A stretch of 64,000 bases of DNA, from positions 14,053,059 to 14,117,058 of the forward strand of contig NC_049990.1 in NCBI RefSeq assembly GCF_000003815.2, given 5' to 3'. Numbering within the stretch: position 1 is the stretch's first letter; each line of letters opens with the position of its first letter. The notes under the pieces are model-generated. The model was given only the letters and a program-made list of their open reading frames with translations. It had not been told where the DNA came from and did no database searches. Made by a program: the position numbers and the translations under genes. The DNA is from Branchiostoma floridae. Lineage: Eukaryota > Chordata > Leptocardii > Amphioxiformes > Branchiostomatidae. Positions 1-64,000 of the stretch are shown one piece after another.

Positions 1-734
1 CTCATGGTCTTACTACATGTTTGAGGTGAATTGATTTGAATACTGTAAATGCATGGGCTTAATGACCGCTATAACAGGCCAGTAACAACAGCAGTAGGCT
101 ATTCTTGCGATCAGCACAATCACATGTACAATATTCTTGTTTTGTTGTTTTTGTTTTCTACTGGTGGTGGTGTGTACCACCCCCCTCCCCCTTCACCCGC
201 GCCTGGCCGAAGCGCGCACACTTTGTCACAAAAAAAAAACTCACAAGGCAAACGAGTGAGGGTTGCAGTGATTATTAACTTCAAAATGATCAGTAAAAGG
301 TGCTTACCTCGCCATGGAATCGGTCGACTTGATCAGCTGCTGGCCGTCAAACGAGGCAACAATCCGGGGTTCAGATACCTGAAAATTTCCGAGCCCCTAA
401 ATCTCGTACCGTCAACGAAGTCTCGCGAGTATCTGTGCGTGGTATCATTGTACAGGACGGAGACGGAGAGACGGAGACTCGTCTCTCTGAGCCACTTGTA
501 AGTGGTTACCGGTCTCTCTCAGGAGACAGGAGACGTCTCATAGCTCACTTCTAACTGCATCACGGTGACCACCGTTAACCTCTTGTAAGTGAAAACGGTA
601 CTTGTATGGGGTGGTCGAATAAAAGTGAAAATCTTTACATACATTGTACTTACTTTATCACAGAATCATCTGTGCATGATATAAGGTATTAAAGACATCC
701 TGCTCTAATATCTTACATCACTTCTTAAACTGAA
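1..734. other. Non-coding, no gene seen
   Basis: I see no convincing gene here. A C-rich tract sits near 180-195. A cluster of GAGACG/CGTCTC motifs at about 455-540 can form small hairpins. The one open frame of about 150 codons starting at 49 has no recognisable domain and a low-complexity translation, so I treat it as chance. Confidence 0.5.
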
Positions 735-1196
735 TCAATTAGAACAGAGATTAACGATTGACCCTTCTTTCTCACCTTGTTCGAGGCTGGGGTCTTGAAG
801 CTCGTCCTTCCCCTTAACCTGGGCCGGTTGGTTGGTCAGGTCCTGGTCTTGCTTGGGGTCTGGAGAGGCGATTAAAGTCTCGGTGCCAGTTGCAGCCAGG
901 CCCGCAGCCTGTAGGCTTGCAGTAGCCCTGCAGTTTGTAGCTTGTAGGCTTGCAGTAGCCCTGCAGTCCGCAGCCTGTAGGCTTGCAGTAGCCTTGCAGT
1001 TTGCAGCCTGAAGGCCTGCAGTAGCCCTGCAAATCAGCGCGTACTGACCGATGGTGAGGCCTAGCGCCTTCAGCATCTCAGGGGTGACGCATAGCAGGGC
1101 GTCCTTCTCGGCCAGGTCGTGCTCAACAAGTGCCCTGGTTGTGGCCGGTGTTAGTTTGGACGCAGCCGCCCAATCTTTAAAGTTAAACTCGGACAT
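735..1196 (-). CDS. SAM-like domain ORF with 11-residue tandem repeats
   Basis: This is a single open frame of 153 codons from an ATG at 1196. Residues 1-55 resemble a short helical SAM-type domain (FKDWAAASKL, an L-x-E-x-D-L segment, then ALGLTIGQ). Similar N-termini occur on gag-like proteins of invertebrate retroelements; that link is from memory. Residues 56-99 are four tandem 11-mers of the form C-R/K-ATA-S/G-LQA-A/T-N/D/G. The remaining 54 residues are polar (Q, D, E, K rich) with no recognised fold. There is no signal peptide or membrane segment. No splice partners were found, so it may be a mobile-element gag-like fragment, a small host gene or one exon of a larger gene. Function unknown. 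Confidence 0.4.
   Translation of the reverse strand: MSEFNFKDWAAASKLTPATTRALVEHDLAEKDALLCVTPEMLKALGLTIGQYALICRATAGLQAANCKATASLQAADCRATASLQATNCRATASLQAAGLAATGTETLIASPDPKQDQDLTNQPAQVKGKDELQDPSLEQGEKEGSIVNLCSN
900..1031 (-). repeat. 33-bp minisatellite, four units, inside an ORF
   Basis: Four imperfect 33-bp units encode four 11-residue repeats. Because 33 is a multiple of three the array keeps frame, and a second, overlapping frame also stays open through it (about 814-1032). Units differ at a few positions, so it is not a very recent expansion. Confidence 0.8.
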
Positions 1197-3420
1197 CGCG
1201 GAGTCTTTTGTTCAGTTTGATCGCGTCCTGGGTACTCGGCAACCTGCCTCTGCAACCTGCTAGTGAGATACGATAGAGTGCTGTGTAAAATATCTGGCGA
1301 GAAAAACAACTTCTAGACCAATTAGGAGTGCTGACGTGGTGAGTAAGAAAAAAACTTTGCATAATTGAACATCTTGCTTATTCACATGAGCTAAGCACCG
1401 CAAGGCATCTTGGTTCTTTTACTTTAGTGATGGCGGGGTTCTTTGTCTCCATGCCCTGACCATGTGCCCCCTTACCATGGAGAGCAGATCCTCTGGCAAG
1501 CATAAATGATTGACCGGTAATGCTATTTGGGGCATGTAACCATAGTTACAGGAGAAACTCAATACACGCTCGGGTGACACCCATGAAATTAAGATAGTGC
1601 GGCCTTACCAAGGCTAATGCTTGTTGGTAGATTTTTTCACAGATTTTAAACATATTGCCACATAGATTACAATTATGGTAATTTTGCCAACTGAAAATTT
1701 GTTGTTGATTAGTACTACATAAAAGTCTAGGGGATTGGAAAACCAGCTTTGACCTCTTACTCTGTTCTGCAAAATTTGAAATTAAGCCTCATCATCATTA
1801 CAGCAATAGGACCGGGATGCCCGACATTCATTTCGAATAATGTAAGATGTTCGGATATGCAAAGTTTCTCACAAGACACGTCAACACCAATACTCCTAAT
1901 CAGTCTGTTATTCTTTTTTCTCGCCACAGATTTTACACAGAATTCTAACTAGCAGCATTTGGATTCGACAGTAGTGTAATGGCTCTTTTATTGCTGTAAA
2001 TGCTGAGTTTTAGTAATATCATTATGTGACATATCTGCTTGGTTTACCCACTGCCAATACTCTAACTGGACCCCTTTTAAAATTTTTCATATAGATGTTG
2101 ACAGGTCGTCATGATTTTTGATATGTAGATACCATACATAACGAAATACAAATGATTTAAATCAACAGCTAATTTGCATACTTAATGAGGAATGGTTATA
2201 AATCCACTGCAGTGTATGATAGGGCTTTCACACTTGTCACATATGTAACTGAGAAACAGAGAAATGTCAATAGACACTAACAAGCTAAAGCCCCCTGTCA
2301 TCATTTGCTATTCGGTCAGGCCATCTGGTAGAGACTACATGATTTAAACAAAGCACTATAAATGCTACCCTTGAAAGTATCACAACAGTGAAGTGTTCAT
2401 AATTTCATTGTCACTTTGTTCAATGTTTTTGGTAGCGTTTGTGGGTCTGAGAGTAACACACGTTCATGCAGTCGTTTGCTGTAGGGGTATGTACTCTTTA
2501 GTAATGCATGAATAAGACCTTTTTGAATAAAGGCATGATTATGGGGGCACACCCCAGTTTATTTGGGGTTTCAAATGGAGGCGGCACACCCTGAAGTCTA
2601 GCGACCATCTCTTCCAGGGAATTATCCTGAAGCAAAATAACTGGTTATGGGGTCAGAGGATATTCCTTCAGCTACAAGACCAACTGAGTTTCGATCCTTC
2701 AACTTCTTTAATTTTGAAAAATTATAGGGAAAAACCATTATTTTCAGGTCAAAAATGATGCACAAAATCGGGCATTTTCGCATTGGATAAAACAGATTTT
2801 TCCGGCAAGCACGACCAATACTGTCAGAAAGAGGAAAGTCTAAAGAGTAATCCAGCCAATTATGAAGAAAATTCTAGTACTGCAGTTTTTTTAATCATCC
2901 AAGACGCGCGGCATTGCAACTTGGCTTAACACAGCGCTTCAGAGGCCAATCTAGGTCACGAGCCTAATCACATTCAGGCGTAGGAATATCCCGGAAGTAA
3001 GCCGCGGACCAAAACGCAATTTGCACCCAAAACACACCATTTCCTACGCTTTTCAGCCATGTGACCGTTTAATGTCATTTCGCAGGAAATAATGAGAAAT
3101 CTCAACTCAAACATAGACCCTCGGAAGCCTTTCGTCACTTTTTTGTCGCGCACTACCACGGACCCCGGTGGCGGAAGAACTGGGGTGTGCACCGTTATAT
3201 GGCGAAGGGATGTGTTCGTGGAACTTAAGTTTTGTAATGATATGCATATAAGTTACTGTTTTATTAGTATATGGGAAATATTTTGACAAGTTTTGGTCAG
3301 TAATTAAAAGCCCCCCCTACGACAAGTTTCTGAACTGCACAGAAATAAGCACCTGTTTGTGTTGTTTTGAAAATAGGGATTCATAATGTTACCGTATGGC
3401 AGTGAACTGAATGACCGCGC
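1197..3420. other. Non-coding, no gene seen
   Basis: This stretch is AT-rich with only short chance open frames. I could not identify exons, RNA genes or a complete mobile element here. Confidence 0.45.
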
Positions 3421-3568
3421 ACTAACGTAAATGTCTACCAAATTCAGTTGTAGACTGAGGAAATAATAGATATTTGAGAAACCATGGTAAATTTACTAAC
3501 GTAAATGTCTACCAAATTCAGTTGTAGACTGAGGAAATAATAGATATTTGAGAAACCATGGTAAATTT
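3421..3568 (+). repeat. Perfect 74-bp tandem duplication
   Basis: Positions 3421-3494 are repeated without a single difference at 3495-3568. The unit begins actaacgtaaatg and ends with gtaaattt. Perfect identity in otherwise unconstrained AT-rich DNA points to a very recent duplication or an assembly artefact. Confidence 0.95.
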
Positions 3569-4677
3569 ATACTATGCCGGAGAGAGACGCCTTTGTACAC
3601 TGATTGAGATCTAAACCTAAGATGGTACAATAGACTTTATGCATAAAATAAGGACAACGCACATTTTTTCTTTAAAACTCTACCAAATTCGTATTTTAAA
3701 GGCAACCTAAGCAATATTACAGCGTTAAAATTGGAAAAATTCTGAATAAGGCAATTACAGTTACATCATTATTTCATCATTTGAGCGGTTGAAAACGGCC
3801 AAGTGACAAAGCGCATGAATACATTCCTTATTATTGGAACTCCCAAAAATTAGGCCTTGATCAGAAAGCCTCGTGCGATTTGTTTATGCGCCGTTTTAGA
3901 TGTCGATATTGTACAGATTGCCTTATCCAGATTATTTCCACTTTCAACGATCTAATAATGCCGATAGCATGATCATTTATTAAATTGAAAAAAAAAAATG
4001 TATGTGAAAAAGGAGGAATTTATGACTTCGTTTGGATAATATGTGCTGATCATCATAACAGCAATGATGTGGAATGGCTGTCATTTCGATGAAACGTCTT
4101 GATATTACGTAGTATATAATAATGCACAGTTTTCTTGGGACGGTATGGACGCCAGCTTACTAGACACAAGCATGGGCAAAACTCAGTGATGAATTTAGAA
4201 GCTTTATTAAGACACACATGCAAATAGATGCTAAGACGGAATTATTCTCCAATTAGAAATGTTCATATGCAGGTATTATAATACACATGGAGAGCAAAGT
4301 GCCAGTTGATAACAACCCTCGGATAAAATCGAAAGCTAGCATCTTATAGAATCAAAACTTCCCCCGTATTTCAAGACATCATGCTTGAAAAAAAATTGAG
4401 TGAAGCACTACGATGTGCATATGTAAATAGCAGTGAGTCGAAGTATTACGAAGTGGTTATATTTCTTTCCTAATTTGTTGGTGTTGAACATTAAGTTATT
4501 CATGATACTTTTACATTTTATTGTTAACGCTAATTGGTAAGTTGCCAGACCTAGTGTATTCATTGCACATCTGTAATGCTAACACATTACTAACACATTA
4601 GGTAGACGTGTTACAGCTGTTTTGGTAGAGAGAGATTTTGATTGGCCCTTTTATAACAAATTCGCTATACACCGCAT
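3569..4677. other. Non-coding, no gene seen
   Basis: AT-rich DNA running up to the first assembly gap. No supportable coding or RNA feature. Confidence 0.45.
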
Positions 4678-4777
4678 NNNNNNNNNNNNNNNNNNNNNNN
4701 NNNNNNNNNNNNNNNNNNNNNNNNNNNNNNNNNNNNNNNNNNNNNNNNNNNNNNNNNNNNNNNNNNNNNNNNNNNNN
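4678..4777. other. Assembly gap (100 N)
   Basis: Exactly 100 N characters, a common placeholder for a gap of unknown size. The real distance between the flanks is therefore unknown. Confidence 0.99.
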
Positions 4778-4819
4778 ATATATTAGTCGACGTGACTCTC
4801 GCTTTCTTTCATATATATG

Positions 4820-4862
4820 TAAGGCCACAGCAATTTAATATGTTGCTTCTCGGATTTTTTAG
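4820..4862 (+). mobile_element. Solo terminus of a Harbinger-type MITE (copy B)
   Basis: After a TAA trinucleotide the sequence GGCCACAGCAATTTAATA, followed by a GTTGCTTCTCGGA block, matches the terminal inverted repeat seen at 6738, 44661 and 56602. No matching opposite end was found nearby, so this copy is truncated or rearranged. Confidence 0.6.
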
Positions 4863-4912
4863 GCTAGAAATGATGATTTGGCAGAAGTGGCAACTCAACA
4901 GTAAGAGGCCGC

Positions 4913-5035
4913 AATCGAAATCTCCATCGACAGAAATCGTGCACAGCGTCTCTACGTGTAAAATAGGCGATTCCAACAGTAGTCGAAAATACCAGCGGAG
5001 ATCACGATCGGTTTCTATCGACAGAGACTTCGATT
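4913..5035. repeat. Imperfect inverted repeat (possible hairpin)
   Basis: A segment around 4913-4941 (aatcgaaatctccatcgaca) is the approximate reverse complement of 5005-5035, leaving a loop of roughly 60 nt. It lies just beyond the 3' end of the minus-strand EF-hand gene and could fall in its 3' UTR. Its origin, possibly the interior of the adjacent MITE copy, is uncertain. Confidence 0.4.
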
Positions 5036-5092
5036 ACGACCTCTACCAGTAGAACTTCAAATTCTTCCAGATCGAAATCTCTTTCCTAACAT

Positions 5093-7520
5093 CTACTTTG
5101 TTTTGGGCGTTATGATCTCCACGAACTCTTCATATTGGATGACGCCATCACCATTCTTGTCCGCAATCTGAAATATCGAAATTCACAGCCCATAAATTAA
5201 GTTAAAAAGTACTGAATACCTGGTAAACACAAATTGGGAAGCGAATTTCCACTTCACTCAGAGGATAATAAAATCATGGCTTCGGTTATAAGGGACGTTC
5301 CTCGTTCTTCGTCGAATGTCTGAGGAAGGCCACACCTCGAACACATTAAAGAAAGAAAAAGAACCGTTATCGAAGTGATGGGGTTCATGCCGGTGTGAAG
5401 TACTCAAAGAAATCTATCTGGGTTGCAGCATGTTAGGAGATTCGAACGCAGAACATCTGTGTTCTGGGCCAAGCACTTTACCAATACACCACCGGTGTCA
5501 CCTGGGATAAATAGTAATCTAAAAGTTTTTTTGCAGGACAATATTACAGCAATTACTTATCATACAGTAAAAAGTAAGGCATTAAAACTGGGGGCAGAGC
5601 ATGACAACGTCTGTACAGGTTATAACAACTAGATTCTGCCACTATTCCATCCTGACCAATATATATTTTTCGGTCATATTTTTAGAAGTCAAACGCAAAC
5701 TATCTAGATATTGTCAACACTAGTATTCCAATAGGCTTCATGCATAATAATAGTTATCACGAATAATTGTTACATGCATATTTCCAATCTGGTTTGTACC
5801 ATATACTTGCAATTAGCATACGGGCATGGACTTGCAAATAAACTTTCTCATATTTAATCTTGTAGTTTACCTTGACCATGAAGTCGATGTGCTTATCGCT
5901 GTGCACCATACCAATGGATTTTATGGCCTCTTTCAGCTCTTCTTTGTCCAAGACACCATTTCCATCCTAAAAAACACATATTACTTATTTTTGTGTGCAA
6001 AGCTGATATTTCAATGAGCTTGGACTATTGGCAACAAATTGTAGCGGCGATTTTGCGTATTGTTTTGCCAATTTTCACCTACGGACACAGTGATGTGCGA
6101 TACACGAGTGAAGTACGTGACCTCGACAATAAATTGTCCTCACCTGAAATGTCATACCGTCAGTTTCCGCCTTAAAATTGTATTAATTTTTCAAATGATT
6201 TTTTTTCAAGTGATTTTATCTTTAAAATGATCTTATTGAAAGCGTGTTAATAATGAAAAAAGTTAAAATGATAAAAATTTAGTTAAGAGGGACTTGCTGT
6301 GATCCATTGGAAACATTTTGTCAACCCATTCGGCCTACGGATATACAGTAACAGTCTACAAAAACAATGTTTATATTGTAAGACAATTGATATTAATCCT
6401 TGCACATTTTGCATATATTCTTAAGTTTGTGCATGCCACGGAAAGAAAAATTCCCAAAGACCCAAAAAGGGCATTTCAGGAATGCATCACCTTGTCATGC
6501 TTTGAGAATGTCTCTTGTAAGAATTTCGGATCGGGTGTCATCATTTGTTTGAGGAAGAACATCAAATTCAAAAACTCCTCAAAGTCCAGCATGTTGTTTT
6601 CGTCCAGATCAAACGCTACCAGAGATTGCTGTAGTAAAACAATGAAAACAAAAACAACTAGATGGTCATATTTGCACCATATGCACAATTAATATGATAC
6701 TTTGTTTAATAATGTAAAAGTGAATTTTAGCTTCTTAGGTCACACTGATTTAATTTGTTGTTTCTCGAATTTTTTTACAAAAACATTGGGTCGGTCGAAA
6801 AAAGTTTTTTTTTTTTTTAATTTCAAAAATCGGGGGTAGGAGATATCGGACAAGAAAACCTAAAGTTTTAAAGTTTGAAGAAAAGTTATAAAAGTACTGT
6901 CCAAAATAGGCACGTACAGTTACTGAAATTTGAGGCCCTTAGTTAATTTGAGAAAGGAGAGGCAGTGAATTTTTGTCAACACAAGGTGTGGCCATCAATC
7001 AAAAAGTTTGTCTTCTTAAATCGGAAAAAAATAAGGTCGGGAAATCCGAGAAACAACAAATGAAATTGGTGTGACCTTACAAACATGTATAGATTATGTA
7101 AATATGAAATAAACCTTTATAATTAAATGGCATTCACCAAAGTACGCACACAGCATCAACTAGTCTGTTAGAGAATACGAGCTTTAACTAAAATAGATTG
7201 CCACAATAACAGAAATATATTATAACTTTCATTTTGGGTATATGGTCTTCCAACTCTTTTTACTTGCCATATTTTGTGATGGTAAATGGATCAATTAAAA
7301 ATTATGTTTCAAGATGTGTATATACTAACCAGAGTTGAACAAGTATGTTCTTTACCTTGAGAGCTAGGTCAGAGGGCAAAGGTTTGATCCCGACAGACGT
7401 CATCGCCTTCCCCAGCTCACGTGACAGGAGGAATCCATCTTTGTCTTTGTCAAGCATATCAAAGCATCTCTTGAACAAAGCCTTCTGTTTCTCATCAAAA
7501 TTTGGGTTGCCGGCAGCCAT
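5093..7520 (-). CDS. Calmodulin-like protein with four EF-hands (4 exons)
   Basis: Joining exons 7520-7356, 6628-6491, 5966-5871 and 5167-5093 (all phase-0 GT-AG joins) gives a complete 157-residue protein from ATG to TAG. EF-hand loops in order are DKDKDGFLLSRE (about residue 24), DLDENNMLDFEE (about 62), DKDGNGVLDKEE (spanning the exon 2/3 join) and DKNGDGVIQYEE near the C-terminus. All four have Asp at loop position 1 and Glu at position 12, so all four may bind calcium. Loop 2 lacks the usual Gly at position 6. Length and spacing match the calmodulin/troponin C group, but the sequence is clearly diverged from true calmodulin. Such proteins are cytosolic calcium sensors that bind target peptides; the target here is unknown. 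An acceptor-like ttacag lies just before the ATG, so a non-coding 5' exon further upstream is likely. A tRNA-derived SINE and a MITE sit in the introns. Confidence 0.9.
5270..5507 (-). mobile_element. tRNA-derived SINE
   Basis: On the minus strand, beginning near 5507, a tRNA-like head is visible: an A-box-like tract (tggtgtattggtaaagtgct) followed about 40 nt later by a B-box (gttcgaatc, plus-strand position about 5440). A non-tRNA body with a GTGTGGCCTTCCTCAG-type segment follows. It lies in the last intron of the EF-hand gene, in the same orientation. The 3' boundary is approximate and no target-site duplication was verified. Confidence 0.6.
6735..7079 (+). mobile_element. PIF/Harbinger-type MITE, copy A
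   Basis: A 339-bp element (6738-7076) flanked by TTA on both sides, the 3-bp target duplication typical of PIF/Harbinger. The termini are inverted repeats: the left begins GGTCACACTGATTTAATTTG, and the reverse complement of the right begins GGTCACACCAATTTCATTTG. No transposase is encoded. The internal sequence aligns with copy D at 56314-56602 in the opposite orientation. It sits in intron 1 of the EF-hand gene. Confidence 0.8.
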
Positions 7521-7619
7521 TCTGTAAATATGAATTATTTATATATCCATATCTTAAGTGTAAGAAAATATCGACACAAGAATATAGAAAAATAATGGAT
7601 TCTAGTTAGCGTAAGGTTT

Positions 7620-7853
7620 CACCGTAACGCTACCGCTGTTAAACCACATAGAAAACCAGTTCACACGTGACCCTTACCGGAGGATAATTGTATAACCTCT
7701 AATATTTACCAACTACAGAAAGGCAACCTTGCTATGCTAAGGTTGCCTTGATTTGCAACGCTATCGCTGTTAAATTACTAAGACCAGTTGAGCCAGTTCA
7801 ACATGTGACCTTTTGCAGAGGGCGTATGACCTCTGATATTTACCCTCCACGGG
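7620..7853. repeat. Degenerate tandem duplication, offset about 133 bp
   Basis: Segments at about 7620-7712 and 7755-7853 share blocks in the same order: aacgctaycgctgttaaa, ccagttc, a CATGTGACC-like block, and acctctratatttacc. The duplication lies upstream of the EF-hand coding region, with a short hairpin between the two copies. Confidence 0.65.
7720..7749. repeat. Perfect 11-bp hairpin
   Basis: The arms aaggcaacctt (7720-7730) and aaggttgcctt (7739-7749) are exact reverse complements with an 8-nt loop. The hairpin separates the two copies of the surrounding duplication. No downstream T-run or gene suggests a terminator role. Confidence 0.85.
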
Positions 7854-8428
7854 TAAGTAACCTCGCCGACAAACTCCCAACCACACAGGAATTAGACCCA
7901 AGCATGGTCAGGACTTTCACTGGGTCAGAAGACCATTGTCGGTTATGTATGACCTTGGCTGAATATCGATAGGTGATGTCGATGATACAAAGCCTCTGTT
8001 TTACTTTGCTATATATAGGATGATGCCTTAGGGCAAGTCTGATACAGATTGACAACGTTTAAAATTCATATGCATCAAAATGGTTGCACAAACATTTCGT
8101 TGGTATTTTGATAATGCCTTCCGCTTTATTTCTATTAATCACACGTCAGATTTGGGCAAGATGCATTTTAACAAGAATTCACCGCTGCTCAACATTACGG
8201 CCATGCACCGCCCCTTCAAGGCCATTAATAGTGCAGTAGTCATTTAATCGACCCCAGCAAACGCATGCCAAATAGACATGTTTGGAGTCATAAGTCAGAT
8301 TATGAAGTATCAAATTGTACCAGTTACCAGCTACACTCCGTTTGCCAAATGATACTTTTCACAAATAAACTTCCTTAAATTCAATCAGAGGAGCTATTTG
8401 AAGCTAGAATACGATTCCATGCTACTAT

Positions 8429-9120
8429 CAACATAGCGCCGATCTTGAGTAGGGAGTGGTCGGGAGTAACATATTGGGACAAATCCGTATATATTCCAGG
8501 GGCTTTCAGAACCCAGTTATAAAACAACGCCAACCGAACTTCTTACCTGTCAAGACTAATTGAAATCTCTGTAGGCTTACAATCTGAAGTAGACAAGCAG
8601 TTTAGGTCGATTCTTCCCAAGACGGGCGTAACCTTTACGGTGAACTTTCCAGGGCGTAATTACACAGCTCATGGGTCAGTGACTAATCAGCAGTTAGGCA
8701 TGTTGTTGAACGTTTGCGAGGCCATTCCGTTTGTTTCATTAAAAAGTAAACAAATTAGAAAGAAAACATTTAAGATAATCTTGGAGTTTGAATAGGATGA
8801 ATTCTCGGTTATTTTCAACACAGCGCCAATCATAAGTAGGGAGTGGTCGGGAAAAATCTCAATGTTTTACAGGGGCTTTGCGAACACGGTAATAAAGCAA
8901 CATCTACCTCAAACCTTACCTGCGAAGATAAGTTGATATCCTGTAGGTTTATAATTTGAAGTAGACAAACAGTTTAAGTCTGTTCTACACAAGACACACG
9001 TAACCTTTATGGTGAACTTTTCAGGGCGTAATTACACCGCTTAAAGGTCAGTGACTAATCGGTAGTTGACCACGTATTAAACGCTTTCAAGGCCATTCTG
9101 TTCGGTGAATGTTTGATAAT
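8429..9120 (-). repeat. Tandem duplication (about 388 bp unit) with candidate 5' splice donors
   Basis: Two diverged copies start at 8429 and 8817. Shared blocks include caacayagcgcc, agtagggagtggtcggga, ggggctt, gtagacaa-cagttta, ggcgtaattaca, gtcagtgactaatc and aggccattc. On the minus strand each copy contains a good splice donor in the same place (CAG|GTAAGAAG near 8545 and CAG|GTAAGG near 8920). The EF-hand gene downstream on this strand begins its coding exon behind an apparent acceptor. Duplicated alternative first exons or promoters are therefore possible. A diverged mobile element in two copies is the alternative. Confidence 0.55.
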
Positions 9121-9139
9121 AGTAAACAAAGCAAAACAA

Positions 9140-10690
9140 AAAAACATAATCTTATTTCAAAATTAAAAGTCGTTGTTTAAGATTTTTGAAATAAATATCA
9201 TATCTTTTCTGCCCATGCGCCCCAATAACTGTTAAAAAATGTCCACAACTTAGACATCAAACATTAATGGAACCACTACCATTTTGCAAGGACCACGTTC
9301 TTCACGTCAAAGAGTTGGAGAAGTACTTATCACAGATATATTTCCAGGCTATCGCCAGAAAATCTACTGCAAACAATGATGTATATAAATGTGTGAGCTT
9401 CAGCTTATAAACTGAACATTTACAGATTTGTTTGTTTAGTTGTTATTGGATTGAATGCATAAAAACTACATCATATAAAGTTTGAAACAGTGTCTTGAAC
9501 AGAACATTGCACGTGAGCTTCAGAAACATTTGCCATTGCTCGTTTTCATTTGTCCGACAGTTTATATATATTATATTTATATATATTATGCTGAACGTTC
9601 ACAAGTCATGTCTTACAGATCAAACGCCGTCGGAAGATGTACAAATATCAGCCAGCTCTCACTGATCAATGCGAACTCCACCACAGTTCATAGAAGACAG
9701 AGCTCTGGTAGTTAACGTTAACCGAAATTTATAGGGTGGTTTTATAGTACAGGCATGGTCTTTAAAAGATGTAATTTTGTCGTTCCTACTTTGTAAGAAC
9801 GAAAGAAGACCTAACAATTTTGAAATACAAAGTTGATATAATGTCTTTATTTTCATTGATCAAAAGCGCCGGCCGCGCGACTATCTATTGTTTTATAGAA
9901 TGGCAGCTGTTTACTACCAAAACAAAAGCGTTATTTTCATGGATCAAAAGCGTCTCCTAGCAATGATAACTAGAACTGCATTGCTCGAAGTCCGGCTTCG
10001 CCCTCCTCTGTCTCCGTCTGTGTATTTCTATGTGTGTATGTGTTTCTGCATATATGTGTCTGTGTGCGTCTGCGTCTGCATGTACGGGTACTTCTGTATC
10101 TGCCTGCCTCTGTGTGTATATGTGTGAACATATATGTGAACAATAGATGATGTCATACCAAAGGTCAACCTAAGTCATCAGGACAAACTGACCTGGAGTA
10201 CGTACAGGGCAACCTAACCTAGCTTCCACCCATAGTACATAGTGAACTAGACCTAGATCAGGGCAACCTAGCCTATAGCCAGGGCAAAACGAAACCCTTT
10301 ACGCTTATTGGTCAATATCGTAAACTCAGGATAGAGCGCCCTGCACTAGGGAGACACAGAAAAGGTATAATAGGAGGAGTGGTCCGATCTCTGTCATTCT
10401 TGAGAAAGACAAATTAAAGTCGAAACCGGTAGAATACCGTCGTCTCAGCTGTCATTTTCCCAAGCTACGAATGATAGAAAATGCCTTGTAATTACACTCA
10501 CAGAACATATCTGGTTATCCCGGCATATCTTACATGTATACAATCAAACAATTTAATGATACAAATGGCATTTGAAAGCACTTCAGTGCTGGTTCATAAA
10601 TCTCGACAGAAACGAAATATGATTGGATAATATTTCAAAAGCACACCCCGGAAGAATTGGAGCTAGGGGCTGTGTCATCAGAAGTCGCGT
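9140..10690. other. Non-coding, with a TG/CT-rich simple repeat
   Basis: No gene was recognised. Positions about 10010-10135 are a degenerate TG/CTG/TCTG simple repeat. Around 10190-10280 the phrase gggcaacctaacct recurs in short, poor repeats. The rest looks like unconstrained AT-rich sequence. Confidence 0.45.
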
Positions 10691-11440
10691 CAGTTTGCTC
10701 GTACGCCCTCAGAGTGCCATGGTCCAAATACGCAACAACAGGAGATGCGAAGAAGTTATTTTCCCTTTACCTGGAGCAGCTGCAGAAACTTGGCCTGGAG
10801 GATTAACCTGACCGCATCTTTAATGTGGATGACTCTTCGATGGATCTAGCTAGGTCCCCAAAATCAAGAGATCTAGGCCACGGAAGCGGTAAATAAAGTT
10901 TGCGCTTAAACATCAGGATATACACAACACGTCACCTTGATTGTCGGTAGCAATGCGATAGCAGGAGCCTTTACCCCGATGATCATCTTTTAGGGAACGT
11001 TAACCAGCTAGACGTTCCTACCAAGTCATGGCTGTGGCTACCCAGGAGATACATGTACCTGTGCAAAGAATGGCTACATGGATGGCAAACTCTTTAAATA
11101 TATAAATATCGAAGAATTTTATTCCTAACATCCATGGCATTCCTTCGTCATCCTCGACCAACAATCGTCACACATCTTTCCCGAAACGTTGAGGCTGTGA
11201 AAAAAAAATCACATTGCTTGGTGTACCCTGCACGCAACTCATATGATGCAACCTCTCGACGCCGGCGGCGTGCTACACTGCCTCAAAGCGAGCTACTCCA
11301 AGCAGGCTGGACCGTTATCCTCGAGAAAGAGAGTGGCGTAGTACAAACAACAGATTTGCATAGCATTGTCAGGGGGGCTTACCTGAAAAGTGTTGCCATC
11401 CCCGACATCATTTGCAAAATGTGGACTGTGGCTTGTGTGT
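10690..11440 (+). pseudogene. Degenerate pogo/Tigger-like (DDE_1) transposase
   Basis: Pieces of a DDE_1 transposase appear in the family's order across frames broken by stops and frameshifts. A FNVDDSSMDLARSPK stretch (about 10817) corresponds to the family's N-(V/M)-DETG region. HVTLIVGSNAIAGAFTPMI (from about 10931) corresponds to the T-x-L-x-x-x-N-A-x-G strand. FVILDQQSSHIFPETL (about 11143) corresponds to the ILDGHSSH motif. Next come a LPxHTTHxLQPLD-like remnant and a C-terminal block matching the family's F-x-x-x-x-A-x-x-x-S segment. The first catalytic Asp may survive, but no full frame remains, so the element is dead. Terminal inverted repeats were not found. Confidence 0.7.
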
Positions 11441-11449
11441 GAAGAGAAG

Positions 11450-12129
11450 GCATTGTCAAGTCAGAACTGAGAATTTGTGCCACCCATGTCGTCAGAAACC
11501 AATGTTAAACATTGTATGACAACAACCAGTGTAAAACTTAGAGTGACATTAACCGGTGTCAAGCTTTGGGTAACAACAACCATTGTCAAACTTGAAGTGA
11601 CAGCAACCTGTACCTAACTTCAAATGACAGCAATCAGTGTCAACCTCCGAGTGAAAGCAACCAATGTACATGTAAATTTCGAATGACAGCAACCAGTGTC
11701 AAACTCCGAGTGGCTACAGCCAGAGTGTCAGTTGCAGTAAAAAAGTAAAAACCAATCAGACCTTGTGCTCGCGTTAAAAAAATGTAAAGACTATCTTATT
11801 ATTCTTCAAGATGAAAGAGGATTCGATTTTTGTAATAGTCCGATCGCCCATGAGGCAGCGAATATTTGTGACTATATTGATGTTCCTAACGTTAACCTTG
11901 AACTACAATAAGCCACCCGCTGATCCGAACTTGAAGTTAGTATTTATTCATGATACCATCAATTTAAATACAATAAATAAATAAACGTTTTATGCTTTGT
12001 CTACCATGACACGCCTGATATTTTCACAAGTCATTGAAACCTGATTTGGTTAACTTCCATTGTCAACTATTAATCCATCAGGTAGAAATTTAAAAAAATT
12101 ACCGTTCTTTCGCTGATGTTTCTTCTTCC
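11450..12129. other. Non-coding with a short degenerate repeat
   Basis: Positions about 11480-11740 hold seven or so loose copies of a unit of about 33-40 bp built from caaccagtgtcaaacttcgagtgacag. The remainder is AT-rich with no recognised gene. Confidence 0.5.
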
Positions 12130-12440
12130 TTGCTTTGCAGCACATCCTTGGGCTGTGGTGGAAGTGGCTATCCTAAACGGGACCATTTCATTGAATTTTT
12201 TTTCTGTCCTTGTTTTCATTCATCCGTTCCAAATTGCAGGCATGATTGTTCTTTGCAACTTTTGCTACAAGTCTTTGAAAATGTAATGTTTATCTCAGAA
12301 GAAAGCACATTAATCAAGCTACTATTTCACTTTTTTTGTATATCCACTGACAAGTAAATGTTGTGTTTTACTTTCTTCTGCAGAAGACGTGGACGCAGTG
12401 GGGCACGCGGAAAGGGGAGGAGAAGTATTACTTTTTAGAA
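12130..12440 (+). pseudogene. Possible remnant of a CCHC/RG-rich protein gene
   Basis: Two short blocks resemble the retrocopy at 40725-41140. The first follows an acceptor-like tttgcag near 12140 and reads GCGGSGYPKRDHF, like a CCHC zinc knuckle with several ligands lost. The second follows an acceptor-like cttctgcag near 12382 and reads RRGRSGARGKGRRS before a stop, close to the ARGRGGARGKGRGQRG tract of the retrocopy. No good donor lies after the first block. It could be a decayed relative or a chance similarity of GC-rich low-complexity sequence. Confidence 0.3.
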
Positions 12441-12831
12441 TAGTGAAAGTATTTACTGTGTATGTATTACCACTTTTTAGAACAATGTATGTATATGCCG
12501 TTTCAGCTTCTTTTAATTTGCACACTGTCACTATATTTCAGCAGAACAGACGTAGAATTGTGAATTTGTATAAATTCTTCTTCATCAAGTCAGCCTTTCT
12601 AGTTTTAGAAAAAATGTAATCGACTGTTTCTGTTGGATATATAAACATGCATGGCCTTGTAATCGAATGCTGATGGATAATAGAGCAGGATTATTCCAAG
12701 TTTGTCATTATCATTGCTGTAAAATCAACCTTTATATCTGTACTTCTGTCTTCAATGAAGAACGTCAAACAAGAATGCAGAAGTTGAGATGAGTTTCTAT
12801 ATATTCGCCCAGACCATCAGGTAAGACAATG

Positions 12832-13124
12832 AAGGAAGTTCCTAAGAAATTCCAAGAGCATACGGGCCCTGCTAGCATTTGTTGCAAGCGAATGGAGGAG
12901 TGACAAGTATACAGAGAAGCTATCAGGGAAGACACTGTCTGTAACGTGTGAAGAAATATGTTATTAGTTATCCCCCAGAAAGGTGAAAGTAATATGAGCT
13001 TGGGTCAACACAAGAAGAAGCCGACACCCGTCTGATGCTGCATTCACTCCATGCCGCAAAGTCCAGGGCACTCAATGTCACAACGGACGACACTGACGTC
13101 ATAGTCACGGTCACGACTATTTAA
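12832..13124 (+). pseudogene. Fragment of a large uncharacterised family (EEADTR/DTDV block)
   Basis: Two stretches read in family order: FLRNSKSIRALLAFVASEW with YTEKLSGKTLSVTCEEICY, then STQEEADTRLMLHSLHAA from 13005 and TTDDTDVIVTVTTI ending at a stop at 13122. From memory, the combination W/FL-x-NK, VTCEE, EEADTR and DTDV marks a large, repetitive, poorly characterised protein family common in cnidarian, mollusc and lancelet genomes and probably carried by mobile elements. At least one stop or frameshift separates the pieces, so the copy is broken. The acidic motifs suggest a metal-dependent nuclease-type fold, which is speculation. Confidence 0.5.
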
Positions 13125-13244
13125 TAGTGCTCTAGCGTATGTACTGGGTAGAAACGGAAATGACGTCTGACCGTCGTACCCAGGATGCGGAGTGGGCCTG
13201 CACACGCTGGGAACGACGGTTACGTGACCTTTGTCACGACCAAC

Positions 13245-13407
13245 ATGGCTGGTGCGGTCTGTTCCGAGCAGACGACAACCGCTACCAGCAGAACTGCCGA
13301 GATCTTCAAGTCTTTTAAGGAGTTCGAAGAAACCAAGTCAAGATTGGAGGAGGGTACTTGTACAAAGTACAATGGGATCCATAAACAGGCTGATTTCGGC
13401 AAAGAGA
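13245..13407 (+). CDS. Possible first coding exon, unknown gene
   Basis: An ATG at 13245 opens a 54-codon segment beginning MAGAVCSEQTTTATS. It contains FKSFKEFEETKSRLEEG and a K/Y-rich end, followed by a consensus donor (A|GTGAGT at 13408). The F-x-S/T-F/Y-x-x-F pattern is reminiscent of the N-terminal domain of ZSWIM3-type proteins, but that is weak. A candidate next exon after ttgctag near 13520 would stay in frame for about 60 codons but shows no recognisable domain. The exon lies directly beyond the EEADTR/DTDV fragment, so it may belong to mobile DNA instead. Confidence 0.3.
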
Positions 13408-14154
13408 GTGAGTTTTCATACATCGCTTGTTTTCGCGCGAAACTTGGACGAGAGTGACGTAAAACAATAAAAACATCAAACAATGTATGTAAGTTACTGT
13501 AACTGTTTTATTCTTGCTAGCAAAGATAGTACCGAAAGCCTTGACCAGTTGTAAAAAGATGGGCCTTATCAGTGTTCCCCTAATATTTGACCAGGAAAAT
13601 TTCACCAAAATTATGAGTTGGAGGAAAACCAAAACAGACATTGCTATCTCAAAGTGTAAATACATGTCTGAACATGCTGCCCTCCCCCATAAGTGAATAA
13701 AAACAAATACAAAGCAGAAATTTGGCTGGATCAATAATTTGAAAACAATTTCAGAAACTCATGGCCCTCACTCCTTTATAATAAACACCAAAAACACCCA
13801 CCTACTCCTTTTTCACGGCAAAGAAACCAAACAAAGGCTTGTAAATACTACCACATGGTACAGGACCGGCAAATGACCGGCAAAATGCCGAAGTTTTTAT
13901 CAACTTCCAGTGGTAGAAACATCGTCAATCTCTTCCTCAGTGGTGCCACAGCCCCTTCTACGTTCTTCAGCATAATTGGCAATCAATAAATTGTGATTTT
14001 GAGCAAAAAAAACAAGGCAAAAACTCCGAAACTACAGCTTCAACCCTCCCCCATCAAAGGGGAATCCCCTGCACATGAAAACGAGGCTGTTTCCCGATTC
14101 CACCCGGGGAATACCGAGGAATGCCGATAGCCTTGCAAATGAGTTAGTGGGGGA

Positions 14155-14216
14155 GTCAGTAGGGGTGGCTGATCGGGCTCAACACAGGAAGTCACCAGGG
14201 GTGGCTGATCGGGCTC
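14155..14216 (+). repeat. 36-bp tandem repeat, about two units
   Basis: The 20-mer aggggtggctgatcgggctc occurs at 14161-14180 and again at 14197-14216. It is preceded in both cases by gtcag/gtcac, giving a unit of 36 bp. It is GC-rich compared with its surroundings. Confidence 0.85.
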
Positions 14217-16180
14217 GAAGGGTTAAGTTTGTTTGGACCTAACGTTAACTGTTTGGGTGTTTCCTCCGAAAAAAAATGCATATCTATAGATAATCGGTAC
14301 TTATGACGACAATTGGATAAAAACCGTTAAACACAACAGATTGGTATAGTTTGTTTTCAACTGCTTGTTATGATATAATTGTCAGATAATGTCAGATGCA
14401 TAACGTTAATTGTATAATAAAAATGCGTCTTCTTTACATTGTACAGCACTACGGCATGACCATTCCTGCTAGGTTCGGAAAGTGAGTAGTATAACAGGGT
14501 GTTGGTGATTCCGATCCAACGCCTGCCGCGAATCGCCATACAGTATTGGAACTTCCCAGAAAATATAATAGGGAACATCAAATATTAGTATGTAAAATAC
14601 CTTAAGCATTTTTTTTATTGCTCTAGTGATGTTTAACATCCCTCTGAATGAAGTCAGTATATAGATAATTCAAAATCAGTAGAACGTTGTTGCAGATGAT
14701 GGTTCAAGCGAGACGAAGGCTGGATTGTGGTAAAGAGGTTGGCAATGGGTGAAAGGGGAGTCCGAGAGGGGTAAAGAAATTGCATGGGACTTTGAGTCGT
14801 TATGTAATCTGGCTTTAGATTTGTAAGAAACTCCTGATCTTCTGCCTATTGATAACTTACCACAAACATTCAGATACTTACAGACATGTGACAAGTAATA
14901 GTAGACCATGGTAATAATTTTTTTGAATTGGTTGTTCTACAGCGACATAAGCTTCAATACTTAAATCAATATTGTATAATTTCGCATTCATTACGAAATT
15001 GATGGCCAGTAATATCTCTGTTCATATATGAATAAAATTCAGAAAGAGTTAGAAAAAAGAAAGTTTTCAGAACAATATACAGTGGCTTACATAAATCTAG
15101 TCAGTACATAATATGTTGTGCCACCGTTGTGGACAGTTCGTATGAAAACTGTCAAACTACACAAGGCAATTGTTTTATTTGAGAGACGAATAAAAGTCAA
15201 AACTGTTGGAAAAAAGGTTGGTGTTGAAAACTCTTGTGACCCAATAATAATTAGTTAATTCATAACCCATTCGACACACATTTGAGACCCTGGTGCGAAT
15301 TTGGCTAGACATAAGAAGTTTTGAGCCCGAATTTGAAAAAAAAAGATACGCTCAGACTGCTGCTGGTATTATCGGGTTCCTAAAATTCCCGCTTTGACCG
15401 AACCGTAACACCCGCGAGCAAGGGCTGAAACTTACCGAATGAGTTTTTACACTTATAGGCCTAAGTAAGTACGCACGCAAAGTATAATTTCAGAATTGCG
15501 GTCATTTCGAAGTAATGAATATTTTGGACATATTAATAAAAGTAACTACAGAATTATTAATTAGGCTAATGCGGCTAACAACGAGAGCAAAACTTGATAG
15601 TCTTCACTGGCTTAAAAAACCAAAACAACAGGAACCCGGGATTTACTTGAGAGCATCTAACCATTGAAATGTAATCGAATACGATTTACAACAGTACTGG
15701 AGATGTAGATGATTAAGCCTGTAAACAATCTTATAAGATTAACGTCAATATACACGGGGCACAAATATTGGACAGTTATAATAGGGCACAACCGGTAGCC
15801 AGTCAAAAGAAATTTAGTGCATTCTAATCTAAGACCGGCATGGCAGCAATTGAATTTGTTTACTGTTGTAGTACGCTGACCCCTCTTCCCGCACACGGGA
15901 ACGCTGATAACATGATCACGCTAGTAATATCCTGCCCTCACCAAAGTACAGGGATTGGGCCTGCTCGGTTGCGACTGGGTTTGACATATTATCATGAAAA
16001 TATTTTGTCACTTTAGGCACTAATATCAAGTGTCCATTGGCAAATTTAGAATACATTCTGTCACAGATTCCAATTTTTAGTACATATTCACATTGTAACA
16101 GGTTTAATACCATAAGTGTTATTTCCCTGCCCATCGACGGGAACAGTGGTAACCAGATACCTCAGAAGTAGGGATGCGTA

Positions 16181-16230
16181 CCTAAACCCACGTTTGCGTT
16201 CAGGTCTGGATTCGAATCCAGAGGTTTAGG
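16181..16230. repeat. Nested palindromes
   Basis: A perfect 16-bp palindrome, ctggattcgaatccag (16206-16221), is enclosed by a further inverted pair, cctaaacc (16181-16188) and ggtttagg (16223-16230). The centre contains ggattcgaatcc, which resembles a pol III B box. No A box or tRNA fold was found, so I do not call a tRNA. Confidence 0.7.
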
Positions 16231-17869
16231 TTAACGTTAACAGCAAAACACAATCATATTGCAACTTTGATAAATTAAGTTGAAGACTCTTTAACTAAGA
16301 TTGCTGAACGAGGCATAACGGGAGATTAAAATAATATACTGAAGATTGGAGGGACATGTGGATGCAATGGTGTCACCTCTCCGAGGATGAACTGAACTGA
16401 AGATTGAAATAAACTCAAACTTGTATGGTTTATTCACTGATTAACGATTTACAATATAGTTAGTCTTTACACCGATTAATATTTAAATGATTAAACCGCA
16501 CGTTCGCAACTGTTCTAAACAAAGGCCAATTAAGTTTAACTTTTTTTTAGTACTACTGTTTTTCAGCAAACAAAAGATCAATACAACTTTCGAATAGATA
16601 AAAAAAAGACATTTTCCACCTACGGCAAGAAATAGGGTCAAAATACGTTCTGTACAGGACGTGACTTGGCACCTGTATCCTCAAAACGTACAAACGATAG
16701 GATTTTACAATGTCATAAAGGGTCAGCTACCCGATAATTCGTGTATTCATATATTGTTATCAATTAGCAATAGTTTTCAAGCATATGTTTTAACATTTAG
16801 ACATATATAGCACCTGCTTGGAAATTGTTAGTCCAGTCGGCCTGTCCTCAGTGTACATACAGAATTTTATTTCCTTAACTGCATGACATATTAATGGGGG
16901 TTATATTGACAGTAGCGCATGTGTTTGTGTCTGTCTGTCTTTCAACAGGATGAACGCCATTGTCTACTGCCATATTGATTTGGGCCAAGAATTTTGTCAA
17001 TGTCTTTGAAAATCAATTTCGATACGAATGATCGAAACATTTTCTGAAAACAGAAGTGAGTGATGTTGGTAGTAGATGCTCTTATGATACTGGGACTTTA
17101 TTTCTTTGTGATTGGTAAAATAATTGCAGCTTTCCATTGTTTGAGGATTCGCCCCTCTTCCAATGAATTAATGCAAACATGACAAAACCAATTGATGTTT
17201 ATCTATTTTAATACACAGGCACATGAGCCAAAAATGCATTTTTTTGGTCTAAAAAACAAATGAAATCATTTGCGCAGTGATGTGTGACATAAGCGTGATT
17301 GAAGCTTTGTCAACATACGCCAAATTCATTCCTAGTGCCCATGAGGATAATACTTAGGCTAAAAGCAACATTCCGCCCACCTTTTTTTTTAGAAAAAATT
17401 AAAATAATATATTTGATGTTTTTGTATCTCTTGTCATGGGCATGCTGTTGTCGTATTTTTTGTTGATGTTGATAGCGTCTGACTAGGAATAACTGGTTTA
17501 GGTTTTAGTCCCTAGCAACTTTTTCCAGAATTGTAGAGTCCGTTTTGTGGTAAATATTTGTCAAGGAGAATGTCTAAACAAAGAATAGACGGATGTTAAT
17601 GATAATGTGTCTAAGACAAACATATAGAAATACAAATGAAATATATTCTAAAGTGTCCATTCTAATAAAATAAGGACAGAAAAATGGAGATGAAGTCTGT
17701 GCGTTATCCACCCTTTCTGTGTAACATATGGTGAGCATTTAATTTGTCGGAAACATCTGGTGAGACAAAGGAATTCTGACTGCTGGGTGTTGAATGACCT
17801 GCATCAGGAAGTAACCGGGCCTATGTCTGTTTGAGATTAAACTGTGACACACACACAATATGTAATATT

Positions 17870-18042
17870 TTGTAAAAAAGACAATCTTTCTGAATAATCT
17901 GATCTGTTTCGGGTGAAAGTTATTTTTGTATCTGTTTATGTATTTGTAAATATTATACGCCTTTTTATTCGTATGAGCCCTGGAAGACGAGCTCAATCTG
18001 AGCTAAAGGGTATCTCAATAAACTCAACTCAATAGTTTATGC
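17870..18042 (+). mobile_element. Possible 3' end of a plus-strand LINE
   Basis: A T-rich tract with gtatttgtaaatattat is followed by gagccctggaagacgagctc, gagctaaagggtatctcaat and aaactcaactcaa. This arrangement is typical of the 3' UTR end of CR1/L2-type non-LTR elements (from memory of such tails). There is no attached reverse transcriptase reading frame, so the copy would be strongly 5'-truncated. Confidence 0.4.
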
Positions 18043-18117
18043 TACTTATAGCCTAATTTACACAGTCAACGAGACTAGATATAATATGCAGGTATAAGTT
18101 GAGAGAAAAAAAACTCT

Positions 18118-18142
18118 CTCACGCACACACACGCACACACAA
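18118..18142 (+). repeat. CA/CACG microsatellite
   Basis: A short run of cacgcacacacacgcacacaca beside the 3' end of the RTE insertion. It is a plain simple repeat. Confidence 0.7.
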
Positions 18143-18164
18143 GGTAGATACAATTGCGGGAAAT

Positions 18165-21100
18165 ATATTTATTAGTTACTTACTTAATCCTCTTTGCCCC
18201 TTCTGGAGCACAGGGCCTCGGTGAGATGCCTCCACCTTCCTCGGTCTTTGGCGGTTGTCTTAGCCTCCTGCCACGAGGTTTTTGCATGTTGTAGGTCCTT
18301 CATGACTCCTCGCCTCCACGACAGCCTAGGTCTTCCTCTTCGTCTTTTGCCTTGGGGGTTCCATTCTAGGACTGCCCTCGTAATGGATGGTGGGGGTTTT
18401 CTTAGTGTGTGTCCAATCCACCTCCATTTCCTGCGCCTTATGGTGACCTCCACAGGTTCCTGGCCAGTTCTCTCCAGGAGGTCATGGTTGCTGATCTTAT
18501 TTGGCCACCAAATGCCAAGGATGTAGCGGAGTCTTACATTGATGAAGGTTTGGAGTTTCTTAATGTTGGCTTGTGTTAGGCCCCAGGTTTCACAGCCATA
18601 TAGTAGGATGGACTTGACATTGGATTCAAAGATACGTAGCTTTGTTCTGAGGGAGATGTTCCTGGCCCTCCAAACTGGTCTTAGTTGGACAAAGGCAGCC
18701 TTTCCCTTCCCTGTGCGGGCTTCAATGTCCTTGGTCGCACCTCCGTCACTGCTGATGACACTCCCCAGGTATGTGAAATCCTTCACTGTCTCCAGCTCTA
18801 TTCCTCTGCAGCACACAGGTTTGGCGTTCCCCACTGTTTTCACCCTCATCTCTTTAGTTTTTCCTGCGTTGATGATGAGTCCCACTTGGCCTGACTTGTG
18901 TTCTAACCTCTGGGTCTTCTCTCTCATCTGGCTGATGGTATGGCACAGAAGAGCAAGGTCGTCCGCGAAGTCTAAGTCATCTAACATGTCCGTCAATGTC
19001 CACTGAATTCCTGTCCTGGCATCTTTGGTAGTTTCCCTCATCACCCAGTCCAGTGCAGTTATAAATAGCAGCGGGCTCAAGAGGCACCCCTGTCGCACTC
19101 CGGTGGTCATGTTGAAGGGCTCTGTCAAATCTCCTTCGTGGGATACTTGTGCTTGGAAGTTGTTGTAGAAGACTTTGATCATGTTGATGATCTTTGGGGG
19201 GATTCCATAGTGGGCAAGGATGTTCCATAGTGATGTCCTGTCGAGTGAATCAAACGCTTTTTCATAGTCCACAAAAACAGCATACAGTTGTGAATTGAAT
19301 TCTGTTGATTGCTCCACTATGACTCTTAGGGTTGCGATCTGGTCGCTACAAGATCTATTTGCTCGGAAGCCTGCTTGATTATCTCTTAGTTTGGTCTCCA
19401 TTGCGTTTGCTGTTCTATTGAGGATGATCCTGCAGAGTAGCTTGCTGGCAACTGAGAGAAGCATGATGCCACGCCAGTTTTTACATTGTGTCAAGTCACC
19501 TTTCTTTGGCAGCTTTATAATAGTACCTCTCTTCCAGTCTGTGGGTGTCCTCTCTTCTAGCCATATTCTGCTGAGTAGTGGATGCAGAGCTTCAACAGAA
19601 AGGTTACCTGCCTCTTTCCAGGCCTCTGGAGGGTCCTGCGGCTTTCCCGTTCTTGAGTGAAGAGATGGCCTTGCGGATCTCTATCTTGCTTGGTGGGCCA
19701 GTGCGAATATCGAGCAATTCTATTGTGGGCTCAATTTCCGGGTGATTCGGTGGAGGTGTGCGATTGAGAATTTCTTTAAAGTGGTCTCTCCAGCGTTCCA
19801 TTTGTTGCTCCTTTGTTGCAAGCAGTTTACCATTCTTGTCTTGTACTGGCTTGTTTATTTGTCTTCTTTTCCCACTCAGTGTTTTGGTGATTCTATAGAG
19901 GGTTTTCATATCCTGCTTTGACGCGGCCTCTTCTGCCTCGGCAGCCTTGTCTGAGATCCACTTCCTTTTATCTCTCCTGCAACTTTTCTTTACTTTCCTG
20001 TCAGCTGAGTTGTACTGCTTCATGGCATTTGCCTTCTGGTTCCTGGTTCTGCAGTTCTCGATGTTTGCTTTCAGTTTGCGTCTTTCCTCCACTGTCTCCC
20101 ATGTGCCCTCGCTCATCCATTCCTTCCTCTCCCGCTTTACCTTTCCCAGAACCTCTTCACATGTGCTTGTGTACGCTTCTTTGATGGTCGACCATTCGGT
20201 TTCTATTTCATCATCATCTAACTCTTCCTCATTATCCGAATTGTAACGTAGAACATCGAAGCGGTTGGCCAAGGTGAGTACAAACTGCTGTTTTATATCC
20301 GGGTTTTTTAGCCTCTCCACATTGTACTTAGTAGTCTTCTGAACTTTCTTTCTGCAAGCGGCGAGACGTACCCTGCAGGCAGCCATAAGTAGATGGTGGT
20401 CCGAGCCAACATCTGCACTCCTCTTTATTCTGCAGTCTTGTAGGGTTCCGCGCCACCTTCTAGAAATTGCAATGTGGTCTATTTGGTTCTCGTAGGATCC
20501 ATCAGGTGATCTCCAGGTCACTTTATGGCTCTCCTTATGTGGGAACAAGGTGCCTCCTATAACCATGTCGTTCACAGAGCAGAAGTCGACAAAGAGCTCT
20601 CCATTGTGGTTCATGGTCCCAACTCCGTGCTTCCCCATCACACCCTCATTACCACTGTTTGCTGATCCCACTTTGGCATTCATGTCCCCCATGAGAATAG
20701 TGATGTCCCTCTTCTTACGCTTTGCCATGGTGGCTTGCAGCTGTTCGTAGAACAGTTCCTTATCCGCTTCACTTGCATCATTTGTGGGAGCATATGCTTG
20801 TATGATAGTTGTGTCCTGGCATCGAGACGTGAACCTAGCAGTGATTATTCTCTCTGAGACCGGTTCCCATTCCATCAGACTCCGTGAACTTTCCTTAGAC
20901 ATAATGGTTCCTACTCCTCTTACATGTGTTGGATAGTCTTCTGGGTGCCCAGAGTATATAATGGTTTCTCCGCTCTGTAGGGTAGTCTTGCCGCTTCCCA
21001 GCCATCTTGTTTCACTTAACCCAGCTATTCCTATTTTAAGACGCTTCATTTCAGCTGCTACTTGATGAACTCTTCCGGCTTGGTAGAGAGTTCTAACATT

Positions 21101-21493
21101 CCAGGTTGCAATGTTAGTGCGGTATTTGGGGGACAAAAGCTTCGGTCGGTTAGACGTCATAGGCTGTCCTCCTCCAGAGGTGTCTTCAAAACTATTAACA
21201 CGCCTCTTCCCGCCTTGAGTTGATCCTCTAGCAGGTTGAGACTTTCTCACTGAGGTTTTCGTAATCGCGTGCAGCATAGCTGCTATCCACCTATGGGTGA
21301 TTGACCCAAGGGTTTCTCTTGGTCCATCCTTTGGCGACTACCCAAGCTCCACCCCCTCATTCGAGGTTACAGAGTAGGAATGTGGCACCTACCCCGGGAC
21401 TAGGAGATTGGTGCATTCGGGCTCTCACACCACGGCAAGGCGGATGGACCGGGAGCCGATGTTAGGGCATCCCCGTGAGAGATATTTATTAGT
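18165..21493 (-). mobile_element. RTE-type non-LTR retrotransposon, near full length
   Basis: The element spans 18177-21481 (3305 bp) on the minus strand. It is flanked by a perfect 12-bp target-site duplication, atatttattagt, at 18165-18176 and 21482-21493. It carries about 204 bp of 5' UTR, one endonuclease plus reverse-transcriptase reading frame (split by one frameshift) and an extremely short 3' end. The stop codon TAA lies inside a TTAAGTAAGT tail, so only 7 nt separate the stop from the insertion site. Short 3' UTRs with tetranucleotide tails are known for RTE elements. Perfect duplications and a nearly intact frame indicate a recent insertion. Confidence 0.92.
18184..21277 (-). pseudogene. 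RTE endonuclease/reverse transcriptase, one frameshift
   Basis: From ATG at 21277 the frame encodes an apurinic-type endonuclease: ATWNVRTLYQAGR, LSETRW, GDMNAKVG, DHIAISRRW and SDHHLL are all present. A linker rich in K and R follows, then the start of the reverse transcriptase at KNGKAAGP. Near 19632 the frame shifts; the next codons fit the family again if about 10 nt are missing. The other frame then continues through WKRGTIIKLPKKGD, NWRGIMLLS, the QAGFRANRSCSDQI block, FVDYEKAFDSLDR, GVRQGC and the catalytic LDFADDLALL. It ends with the usual RTE C-terminus (RRRKWRWIGHTLRK and a W-rich tail) at TAA 18184. All catalytic motifs survive, so a single small deletion is the only visible lesion. 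Confidence 0.88.
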
Positions 21494-22018
21494 ACTACTA
21501 TCATAATGTTTACATAGTAGCAACGTTTAGTTTTTCTTCATAACTTTCTTGGCTCTTTAACTTTTAGACCGCCAGTGCAATCCTTTGTCGTTTTTTTTTT
21601 TTTTGTAACCTCCACAGAGGCAAAGACAATATCAAATAGGTGTCACTTCCGATAAGCGAAAGGTTTTTGGCACGTCATGACGATTCTATATCCCTGAGGG
21701 GCTTTTGAGTTTATCGATGTGCATGATTTACTGATCGATACTTCTTGAATATCCATATTATCCTAAGGCCTGGTAACCACCACAAGCATCTGACTAAAGG
21801 GTGTTATACAAGCAGCAGTAATGGGAACATTGACCTTTTTCCTGACAACTAATATATCTTATAACTGAGAAACTGAATCCTACCCTGTCTTTTTTTGACA
21901 CAATTATTGTTTCCCAACGATATGACTTATTCAACTTTTTCACAAATAAAGTGTGCACAGTACTAGCTGTTACACAAATACTTACATTGAACTTTATGTC
22001 ATGTTTATACGATGTCGT
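21494..22018. other. Non-coding, no gene seen
   Basis: Sequence between the RTE insertion and the glycosyltransferase stop codon. It probably includes the 3' UTR of that minus-strand gene. A T-run sits at about 21590-21604. Confidence 0.5.
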
Positions 22019-25000
22019 CTATGTTTTAATCCAACAGTGTAAGTTATCTTTAAAATACTGCCGCTTCATGATGATATCCCGGTAGTTTCCTGCTACACTT
22101 CCTCCTGAGCGGAACTTGTTGAAGTCCTTGTTTCGAGTCTGTATGTGGTCTATACGCACTCCCTCACACGCTGCAATTCGTAGTCTTCCCATAGCATCCA
22201 CAAAGAACTCTGCAACATATTGCAGAAACATATAAGTTCATGGTAAATTTACTGCCTTTATATTTCACATAAACTATTCTGCATTATTAGATGATGCAAT
22301 AGTTTTCACGAATAGGCCAATGCGTCTCTTTTTCATAGAATATTTTCAATGAGAAAACACGCAGTTTATGAATGGCTTCCGCGACTTTGAACGTACAGTC
22401 TTTCTTCCAAATACCAGCAGGGTGAGATAGTTGGTACAAAAAACACAAATACAAAAAAATTACAGTTAATCTTCTCGTGCTATAATTTGCAGACTATTGC
22501 CATCTTTAAGAAAGTGAAAGGAAAAAAATAGAGGATTATGCAAGGCATTGAAATCACAAATTTCCACGACAAGGGTACTAATATACGCAAAATTATACTT
22601 TTCTGAATAAAGATAAGATGAAAATAAATGTGTATATCGCCTACAGTCATTTTTCATTCAGGTAGCCCCTGTTATATCCAGATGTCGGCAGTATCCAGAA
22701 CACGGCCCGAGTGGGAGAACGCGTCCTGGATATCCAGAGCACGGCTCTAACAGGACGCATCCTGGATAAGCAATGGTGCCTATCCAGAACGTGTACATGG
22801 GGGTATAGCTTCCTGTTTTCGAGAGAGGAGACTATCTTGTTTTTTGTGGTCAGGAGGCCGACATCTTTGTATCTCCGCACAAGAGGTTTATGTAGAGTTT
22901 ATTCAGCTCCGTAAACTTTTAATAAAAGCATACCCCTCACCTGTGTGTCCATAGCGAGAGTAGGTAGGATCAAAGCCCACCGCGCGGACTGCGTCCGTTC
23001 TTCCCATGAAGAAATTGGTAACCTTCGGGGTCAGATAACAGTGAGGGTAGCCGGGAACACTGCGGTAGTGTCCACTGCCTTGGAACAGACAGTCGCCATG
23101 TTCGTCTCCAGGTAGGATGGACAGTTTGGAGTACATGAGCTGCTTGTTACCGACCCTACCAGATACCTACACCATGGTCGAAATCAGAATGGCAGAGAGA
23201 TTAACAATTTGCAAGAGTTGTACAGTATGTTTATTACAGCAAATTGAATTACATTAACATAATATTTTTTGGAAAATAAATTAAAACAAAAAAAACAATA
23301 ACATATTAACTTTTTAAAAGTAAACTTCAATGATTTTAAAACATTTTTGTTCATTTCAGTTTCAATAACTCAAAACGAAGAATGCTAGAATGGAACGTAG
23401 TACCGTGCATTACATATGGAACATGATTCTCGGTAGGAATTTTATACAAAAATCAGACATAATTAATTATCTATACAAAAATAATACAGACAAATTATCT
23501 ACAAGAACTCAATAATTTCTGATTGTTGCCTGTTTTCATAGCCAGCTGTACCTACTTTAATATTTACTAAAGCTAAGAAATTGCATTTTAAATTTGGTCT
23601 GGCTCATCGAATCCATGTTTGCGAAGTCTTTTTGTTAACGTCATTACATGAGATCTTTGGACTAAAGTTTGCTTTTGTTGAATGTAAAAACTCCTTGGAT
23701 TCTCTTGCACACGTGCCTGGTGCTATAAGACCCCTGTCGACAAATAAACTTACCAAATCCAGATTGGTGTTGTCGAGAACATCAACAAAATTCTCTAACT
23801 TTGTCTCGTTGATAAACACATAGTCGTCGTCCACCCACAAGAAGTACGGAGTGGTTACTTGTGACAAGGCAAGATTCCTGCCACCGAACCAACCCTGCAA
23901 AAAGTGATGTTTGAAAACAGATATTAAAATTATTATCATGGGGGTTGAAAGCCATTTAAAGCTTTCATACATGTACAATTTTTTCGAAGTAACTGTAAAA
24001 TACATCTATTGAGTCAGACTCAGATTCTCTAACTGGGAAGATGTCAGTTTTTGGCATTGCATACATGTATAAGGCGTGGCCAAGAATTTGCAAACTAAAC
24101 AGTCTGGCTTACCGCTCCAAACGGCATGACGTAATGATCCGTGTTTTCCGCCTGCAGATCTTCCACAGGGCGGCTGTCGTCTGCTATGACTATCCGGATC
24201 TTCGGGTAAAACATCCGGGTACTGTTGATGAGAGCCTTTACGGACGGGTATCTCAGAAAAGTCTTAGTGATGATTGTCACTTTATTGTTGATGTCGTTAT
24301 CTAAGAGGGAAAACAGTCAGGTATAGCCTTCAAATATTTTGTATACCATAGTAACAATACTAACCTGTCTTTTATACTTTACAAATTCCTTATAAAAAGA
24401 CGTTTGCATTGTTTTCAAATTACTGATTTTGGGAATTTTGTGCGATTTTGGACAAGCTACACCATAATATGCAATGTCACGTTGTGGTGTGCTTACCTTA
24501 CTATGACATACAGAACACAAACCTACAAACAATAGATAACTTTTTGAACATAAAAATATTAGTCAAAATGGAAAACCTTTTCCTGGATAGTAGAGGCGTG
24601 GAGACTTCCTGACCCGAATACGGATAGGAAATATCGCCTGATAATCCTGGTAACTAAAGTACACTGAGTGAAAAAAAAGAATAAATAATCATGACACGGG
24701 TGCACAACAACAGAACAAATTATTCTGAATTCTAACATAAAATCTAAAATATTGCAAGTCTTATCATCATCATCATTGCAAGTCTTGATGAAGTCTCAAA
24801 TAATTGTAATTGTTATCGGGTGGGTCGACTACATCCTCGTCGCAGCCAGAGACTGGAGCAACCAAAATTCGACGCTGATTCAGGTGATCTTAATACGACC
24901 ATAATTGCTTAATTTGGAGCTTTAAGGCCCCTTCACACGACAGCAAGAAAGACCCGGAATGACGTCAGAATTAAAATCCTTTTCTATTCCTAGGAATTCG

Positions 25001-28000
25001 TAGTGTATTCTACAAACTTCCACTGTACTGTAATCGTTTCTTTTTTCTTTAGGTATTGATCATATTAAAGTGCATTTTTACTTTATCACAGTTTTGTAAT
25101 ATTCTAATTTAGCCCTGGTGCCGTGGCTAGGCTAACCGTGGCACCTATACTGGAGAGGGACTAATTGTTATTATTCTCTAAGAGAAAAAAAAAACACAGC
25201 TGCTTTCTATAATTGTATGTCATCATTTTCTTTATGTATTATCTACCGTCATGATTTGGATTTTTCTGTTTCTGAATGTTTTCCCAGGCATTTAGAAATT
25301 TATGTTCATCCACATCTTAGCCGTCTTCAAACCACCTTTTTACACACAAGAACAAAAGCAGTACAATAACAAACCTAAGTCTGTGGCATCTATGTCGTAC
25401 ACGGTGTTCACATACACCACGGCCTGCAGCTGGCGGTTCAGCAGGACGAGAGAATTACTGCGCATAATCAGGCACGTCGTACGCCTTCCGTCCAGCTGTA
25501 CCCCGGATATTGTCTCTGTGACGTCAAGCACACCGTAATATGACGTGTTCAGCTGCACCTGTGATGTACGAGGGATGATCAATAAATTTTTGGCCTCACC
25601 CGAAAACAATAAGCACAATTCAAATTTTGAGGCACAGCTTCATAGTATGAAGCCTTTTATCAATATTCTCCAAATTTCAAATCATTATAGTCATTTTTTT
25701 CCAGGCATTCGTTTCTTGAAAACCAGAAGGTAAGTGGCAAAAAAAGACAAGGGTGAATTTTGATCAGACATTTGTGGGTCAAGCTCCTCATGCGGTAAAT
25801 TCTTTGTCATTAACAAAAGCCATTATCAAAATGATCTTATTGATTCTCTTCCTATTTCAAGCAAAAAGAATTGGGTGTCTGACTTTAAGCAGCGCCAAGT
25901 TGTCGCGCACATCTTAGTTTGCAGCTCAATTGTATATATGTACGTTTTTTTCTTCTCCCTTACCTAACGTTACTGGGTGTCGTCTGCAAAGTAATGATCA
26001 CAATAATTTGAATTTTGGTACACATTCATATAAGACATGACATCTTTGCTTCGAAATCTGAGTTGTGCTTATTATTTCTGGGTGAGGCCGAGAACTTTTT
26101 GATCACCCCTCGTATGAGTGGGATTGTGCAATACATCAAGGTAGGAAAACGTACTACTAGGCTAACAAGGACAATTGAAAATTGAGTCTTTGTTTCTTTT
26201 ATGACAAACACTGTATCTTATATAGATGGTAATGATAAAATGTACAACGATTTGTCGTTAAAATGTAACGGTCAGATGAGGGTTAATAATACTAATTTGA
26301 ACGAGTGAAAAGCACATTTTACGTAAGAAAAGGTCATATTCAATCTAATTTATATTATATGGCTCAGGGCAATACAAGACAAAAGAGTAACATATCGCTT
26401 GCTATAGATTATTAGAAAGGTTGTAATGTTTACAGTGCGTTGTCCAATAAGCCTTAGAAGACAGTTATGTTTTAATGTTTATATGTTAGTGTGTAATCTC
26501 TTTGAAGTACGGAAATCTTATATTAGGAGTCGTGTGGTACTTAGTCGACATGTCCACATGCTCGAACTCAACAATTTCTTAGCAACCATTTGTCTAACCA
26601 CATCTGGACTTTGAATCTGCCATTCAATTTTGCAGTCAAATACATGTCGAGCGCAATCTACAGACCGTATGCAAACAGGTCTGGGTGAGATATCTATAGT
26701 TATGTCTATAACACCCTCACACTCAGGGTTGACATCGCGGCAAAGCCTAACGATATCACCCCTGACAATTCAGCCAGGGTATTTGGGTATTTGGGGCGTG
26801 GCTTCTAACCAACTGGCTTTTTGTTGTCGAAAGCTCGGAAAGGCGCCATATAAGGCGACTCATTAATATTCAAGAGCAAGATAACAGTACCGGCGTAACG
26901 TTCTTTCAGCGTCCAGACGTCTTTATCAGGTACCAAATTTAACATTTGTCGGTTCTGTGGGTATAGAGTAACGACGGCATCACCGTATACCGACCTAGCA
27001 TACGAAAAAAAAAAACAACATTACCATCACGCAAAGATAAACAGATCTTTGTACACGCCGCGCCGTACGCTGTTTGTTCGCAACTTGCAATCCGGTCGCT
27101 GATTGGCCCGCGACAAATCAGGCAAGCTCATTAATATTCATAAGCAGGGCGCCCCAAATACCCAAATATCCTGGCTGAATTGTCAGGGGTGATATCGTTA
27201 GGCTTTGCCGCGATGTCAACCCTGAGTGTGAGGGTGGTCTATAAGAGACATTGTCTATGTCATTTAAAAGATATATGCAAGCCACTCTCTCAAGCTCTCA
27301 TTTTGGTTCTGATGACGACATCTCAGTGACTAACCACTTCAACAAAGCGGTCTGCACAAAAAGGACCAAAACCTTTTTTTTTGCCAAACCTGAACGTCTG
27401 CACACTTAAAGGCCTCATCAGTATGAAATTGCTCTTTAATTTCCATGAAAATAACTGCTAAAAGTCTACAATAGGCTACATACTGCGGCTGCGTGAAGGG
27501 TGGTTATTGCAATGCATGTAAAGTTACATAACCAGTGAGAATTGCCCACAGGAAGGTGAATGGTCACCGAAAATGTTGACTTCACGTATACTTTCTGGCT
27601 GTTAATATATATAACATCGTCATCAAATCATGCAGAATGACGATCGCTAGTCTTAAGTAATCGGCTGAAGACTTACCTCTGTCTGTATTTCAGTAGTTCC
27701 TGTTTCTTGCTCTGCAGCACATCCTCTTTTTCCTCCTTCGGAATAGCGTTGGCGAAGACTATGGCCTTTTTAGAGCAGTCGCACCGGCTATCTTTGACCT
27801 GGTCATTCAACCTATAAGAGCTATAAAGACAAGAAAGTATTAGCTTTTCTCCTTGTTTTCATTAAGAATATAAATATAGTTTTTGAGCTTTGGTCTTAGA
27901 TCTTTATATTTTTGATAATCCATCTATAGGTCCTTTCGGTCCGTGGTGTATTGTTTTTGTTCATATCTAATGCTATGTGGATTTGATTATATGAATGACA

Positions 28001-29370
28001 ATTGGCAACCTAAAAAATTATCCCATATAAAAAATTGACATAAAAATTTGTCTTCCTTATAAGTAATAAGTGTTCAAGAACGTTATACAAAATTCACTAC
28101 ACACACAGAGCAGGGTGTACCGTACAAAATATTTTAATATTCATCAAAACATATTCGTACACTTGGAAAATTTCTTTGGCATTCTATGACATTTTTTTAT
28201 ATATTTTTTTCTAATCAATGACAAATGTTTTGATTTGTTGCAGCTGCTTTGCCCTATTCACATTGTAACATATGTCGATAACATTTTTAACGGCAGAAAA
28301 TCGATGCGTGCGCGGATGTTATCTTTATAATCAAACTGACTTGGCCTGGGTGTCCCATACACCCCAACCCCTCACACACACAAACACATACACACCATCA
28401 AATATATTCTATGTGCTATAATAAAGTTATTTATATTATGTACTTTAATTGCTAGCCGTGTTGTTGGTGTGCGTGCTGATATGATCACGACAAAATGCCT
28501 TATCTAATTTTCCTTGATACCTCCTATAAACAAAAAAATATGATTCTGTGATTAAGAAAACTATTTTGTTCAATTTTTCAATAAAATTTAAGATCTTAAT
28601 ATTTCAACGTGACAAAAATTTTGCAAGATAATAAAAAAGAAGTGAAGGCTTAAATTTCTATCTTCAGTTTTATTTGAGGATTGAAAGTTACTTTAAAGTT
28701 ACCTGAATATAATTTTCTTTTTTTTTCTTAATTATTCTTCAAATCCTTTAAAAAAATAACCTTTTTTTCACAAGTTTTCCTGAATGTCCTCATTCTACAA
28801 TGGTACGACAATATGCTGCCGAATTGTCCGGCCTTCAATTAGCAGTTTCGTAAAAATTTAACTCATGTAATATCAGTATCGATGTGGCTGAAATATACAG
28901 ACTCCAAAAGCACTTCAAAAAGAATTTATAAGACAGTTGAAGACGATGATAAGATCTTGACTAACTGCACGATTATCAGTATACATATATTAGATGAATG
29001 GATTTCAAAATAGAAGACCTAAGTCATATCTTTAAATCCGTGTTAGAATCGCACAAGTGTATATTAATTTCAAACAACAGATGGAATAATCAATATCTTT
29101 TTTTCTAACAACTACGACATGTCATTCTATTTGGATGTGTTTTAACGTAGTCGAAAGTACTTAAAAGTTTATAGAGATCGGTACGATCTGAAAGATTACT
29201 TACTTTGGAAGTGGCTGTTTCTTCAGTAGTTGTCTCATAGGAGGTTTGTACTGTGTATTTACTTCCACGTTCTTCCTTACATAGGTAAAACTGACGATGC
29301 CAGTCAACGTGGTCACAGAAATACAAACAGCAACGGCCACATAAAACAGAAATATACGGGACGCCGCCAT
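22019..29370 (-). CDS. B4GALNT1-like: Beta-1,4-N-acetylgalactosaminyltransferase (GM2/GD2-synthase-like)
   Basis: Eight exons can be placed: 29370-29204, 27811-27677, 25558-25375, 24663-24577, 24300-24113, 23894-23754, 23166-22941 and 22209-22019. The protein starts MAASR followed by a hydrophobic type II signal anchor (IFLFYVAVAVCI...), as expected for a Golgi enzyme. The stem has a CDC motif. The catalytic part shows LNRQLQAVVYVNTVY, FPIRIRVRKSPRLYYPG, TIITKTFLRYPSV, IVIADDSRP, MPFGA/GWFGGRNLALSQVTT, the metal-binding FLWVDDDYVF, VTNFFMGRTDAVRAVGFDP and EFFVDAMG near the end. Such enzymes transfer GalNAc from UDP-GalNAc to gangliosides or related glycans. All joins keep phase except exon 2 to exon 3: exon 2 ends in phase 2 and exon 3 begins in phase 0. 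An exon of about 50 residues (the SPLxYP...PGL region of the family) should lie between 25569 and 27676 and was not found. Two donors are unusual (GTTTGT, GTTTTC). Confidence 0.88.
25567..26114 (-). mobile_element. Mariner-type MITE in a glycosyltransferase intron
   Basis: A 544-bp element (25569-26112) flanked by TA on each side. Its ends are long inverted repeats of about 70 bp, starting CGAGGGATGATCAATAAA on the left and, reverse complemented, CGAGGGGTGATCAAAAAG on the right. TA duplication and this terminal sequence fit Tc1/mariner elements. No transposase frame is present. The left end lies 8 bp from the splice-acceptor AG of the exon at 25558. Confidence 0.82.
26704..27244. mobile_element. 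MITE with 87-bp inverted repeats and 8-bp TSD (hAT-like)
   Basis: The element covers 26712-27236 (525 bp) and is bounded by perfect 8-bp duplications, gtctataa, at 26704-26711 and 27237-27244. Its terminal inverted repeats (26712-26798 and 27150-27236) are 87 bp long with a single mismatch, starting CACCCTCACACTCAGGGTTG. An 8-bp duplication suggests hAT, P or Merlin; I favour hAT weakly. No transposase frame is present. Confidence 0.9.
27830..29180. other. Intron 1 of the glycosyltransferase gene
   Basis: AT-rich intron of about 1.4 kb with several homopolymer T/A tracts and a short CA repeat at about 28370-28395. I see no additional exon or recognisable element. Confidence 0.55.
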
Positions 29371-30960
29371 CTTGAATGTCTAGTCTTCTTTTGTGCCAAC
29401 GGAAGTTTAGGTTTCTCTCATGCGAGCAAGGTGTTGTTAGTGTATCAAAAGTCTGAAGATCCCACTTAGACCGAGAAGTCAGTAAATTATCTCACGATAA
29501 ACCTAGTTCAAAATGATGTCGTATTATCTAAATAAAGATCGCACATTCAAAATCGATATCCCACTCGCACAGCTGTGGCGGTAACAAACGCTGACCTCGA
29601 TTAGTTTACTGTTAAAAACGTTAACGCACATAACGTTATATGTGGTTAAACAAGTGTCAAAGCCAACCAACATCCAAGCGTACGACGGTACTAAAGATTA
29701 TTTAAACTAGAAAATGTAACATTTGCAGGCAAATACAGCATATTTCAAACATGGCCCTTTCCATGCAACAATAAACTGTTGGCAAAAGCCCCTGTCCAAA
29801 AAATGGAACGATCCAAAATAACACCTGTGCCCTCACTTATTGTGTTCCGTACAGAGAAACACAAGACATCAAGGCAATAAGATACGCCCAAATGCAGTAA
29901 CTCCGATTCTGTATTATCTTTCTTTTGGATGATTCCAAATTTGTTCTCATCTGCTTTGCATATCATTTCATAGGTAGCATATAAAACATGGTCTTTCACC
30001 TGCTTTCTTCTGTGTCACTGACGAAACTGACTGACCACGCTGGGCGCGAGGGCACATGTCGAAAATGTTGACCCCGAAGTTGTTACAGCATATTTAGCGC
30101 TGTTTCAGAACCACTCTGTACTGTTCAACAGCAGTGTTCCATCCTTTGTTTTGGGAACGTTTAACTATTCTACAATAATTGCAGTGGATTACTGTATTAT
30201 GGATATACCGATGTTGTATAAATAGTGTCAGATTAATTCATTTGCAATGTCTATGTTCTTCTTCGGGTTGAGGTGGCCAACATCGACATATCGATGTATC
30301 TGCCACACGTGTACATCTGTTCTTCTATTTGTACTCGGTAGCTCTAACTTTCCGTTCGGTGAGTGATTTGAAATGTTTACCCTGTTATATTACTTTTTTT
30401 TGCAATGCATCAGACTTTATATGTAATATCGATGACAGCTATAACATGTCGGTCAACCGTTAATAACTGTTGTCGATGTCTGAATTTTTATTAGGATAGG
30501 CTTATAGATGTGCAAAAGTGTTGATTCACTCCAAAGACATTGATTTTGATATTTATATTTACCTTCGTCTCGACATTTTTGTATTCTACCACAGTCTGTC
30601 CTTCCCTTTTGTCCCATCTCTCTCCTTCTCCACCTATATCTAAAGCAGTAATCAATCTCTTATGATATGCAAGTCTTCTAAATTTGTCAAGACACAAAAC
30701 ACGTTGCTGGTGATCAATATCTGTTTATTGAAGCCGTTTTTCTTTCTGCAGAAAATTCCACCATTGTACCATTATGACAAAGTACAATTAATAGTTAACT
30801 GCCGTTTGCTCTCCCTATGGCTACAGGCCCGAACAGATGTTAAGTTAGGACCTTGTTTTTTGTTTGTTTGGTGTTACGATTAGAATCGAGCTTTAACATC
30901 AACGATGGCCATCCTCACACGGTGCCATTTGGTACCATGAAGGATTGACCCACACCGCTC
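29371..30960. other. Intergenic, shared 5'/3' flank
   Basis: This stretch holds the upstream region of the glycosyltransferase gene and, toward 30960, the 3' flank of the protease gene. A possible poly(A) signal for the protease (AATAAA on the minus strand) is at 30723-30728. No other gene was recognised. Confidence 0.45.
30723..30728 (-). terminator. Possible poly(A) signal of the protease gene
   Basis: Minus-strand AATAAA about 240 nt beyond the protease stop codon at 30969. It is a plausible cleavage signal, with no transcript evidence here. Confidence 0.4.
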
Positions 30961-30968
30961 AAAGCCGA

Positions 30969-33900
30969 CTACTTTCCGACATTGGCCATGTTGTTATCGA
31001 TCCAGCTGCGGAGATTGCCGACCTTGGCGAACACGGTGGGTTTGAAGGTGCCGACACAGCCGTTGACCCCAAAGCTGACGATGCCTGCCTGTTTGAACTG
31101 ACCGTTGGACAGAGGACAAGCAAGCGGGCCGCCACTGTCACCCTATATCAATAAAAACAATGAATCAATCACACAAGTGCTAATTTAACTTTAAAGAGCC
31201 TCTAAAAAATCTGGAAAAATAGCATAAGATGAAAAGTGACTTATATTTCAAAATATTGTCACAAATTAAAAAAAATAACAACATTGCGTTAAATGAACTT
31301 TAACAATAAAATATACTTAAATAAAAACAGCACAAAAAATCTAACATTTCAATAATGGAATCAGTGAAAATAAACCTCTGCAAAGGTTTATGCTACTTCT
31401 ATGATATAGATTTATTTTCAAAAATTCATTCAAAAGCGCCATATTTCTTACATTGCAGGAAGTCTGATGTCCGTCCCAGTGGCCGGCGCATAGCATTCTG
31501 GGAGTGATGATATTCCACCAATACAGGAACCCGTTGCAAGTCGAGTGGGCTACAATGGGCATGAAAGCCTGCTGCAACAGGTCCTGGTCAGCCGTCTCTA
31601 TTTACATGGTTTGTCAACAGAAAAAAAAACTGTCTTATTTTCAAAGTATAATCTTATTACAAGATTGATATTTTTTCGCATTTTGGTAGCTAAAAAAATA
31701 ATAAACATTCTTTGCAGAAATGGATTGAAATAAGCAGGCTTGATGCCAGACTTTTATAACCTTTGTGAGGCAAGAGGTACATTAGTATTTTAAACATCAA
31801 CTTCATGTGCAACCCTCAGATGACCATTTCCACGAGAACAAACATGACATTAACCGGTTAGTACAAGAAAACGAGACATGCGAAATGTCAAAAGATGATC
31901 TAGGCTATTCGTGGATCTGTTCTCAACTTCAGTATTAGAAGCTTGGTTCAATAGGGTTGAATATACACACAGGTATGAAACCAGGTAATTAGTACTGCAC
32001 TAAAAACCCAACACATGCTAGATATCAACCAACAGCGGTGTTGCGACGACTAATTAGCCACGCCATTATTTATTTATATGTTTCGCTGTTTACAAACATC
32101 CAGGGCTGCCCAACTAGCCATATGCTATTGCCAAGGGCTAGACCTGGGAGAGAACAATGTTACATATAATGTTAAATACATGATACATATACAGTCACTG
32201 CAATTAACATTAATAATACAAAATCACTAGTATTAGCTTAGAAACTATATATATACAATAAGTACACATGGAAAATCACAAAGCATGCGGTAGTTCTGAC
32301 ATTAGTTAACAAAGAATGGATCTCCGATGGACAGCCAGGCTTTAGTTTTGAAGAATGATAATGTGGGGGATGGCTGGGTTTCAAATGGAAGACTGTTCCA
32401 TAAATGAGAGGCTCTGTGGATGAAACCATGCCCTTACCTTGGGTATCTCCCCAGCCGGCGGTGTAGCATTCCGTGTCGCCTGCAAACTCCTGTCCCGCAT
32501 CAACCAGGGGCATCAGGGTCACCTAAAATACGCAACCAGGTCAACCCCATAAATTTTCAGTAAGGAATATGCAATTATGCAAACATTATTTTATCTTTTG
32601 ATAAAATTGGACAAGTTAATTTCTGAAAACTCTATTAAAGACACACTAAACGTATTGGGTTGATTAGGCAATATTTACTAGAAATGGCTACACGTCAAGC
32701 TAGAAAAGGAAAAAATATATATCATTTTTACCTTCATGCAAGCAAAAGTTCCATTTTATTTCAAAGTTATGACAATAACAAAGATCATTACTACTTAAGT
32801 TATTGCTTTGGGTTCTTTACAACAAAACGTTTGTTATGTATGTTAGTCTTCTAGTACTTTCTCAAAAAATAATGTATATGCATCCTACTCATAATTTTAT
32901 GTAATGATTGTTATCATGATCCATAGATGCTAACTTTGCCAGTATGCAAGCATGTAATGTCGTTCAACGCCGGTATTATAGCGTTCATATGAGATATTTG
33001 TATTTGTAACGTTAAATGATAATACTTAACATTTTGCTTCAATTACACAGAACATTTGTAATTTACATTTTAGCACATTGAGTGGAATTCCTTAAAAAGA
33101 AGTCCTGACACCAAAAATCTAAGCGTACCGTCTAAAAAGCCCATTGTATGCTCTTTGCAATAGTAATCACTCACGTCTTCGTTCAACTGGGCGTTGTCAC
33201 TCAGGAAGAAAAGCGCGACGTCATAGTCGATGGTGTTGGGGTTGTAGCTGGGGTGGATAAGCCAGCCCTGCACGCCTAGAACCTGCTCGGTGGGCTCCAC
33301 AGTGGACAGGCTGTGCTTCCCGGCCTTCGCCACGATCTGGTTGGGGGTGTAGCCACCATTGCTACATTTTGGTAAAGGTTCAAAGTGTATAAAAGTTTTG
33401 TAAAACGCATGTTGAAAATATTAACATAAAGGGTATGGTCTTCTTTCGGAAATCACCAGATATATTTTAATTTAAGCTTACAATGGGAAACTTGCCTGTT
33501 ACGAAGCAGATTCTCTTATTTCCGCGGTGGCATTATTAATGTATACTAGTACTTTCGTACTGAAAGTAATAGTAATTCATTGTAAAAGGCTGTACGTAGG
33601 AAGAAAATATTTTGATTATGATTAATATATTAAAGAGTTTATCAAATCAGGCTGAGGAAAAAGGTCCATGTCTCTAAGTACGCGTGTATCACGAAATGCA
33701 TTTTGTACAACGTGTAAAAGGTGTGTCAATTAAAAAAAAAAAAAAAAAAACGCGTCTGACACTGTTATGCCACAAACAACTTTACCCATAGTGCATATCG
33801 CTGTGTATACGTACTTGTTATTTTGAATTACAAGGTCGTTGACGAGCGCACAAAATAAAAAGATAGAGGTTTGGACACAAACCAAATACGTCCGACATTT

Positions 33901-35251
33901 AACATACCCAAGTCTGGTCGTGTATAAAGCAACGTCGGGAAAAGAAAAGTTAAAAGCCAATGGCCTTTGACCTTGCGCAGACCAAAAGGTACGGTAATGG
34001 ACCTTATTAATGATAGAACCATTTTAAAGATTGACTCATTTGACAGGAAAATGAACCTACTACTGGTAACCTTTAATCTATACCTTTCCATTTATTATTT
34101 CCTAAGTTACGGTTTGTGTGATATGTTTTCATTCCATTGGTTCTGTTATTGATTACCCTTACTTATTTCTTTTTTTGTTTAATTTATAGGAATTGTAATA
34201 CGATAATATAGGAAAGCTTTTCATAAGCAAAAGCCTTTTGCCTCCCTTGCACTTTTCATGTTTCATAATTCATTACCATGTACGTTTTGTTTTTTAAGTG
34301 CGAAACAAAAAATAGATGATTAAAAAAAAAATTAAAAAACCTTACTCCAGAGCATCGGCGCAGTGGGCAGCTGACAGGACGACGTTGGGAGCGATGAGAG
34401 TCCCCCCGCAGAAGTGATGGTTCCGCTCAACGATGTTGAGAGACACGATGGATGTCCATTGGTTCACAGTGGCCTCGATTCCACCCACGATGCGCGAAGA
34501 GCCCTCCTGGTATGAATTAGGGAGGACTTTCGTCTTCGGAGCCGGCAAACCTGGACGACAGTGTCAACTATTTATCTATATTTTTTGTGATAGTCCAGTG
34601 TAGTTTATAGATTTTTGCTTGCAATTTACGGTAATCTACAAAAACTTGAAACTCTAAGATGTCTGCAGAAACAATACCACGTTGTCTAGGGAACAAACGA
34701 CAAAGCCTAGAATGTCCACATTTATCCCCGGTTACTAACCAATTAAAATATGTAAACCAATGTGCCTTGTGTCCTTTTCGTTCTACAACTTTTTTTGCCG
34801 ATCTAAAATTCTAAGCTGTCAGTAAGGTATATAGTCTGCCATACGTGTATATGTTGTCGTTTTACTTTTTTTTACTAGTTATACCCAAAATATGCCTCAT
34901 CAAAATGCATTATAAAATCCCTTCTTGTTCAAATTGGACTAGTTTTAGCGTCAGGTTTAAAACATATTTCAAATTTGCCATATTTCCGTACCAATAATTT
35001 GTGAATAGACAATGATGACGGCGTCTGAATTAACATCAGTATTTCACCAGTACTAGTATTCTCTTGTTTTGGATTTAAGTAACAGTCCCCGTCCCTTACG
35101 CAGGGGTTAACGCAAAAAAAAGCCCCAGAATACCACAATGTTCAGGAAAAGTCAGTAGAAGTCATAACGTCCCGTGCATAACACAACATGACGAATTATT
35201 CAACTTACCGGCCGCGAGTCCGACGCAAACCAGCAGGAATACGAGCTTCAT
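30969..35251 (-). CDS. Chymotrypsin-family serine protease, elastase-like (6 exons)
   Basis: Six exons join cleanly: 35251-35209, 34550-34346, 33361-33175, 32522-32438, 31597-31452 and 31142-30969. They give a protein of about 264 residues. It begins with a signal peptide ([15 protein letters not shown]), then a short propeptide ending SSR and the activation site IVGGIEAT. The triad is complete: His in LSAAHC, Asp in DYDVALFFL and Ser in GDSGGPL. The usual W in the SWPW segment is replaced (NQWTSIVSL). Aligning by motif, the primary pocket has Thr at position 189, Gly at 216 (SFG) and Thr at 226 (KPTVF). The KPTVF segment is typical of pancreatic elastases (CELA group), so cleavage after small or aliphatic residues is likelier than trypsin-like cleavage. 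A secreted digestive or immune protease is expected. A TATA box lies upstream. Specificity is inference. Confidence 0.93.
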
Positions 35252-35310
35252 CTCTGTCACAGCGTTCTTGGCACCGCAAGGAAGTGGTGAAACAGCTCAG
35301 TGTGTCTGCA

Positions 35311-35318
35311 TTTTTATA
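35311..35318 (-). promoter_or_regulatory. TATA box of the protease gene
   Basis: On the minus strand the sequence TATAAAAA lies about 60 nt upstream of the protease ATG at 35251. That predicts a transcription start near 35285 and a 5' UTR of roughly 30-35 nt. TATA-driven, compact promoters are common in secreted digestive protease genes. Confidence 0.65.
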
Positions 35319-35329
35319 CGTTTTTCATC

Positions 35330-36406
35330 TATGATAACGTCTTTATTGACGCCATAACCGACACTTCTAAGCTTTTTTCAGCTCCTCTACACATGGGTAA
35401 GTACAATTATTTAGGAAATTAGAGACAGTTACAACTATCATTTAGAAAATTTATATCGTATACATCTGGCACGTTCCACGTTACAATCCGCTTACGTATT
35501 CAAAACATGATATATATTAGACAGATGACTCTTACACGTGGGAAAAAAAGTTTATTGTTGCTTGAAAAAACAGTGTTGCTTTCTTCTTTATATTGTATGT
35601 TCTCGTTTCAGCGTTTGCACGAATAGATGTCATAAATGTTGTCTTGACTGATCTTTTCCAATAGTTCCTATTAGTTAGTCCTTGTAAGCTGATGCTTCAT
35701 GATGCGTTCTTTAACCGACGCCTCACCACCTTAGCGCTCCACCACTTTCAGGGTGCTGGACGATTCCATTGTGCTAAAAAGTCCGATAACTTCTTGTACT
35801 CCGTGGATACTTTGTACTGTTTACAATAGGCTTGTGCTACTTTCAATAGGTATGAAATTGCACAGAAAAAAAAATCACAATGCCTGATATTAAATTAAAA
35901 ATTTGACTATAATAAGGAGAACATGTATTCTCTTTTGTTAAATACCATTATCAACTGTTTCTTTGGGAGTCGAAATATAACAAGCCATGCCCTTGAAACA
36001 TGTGAAAGACAAATGTTTGTATACCTGTGAAAACACTTAATGGTTGGAGTGCGCTGTAAAGTTGGGGAAGAGGAAACACTTGAGACTACATTTTTATCGG
36101 TAAACGTTGCAAATATGGGGTAATTTACTCACTTGAAATTGATATATTGGCGTTTTATTGCACCGTTTATAACTGCGTAATGATTATGTAAGGTACAATA
36201 TTGATTTAACAAAGACATGTTGCACGTAAATGCAGATCACCTAACTTATACTTGCTAGCAACTGCATCATTGCATCATTTCTTGCTGTTAATGTTCGACC
36301 ATTCGTGAAGGAATTTTTTTTTTTTAATTTGTCTTCACTTCAAGAAAACGCAAACCTGGTGCCAGCGTGCGAAGAAAGATAATTTCATTCAAAATTCTAA
36401 GTGTTT
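35330..36406. other. Non-coding, no gene seen
   Basis: AT-rich upstream flank of the protease gene, ending at the second assembly gap. Nothing recognisable was found. Confidence 0.45.
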
Positions 36407-36590
36407 NNNNNNNNNNNNNNNNNNNNNNNNNNNNNNNNNNNNNNNNNNNNNNNNNNNNNNNNNNNNNNNNNNNNNNNNNNNNNNNNNNNNNNNNNNNNNN
36501 NNNNNNNNNNNNNNNNNNNNNNNNNNNNNNNNNNNNNNNNNNNNNNNNNNNNNNNNNNNNNNNNNNNNNNNNNNNNNNNNNNNNNNNNNN
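36407..36590. other. Assembly gap (184 N)
   Basis: A run of 184 N characters. Unlike the two 100-N gaps this may be a size estimate. Nothing can be said of its content. Confidence 0.99.
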
Positions 36591-37204
36591 ACACTAAGGA
36601 TCCGTGCAGAGCTAAGGGAGAGAATAGCCACTTTATGCAGCCTCTGTCGATCAACTACAATATCGCTCAATATTTCAAAAGATACTGCTTACTCAAATGT
36701 TTTCAGTTATAAAACATGCATTGAACAAATTCACCGAGTTCACAAATCCGTCACAGATCAATTGTATTCAGATCTACAACAGGCCTGCGACGGTCTACGA
36801 AATCTTAATAGCAAAATCTGAAATAAAAGGGAAAATAATCTAAACTTAAAACAAACTTAAGGCAAGTAAACAGAAGAAACTGGCGGTGAACAAAATGAGT
36901 TGCACATTAACACCTCTAGGCTAGGATGAAGAGATGTGTCCACCCTAAAACAAACCTGCCTGCCTGCCTAATAAACAACAAAATCAAACTTTACAAATAA
37001 GATCAAGAAGGCTTCGCTCTCGGGATGCAAACAAACGCATGGGAGTGGCAGTCCCCGGGATCTAACAAAAAAATTATCCTGTTTCGTCTGCACTTTGTTA
37101 AATGCGTCAGCATTAGGACAATAAGAAGTGAAGGCAACAGCATTGCCAAATAAAAAAACTCTTCCTTTATATCATGTAACTTTCATGTAGCTTTATGGAA
37201 CTTT
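36591..37204. other. 3' flank of the sulfotransferase-like gene
   Basis: AT-rich sequence probably holding the 3' UTR of the minus-strand gene that ends at 37205. Minus-strand AATAAA-like motifs occur, but no single site is compelling. Confidence 0.4.
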
Positions 37205-40200
37205 TCAGATTTGGGTGAGAGTTCCGTTGAGTACAAATCCTGGTTGGTTGATTTCCATGTTAGTCTGTTCAATAACTTTTAAAACGATGCCCATCTCCCA
37301 ATCCCCCACCCAGCTGCCTCCCCCACTCGGCCCCCTACTAGATAATCTGTGGCCCTCCTGACTGTCCACACCGAAAACCTCTCGTATTTTCTGTTTGGCA
37401 TCCTTATCTCGACACTCGATTCCTAGAATATTCAGAACTTTCAAAATCATGTCCTCCTTATACATACATAACTCATCGTATCTTAAAATTGCATGGAAGC
37501 ATCTATGTGGGTCTTCTTTGGTCAGATCGTTTGCTTTCTTCATAAGCATAAGCCAAATACATGTAAAGAACCAAACAGTACCATGGGTAACGGGAATAGA
37601 TGTAAACACAGGGTCATTCCGTGGATCTGGGAACACTATGTCAGATATGTTCTCAACATACTTGACATCACGTTTCAGAGCAGTTTGAAGCCAGTACTTC
37701 CAAAAGCGGCCCTCTGCCATGAGATGATTGTTAGAATCTACGAATCCGGCAACGTCTCGATACAGGAAGATGTTCTTAACTTCTGGCAATGCAGTTTGCA
37801 ACACATCCGCAATGGGGCCAACCTGTGGACCGCGTGGCACGATCGGGAGCGCGTTGGTCTCAGGCCCGAGAGGTCCCGGGTTCAAATCCGCTTGCCGTGT
37901 CACCGATCTTGTGCCCTTGGGAAAGGCACTTTACACGACTTTCCTCACCTAACTCAGGTGTAAATGAGTACATAGCTGCAGCTAGTGGCAGTGACAGGCC
38001 TTTGTGGTGGTGAAAGGCCATAGGGGCATGTTCGGGCATGACGCACCCGCCATGACACATGAGTCAGGGGTAGGAGGAACCCCTTGCATCCTTGGTCGGA
38101 ANNNNNNNNNNNNNNNNNNNNNNNNNNNNNNNNNNNNNNNNNNNNNNNNNNNNNNNNNNNNNNNNNNNNNNNNNNNNNNNNNNNNNNNNNNNNNNNNNNN
38201 NATCGATATATAGACACTGTCAGTAGAATGGATGGAAGAGGTTTATGGATAAGAAAATGAAGATTTTTTTGTCTGGTTATAGGACATAATTCCATTCAAA
38301 ATAACAAAGGGGCACTAACAAGCTAATCTCCAAGCAGATCCTACAACGGCATAAGATAGTACCAAACTGGCCAAGGAATGTACTGTAGTCAGCCAAGAGG
38401 TGTACATTTGCCATGTAGCAAAACACACTTCTAAGCCAGCTTCACTCCTCTGGCAGCTTTTGATACTGTCTTATGATACCGTAGGATCTGCTTGGAGATT
38501 ACTAACAACCCCGCACTAAAAGGAATGAACTTAAGTGTTGAAGATTCATCATTCACATATGAATACAGTTACTCTAATTTTTTTCAAACAACGATTGTTG
38601 TTAAAGGTAAGGTACATACCACCAAATGTTCGACGGGTGACAGTCCATCTTGTTCACGGAAGGTGACCCAGTTTCGATCTCGCGAGAGAGCACTAGGTAT
38701 GAACCTTACATTTAAAAACAGTTATTGCTTGAAGAAAATTTGGAGTAACAATGAACTTAATCAGTTCAGCCAATGTATATATTGTGTTGTTTTCTGTTAA
38801 ACTCACCTGACCACGCATTTTGTAACAGGTAATTGTTTTGGAAGGATCGTTCTGTAACAGGGTGTAGTTGAAAAGGGTGTTGGTGTGTTTGATGACGTCT
38901 AAGAGCATCTCCTTATCATCCTCAGACGTGTCCTTTTGTAGGGCAAAACGTGAAAAACTGGTGAACACGTCGGATTCAGAAATCGTGTGCATCTCACCAC
39001 TCGCTTGCAGAGCTTTGACGAGCAGTGTAGACCCGCAGCGCACTGTTTGTGAAAGTGAATGCAATTCGTTAACGTATCTTCTGCTGCTGTTCAATAAGTA
39101 GTAAGTTTATAACAACGAAAATTCTAACATTAGTAATACCAATAAAAAAACACAGGCTAACAATCCCGATACAATTTTTTTTTAGCGGCGTATACCCTAA
39201 AATAAAATTCTGTTTTTCTCATGAAAGATGACAAACTGCAATCTAAGTGGTCTCTTGTACAATCTATAGCGTTATCTGACGAAAAGTAAAAGTAACGGTC
39301 TCTTTTGTGGCTATGTACATTATTATAGCTTACTTGTATGGTGAATGAAAACAGTTGTGACATGTTCAACGTCTTTGGCAACTTCAGTAGCGACATCTGC
39401 TAGCTGGGAAAATGGAATCACCAGAAGTTCCTCAGCATTGCACCGCAAGGGCTGAAAAGAGAGAAGGAAGTCATGAGCGAAAGAAACGAAATTTGACGAT
39501 AACATAAATTTTTTGTGGCATTTAGAATCCGTCCAAAAAAACTAAGCCAGGGTTGCGAACACAAACGCCAATGATGAAGTTATTAGTTCGCTAGTTTTTC
39601 TTCTATTTGCAGCTAATGCTTAATTTGCAACTCGGACTTATACTAAAACTTTATTGCAAATTCAATATCTAAGTGGTAACATCGCTAGTTGTGATATCTA
39701 GACTTCATACCTTTAATTCGTAGTGCTGAAATAAGTTAGTTTAGTTTAGTTACTCAAATAAGTTTTTACATGCCAAAATATTTCTTTTTGGTAAACAAGC
39801 ATTAAACGTAATGTAAGACAAATGTATTACTTGAAACATCATTTTTCTATTCACAACCAATAATTTTGCTATTATGTTGCTGTCAATCGAGCTTAATTAC
39901 GTAATTGACAGACATAGACATTACAAGCAAACACTCCTGGAATTTGTTGCAATGTATTGGCGCACTCAGTAGCGTTTACGTTTATAAAGTTCGATTAAAT
40001 ATTTTTTTCATGCTGTAATAATGTTCTTCTAGATGATAACAAAATAAATGTTATTTACAATTATTTCAACTGAGAACAGCATATTTGTTAAACAAGAAAT
40101 ATTCTGATGGTGGCGTCAAGCAAATTATCATTGTCCGGAACATTGTCTAGTGCCTAGCCCAGGAACTGACCCCTTGCTCCTCCCCGTTAGAAGTCTTAGC

Positions 40201-40518
40201 AGTAGTACCTCAAAAAAGAAAAAAAAAATCTTATCTGGATCATCTTTGTAATACCTACAACAAATATACCTCTCTGATAAAAGGAGCCGCCCTAACTTTC
40301 GACAAGTCAGTTGGCTTCACGAGGACTAGTGCCTTGTTTTCAAAGTCAGCACAGCACACGAGGTAGTCATGGCCGTGATCGCGGAAAAACTTGGCTGGGT
40401 TGGGAACTAGTACCTTCCCCCTCCCTGCTTCAAAATCGCTGAACTGCGTTGAGTTGAGGTGTTGCCCGCCCGCTTTGAGGTAGAGGCTCTTACAGCGGAC
40501 TTGCAGCAGGTAGGACAT
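37205..40518 (-). CDS. Sulfotransferase-like P-loop protein (4 exons)
   Basis: Exons 40518-40270, 39451-39334, 39042-38807 and 37822-37205 join in phase to give about 406 residues. The key motif is MRCGSTLLVKAL, formed across the exon 2/3 join; it resembles the 5'-phosphosulfate-binding loop (R-x-GST-L-L) of sulfotransferases. Further on, KNIFLYRDVAGFVDS matches the position of the 3'-phosphate-binding R-D...S motif, and FHAILRYDEL and a GHRLSSRGPS tail follow. Residues 1-83 are an N-terminal region without a recognised fold, and no signal peptide or clear transmembrane segment is visible. PAPS-dependent sulfate transfer is therefore plausible, but the acceptor is unknown and some relatives may lack activity. 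An acceptor-like tttcag just before the ATG suggests a 5' UTR intron. The acceptor of the last exon sits directly beside a SINE and has a poor pyrimidine tract. Confidence 0.75.
37833..38101 (+). mobile_element. tRNA-derived SINE with CORE-like domain, running into a gap
   Basis: A tRNA-like head begins about 37833 (gtggcacgatcgggagcgcg), followed by a B box (gggttcaaatcc at about 37879). It continues with cttgtgcccttgggaaaggc, actttacac-type sequence, cctcacc and gtgtaaatgagtac. That second part strongly resembles the CORE/MIR domain (gaccttgggcaagtcactta ... cctcatctgtaaaatggg), recalled from memory. It lies antisense in the last intron of the sulfotransferase-like gene, and its right end is lost in the 38102-38201 gap. 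Confidence 0.72.
38102..38201. other. Assembly gap (100 N)
   Basis: Placeholder gap inside the last intron of the sulfotransferase-like gene, immediately after SINE sequence. Collapse of a repeat is a likely cause. Confidence 0.99.
38314..38508. mobile_element. Small MITE with 20-bp perfect terminal repeats
   Basis: The inverted repeats aatctccaagcagatcctac (38325-38344) and its exact reverse complement (38481-38500) enclose a 179-bp element. Imperfect complementarity extends further inward. The flanks carry actaacaa at 38314-38321 and 38501-38508, a possible 8-bp target duplication, although the left end then has three unpaired bases. It lies in the last intron of the sulfotransferase-like gene. 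Confidence 0.72.
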
Positions 40519-40716
40519 TTTGTCTGAAATTTCCAACACACTTAACGTTACGAAAAAGTAAGTATGACATAACGGCTCTAGGGACAATTTCAGGATCTTT
40601 AATCTAAGAGACACACTCCATATTCATGTATAAAGAGTCACGCCTATTTCTAGAAATGAGTAATCAAAGCGGTCCTGTAAACAATGTTTGACATGAACAG
40701 TACCGCTTCAACCAAT
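40519..40716. promoter_or_regulatory. Upstream region of the sulfotransferase-like gene
   Basis: About 200 bp separate the ATG at 40518 (minus strand) from the retrocopy insertion at 40717. The promoter or a 5' UTR intron should lie here, but no TATA box or other clear element was found. Confidence 0.3.
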
Positions 40717-41148
40717 CAGTACGTGTTTTTTTTTTTCACCAAGCAAATGAGTATGACCAAGAGTACAGTGATTATGAACCACCGAACAAACGTCATGCCA
40801 CCGATTACTCATGCTGGGCCTGCGGCGGCTGGGGGCATTTTGAGAGATGATGCCCCTCCAAGCAAGAAGATGAAACGTCCTGGAGCCCGCGGACGGGGTG
40901 GAGCCCGCGGAAAGGGGAGGGGTCAGAGGGGGCGCAGGGGGTTTGGGGGGAACACTTTTAAGTTCTTTTTCAATTAGTCTGTTCCCCCAAACCCCCTGCA
41001 CACCCTCTGAACTCCGAACCGAGACCTTCTGTCACTTGTTGTAAACTGCATGCGGTATGCATGCGGCCAAGTGTTCCTACGTAGGTTTGCATTCAATACT
41101 AAATAAAACGTTCATAAAAAAAAAACAAAAAAAAAAAAAACAGTACGT
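40717..41148 (+). mobile_element. Processed retrocopy of a CCHC/RG-rich protein mRNA
   Basis: The insert (40725-41140) has the hallmarks of LINE-mediated retroposition. There is a perfect 8-bp target duplication, cagtacgt (40717-40724 and 41141-41148), an AATAAA signal at 41102 and an A-rich tail (41116-41140). The reading frame starts with HQANEYDQEYSDYEPP and YSCWACGGWGHFER, which is a CCHC zinc knuckle (C-x2-C-x4-H-x4-C) interrupted by a TGA. After a shift of one frame it continues as PPSKKMKRPGARGRGG and RGKGRGQRGRRGFGG, an RG-rich RNA-binding-type tail. The copy is 5'-truncated and frame-broken, hence a pseudogene. The parent could be a cellular RNA-binding protein or a gag-like protein. 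Confidence 0.8.
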
Positions 41149-43888
41149 TAAATATCAGTGGCTGACAAACAATGGGAACAAGTCTTATCATTGTTAATTT
41201 TTAATCACCCGGACACTAACCCACAAACTGTGATTCCACTACATAAGCGGGTTAAGATTCTTCAGTGAATACGTCGTCATGGTTGTTGAGTCAGTGAATA
41301 CGTCTTCGGTTAGTTTTATAAAATTTATAATAAGTCAAAGACTGAACGTAGTTCGAACATTGTAGCTATATAGTTGTTGAATTCACGAACGTCCCTTCGA
41401 ATTTTGTGTCTGGTGCACTTTCGGGGGGGGGGGGGGGGCGGTGGCAAGGACTCCGACAAGACTACTAGTTGGTAATGGTATAAATGACCTGACAATGATG
41501 TTTAACATGATTTCATTCTGTCGACTCAATGTTTCTTCACACGTTTTCGTTAAGCTTATCTCGTTTGTTTTTAGTGTGTCCGACGTTTGCCATGCAAACA
41601 AACGCGCTTACTGTTTTGGCGATGTTACGATGACCCACTTTTAACTTCTAACACATAAGTGCCGTAATCTCTTGTTTTTTAAAATTTGTAGACTTCCTAC
41701 TTTTTGCTTACCTTCTTAATGTGTTATAGTCACTTGACTGCTTTCTTTAGGCTCATCCCGTCTACAGTTAGCGAGACACTTTGCCCGAAGTTGACAATGC
41801 ATGCAAATGTGCTCTTTTTTTCGGCGACGCCATTTTTGTTGACATTATGCCTATTTTCAGCTTTTCGTACTTAAGCACCAAAATATCTGTATCCCAACAC
41901 GGCATAGCCATTGAACTTTTGGTGTACCTTAAATGTGTGATATCACCCCACTGCTTCGTTACCCTTATCTCGTCTACTGTTTGCGAGAAATTGCGCCCGA
42001 TGTTGGCCACACTAGCAGACACCGCTGTGATTTCTATCGGGTTATACAATATCTTTGGGATGTCGATCTCTCTCGATTTCTGTCGATTTACCTAAGTGCG
42101 GAAATTCGTATGACGCAGAATGTCTTTTATGCATTCCATGGCTGATGATACAATTCTCAGTTGGTAATATACATTATTGTCATTTTGTTTTATGTTTGAT
42201 ATTAATTGGGAAAAAAGTCAACCAAAGTCCCATCGAAAAGCTGAAATCATGCAAAGCTTACTGTAGCACGAAGTCCGAATAGTGGTGCATGGTTTAACAA
42301 AAGAATCATTGTCTTGAAGACAGATGGGTTAATTTGTCCAAAAGTCGGGTGCAGTTATATCCCGAAAAGTATAATCTATCAGAACATAATACCCGTCTCT
42401 GGAGTGGAATGCCCCTTAAATACACTGGGTTGTTGACACATGGTGTAACTGGGTCGCACAGAGTAAAACAAGTTGCATAAAGCACAGGTTATGTCCAAAT
42501 GGCATGATCCGGAGTTGCCATTCGGCCATGAAGAAAGAAATGACCAGTACAAACTATAGTTTCCGTGGTTTGAATATCTTGTAGACAGATTGACAAATCA
42601 TTTTGCATACCTTTCAGATAAATTGATAAATCGTGGCAACGTACCATAAACATTAAAACGCTATGCAAACATGGCAGAAAGACTAGGACTTCACACGGCC
42701 ATTGCGACACATAGTTGCTTGAAAAAATGATTGAAATTGTCTTACCAATTGACGGTTCAGAAGTCAGAAGTCCTTACAAAGCTGTTAGGTTAATTTTTTG
42801 TGAACTTTGGCCTCTTTCGTTGCGGCAAACTGACGTGGTCACATGAGGATGTTGACCAGGATAATGTTTTTCTACCGTGCTTGCGCAACCTCATGGGTAA
42901 GTCGTTTTTGAATTTCATTCGTAGACGTATTGAATCTAGTGTGTACTTTTACGAACGATGGTTATGCTTCTGGGCAACGGAAAGTACTTTAACTTTGGAT
43001 TTTGCAATTGCCTAATAATTAGACCACATCTGTTATCACCCAGTACAAACCTAAAATGTAAAATAAAAGTAGGTACATGCGGTTGGGTACTGTACGTACA
43101 AATGAAAGTAGAGGTGTGTATGTGCAACCATCACTGCGTCACAAAATGTAAAGTATGGGCGCCCTGAACCATGGGTAACTGTGACAGCGTTTCTGCTGTC
43201 CCGCTGCAACCCGTCGACATTCCCGATGCAACCGCTCGACAGTCCCGCTGCACATTCAATGTTGGTCGCAAGGTGGTGACAATATATGTCATTCTCGCTG
43301 ATACGTGTCAAAAGATGCCGAGTATCAGAAACCTGGTCAAAATGTCCATTCTGTATGATCTTAAAACAGACGAGGAAACAAGAAAGTAAGCAAGTTTATT
43401 TTTTTTAAATAAAGACTAAGAGCTAAAATGGGCAAACAGACATTACATCATCGATATTTCATATCCGCTTGATGGAAACCTGGCTTCAGGTACCGATCAC
43501 ATCCCAGGTGTTACAGGGAGCGCCTATGAAAGTCATGAGTGAACAAGAAACATATTTAGCTTTATTCTGTAGTTATGATTAAGGGTAGTGACTTTATTAA
43601 CTTATCATTAATTTTCCAGATCGATGCCCCGATCAAAGCCCAGGTAATGCAAATGGCGGCTAAAGACGACATGCGGGACGTGCTAGAAGCAATCATGGCA
43701 GAACGAAAGGCAATTTATAAAGTGGTCAAAGAATACAACATTTTCAAAGAATTTTATATGATAGTGACAATGAATTACTTTGTGGCAAATATGAGCCCGC
43801 ATATAGACTTATATGATTTGATGAACTTGGAAGTCTGCTCTTATCTCAGCTAGGCAGACTTGATAAAGGATGTGGGATTGAGGCAGCC
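41149..43888. other. Non-coding, weak ancient repeats
   Basis: No gene recognised. Segments at about 41750-41830 and 41960-42040 share cttatctcgtctac, gcgaga and gcccgatgttg-like blocks, hinting at an old duplication with an offset near 210 bp. An open frame at 43575-43853 has no recognisable domain. An exon-like stretch at about 42800-42895 ending in a possible GTAAG donor cannot be supported further. Confidence 0.35.
41423..41438 (+). repeat. Homopolymer of 16 G
   Basis: An uninterrupted run of 16 G. Such tracts are prone to slippage and sequencing error, and can form G-quadruplexes. Confidence 0.9.
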
Positions 43889-44540
43889 ATGAATGATTAC
43901 ATGGCAAGCTGGCACAAGACATGTATGCTTCAGTATAACTCAACAATGCTGAAAAGGGCCAGAAAAAGAGCAGCATCTAAAGAAAATGACGTGTCTACGT
44001 AGAAGGTCAAACGAACAAGATCACACTTGGATTTTGTTAGTCCCAGTCCGAAGGAAGCATGCTTTCTTTGTAAGAAAACAGGAAAGGTAACTCTTCATGA
44101 GTCGACAGCACTTCAACTAAATGCCGCATCCCTTGGACACGACAAAGCACGTGCACTACCAATTTTCAATGCAATGACTTGGGGTGACACCGTGGTCATT
44201 TGCTGATCTCGGTAAGACATCAGCATGGGCAACATGGAATGCTATGTCAACCATTTTAGATGCATTCCTTGCGTTAGCCGAATTAAGAACCTACATCATT
44301 CAGTTCCCGAGACTTCCTCCCATGCAATCGAGACGTTTGCTTGTTATCTTACATGTATTACAAAATAATCCACAGCGACAAATGTTAAAACCAAGGAGGA
44401 AGAGCGTGGAGCCTATTCCAGTCATTCCAATGCTTTGTTGTGCACAGCGAATGAATCGGACTTGCTTTCAAGCCCGAAGGGGGTCGCATACCTAACGCCA
44501 CAAAACCTTGCCCAGCGCTACCATCGCCAATAGAGAGAGT
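43889..44540 (+). pseudogene. Internally deleted copy of the EEADTR/DTDV protein family
   Basis: From 43889 the frame reads MNDYMASWHKTCMLQYNST and LKRARKRAASKEND, passes one TAG at 44000, then EACFLCKKTGKVTLHEST. It is followed immediately by LGHDKARALPIFNAMTWGDT. Another frame continues FADLGKTSAWATWNAM and LDAFLALAE, and a third gives IETFACYL and STATNVKTKEE. From memory, the WHKxC...CFxC...LHE part is N-terminal in this family, while the LG...ALPxFHAxTGCDTxSxFAGxGKxxAWxTW part is C-terminal. Several hundred residues that should lie between, including the EEADTR/DTDV block seen at 13.0 kb, are absent. The copy is therefore an internal-deletion derivative that has also decayed. Confidence 0.55.
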
Positions 44541-44657
44541 TTGGCTTCAGATAGATGACGGGTCCTATCGGCCAATCTAGACCTCGCTTCCAGAAGCTTG
44601 TCAAGTATGTCAAGAACTGATAGCCTACAAGTGAACCAAAGGGTGCGATAAGCGATG

Positions 44658-45032
44658 TAGGGCCATACCAATTTAATTTCTTGGTTCACGGATTCGCTCG
44701 CTCCTATTTTTTGGAGAAAAAAAATAAAAATAAAAATTACCACTCAGCAAATTTTCACCATTAATGAAGCCATTCACGAACTTTCTGGTGTAGCAAACAT
44801 AAAAACTGACACTACTTTTGTAATTTTCAATGAACAGGTGCTGTTAATGTACAGTAATAGTGTTTCTGTACTTTTTTCAAGCTGAAAACTTTTTATTCTT
44901 TATGTTTTGGATTAGCCCTTACCTTTACCCCAACCATTTTACAAGTTTTATTTTTATTTTTATTTCGCCCTCTCTCTCCATATTTTTTATGAAAAAATCC
45001 GTGAACCAAGAAATTAAATTGGTGTGGCCTAA
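44658..45032. mobile_element. PIF/Harbinger-type MITE, copy C
   Basis: A 369-bp element (44661-45029) with inverted termini. The left starts GGCCATACCAATTTAATTTC and the reverse complement of the right starts GGCCACACCAATTTAATTTC; both continue TTGGTTCACGGATT. Flanking trinucleotides are TAG and TAA, consistent with a decayed 3-bp TWA duplication. No coding capacity. Confidence 0.78.
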
Positions 45033-46457
45033 GTGCAAGAAGAAAAGCCCCCGGTGCACTGCACTGTGTCTGTGTGAAGGCGACTGTACATAAATCGTCA
45101 ACCAAGCCTACATTTTCTCTTCATCTTTATTCTAAACTCTTTCCTAGACTCGCCACTATTTTGCGTTTGTGATAGATGATGACAATTATGATAAAACCCA
45201 AACAGTGCTTGGTAAGGTAAATAAACAAGCTATAACTTTTAAAAATAACATTGCACCCACTGTCGTAATATATGACCGCATTGCGTCAGATTGTTTTTCC
45301 CTAAAGAAAAGTTGGAGTTGTGTTGAAAGGTGTTACAGCAAACATTCTAGCATACACTATTTTCTTCTGTTTTGTTTATTTTTCCTGGAGAAAGTAGGTG
45401 AATCTAAGAAGAAGAGGCTTTATTGACAGAAAGTAATAATGCAGTAGAAGGAGGAGACGTCAGCAAAACGAAACGCGTTTCGTTTTAAAAAGCACTGGCA
45501 TTACATTATTACAAAAACATTAACATCGTACTTTGACTACTTATTCAAAATGATTTACTATTCGGAAGGTTGAAACAAAATGCCGAGGAAGCCATCCTTT
45601 TAGGAAGATATGTCATACGGCTTGTGTACACAGCAGATCCATTCGAGACATTGAGTGGGAAGAAATACAAACTTACTTGGATGAAATTTACAGCAAAGAA
45701 TCTAACAACGATTACCATAAAGCCAATGATAAAGCAATATATTTTGTTGTCTGAATAAAGGAGGGAAGCAAAAAGCCAATACAGAGAAAGCCATTATAGA
45801 TTCAGGACAAGGATATTACCACACTAAAAAGCTGTGCGACTGCAATGAAAGCAATTGTCTAAGACAGCCTTCACCTAGCTAATGGACCAGAAGAAATATT
45901 CCACAGCGTGCAGAAATGCCCAAATAGGTACAAGTAAAACCATGAGAACCCTACGTCAAGTCCCATGACTAAATTTCTTTATGTGGCACCACCTCGCCAC
46001 TTATTTCCTGTCAGAAATATTCATCCGCATTAACTTATTTATTGTCTATTTACATTCGATAATCTAAAAGATATTTTCGTTATATGTCAGCTAACTTTAT
46101 ATTTGTAAAGAATAAATATTGCTAAAAAAATTGCAATCAGTGTTGCTGAATCGTTTGCCCTCTAAAAGATTTTACGTGCACTATGTTTTGTCTGCACTCT
46201 TCTACACTGTGAGATACGGCTTCCCACCATTGAGTATATTTGAAGCTGTATGACGCAATTTTCCCACATACAAGAAGGAGTGGCTTCTGGCATAGGACGT
46301 TAGAAAACAATTTACGACCAGAGGCTATTCTACATATAATTGTCGCTTAGCTTTTTTTTTTGTTCACTGGATCATATGTCTAATTCGTAGTCATACAGGT
46401 ACCGTACCCATACGTTGGGTAATAATATAAAGTTACACGCTTCCAGTTTTTATATTC
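45033..46457. other. Mostly non-coding; decayed ORFs
   Basis: Open frames at about 45169-45426 and 45570-45758 (start LKQNAEEAILLGRYV) are longer than most chance frames here but show no recognised domain. They may be further pieces of a dead mobile element. A 22-bp palindrome is listed separately. Confidence 0.35.
45465..45486. repeat. Perfect 22-bp palindrome
   Basis: The half-site aaaacgaaacg is followed directly by its reverse complement, with no spacer (45465-45475 and 45476-45486). It could bind a dimeric protein or be chance. No promoter or gene is next to it. Confidence 0.9.
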
Positions 46458-46729
46458 CGCTGGCGGAGCACGTCACCGGAACGTGCTGCGCCTGCGCGAA
46501 AAGTATAGACATGCTAAACCTTGCTAAACCCCCGGTTTACTAAAGGGCCGCATTTAAGAAAGTACGTGCGTATATAAGGGTAAAATCCCGTGTACGTTTT
46601 ACATGAAACCATGTCTCTAACATATACTGTGCAACAAGCGGGATTTCAATGCAACGTTGACCAAACCAAGCCCCAAAACACCAGGGTTCGCGCAGGCGCA
46701 GTACGTTCCGGTGACGTGCTCGCTGGCGG
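46458..46729. mobile_element. Inverted-repeat element with 9-bp TSD (Mutator-like)
   Basis: A 254-bp element (46467-46720) is flanked by perfect 9-bp duplications, cgctggcgg, at 46458-46466 and 46721-46729. Its 34-bp terminal inverted repeats start AGCACGTCACCGGAACGT and differ at one position. A 9-bp duplication is the usual mark of Mutator-like elements. The GC-rich, CpG-rich termini stand out from the AT-rich surroundings. It encodes nothing recognisable. Confidence 0.88.
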
Positions 46730-47617
46730 CAATATTGGATTACAATGATCACGTGACGCAATGTAAACAACAGATGTGAGGTATAGCGTCCTTTCATTTT
46801 GCAGCCCTCCTTTTGAATGGAAATCTTTTGTTTGTTTGTTTGTGTGTGTGTGTGTGTGAATGTCTTACGAAAATTGACTCAGGCCAACATGAGAATGGTT
46901 TAAACCTTCATCGAAATTTTGTTGGCAATTTGAATTCAGGCTTTGTATCAAATTGTAGCGACCATCGGCGACCATGGAGAAGTGGCGACTTGTTAAACCC
47001 TTAACTTTGACCATGTGTCATTCTTTTGAAATTTTTCTTTCAAAGTAAAAAAATCGCAATGATTTCTGACGAATTTGGAATTTCTTGTTACGAATGAATG
47101 CCACTCCCTCCACTAAAAGAAAATGCAACTCTCAGTGTAACATCCCCATATATCACACAGTTTATGCCTGATGGGGTAGATTGCTCATATCCCAACACAA
47201 CTATCAGAGGTAGCAACAGAAGAATGTTGCAACGTGAACAACCAGGATTTGCGACAGTTTTGCTTCACAATTAATGTCTCCATTACCCTAGAACGGGTGA
47301 AAGTATTGAGTAGAATATAAAAGAACAAAGCAAGAGTAAAAAAATATTGCACTTATACAGAACTGGTCAAATCACAGCATCATAAATGAAGACGTTATGC
47401 AGTTGTCCCTTGGACGTACAAGTTGTAAAAAGAATTGAAGTTTTGACCGGTATAAAAGTGCCGTGAAGCCAATCTATGGAAAATGCACGTAGAGCAGGGT
47501 GTGGTGAGGCCTCAGGAGAACTACAAACATGGGTGACAAAATTGTTACAAGGCTGCTCAAGTCTACCCACAAGTCTACACGCTTACCTTGCAGCAGACGC
47601 AAGAGAAACTAACTTGA
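46730..47617. other. Non-coding, short GT repeat
   Basis: A (GTTT)/(GT) simple repeat lies at 46828-46857. No gene recognised. Confidence 0.45.
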
Positions 47618-48121
47618 GAAGAACCCGCCACCTGTGTGTGGCATGATCACAGCACCGTGCATGCAATATATGACCCTGCTGTGGATTATACAAATAAAGA
47701 CAGAAGTGAGCGAGAGACTTGGTTGCTCGGCTGGGTTGCACGGTTCATGGATATCGGGCATCGTTTGCGACAGTCTCTGAAGTCATTTAGAGACAAGAGG
47801 AATTTGGTCACCTCACTTTTAGTTGGAGTGAGGGGTGGGATCGCCCCCTTCCAAGCCTTGAGAAAGCAACAGCTCATACAAAACCCTGAACTACTGAATT
47901 GGACTACGACCTTGAATGTAAAAATCCAGAAGCTTGAGGCTAAGTTAAAACAAACTGCAAGGGTCAGTTATGTACCAGCTCTGATGTATACAATATGGGA
48001 AGGAGCACGTCAAAGTGGATGGCTTGAAGAGGCACTCCACAACTTCAAAGAACACATTGAGAACAGACTTGTTGAGCTCCCAAACGATCTGACCACAGAG
48101 GACAAAGCAGCAATGATGTAA
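47618..48121 (+). CDS. Unrecognised open frame, possible exon or decayed mobile gene
   Basis: The frame is open from a TGA at about 47615 to TAA at 48119-48121 (about 167 codons) with no early ATG. The first in-frame Met is about 37 codons past the TGA. The translation has protein-like composition with heptad-like leucine and lysine spacing: RETWLLGWVARFMDIG, LRQSLKSFRDKRN, KIQKLEAKLKQTARV, LEEALHNFKEHIENRL. It is probably largely helical, perhaps coiled coil in the middle. I do not recognise the family. It may be an exon of an unspliced gene model or a relic of a transposable element. Confidence 0.3.
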   Translation, partial: EEPATCVWHDHSTVHAIYDPAVDYTNKDRSERETWLLGWVARFMDIGHRLRQSLKSFRDKRNLVTSLLVGVRGGIAPFQALRKQQLIQNPELLNWTTTLNVKIQKLEAKLKQTARVSYVPALMYTIWEGARQSGWLEEALHNFKEHIENRLVELPNDLTTEDKAAMM

Positions 48122-49709
48122 AGCTTGCAGGGTAAAGAAGTTCTGCAGAGGTAGATTGCAGGGTGCATCTCATAACAGTTACTGTGTACATGAGCTCCGA
48201 TGAAGTAGACCTTGGGTCATAGCGCTCCCGTCATCACTGTCAGATATGGGTATATATATTCTAACATGGTGGAAGATGAACGTACATCAAGACAAATCCT
48301 CAGGCTTGCGAAAAAAGGTACAGCTCTGCGGCGTATTGATCAGGGAAGGCAATCACTATGCGTAAAATGTGTGACAAATACCGGTATACACTTTTACAGT
48401 ACATGACCCGATTGTGTGCGAAGTCACAAACCTCAGATCGGTGAATGCTAGAAAATCCAAGAGAGACTCAAAGTTAAATCAAAAACATCCTCTGCCAGAA
48501 AACCTCTAAAGGCAGAATGAGATCATTAGAATCATGATGATCGCAGCTAAACAAATGAATGACAGAGACATGTTCATGGAGAAAAGGGAAGTTTCCAGCC
48601 TCGGGAAGATGTTGCGTTCAACTGTTCCACATACTAACACCCCGCCCCCTTGGCGGTTTTGAATTTAGCCTCGCCTTGAGCGAAATTATAATTACATCGA
48701 GCTAAGAGAAGGAAAGTGGTGAAGGCGGACCGAGTGATGAAAATTCATCATATCATATTCCTGGCTTGCCCTTCACCCAGGGACTTCAATTCCACCACTT
48801 TCGATCAACTTCCTACAAGAAAGAGCAGCAACACCAGACGAAATGGGAAATGTGTATGCGGAAGTTCAAGACAGGAAAACTAACAATCTCCCATGTCAAG
48901 GTGAAGATTTATGATGGAGACTTAAGCTTAAGGGAAACTTAAATAATGGCTAAAGATGCGAACCAGTTTGTGAGTCAGGATATCATTTACTGAAATAACA
49001 TTTAGTTTTATGCACATCATTTGGAAATTACGAAAATAAGAAAAACAGGCTACCCCCGTATGTAGGAAAATAATGGATATAAAGTGTTCCCGACCATGCT
49101 GTCGTTTGTCTTCATTGTATTTGGTTGATTTAATTATTATATATTAAGTAAATGAATAATATGGTAATGGATTCATAGTTTTCCAGCTTATGACCGAATG
49201 TTGACCAGGATGTTTTTGAAAAAAAAAGGTGCCATGATTTCTATCTGAGTATCAATAATCATTTCATTGATTTAATAAGTTTTGAGTATACAACGAGGTA
49301 TTCTGTGGTTCTAGTCTTGACACTAGGTTCAGACTTCTTGTCCCAAATGAAGAAATTGTTACAACGACATGTATTCCTAGAATCTTATGACCCCATCTTG
49401 CATGAAAACAATTATGTGCGAGTCGTAGTTTGACCTTTATTACTAACGAAGTATACATACGAATAATAATTAGAAGGCTTGGGAGCGTGTCACCCAAAAT
49501 AACCACTCGTCGCTATGCCCAAGACTGAATCCCTTGAGTCTTTGCGTTTCTTTGCAACGGGAGAGCTTTGCTTTCAACTTCTATTACTTGAAAAAAAGCG
49601 TTTGTGTAAACAAAAGATTTAATTTTTTAAAGAATTTGAATCAGATATAAGTTATATATGTGAACACATTCTTGGGGTTTAACTTTCTATTTCTTCTGAT
49701 TTTTGAGAA
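48122..49709. other. Non-coding, no gene seen
   Basis: Short open frames only. No recognisable mobile-element ends. Confidence 0.4.
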
Positions 49710-50042
49710 GTGCTTGTTAGTGTGAACCAACTGAACAGGGTGCTGAAGCCCCTGTTCCTTACAACTGATGTGTCAGTGTCTAGGATATGTTACGGTACTG
49801 GATCAGAATCACGACTAGTTTGCGAGGGAGTGACGGAGGCCATCCAGATTTACCGTCAACAGACCACCTTGAACAGGGAGAGGGGCGCCACTATCTCCGA
49901 CCTGTTTATGGCTGTGTCTAACTTGACAATGTCTATCAACCATCAAGTGACAACAAAACTCTCAGATGAAATCTACCGGGTTGACAAAGGGACAGATTAC
50001 GTCTCGAAAGCTTCCCGAGCAATAAAGTTTAGCTTTGTGTAA
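49710..50042 (+). CDS. Unrecognised open frame with overlapping AATAAA
   Basis: The open frame contains a protein-like middle (SRLVCEGVTEAIQIYRQQT, ERGATISDLFMAVSNLTMS). A poly(A) signal AATAAA at 50021-50026 lies inside the last codons. It might be a terminal exon whose true stop is elsewhere, or a chance frame. No domain recognised. It ends about 80 bp before the Kolobok-like element. Confidence 0.2.
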   Translation: MLVSVNQLNRVLKPLFLTTDVSVSRICYGTGSESRLVCEGVTEAIQIYRQQTTLNRERGATISDLFMAVSNLTMSINHQVTTKLSDEIYRVDKGTDYVSKASRAIKFSFV

Positions 50043-50119
50043 ATATATGTTGCATGCATTTGTCAATAGTTTCTCATCCTCGGCGGCTCTGCATTCAGTT
50101 TACCTAAAGTATCAAGTCT

Positions 50120-50805
50120 TTAAAGGTCTACTACGCAGTTATTTGCGCTCAAATTTGAAATATTCTAGAACTAAGAAATCTCAGATTTACTACTACTTTT
50201 TGACACTTATTGTTTTTTTATTGACACTTTTGTGTCATTATTTCACGTTTGCAACGTAGATAATTAGCCTACAAACACTCGTCCTACGCGCGCTGTAACC
50301 TGTTGACCCCCCTAGTTAGGCACCGGTGAGAATTCAAACAAGAATCAATCATCAACGGTTATTGGCCGGGAATCTCCGGTAAGTTCCGGGTGCGTGACGT
50401 CATGACTCGCTTGTGAAACAAAATGGCGGAGCCAGACGGTAGTGAGGACGGCGCTAGTCCGACGTTCAAAACACCGCATAAGAAGCGTCCAGGATCAGCC
50501 AAACAGTTCACGGATTCCACCCAGAAACGGAACGATAGAGCAGCAACGCGCAATCTCCGGGTAGGCTCGGGACTACTCGGATTTCGTCGGTGAAGAAACA
50601 AAATGGCTGAAACCCATCGCGGGCGTGCAGATTCCCAGGTTTTCAAACGCGCTCGCACGGGGAAAATATCGACTCCTGACATGCCTTGAATAGTATTCCG
50701 TAACGTGGTTGGCTTGATTCAACTAACTATATAAAGAAATGGCCGGAAAATTGATTTTTTGTTTTCAGTTTGAAGCGCAAATAACTGCGACTAGTAGACC
50801 TTTAA
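50120..50805 (+). mobile_element. Kolobok-like element (TTAA TSD) carrying a coding 5' exon
   Basis: The element runs 50124-50801 between two TTAA tetranucleotides. Its inverted termini begin AGGTCTACTACGCAGTTATT on the left and, reverse complemented, AGGTCTACTAGTCGCAGTTA on the right. TTAA duplication with AGG-type ends suggests Kolobok (piggyBac is the alternative). Inside, an ATG at 50423 opens MAEPDGSEDGASPTFKTP...KKRPGSAKQFTDSTQKRND and reaches ATRNLR|GTAGGC, a possible splice donor. This looks like a transposase first exon retained in a deletion derivative. A second, poorly related MAETHRGRADS start follows at about 50604. Confidence 0.72.
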
Positions 50806-53357
50806 GACAAATCAAGATTATTTGATAATGCATGGAATAAGAAATTTGTGATAATGTATTAAGTGAAAAATACAACCCCACCGCACAATCTGCTACATCT
50901 CGTCGTATAATTAGATAATGTTGATATTAAACCGAATTACATTTGTTTCTTTGCTTCTGGAAGGAAATCAACATTACACACTGTGAGGACAAAACATGAC
51001 GGATTTTGTCAGAATATATCAGAAAAGTAGGTATTGCAGCACCAAAAGAAGTTGATGAAATGCAGCATAGCTATGTACATAAGGAACTGGCTTCTATAAC
51101 GCTATAAAATAACACCCCGTTAGAAACAAAAACAAACTAATGCCAGCAGGCTTATTTTAAACGTGTTTGTCGGTGGGCAGCCTAAATAAGCCTAGTCTGT
51201 GTCAGACAAACTCTGAAGTCGGCGTTCCAACTGTCCTACTGCACAAATTGCAAAGTGCGAATATCATTATCAATATCAAGCACGGTCGAAACGTCGCCGG
51301 GGCGGTTGGCTGTTGGTATCGAACATGTAACACGATGCCAAACATGCATTAACATATTTAAACGATTATGTAGGAGTAACAATACCTAACAATACTTAAG
51401 AGATTATAAAAACAAAAGGACATCGTCCGAAAATCTAGTTTAGTCATTCTGTTAGCGTAAGAAACACGAGAAATTCTGCCTGAAACTGCCACCATAAACA
51501 TCACGCGCAAGAATCTTTTGCATATGATCGAAACACTGTACGGCATTACTGAATTACATAGATATATCAATCCGCACAACCAGCCAAAAGGTATCATCAT
51601 CATATCGTTCCAAAGATATTAAACCAATATTGAGCGAAATATATGAGATATAAAACTGTTAAAGTGCAAATTCTTTTTTCTTACCCTGATCTTGTATCAA
51701 CCATTTAGTTTAAAAAAAGAGCTAAAGCTTTGCTTGTACTTTGGGACTATTTTCTACCAACACTTTCGTACATCTGCCTTGTGGTTGAAATGTTGTCAGT
51801 CAGTCATGTGGTAGAGGCGCGAAAATCCAATATTCAATACCACATTGCCCGGTGTATGCCTCATCGTTGGAATTCAGTCTTTGAAAAGCCCTCAACAGCA
51901 ATCAGTGGTACTTGTTTGACCTGCTAATTTGTTTCTTAGGAAGAAACGATGCGCCTCACCCTTTATTTAATTGTGTGTATTGTCATACTGTAAACAACAT
52001 TATTTTGGAAAACATAACTTTCGCTTCAGGATGCCATTTCTCCAGCCCATTGGAGCCACTGCTGGCTGGGGATAGGTACAGAAGGGTGGGATCTACGGAA
52101 CCCGTCTTGCTGCTGGTGCTGAGTCTGCATGTGAGTCTGTTCGTGAACCTCAAGCTGCAGCTGTTGACTTCACCCTAAAACCTCAGCCACATGGCCAGAG
52201 GGATCGTGTATGTAGCCTTCTTTATTAAGTCAGCAAAGGCGTCCTTTTGGCGTTCATGGGTGTCTTCTCGGGCTTATAGAGCTTGTTTAACAGCTGTCTT
52301 TATAGTTCAGCAATGTTGGTCTTGGTAACCTCAGCGTCATCAGTAGGGCTGCATCAGACTGCGTGCCTGGAGTTGGAAGATTGTGGTCAGCGGCATCTGA
52401 CTCGTGATGACTAGCTCCTCCTGCTGCTGCTATGTTTTGGGCCTTGGCCATCATCCGGAAAATAAACAATCATAATTCTGGCCGGCCACCTGAACCATCG
52501 CAAGTGAAGTATCGATCTCTGTGAAACCATGCTCAACGTGTTGGAATAAGGTCTAAGTAAAATTTCGAAATCCCTCAAATGTATAGATAGGAATGTCCAA
52601 CATCAGTGTCCGGAGAATGTGGCCTCCGTTATTATGATGGCTCTCTATGGGATTAGTATTTGGGCCGAGGATGGTGGCCAGCTCGCCTGAAATCAGCTGG
52701 TACCACGATAAGTTTTTATTTTATCTCTACCAACGTAAAGAAAATGAATTCGTGCGGCCATCTGACTTCTCTCATGATTTCATCATATGATTTTCGTGCC
52801 AAGTTTTCCACACACCAAATATTCCATGCAACAGATTAAATTATTTTCTTATGCTCTTAGAGAAACGTTCTAAAATAGACATTAACTTTTCCCATGTCCA
52901 TGAAACTTTCTTTGCTTAAGCGGGATACGTACAAAGGTATAAGACTCAGCTCCTTACACATTGTATGGTACATTGTCGTCCATAAACGTTAAAATCGTGT
53001 ATTATTGCTGCAACCTATATTTTCTTGTATAATTTGTTAGAAGTCATACAACACACGGAAACTAGGCCTTCTCCATCTGCCTTGTATCGTATACGTACTG
53101 TTGCAATCAAGATGTTGGCTTGCGAACCCTTCACTGTTTCTATGATACGAAAAAAAAAACTCAAATGAAGCCTATGTAGACAAATAAAACATGAACGTAT
53201 GAAGAATATATGATGATGATGATGAACAATTTTAAACAGATGTAGTTTTCGACTTTCTTGACATGTTATGTATTTACAATCCACGGCAAATCTCCTCTGT
53301 ACCATAGTCTGACAAGACGGAAAAAGCGAATTTAGACATGATTGTTATTTGCACCTT
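50806..53357. other. No supportable gene
   Basis: Several modestly GC-rich blocks (about 52030-52190 plus strand, 52290-52460 minus strand) have protein-like translations without recognisable domains. They may be remains of the pogo-like element or other mobile genes. The rest is AT-rich. Confidence 0.35.
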
Positions 53358-54540
53358 TTACCATAGTCTTCTTTTAACATTGACTTGCTTCTCTTTCTTT
53401 CCTTCTCTTATTTTCTCTTTTTGATCTTCCTCTTGCTTTTTTGCAAGCTCTGCCTTTCTTCGAGCTCTCTCAGAGAGGTTGGCATGTCCTGCAAGGCTCG
53501 TTACATGTTGAGCATGATGTTTTGCCTGCTGCCCGTTGCTTCTTGCTGCCCAGTGCTGCAAAGTCGACAAATGATGGACCTTGCTGGTCCTCCTTGGACT
53601 CACTAGGTCTTTCAGGCGTGTCTTTCAACAGTATTTTCATCGACGTTTTGACAAAGAAACTCTTGATGTGACTGGTTATTACTGCCTCATCATAAACACT
53701 GGAAAACAACTTGGCAAAGTTCCTTTTCCCAACGCGGAAATGATGACTAACCACATGCATGGTCTCGATGGTACTGACTCATTTCTTCTTGAGAGGACCG
53801 GAGACCGCTGCATCCAATTGTTGTAAGAAATGTGTAGTATGGGGAGGCAGTCCGATATGGTTGCTTACCGCTGCCTCCAGGACCTTCAGGTAAAAATGTT
53901 TGTAATGTTCATCGAGGATCAAAACGAACAGGCTTTCTTTGTGGCAGTGCTGTAAGAAAGACTCAAGGAACCACTGCTCGAATAAATCGTTAACGATGTA
54001 TCCTGACTCTGTGAAAGCGGAAAGGGCACCGGACGGGCCTCCCGCTGTGTACTGACCTCCAGGAATGACTTATAATTTATGACGATTGTCGGGATAGTTT
54101 GGCCTGCTGTAGACACAAAGACGAGGACAGATGTATGGTCTCTTCTCCCAGCACGTCGCGACGTGGACCTCTTCGAAGCTCTTGGGACGATGACTGGATA
54201 CTTTGGTAGACATGACGCAGCTCCGCGCTTGTTTTGTCCACATTGTAAATCAAGTATAACTTTTTGTCCTTGATCTTAGTTTCTGTCAACACTTGTTCTA
54301 GTCTGCGGACAGACAAGCGCTCTCTGTCAAGCTGACCTGGAGATCGGAGAGTTAGGTCCCGATGTCTTAGACAGCGAAATCCTCTCCACCATTTCTGGCC
54401 GGGTCGAGATGCTGTGAACCTGGATCGCTCGCCACGACTTCCTGTTGACCTAAGCTCAATTTTATGTGATAGAGCTTCCATCACTCTTTCTGTTGGTGGA
54501 AATTCATTGCCTGTCAAATACTGCCAAGGTCACTATTTTC
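53358..54540 (-). pseudogene. Pogo/Tigger-like (DDE_1) transposase pseudogene
   Basis: Reading minus strand downward, the conserved parts appear in order. First is a helix-turn-helix (CENP-B-type) end, GQKWWRGFRCLRHRDLTLRS (about 54400), then LYLIYNVDKT (about 54255, the family's NVDET region). Next come SGALSAFTESGYIVNDLFEQ, FVLILDEHYKHF (about 53910, second catalytic Asp region), LPPHTTHFLQQLDAAVSGPL (about 53830), and NFAKLFSSVYDEAVITSHIK (about 53720). A charged tail rich in K and E ends at 53358. At least two frameshifts and a stop break the frame, so it is inactive. Preservation is better than in the 10.7-kb copy. No terminal repeats were confirmed. Confidence 0.78.
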
Positions 54541-55856
54541 CCCAGCAACCTCTGCTTGGAGACTAGGGAAACACTAAGAGCGCAACACGCCTTAACCTGA
54601 TGAACTGTTCGGTCACGAATTATGTGGGTAATCAGGCGGATTTGTTTACCCTCTGAATCTAGGTCAGATGCATTTCAACCCTCCGCCATTTTGATTGCAG
54701 CTGGCGTGCCCTTTGTTCAGTTTCACCAGCCTTTTGGTAGTTTCTACAGGCCTTGAAACAGTTTCAGCTTGAAACGAGGTGAGTAATGACCTTGTGATGT
54801 ATTTCTGAAGCGAGCCATGTTTCTACTTACTGCTCTCTGTAATAAGTTAAGTCAGAATTGGCGCTCACCAGTCACCATCTTCTTCTGCGTACGTGTCAAC
54901 TCTGGAAGACCTCTTGAAGTAGAAAGGGGCGAGTGTGCGACTGAGAATTTGTATTATACTGTGGATCTAAAGCAGTGGAAGCGGAAACACATTTTTTTTC
55001 GAAGTGTTCATTTAATCAAACCGAATAAATCTGTTTAGAGAAGTCACAATTAAATACTACCGCTACTTCCTCACATTCACAGACGAACAGAAACCCAATA
55101 ACAGAATCCAGAAATTGTAGACAAAATTGAGCTTTTCGTCTTCTTCTGCTGAAAAAAGCCAAACTCAAACTGTTTTGAAATAGCCAACACTAGTACTTGG
55201 GTTGTCTCTTTTTACAATTCTATTGATCACTGCCCATTGTCACATTTCCTCAGTTTCTACCATGCACTTTTAAACAATCAACTATAGCATTCGGACATAA
55301 ACTTGCAAATAATTGCGATTCTCCGTAATTCGTATATAAATCATCTGAGTTCTCGTAACCTGTGTCTTAGCACCTTTCAATGTCTCAGTGCATCGAATGC
55401 ATGTCTTTAACGGTAATACTTACGTCTTTTAACGAAGCGTTGTTTTTAGTTACTCCTTTGTGTATTACCAGCATTCTTTAGGAATACCTATATTGGTAGA
55501 TGTTGGTATTGAAAATTCCTGATATCCCCCTTCTCCAACACATATGTTGTTGAGGTATGTTGGCAATATATTTTGGAACCCCCTTTGCTTGGTAAAGGCT
55601 GGTATAGTCCGTTTGTGCCGGTGACAGATGGCGGGTCTGTTATGCTCCACAGGTCACTGAGCCGTAATTGGGTCAGCAGCTTAGGACTTACAGTATAAAG
55701 CTGGCTTGCCAAATCGATAGTCACGGTTTTATTTTCCTTCCGCGAGAGAAAGTTTTAGGACAGCTAGTCGCTGGTGAATCATGATTAATCCAGTTATATA
55801 AAATTTATCGACCTCATTCTTAAATCTTAGACTTGTTTTGACTGATTGCTTTAATC
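54541..55856. other. Non-coding, no gene seen
   Basis: Upstream side of the pogo-like pseudogene, then AT-rich sequence leading to the zinc-finger gene's 5' region. Nothing else recognised. Confidence 0.4.
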
Positions 55857-56290
55857 GCTGTCCTGTCAACAATACGACCGATTACGACCAGATTCATCTA
55901 TTTGACCCAGAAACGACCGACCTTTGTGACCCTCGTGGTTTGAGGCTGTTCTAGATTTCAAACCAACAGAGAATACAGGGCGTAACTATATATTATTCTT
56001 CTGTCAGAAGTTCTGATCCGCGCAAGTTTTTTTATGATTATGCCAAATTGATACACACATTGTGTTTATCGCTGTCCTGTCAAAAATTACGAACTTTGTT
56101 TTATTTTTTTGACCCAGAAACGGCCGACCTTTGTGACCCTTGTGGTTTGAAGCAGCGGGCGGACTGAGTGTTATAGATTTTAAACAAACAGCAGGGATGG
56201 CGGGCGTACTATATTCCTCTCATCCGCGCGAAGCCATGTCACGTTTTTCAAGATTATGCAAAAACAATATAAACATTGTGCAATACTTTT
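55857..56290 (+). repeat. Tandem duplication upstream of the zinc-finger gene
   Basis: Two copies about 214 bp apart (starting 55857 and 56071) share gctgtcctgtcaa, tttgacccagaaacg, ccgacctttgtgaccct, tggtttga, agattt, atccgcgc and gattatgc in order. They lie on the plus strand before the zinc-finger coding exon, so they may be a duplicated promoter or non-coding first exon. A diverged mobile element in two copies is the alternative. Confidence 0.7.
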
Positions 56291-56310
56291 ACAAATGGCT
56301 ACTTAAATCG

Positions 56311-56605
56311 TTAGGCCCATCAATTTCATTTGTTGTTTGTCGGATTTCGTGACCCTATCAGTTTCTATTTGTTTCAATTCCAGTAGCTTTACGTGCCTAT
56401 TTTGGACGGTACGTTTATCATTTTTCTTCAAACTTTGGACTTTGCTACCATGGACCCCCTAAATGTTGAAAGTTTAAGTTTTCCTGTCCAATCTCTCCTA
56501 CCTCCGACATTTTGAAAAGTTTTTAATTTTTTTGGTTCTACCAACCGACCCAATTTTTTTGTGAAAAAAAATCTGAGAAACAACAAATAAAATTGGTGTG
56601 GCATA
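56311..56605 (-). mobile_element. PIF/Harbinger-type MITE, copy D
   Basis: A 289-bp element (56314-56602) that aligns along its length with copy A in reverse orientation. Shared blocks include ATTTGTTGTTTCTC, TTGGGTCGG, GGTAGGAGA, GAAAAC, AGTTTGAAGAAAA and GTCCAAAATAGGCACGTA. The left flank is TTA and the right flank is ATA, a partly decayed target duplication. Its right end lies about 38 bp before the splice acceptor of the zinc-finger coding exon. Confidence 0.8.
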
Positions 56606-56647
56606 AACAGCTAAATTTAAGTGTGCTGTATTTTACACAGGTCTGAC

Positions 56648-58021
56648 ATGGCGTCAGCAGGCTGTGGGTCTTTAACTGACATTCCTCGGGACAACAGCCA
56701 ACTGCTGAAAGGTAGTCCAACTACTGACATGAAGACCTGTTATGATGAGTTTAAGATATTCGTGTCGAAACACAAGCATGAGGAAACTGACATACAAGGA
56801 GAGGATGCAGATGTAACAGAGCTCAACAGAGATGACAAAACCCAACTAGAAGATACTCTCTTTGCCAGTACTATGTGTGGAGCTATAAACCTGGAAACAA
56901 ACACAGCTAACCACACTAAGGAAGAGCCCGATACCAGTGGATATCAGGCATCTAATGATTCTAATCTCTCTCAGCCAATGGAGGCAAGTGCAGAAGAGAA
57001 ACCGTACAAAAGAGCGTGCAAGCATAGCCTCTCCAAACATGTTGAAATACATACAAGAGAGAAACAGTACATGTTTAAGCATTGCAACTATTTAGTCAAC
57101 GAGAAAAGAGAACTGGACAAACACAAATCTAGTCATGCCCGTGAGAAACCCTACATGTGCGATGGGTGTGGATACAAAACAGCAAACAAGAGTCATTTAT
57201 CTAAACATATGAAGATTCACACAGGAGAAAAGCCGTACAAGTGTAATCAGTGCGATTATTCAGCAGTTTGGAAGTTATCATTAGAGTTACACATGATTAA
57301 GCATACCGGTGAGAAACCTTACACGTGTGAAGAGTGTGGAGTCAAAACAGTAAGCAGGAACAATCTATTAAGACATATGAAAATACACACTGGACAAAAG
57401 CCATTCAAGTGTCCCCAGTGCGACTTTTGCACGGTTTGGAAGCAAAGCTTGGATTTACACATGGCTAAACACACCGGTGAGAAACGCTACATGTGTGAGG
57501 AATGTGGTCACACTACAGCCCACAAGTCACGACTTTCCAGACACATGAAAATACATACCGGAGAAAAACCGTACACGTGTGACCAGTGCGAATATTCAGC
57601 GAACCAAAAAATACACATAGACAGACACAAGGCTAAACATACTAATGACAAACCCTACACCTGTGAAAAATGTGGCTACAAGGCAGTGGACAAGTTTGGC
57701 CTATCCACTCATATGAAGGTGCATAGGATCAAGACTACAGGTGGCCAGCCGTACAAGTGTGAGCAGTGTGACTTTCGCTCTATGTGGAAACAAAGCTTTG
57801 AGGCACACAAGAAACTGCATACAGGAAAAAAGCCATACAAGTGTGATCTCTGCGACTACCGAACTGCATGGAAAAGCAACATAGATATACACATGGCTAA
57901 ACACACTGGTGAGAAGCCCTACTCGTGTGATCAGTGTGAATACAGGTCAGGTTACAGGTCTGGTCTCAAAAGTCATATGAAAGTACATACAAAAGGGAAG
58001 CAACTTAAGGGTAAACGTTAA
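56648..58021 (+). CDS. C2H2 zinc-finger protein, ten intact fingers
   Basis: An acceptor (tttacacag at 56640) precedes the ATG at 56648, so the coding part is a single terminal exon of 457 codons with a non-coding 5' exon upstream. Residues 1 to about 115 are acidic and Ser/Thr-rich with no KRAB, BTB or SCAN domain. Two damaged fingers follow (KPYKRACKHSLSKHVEIH, shortened; and YMFKHCNYLVNEKREL, first Cys lost). Then come ten regular C-x2-C-x12-H-x3-H fingers joined by TGEKP-type linkers. Fingers 7 and 8 are separated by a longer linker (RIKTTGGQ). The tail is basic (KGKQLKGKR) and could serve as a nuclear signal. A sequence-specific DNA-binding transcription factor in the nucleus is expected; the target is unknown. 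AATAAA lies 176 bp after the stop. Confidence 0.93.
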   Translation: MASAGCGSLTDIPRDNSQLLKGSPTTDMKTCYDEFKIFVSKHKHEETDIQGEDADVTELNRDDKTQLEDTLFASTMCGAINLETNTANHTKEEPDTSGYQASNDSNLSQPMEASAEEKPYKRACKHSLSKHVEIHTREKQYMFKHCNYLVNEKRELDKHKSSHAREKPYMCDGCGYKTANKSHLSKHMKIHTGEKPYKCNQCDYSAVWKLSLELHMIKHTGEKPYTCEECGVKTVSRNNLLRHMKIHTGQKPFKCPQCDFCTVWKQSLDLHMAKHTGEKRYMCEECGHTTAHKSRLSRHMKIHTGEKPYTCDQCEYSANQKIHIDRHKAKHTNDKPYTCEKCGYKAVDKFGLSTHMKVHRIKTTGGQPYKCEQCDFRSMWKQSFEAHKKLHTGKKPYKCDLCDYRTAWKSNIDIHMAKHTGEKPYSCDQCEYRSGYRSGLKSHMKVHTKGKQLKGKR

Positions 58022-58196
58022 TATTTCATGGATAGGAAAGAAAAATGTTTATGACCTTTGTTTTATTAATATTAGTGTTACTAGTAGTACGATATATTTT
58101 TAAACTTTCTACACCCGCTTGGGAAACATAGTGACTAACCTTTGTTGTACATTCATGCTGAATCTGGTAAAGTCAATTGAATAGATACAAAATAGT

Positions 58197-58202
58197 AATA
58201 AA
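58197..58202 (+). terminator. Poly(A) signal of the zinc-finger gene
   Basis: AATAAA 176 bp downstream of the stop codon at 58019-58021, the first good signal after the gene. Confidence 0.6.
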
Positions 58203-60354
58203 GTATATATAGTGAAGATTTGTTTTAAAAACCTGGGTTCTAAAACTACTTTTACACCGGGGGTAAAGATGAAGGACGGGGGCACAGATGAAGGACGGAG
58301 GTGAAGTCCGGGGGTAAAGGTAAATGTGTAGGGGGAATGCTGAAGAAGTCAGGTGGGGGTGTCAACCCTACGATTGGTCCTCACCATGGATGGTTGAATT
58401 GGTGTTAGGATATCGGCCATGTACTTCGGAATGATTCCTCGTGTCACCAAGTGTCGAAGATATGTGCAACAATGTACCTGAACTCTATAGGCTCTTGTGC
58501 CGCTCGAGCTCTGCAAGCTCAAGTATTTCCAACTTCTCCTGTAGCAGTTAACGTGTGGCGTTTTCCTGATTAATCTCACTAGTGGCACCCGGCAGGTTGT
58601 TCATCTTCAACCAACGGCTATCCAGCTCGTCAGTGCACAAAACGGCCCAGTCTTGGCGTCCAAAGGTTGAAAGACATGAGTTACATGTGGGGGGAACGTC
58701 AGTATTGTGTTATTGTTGTTTATAGCGAATAAGAGGACATCGTTTACCATATGGTGTGCTGATCGGCGAGCAGAAATATGGGCCTCTGTTGTGAGGGGAA
58801 TCTGTCCAGATTTAAGCCATTGTGAAGACTAGAAGCAGCTTTACTAGACTAAGTTAACATATCTTCTTTACCTTTCCTCCAGTATATGGCACAAACGATT
58901 CACTCTCACTACCATCTAGCTGTCGCCAAATTATCGAAACAAGAATCAAATAATCATCTGGAGACAGCGGGCCATTTTTTTTCTATATATAAGAAAAAAA
59001 CTGTAACGCTGCCCGTTGTAACATTAGCGTGGGGCCTATTACTTTGGTCCCTGACTCGACGTAACGGCTGAGGTAGTGTAACTAGTATACAGGCGCCGGT
59101 TGTACCATCATGATTGGCATTACTACTTGGATAGGGGTTGGGAGACTGATGTTTCTTTCTTTTTTTTATTCATCGCTTTTATTAGTTTTACATGATGGCT
59201 TATATATATTGGTGTCAGCCCTTGGCCTTCCTAGATACCTTCCCTTCTTGAGTCTTCCCCTTCTACAATGTTTATATTTTTTTTGCCGTGTACGCATTAC
59301 AGTAATGATACTTCAAAACCTTCTTTGGGTGACTATGTGTTGGTGGTCTGTAGAATCTTGCCCTGCACACATTGCAGAAGCAGGGTGGGTGTCAATCAAT
59401 AAAACCCTGCATGCTAATTGGTTTGACGAGATTTTTTACCAACACACTTTGCTCGAAATAGAGCCTGTTTGTATCTTTACTTTACTTAGAAGTAGCTTAC
59501 GCACATCCAGGGTCTCTTATTTGACGGTTACTCGAATAGGTAGCCTTAGTAACCGATACGAGGTTTGCTTTTGAATTATCTCGAAATCTTAGATACAAAA
59601 ATATAGCAGATTCCCGCAGGCGGGAAAGCTCGTAACCTGATAGCTTGATAAACCATTGCACTCTAGCCAGTTCGGCCCTTCGGTTTTCGTGAGAATGTAT
59701 TATCGTTGTTTTTTTTTCGTCCTGAATTTGGTGCAAGTCCTGAATATACTGTGTCGCATGTCCTTTCTTGGATTTGTAGTATGTTAGTATACGTTATATG
59801 TTATTGGAATCGCCTAACTTGATAACATTCATTCAGTTAGGTGTGGTCTTGGGGGTGTTGTTCTGTTTTGTGTGTTGTGTATGACTGCGCGGGCCTTCGC
59901 GAATAACATGTTTCCCAACGATTATAGTATTATTTTCATTGGTTCCTTACCGTAGTGATATAACGTTAAATCTCACCGGTTTGGAGTAGTAGCCTGTCTT
60001 TTCAAGACTTCTGCATTACGCTAAGTAGTATCAACCATGTTTCCACTATGTGCTCGTTTAAGGCATGATAACAATATATTGTCTCCTTCATCGAGGCAGC
60101 TTTCGCAGGGGAACCACTGTTCCTTCGTAACAGAAAATAAATCAGTATGGTAGCTACAGAGCATTGTTGGGTTATGACATTGCGTTGATGTTCTTGAATT
60201 TATAAAAGCTACGACCAGGAAAGGAAATCTGCTACCTTATAAATGTAGAAAAGACATCTTCGACAACTGTACAGTATATTGTGGCACGGTCTTTATTTAC
60301 GACTTAAAGGAAGGCATTGGTCCCTCTTATCCGATAGCTAATCGCGGTATGCGG
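58203..60354. other. No supportable gene
   Basis: A short G-rich repeat (gatgaaggacgg, twice) lies at about 58268-58297. Long hydrophobic open frames near 59110-59574 are T-rich and show no domain; I treat them as chance. Confidence 0.4.
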
Positions 60355-60800
60355 TTACATGATGACAGATCCTCCATGCCAAACGACTTGAGCTGGCCAG
60401 TCTGACAAGGGCTCAGAGGAGAATACACTGGCGCGGGGTTCCGTGGTTGCCGGACGTATGATGGCAACAGTGTCTTGCATGGTGTCCTCCTGGCTGGTGC
60501 CATGGCAGACCCTCAGGTCGCCGGTGGCCTGAACCGCGGTCACCAGCAGCTCTGCGGCCACCGGACCTCACATGTTGAGTCCGGTTACCGTTCTTTGGTC
60601 CTTGATGAAGCCTTTTTTGTCTGCTCTCATCTGAAGCCAGCCTTCGCCACCTCTTTCACCTGGGCTGAGATACAAGACTGGTGGTCATCAAACCTCGGCT
60701 CCACAGACCACGAAGCATGTCCATCTTTGGCTTCTCCATAGCTGGATGCGCTGGGGTGTCTGTTGCGGTGTCTCTGCTACCGGGTGTATCTGCTGCAGTA
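60355..60800 (-). other. GC-rich block with exon-like features, unidentified
   Basis: On the minus strand a block with clearly higher GC than its surroundings has an acceptor-like tttactgcag at about 60800. An open segment (DTPAHPAMEKPKMDMLRGLW) runs to a CCCAG|GTGAAAG donor. Further on, an open frame VAAELLVTAVQATGDLRVC ... VVWHGGSVIM ends with a stop near 60357. These may be two exons of an unidentified gene. No domain is recognised and the join is untested. Confidence 0.3.
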
Positions 60801-60839
60801 AAATATATAAAACAGTAGAATCGGTCACACTTGTGAAGG

Positions 60840-61720
60840 ATGTGTTCAATTTTCTCAACAAGTACATTCTTACATTCTTTTACTGTTTCTATTTCAGTCG
60901 TGGCTCCATTTCACCCGAGTTTCGAAATTCAACCGCTGACATTTTTACTTGACACCAGGTCCTATGTTGTTCCTGGATCATTTTTGGTTTGGAAAGCGCT
61001 GATGGTAGTCCAAACTAATCTTGAAATTAACCTTCAGTTAGCACCTTGTGATTTCGCTTTTACAAGAAGAAAAATGATCTTACCCTCATGGATTTAAAGA
61101 TAGGTACAATAGCCTCTTCTTTACTGTAGCCAGGTACAAAATAACAACATTTTACAACCCCTACCTATCACTGCTTGGTTATATCCTCAACAAACGACGT
61201 CAAGCTGTGGCTGCTTGGCTGACTAGGTGTTGTTGTTTTTTGCGACGAGCCGAACGGAACCCGCTCTGGTAACGTACGTCTACCTGTTTGTCCAGGGATG
61301 GGGTTTGGCTCACTTTGCTCAAATAACCTAAACTTTCTTGGCCCAGGTTTGCATGTTTGGTTCATTGTCCGTATAGTCACTTTATTGGTTTGTCAACTTC
61401 TGCAGGCCACTGTGTGAGAGCACGGGGATATCAAGGGTTGCTGTCTTTTCCCTGAATGCTGATAATCCCATCAGTGAGTTGGACAAGGCTATTCACGCTG
61501 TAAGGTTGGGCATAGCAGTTTTATACCCAGGTTCCTTCCTGCCCACCTAATCATAGAGGTTTTGGGTTGCCGAAACATAGTTGCAATTGTCAAAAAAAGT
61601 CCTATTCTGGATGCACAGGAACGGCCACCGGTGATGTAGACGAAGAAGCATACAGGCACGGAACCCTGTTTCTCACATATAGTAGCTGCCATTTTTAGTT
61701 TAAAAGCCGTAATTCTTGAT
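60840..61720. other. No supportable gene
   Basis: Several short open frames on both strands without recognisable domains. Confidence 0.35.
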
Positions 61721-62248
61721 TTGCCCTGTATTTTCCAAGTCGCTCAGTCGTGGGGGATTTGCTCCCAGCAGTTGCCAGTCCCCTAGCTCGTCACCCTATG
61801 CCGCCACTAGGACTAAAATAAGTAAATAATTAGATACAAATATACATTCTATGTGAAATCAAAACAGCAGCTGACAGCATGTGAAATGAATGAGCATAAA
61901 TTAATCCTCCCTAACGTATAAAAATAAATCTGAGAATGATACAAGAAACTTAACGATTTGAAGATATAATTTGAACATGTGTGGCCGATATAATTTTACA
62001 ATTAAATTTAAAAGAAAAAACAGTACTTCCACGTAGAATTTTAAAACACTAAACAACTTGGCAATTTTTGAAGCTTTGGAAACAATGTGATAATTCCAAG
62101 ACATATTGGAGCTAAAAGTAACCCCAATATGCTTATGACTAGAAACTGATTTTATGATGGATTTGTTGACAAGAAAAAGCGGGATGGACCGGACGGATTG
62201 TTTTTGAAGAGAAGCAAATTTCTTCGATTTTAGCGGGGTTTCATTCAA
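61720..62248 (-). pseudogene. LINE reverse-transcriptase C-terminal remnants
   Basis: Between 62248 and 61901 a frame reads LVNKSIIKSVSSHKHIGVTF and SSNMSWNYHIVSKASKIAKL, then LYRPHM. This matches the post-RT region of CR1/Jockey-like non-LTR elements (V-x-S-H-K-H-L-G-x-x-x ... SW-x-x-H-I). Near 61724-61770 a second short piece (NCWEQIPHD, stop, ATWK) resembles the SWExLAxDRxxWR tail of such proteins. All pieces are broken; they are relics. Confidence 0.6.
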
Positions 62249-62318
62249 TTGACCACCTTGAACGATAGTTAAAAAATAACATAGATTTAAGTACTAAAAA
62301 ACATTTAATTTACCATAG

Positions 62319-62624
62319 TCACTGCCCCTTGGGTCTCAGCTGGCAGATCGGAGTCTGTAGCTGAAGTGCCAGTCTTGTTCTTGTTTCCGGATCCTCTCCT
62401 CCAGAACCTCCACCGCCGTGAAGCTGGCTTCTTGTCCTCGGTCGCAGGCGTTTGTTTCCCTGGACTCTTCTTGCTAAACAGTGCTCTCCAGAGTCCCCTG
62501 AAGCAGCCGCTGTGATAGGAACAGTTATCTTGTAATTCTCTTCAGTAGGAATCTCCTTCTTAATCACTACATCAGGCACCCCCTCCAATTCTCTGCATGT
62601 AGAAGTCAGTTCCTTCTGCATCAC
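62319..62624 (-). CDS. Unidentified open frame, basic/acidic
   Basis: About 101 codons including VPDVVIKKEIPTEENYKITV, a Gly-rich HGGGGSGGEDPE stretch and a Q/L-rich end. It lies between LINE remnants and the Harbinger transposase on the same strand. Some Harbinger elements encode a second, Myb/SANT-like protein with KKE-rich C-termini, so membership of that element is conceivable. It could equally be chance. Confidence 0.25.
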   Translation of the reverse strand: MMQKELTSTCRELEGVPDVVIKKEIPTEENYKITVPITAAASGDSGEHCLARRVQGNKRLRPRTRSQLHGGGGSGGEDPETRTRLALQLQTPICQLRPKGQ

Positions 62625-62699
62625 GGCAGGCCTGCAGCATGGACGCTTCAGCTTGCTGCTTCACAATAGCTCTGTAACCTTGCTTCTAATACACAATAT

Positions 62700-63340
62700 A
62701 TGGCATGAAGTCTGTAAGCTTTCTAACTCGTTGTTTGTTTTAGCAAGCAGCAAGTATTACCAACATCAATATGTGCAGATTGTGCAAGAGTAGATATCAA
62801 AAATAATTCAGAAAAAATAGTTTACATACTGTTCCTGACCCAGGTGTCTCCGGTTACACCGATTCGGGCTGCTTCGCAGAAAGACTCGCATTGAGCCTGA
62901 AGCATTCTCGTAGCAGTAAAAGCGTGCACAAGCCTCTGATTTGCATAGTACATACCCCTCAACTACTGAACTGTGCCACTTCCAGACATGTTTCTTTGGA
63001 CACTACAGTGTCGCAACCTGGACATGTCCATATCTGGAATTACAATGTGATTTAAGTAGAAATGAAAGTACAGAATATTGTACATGGATCTAAGCATGTA
63101 ATAATGAAAAAAATCTGAATATAATTTATCATCATACTGTAATAAAATTCATGATTTTTGTCAATGTAATTGTCACAGTTTTACAGTGACAATTGTAACG
63201 TGAGCTTACCTTTAACAATAACAAAAAATTACCAACTTTTTATACACGCACCTGCATTCACCGTGGACATTTCGTTCGGAGAAAGTCGAAGTCTTCTCAG
63301 ACCGTAAAAGATAAAGTGAATTACCATATTCAATATTTTT
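62700..63340. other. Non-coding, no gene seen
   Basis: AT-rich sequence without recognisable exons or element ends. A short inverted pair, tgtcacagttttac/agtgaca, lies around 63171-63195. Confidence 0.4.
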
Positions 63341-63344
63341 GTAA

Positions 63345-63500
63345 TTAGGCATCGTCTCCTTAATCTCCGCATTCAGCATTTTTAAATAATTCCTGATCTT
63401 CTGTCTTTTCCAAGTCGTTGAGTCGTGCGCAATTTGCTCCCAAGAGTTGATGTCGATGTTGCAAGGTTAGTCTTCAGGTTGTCTCTATATACTTAACATG
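63345..63500 (-). pseudogene. LINE C-terminal tail remnant
   Basis: The minus strand reads RDNLKTNL, then after a frame change NIDINSWEQIAHDSTTWKRQ. It corresponds to the Y-x-D-x-L-K-x-x-L ... SWE-x-x-A-x-D-R-x-x-W-R tail of non-LTR elements (family pattern from memory). It is similar to the piece at 61724-61770, so two copies of one LINE family are present in this corner. Confidence 0.5.
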
Positions 63501-63797
63501 CTCTGGTTGCGATGCCCCTGCCTCAGTCGACCGTATATACAATATCAATGTACTTAAGCACAAGTTAGAGTAAGTAACATCAACAATAGGTTCAAAAAAA
63601 CTTTAAAAAGAAAAGAGAAACTTTGTCACTGGAAAGTTTGCCTCAATACTTTTGGCCAATTCAGTCTAGTAAAACGAGATATGTAAAGAAACATGGCTTT
63701 ACAATCCTACAGTCTGATTTCGTTGTCTCACTGCACAAGGCCGAGTTTTAAAATGTCCATTAGCAACATGCTCCCACATGTGCCATCATCGTGACAT

Positions 63798-64000
63798 CTA
63801 CTGCTCGTCAGAATCTTCATTGCCCATCTCACACACATTGTGCAATATACATGCTACACTTACAATGTGTATAACAGATGAGACGCCCACATCAACGCGA
63901 TTTAGGAGACATCTCCATCTACCCTTGAGCCTGCCAAACGCACACTCAACTACCATGCGTTCTTGACAGTTAAAGTGGCGCTGGTCCCTGGTCACTTCCA
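63798..64000 (-). CDS. HARBI1-like: PIF/Harbinger transposase, C-terminal part, truncated by window end
   Basis: The frame enters from beyond 64000 and reads TRDQRHFNCQERMVVECAFG, then RLKGRWRCLLNRVD and VACILHNVCEMGNEDSDEQ to a stop at 63798. The FN-x-x-x-x-x-x-x-VE-x-x-FG-x-LK-x-R-W signature with ILHN is the C-terminal half of the DDE_4 domain; the Glu in VVECAFG is the third catalytic residue. The protein's start, the two catalytic Asp residues and any element ends lie outside the window. The visible frame is unbroken, so the gene could be an intact transposase or a domesticated HARBI1-type protein. Confidence 0.8.
   Translation of the reverse strand, partial: EVTRDQRHFNCQERMVVECAFGRLKGRWRCLLNRVDVGVSSVIHIVSVACILHNVCEMGNEDSDEQ

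Follow-up and report, generated by a model that had tools for sequence, protein, structure and literature searches.

The window analysed here (64,000 nucleotides of contig C12, positions 14,053,059-14,117,058, in the 513-Mb genome of Branchiostoma floridae) contains at 43803-45093 (+) a broken coding sequence whose segments align, in order, with a long family protein encoded in the same genome. This copy is a dead, internally deleted remnant, an ordinary transposon relic, and we consider it likely that it descends from a cut-and-paste DNA transposon, probably of the Academ superfamily (AcademX).

Structure and Decay of the Window Copy

Residue numbers used below refer to the 1,467 aa open frame of the related locus L038, which terminates ahead of the cysteine-rich tail of the protein, and the tail is that of the near-identical locus L039. 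The features recognised in the window are as follows:

43803..44122, +, N-terminal part, corresponding in its aligned portion to residues ~94-180 of L038; holds WHKTC, CFLCKK and LHEST
44123..44128, +, approximate internal-deletion junction, joining residue ~181 to residue ~1329; placed from the alignment ends
44129..44492, +, C-terminal part: LGHDKARALP, then a frameshift, then SAWATWNAM; residues ~1329-1380 and less conserved sequence past them
44518..44657, +, first part of the cysteine-rich C-terminal tail, in the third frame and with two stops; match to the L039 tail
44660..45029, strand not applicable, MITE within the relic; from inverted repeat ends and empty-site reconstruction
45031..45093, +, last part of the C-terminal tail, KCKKKSPRCTALCLCEGDCT followed by a stop; match to the L039 tail
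12999..13121, +, separate relic with the EEADTR...DTDV block, residues 1257-1296 of the family protein

Protein alignment places in this order residues 94-180, 1329-1350 and 1353-1380 of L038, followed by the tail as in L039, with residue 180 falling at 44122 and residue 1329 at 44129. Some 1,150 residues of a protein of ~1,500 aa are gone from the interior, and the first ~80-90 residues are also missing at the truncated 5' side. What is left is disabled by stops and frameshifts, including an in-frame stop at 44000-44002, a frame change around 44178-44203 and the two stops in the tail. The alignment with L038 upholds the initial annotation, made from the letters alone, in which N-terminal motifs were described as running into C-terminal ones at 44.1 kb with the middle block missing, and the motifs named there are located within 43889-43999 (WHKTC), 44003-44203 (CFLCKK, LHEST and LGHDKARALP) and 44178-44492 (SAWATWNAM).

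Each segment was compared with shuffled sequences, and these tests rule out chance motifs as an explanation of the relic. The N-terminal piece scored 112 against L038 (shuffles 34.5, sd 4.8; none of 300 as high), and the pieces lying on residues 1329-1350 and 1353-1380 scored 40 (one of 300 shuffles as high) and 65 (none of 300), respectively. Against the L039 tail, the piece at 44518-44657 scored 53 (none of 300 shuffles as high) and that at 45031-45093, taken alone, 44 (three of 300).

The window pieces are 32-43% identical to the L038 protein, which places the window copy in another, decayed branch of the family. At the DNA level, L009 resembles the relic from 43803 onward (80%), and both L008 and L009 match its N-terminal piece only. 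The ends and target duplications of the window copy itself were not found, and a scan for the terminus shared by the near-identical copies, tolerating three mismatches, gave no occurrence in the window, L008 or L009. A genome DNA search with 43889-44540, in which three candidates were scored, gave no second copy spanning the junction of the relic. L008 additionally holds two copies of a block (2574-2861 and 3066-3353), 80% identical in protein, that carry the EEADTR-like motif QEAETR and stand upstream of the N-terminal block, opposite to the arrangement in L038.

A MITE inside the Relic

The tail of the relic is interrupted by a MITE of 370 bp, with 34-nt inverted ends that are 97% complementary and with TA bordering it on both sides (44658-44659 and 45030-45031). 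Upon its removal in silico, the flanks join as an empty site and the tail reads on as ...GCDKRC/KCKKKSPRC.... Since the flanks joined across the MITE give a continuous tail, the relic reaches 45093, past the 44540 at which it had been taken to end; the extent first proposed, 43889-44540, does contain the motifs, but the copy continues, MITE-interrupted, to ~45093. The MITE partly resembles L008 5313-5362 and L021 666-860, suggesting that it belongs to a repeated family.

The Block at 13 kb

The piece at 12999-13121 comes from another decayed member of the protein family, separate from the 44-kb copy. Its score against L038 is 86, which none of 300 shuffles reached, and 42.5% of 40 aligned residues are identical. 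The initial annotation had noted a separate copy of the middle block near this position, and such a copy is present, but it covers only part of the block missing at 44 kb and nothing ties it to the copy there. That it might be the middle cut out of the 44-kb copy is unsupported, the two being 31 kb apart and the clear match extending over only ~40 residues.

Relatives in the Genome

A DNA search queried with the relic returned the relic itself and three partial matches (L005, L006 and L007; 74-88%), and a protein search with the frame of one partial match returned eight matches from nine candidates, four of them near-identical to one another (L038-L041; 98.7-99.7% identity wherever the alignment runs for at least 923 bp). 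The coding region is split into two frames in L039 and into three in L040, both extending to the tail; L040 has lost ~0.4 kb of it relative to L038, and L041 lacks the middle. None of the four near-identical copies holds a single open frame from the N-terminus to the tail.

Searching with the C-terminal region of L038 gave at least 17 matches from 33 candidates, comprising the near-identical copies, parts of others and further long frames. Four of these other frames, reported open for 1,462, 1,583, 1,516 and 1,516 aa, are 30-34% identical over the query, and an additional open frame of 1,212 aa matched along a shorter stretch. L059, for which 774 bases of the 1,583-aa frame were read, shares 34% identity with L038 and has the motifs IIDG, EEADTR, DTDV and TGCD. 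A blind search of 200 kb of contig C235 found no further copy of the family. Two outcomes had been named beforehand as contradicting a mobile family, full-length homologues without the intervening domain and single-copy, non-repeated members; neither appeared, the long relatives containing the block and the family being repeated in the genome.

Beyond this genome and in domain collections the family left little trace. Neither the L038 protein nor the C-terminal frame of L039 matched anything in Pfam, NCBIfam or the PDB, even at E 10; for L059, Pfam gave a single match, below threshold (YMR265C_C, E 0.092), and its matches to other pieces likewise stayed below threshold. Three pieces had no match in PHROGs, and no match was found in phages. 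A motif search gave no stretch in viral contigs and three stretches in bacterial genomes, the translations of which appear unrelated, and a shortened form of the motif occurred in ten viral stretches, none with a family match. Related-locus searches outside this genome returned no relative for two family queries, nor for FEN1.

Ends, Target Duplications, and Shortened Elements

L038-L041 all begin at the same base, TAGTGGGGCAGATAAC, and their left flanks are unrelated. The copy on contig C7 (L041), an element of 4,989 bp, terminates in the reverse complement of TAGTGGGGCAGATAAC at position 8287 of the oriented locus and is flanked by TAA on both sides. Tandem repeats of 186 bp lie near the left end, and in L041 and L040 they are found again, in inverted orientation, close to the right end. 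Among the six insertions for which both junctions were read, target duplications are exact in four (TAA on C7, TAA on C12, TTT on C10 and TACT on C9), probable in that on C8, whose junctions were read by eye (ATT or AATT; three or four terminal bases of the right end are missing), and absent in that on C17.

With 150 bp of the left end as query, at least 40 matches were obtained in the genome (73 candidates, 40 scored), which were sorted by hand, according to identity and strand, into 19 of left type, 17 of right type on the opposite strand and 4 internal pieces. Pairing ends on opposite strands, with the right ends on C17 and C8 extrapolated by 31 and 3 bases, yielded at least 17 elements with lengths from 3,384 to 8,804 bp; a length of exactly 5,562 bp occurs three times. 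The longest three correspond to L040 (C12, 7,647 bp), L038 (C8, 7,904 bp) and L039 (C17, 8,804 bp); the other 14 are shorter, starting at 3,384 bp and not exceeding 6,481 bp. A right end on C3 could be paired with either of two left ends (giving 5,253 or 6,481 bp), and a left end on C231 is unpaired.

Three of the 14 short elements (C7, C14 and C9:10054206) are partly present among the C-terminal-region matches listed, and the remaining 11 are not among them, which fits a missing interior. L041, the sole short element read inside, has an internal deletion of approximately L038 positions 5632-8732, or residues ~247-1281; its junction differs from that of the window copy (247-1281 versus 181-1329).

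Ends, duplications and identity show that the relatives have moved recently as DNA. Shared inverted ends, target duplications, near-identical copies and the deletion in L041 thus identify the family as a DNA transposon of the cut-and-paste kind, accompanied by deletion derivatives. The proposal that these are DNA transposons is thereby confirmed in the relatives, in which near-identical copies with shared termini, inverted ends and target duplications sit at unrelated sites. The further proposal of deletion derivatives holds for those relatives, among which shortened elements are common (14 of 17 paired), but multiplication in that form finds no support for the window copy itself, whose ends were not found; likewise, the inverted repeats and target duplications sought at copy borders were found in relatives and not at the window copy.

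Putative Domains of the Family Protein

The N-terminal part of the family protein contains several cysteine/histidine motifs. The middle part is probably a transposase of the RNase-H fold (DDE), with candidate DDE motifs in L038 at residues 671, 701 and 893, chosen by eye. The C-terminal EEADTR...DTDV...TGCD block may be a nuclease of the FEN1/XPG type, followed by the cysteine-rich tail.

The suggestion of a nuclease comes from the comparison of this region of L038 with human FEN1 (PDB 5zod), which scored 75 (shuffles 40.8, sd 6.7; none of 500 as high, and one of 1000 in a repeat run). In the register of this alignment QEEA lies on EAEA, SDTD on EDMD and GCD..GKGKKSA on GSD..GIGPKRA, so that the acidic motifs of the L038 protein stand in the same order and register as in FEN1/XPG nucleases. 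On the contrary, the likeness lies below detection by database search, and the divergent L059 fails the shuffle test, giving nothing above shuffles against FEN1 (446 of 1000 as high). Profile comparisons reached E values of 0.014 and 0.038, at probabilities no higher than 3% and 1%, and neither the nuclease region alone nor a three-sequence profile retrieved FEN1 relatives in the PDB.

Placement of the Family and Alternative Readings

The earlier suggestion of an undescribed class of mobile element is not supported, and such a class is unlikely, since 3-4 bp target duplications and a possible FEN1/XPG-type nuclease fit Academ (AcademX). The nuclease of Academ elements is of the XPG type, and the possible FEN1/XPG-like motifs of the present protein are consistent with it. 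On its described traits, the family is probably a member of the Academ superfamily, within the AcademX lineage.

In the excerpted text of PMC10045372, which cites Kojima 2020 for AcademX, this lineage has target duplications of 3 or 4 bp, as have the present elements (TAA, TAA, TTT and TACT, with one of six insertions lacking any), and the difference among Academ lineages is related to the encoded helicase or nuclease; an element-encoded nuclease in AcademX would have its counterpart in the candidate nuclease of the present family. Academ itself goes back to Kapitonov and Jurka 2010, cited in an excerpt of PMC4455052. Large elements in invertebrates are a further shared trait, bivalve Academ elements averaging 5,565 bp according to the excerpt of PMC10294476. 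A whole-word search of the literature returned nothing that links Academ with XPG or flap endonuclease, and no description of the present family was found in the excerpts on Academ and Branchiostoma. KolobokP, as excerpted from PMC9587614, is comparable in that it occurs in Branchiostoma and combines a transposase with a second nuclease; it differs in that this nuclease is a His-Me finger endonuclease and its ends are 'LTDR', which we read as long terminal direct repeats, whereas the present family has inverted ends and its second enzyme would be FEN1-like.

A separate new superfamily of DNA transposons, outside Academ and with a FEN1-like nuclease in its transposase, is improbable. It gains from the lack of Pfam, NCBIfam or PDB matches, and from the lack of any paper, in the literature searched, that connects Academ with XPG or flap endonuclease, the wording in PMC10045372 being simply 'nuclease', but the target duplications equal the values given for AcademX in that same excerpt, and the average bivalve element in the excerpt of PMC10294476 falls in a similar size range. 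We hold it to be just as improbable that the family represents an undescribed animal superfamily in which one large protein unites a transposase, a cysteine-rich tail and a flap nuclease resembling FEN1, and of which a single lancelet genome holds recently moved copies and many shortened derivatives. Much further from the evidence is a host gene family or processed pseudogene, for which there is hardly any room: the window copy, viewed alone, lacks ends and target duplications, but relatives inserted at unrelated sites share their ends, which are inverted, and show target duplications, and on these grounds it was rejected.

Two accounts of how the window copy lost its middle are about equally likely. 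It may have been a longer insertion that decayed and suffered an ordinary later deletion, as would suit its broken state, its unrecognisable 5' end and the failure to see any relative with the same junction, either in L008 and L009, which match at the N-terminal piece only, or in the genome DNA search with its three scored candidates. The prevalence of shortened elements in the one branch with paired ends (14 of 17) favours instead a derivative that transposed in its deleted form.

As a DNA transposon of probable Academ type, the family may be pictured as follows. In the readable branch the longest elements, of 7.6-8.8 kb, carry TAGTGGGGCAGATAAC in inverted orientation at both ends, have 186-bp repeats near these ends and encode a protein of ~1,500 aa. 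Such an element is excised and reinserted with a target duplication of 3-4 bp, and copies that have lost interior sequence but kept their ends can probably still be moved in trans, using protein from longer ones. The window copy would be either a deletion product of this kind or the result of a later loss of its middle, decayed since and then hit by the MITE. Because a repeated protein family that Pfam does not match is here part of a mobile element, counting such frames as host genes would inflate gene catalogues. Should the domain be confirmed, near-identical long and shortened copies within one genome would be a natural setting in which to ask what use a transposase has for a flap-type nuclease.

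Other Features of the Window

Elsewhere in the window, two long overlapping frames at 18184-21337 (-), with endonuclease and reverse transcriptase domains, constitute a non-LTR retrotransposon whose frame is split. A frame at 23604-24005 (-) matches glycosyl transferase family 2 (E 2.1e-8), and one of 466 residues at 56621-58021 (+) contains many C2H2 zinc fingers.
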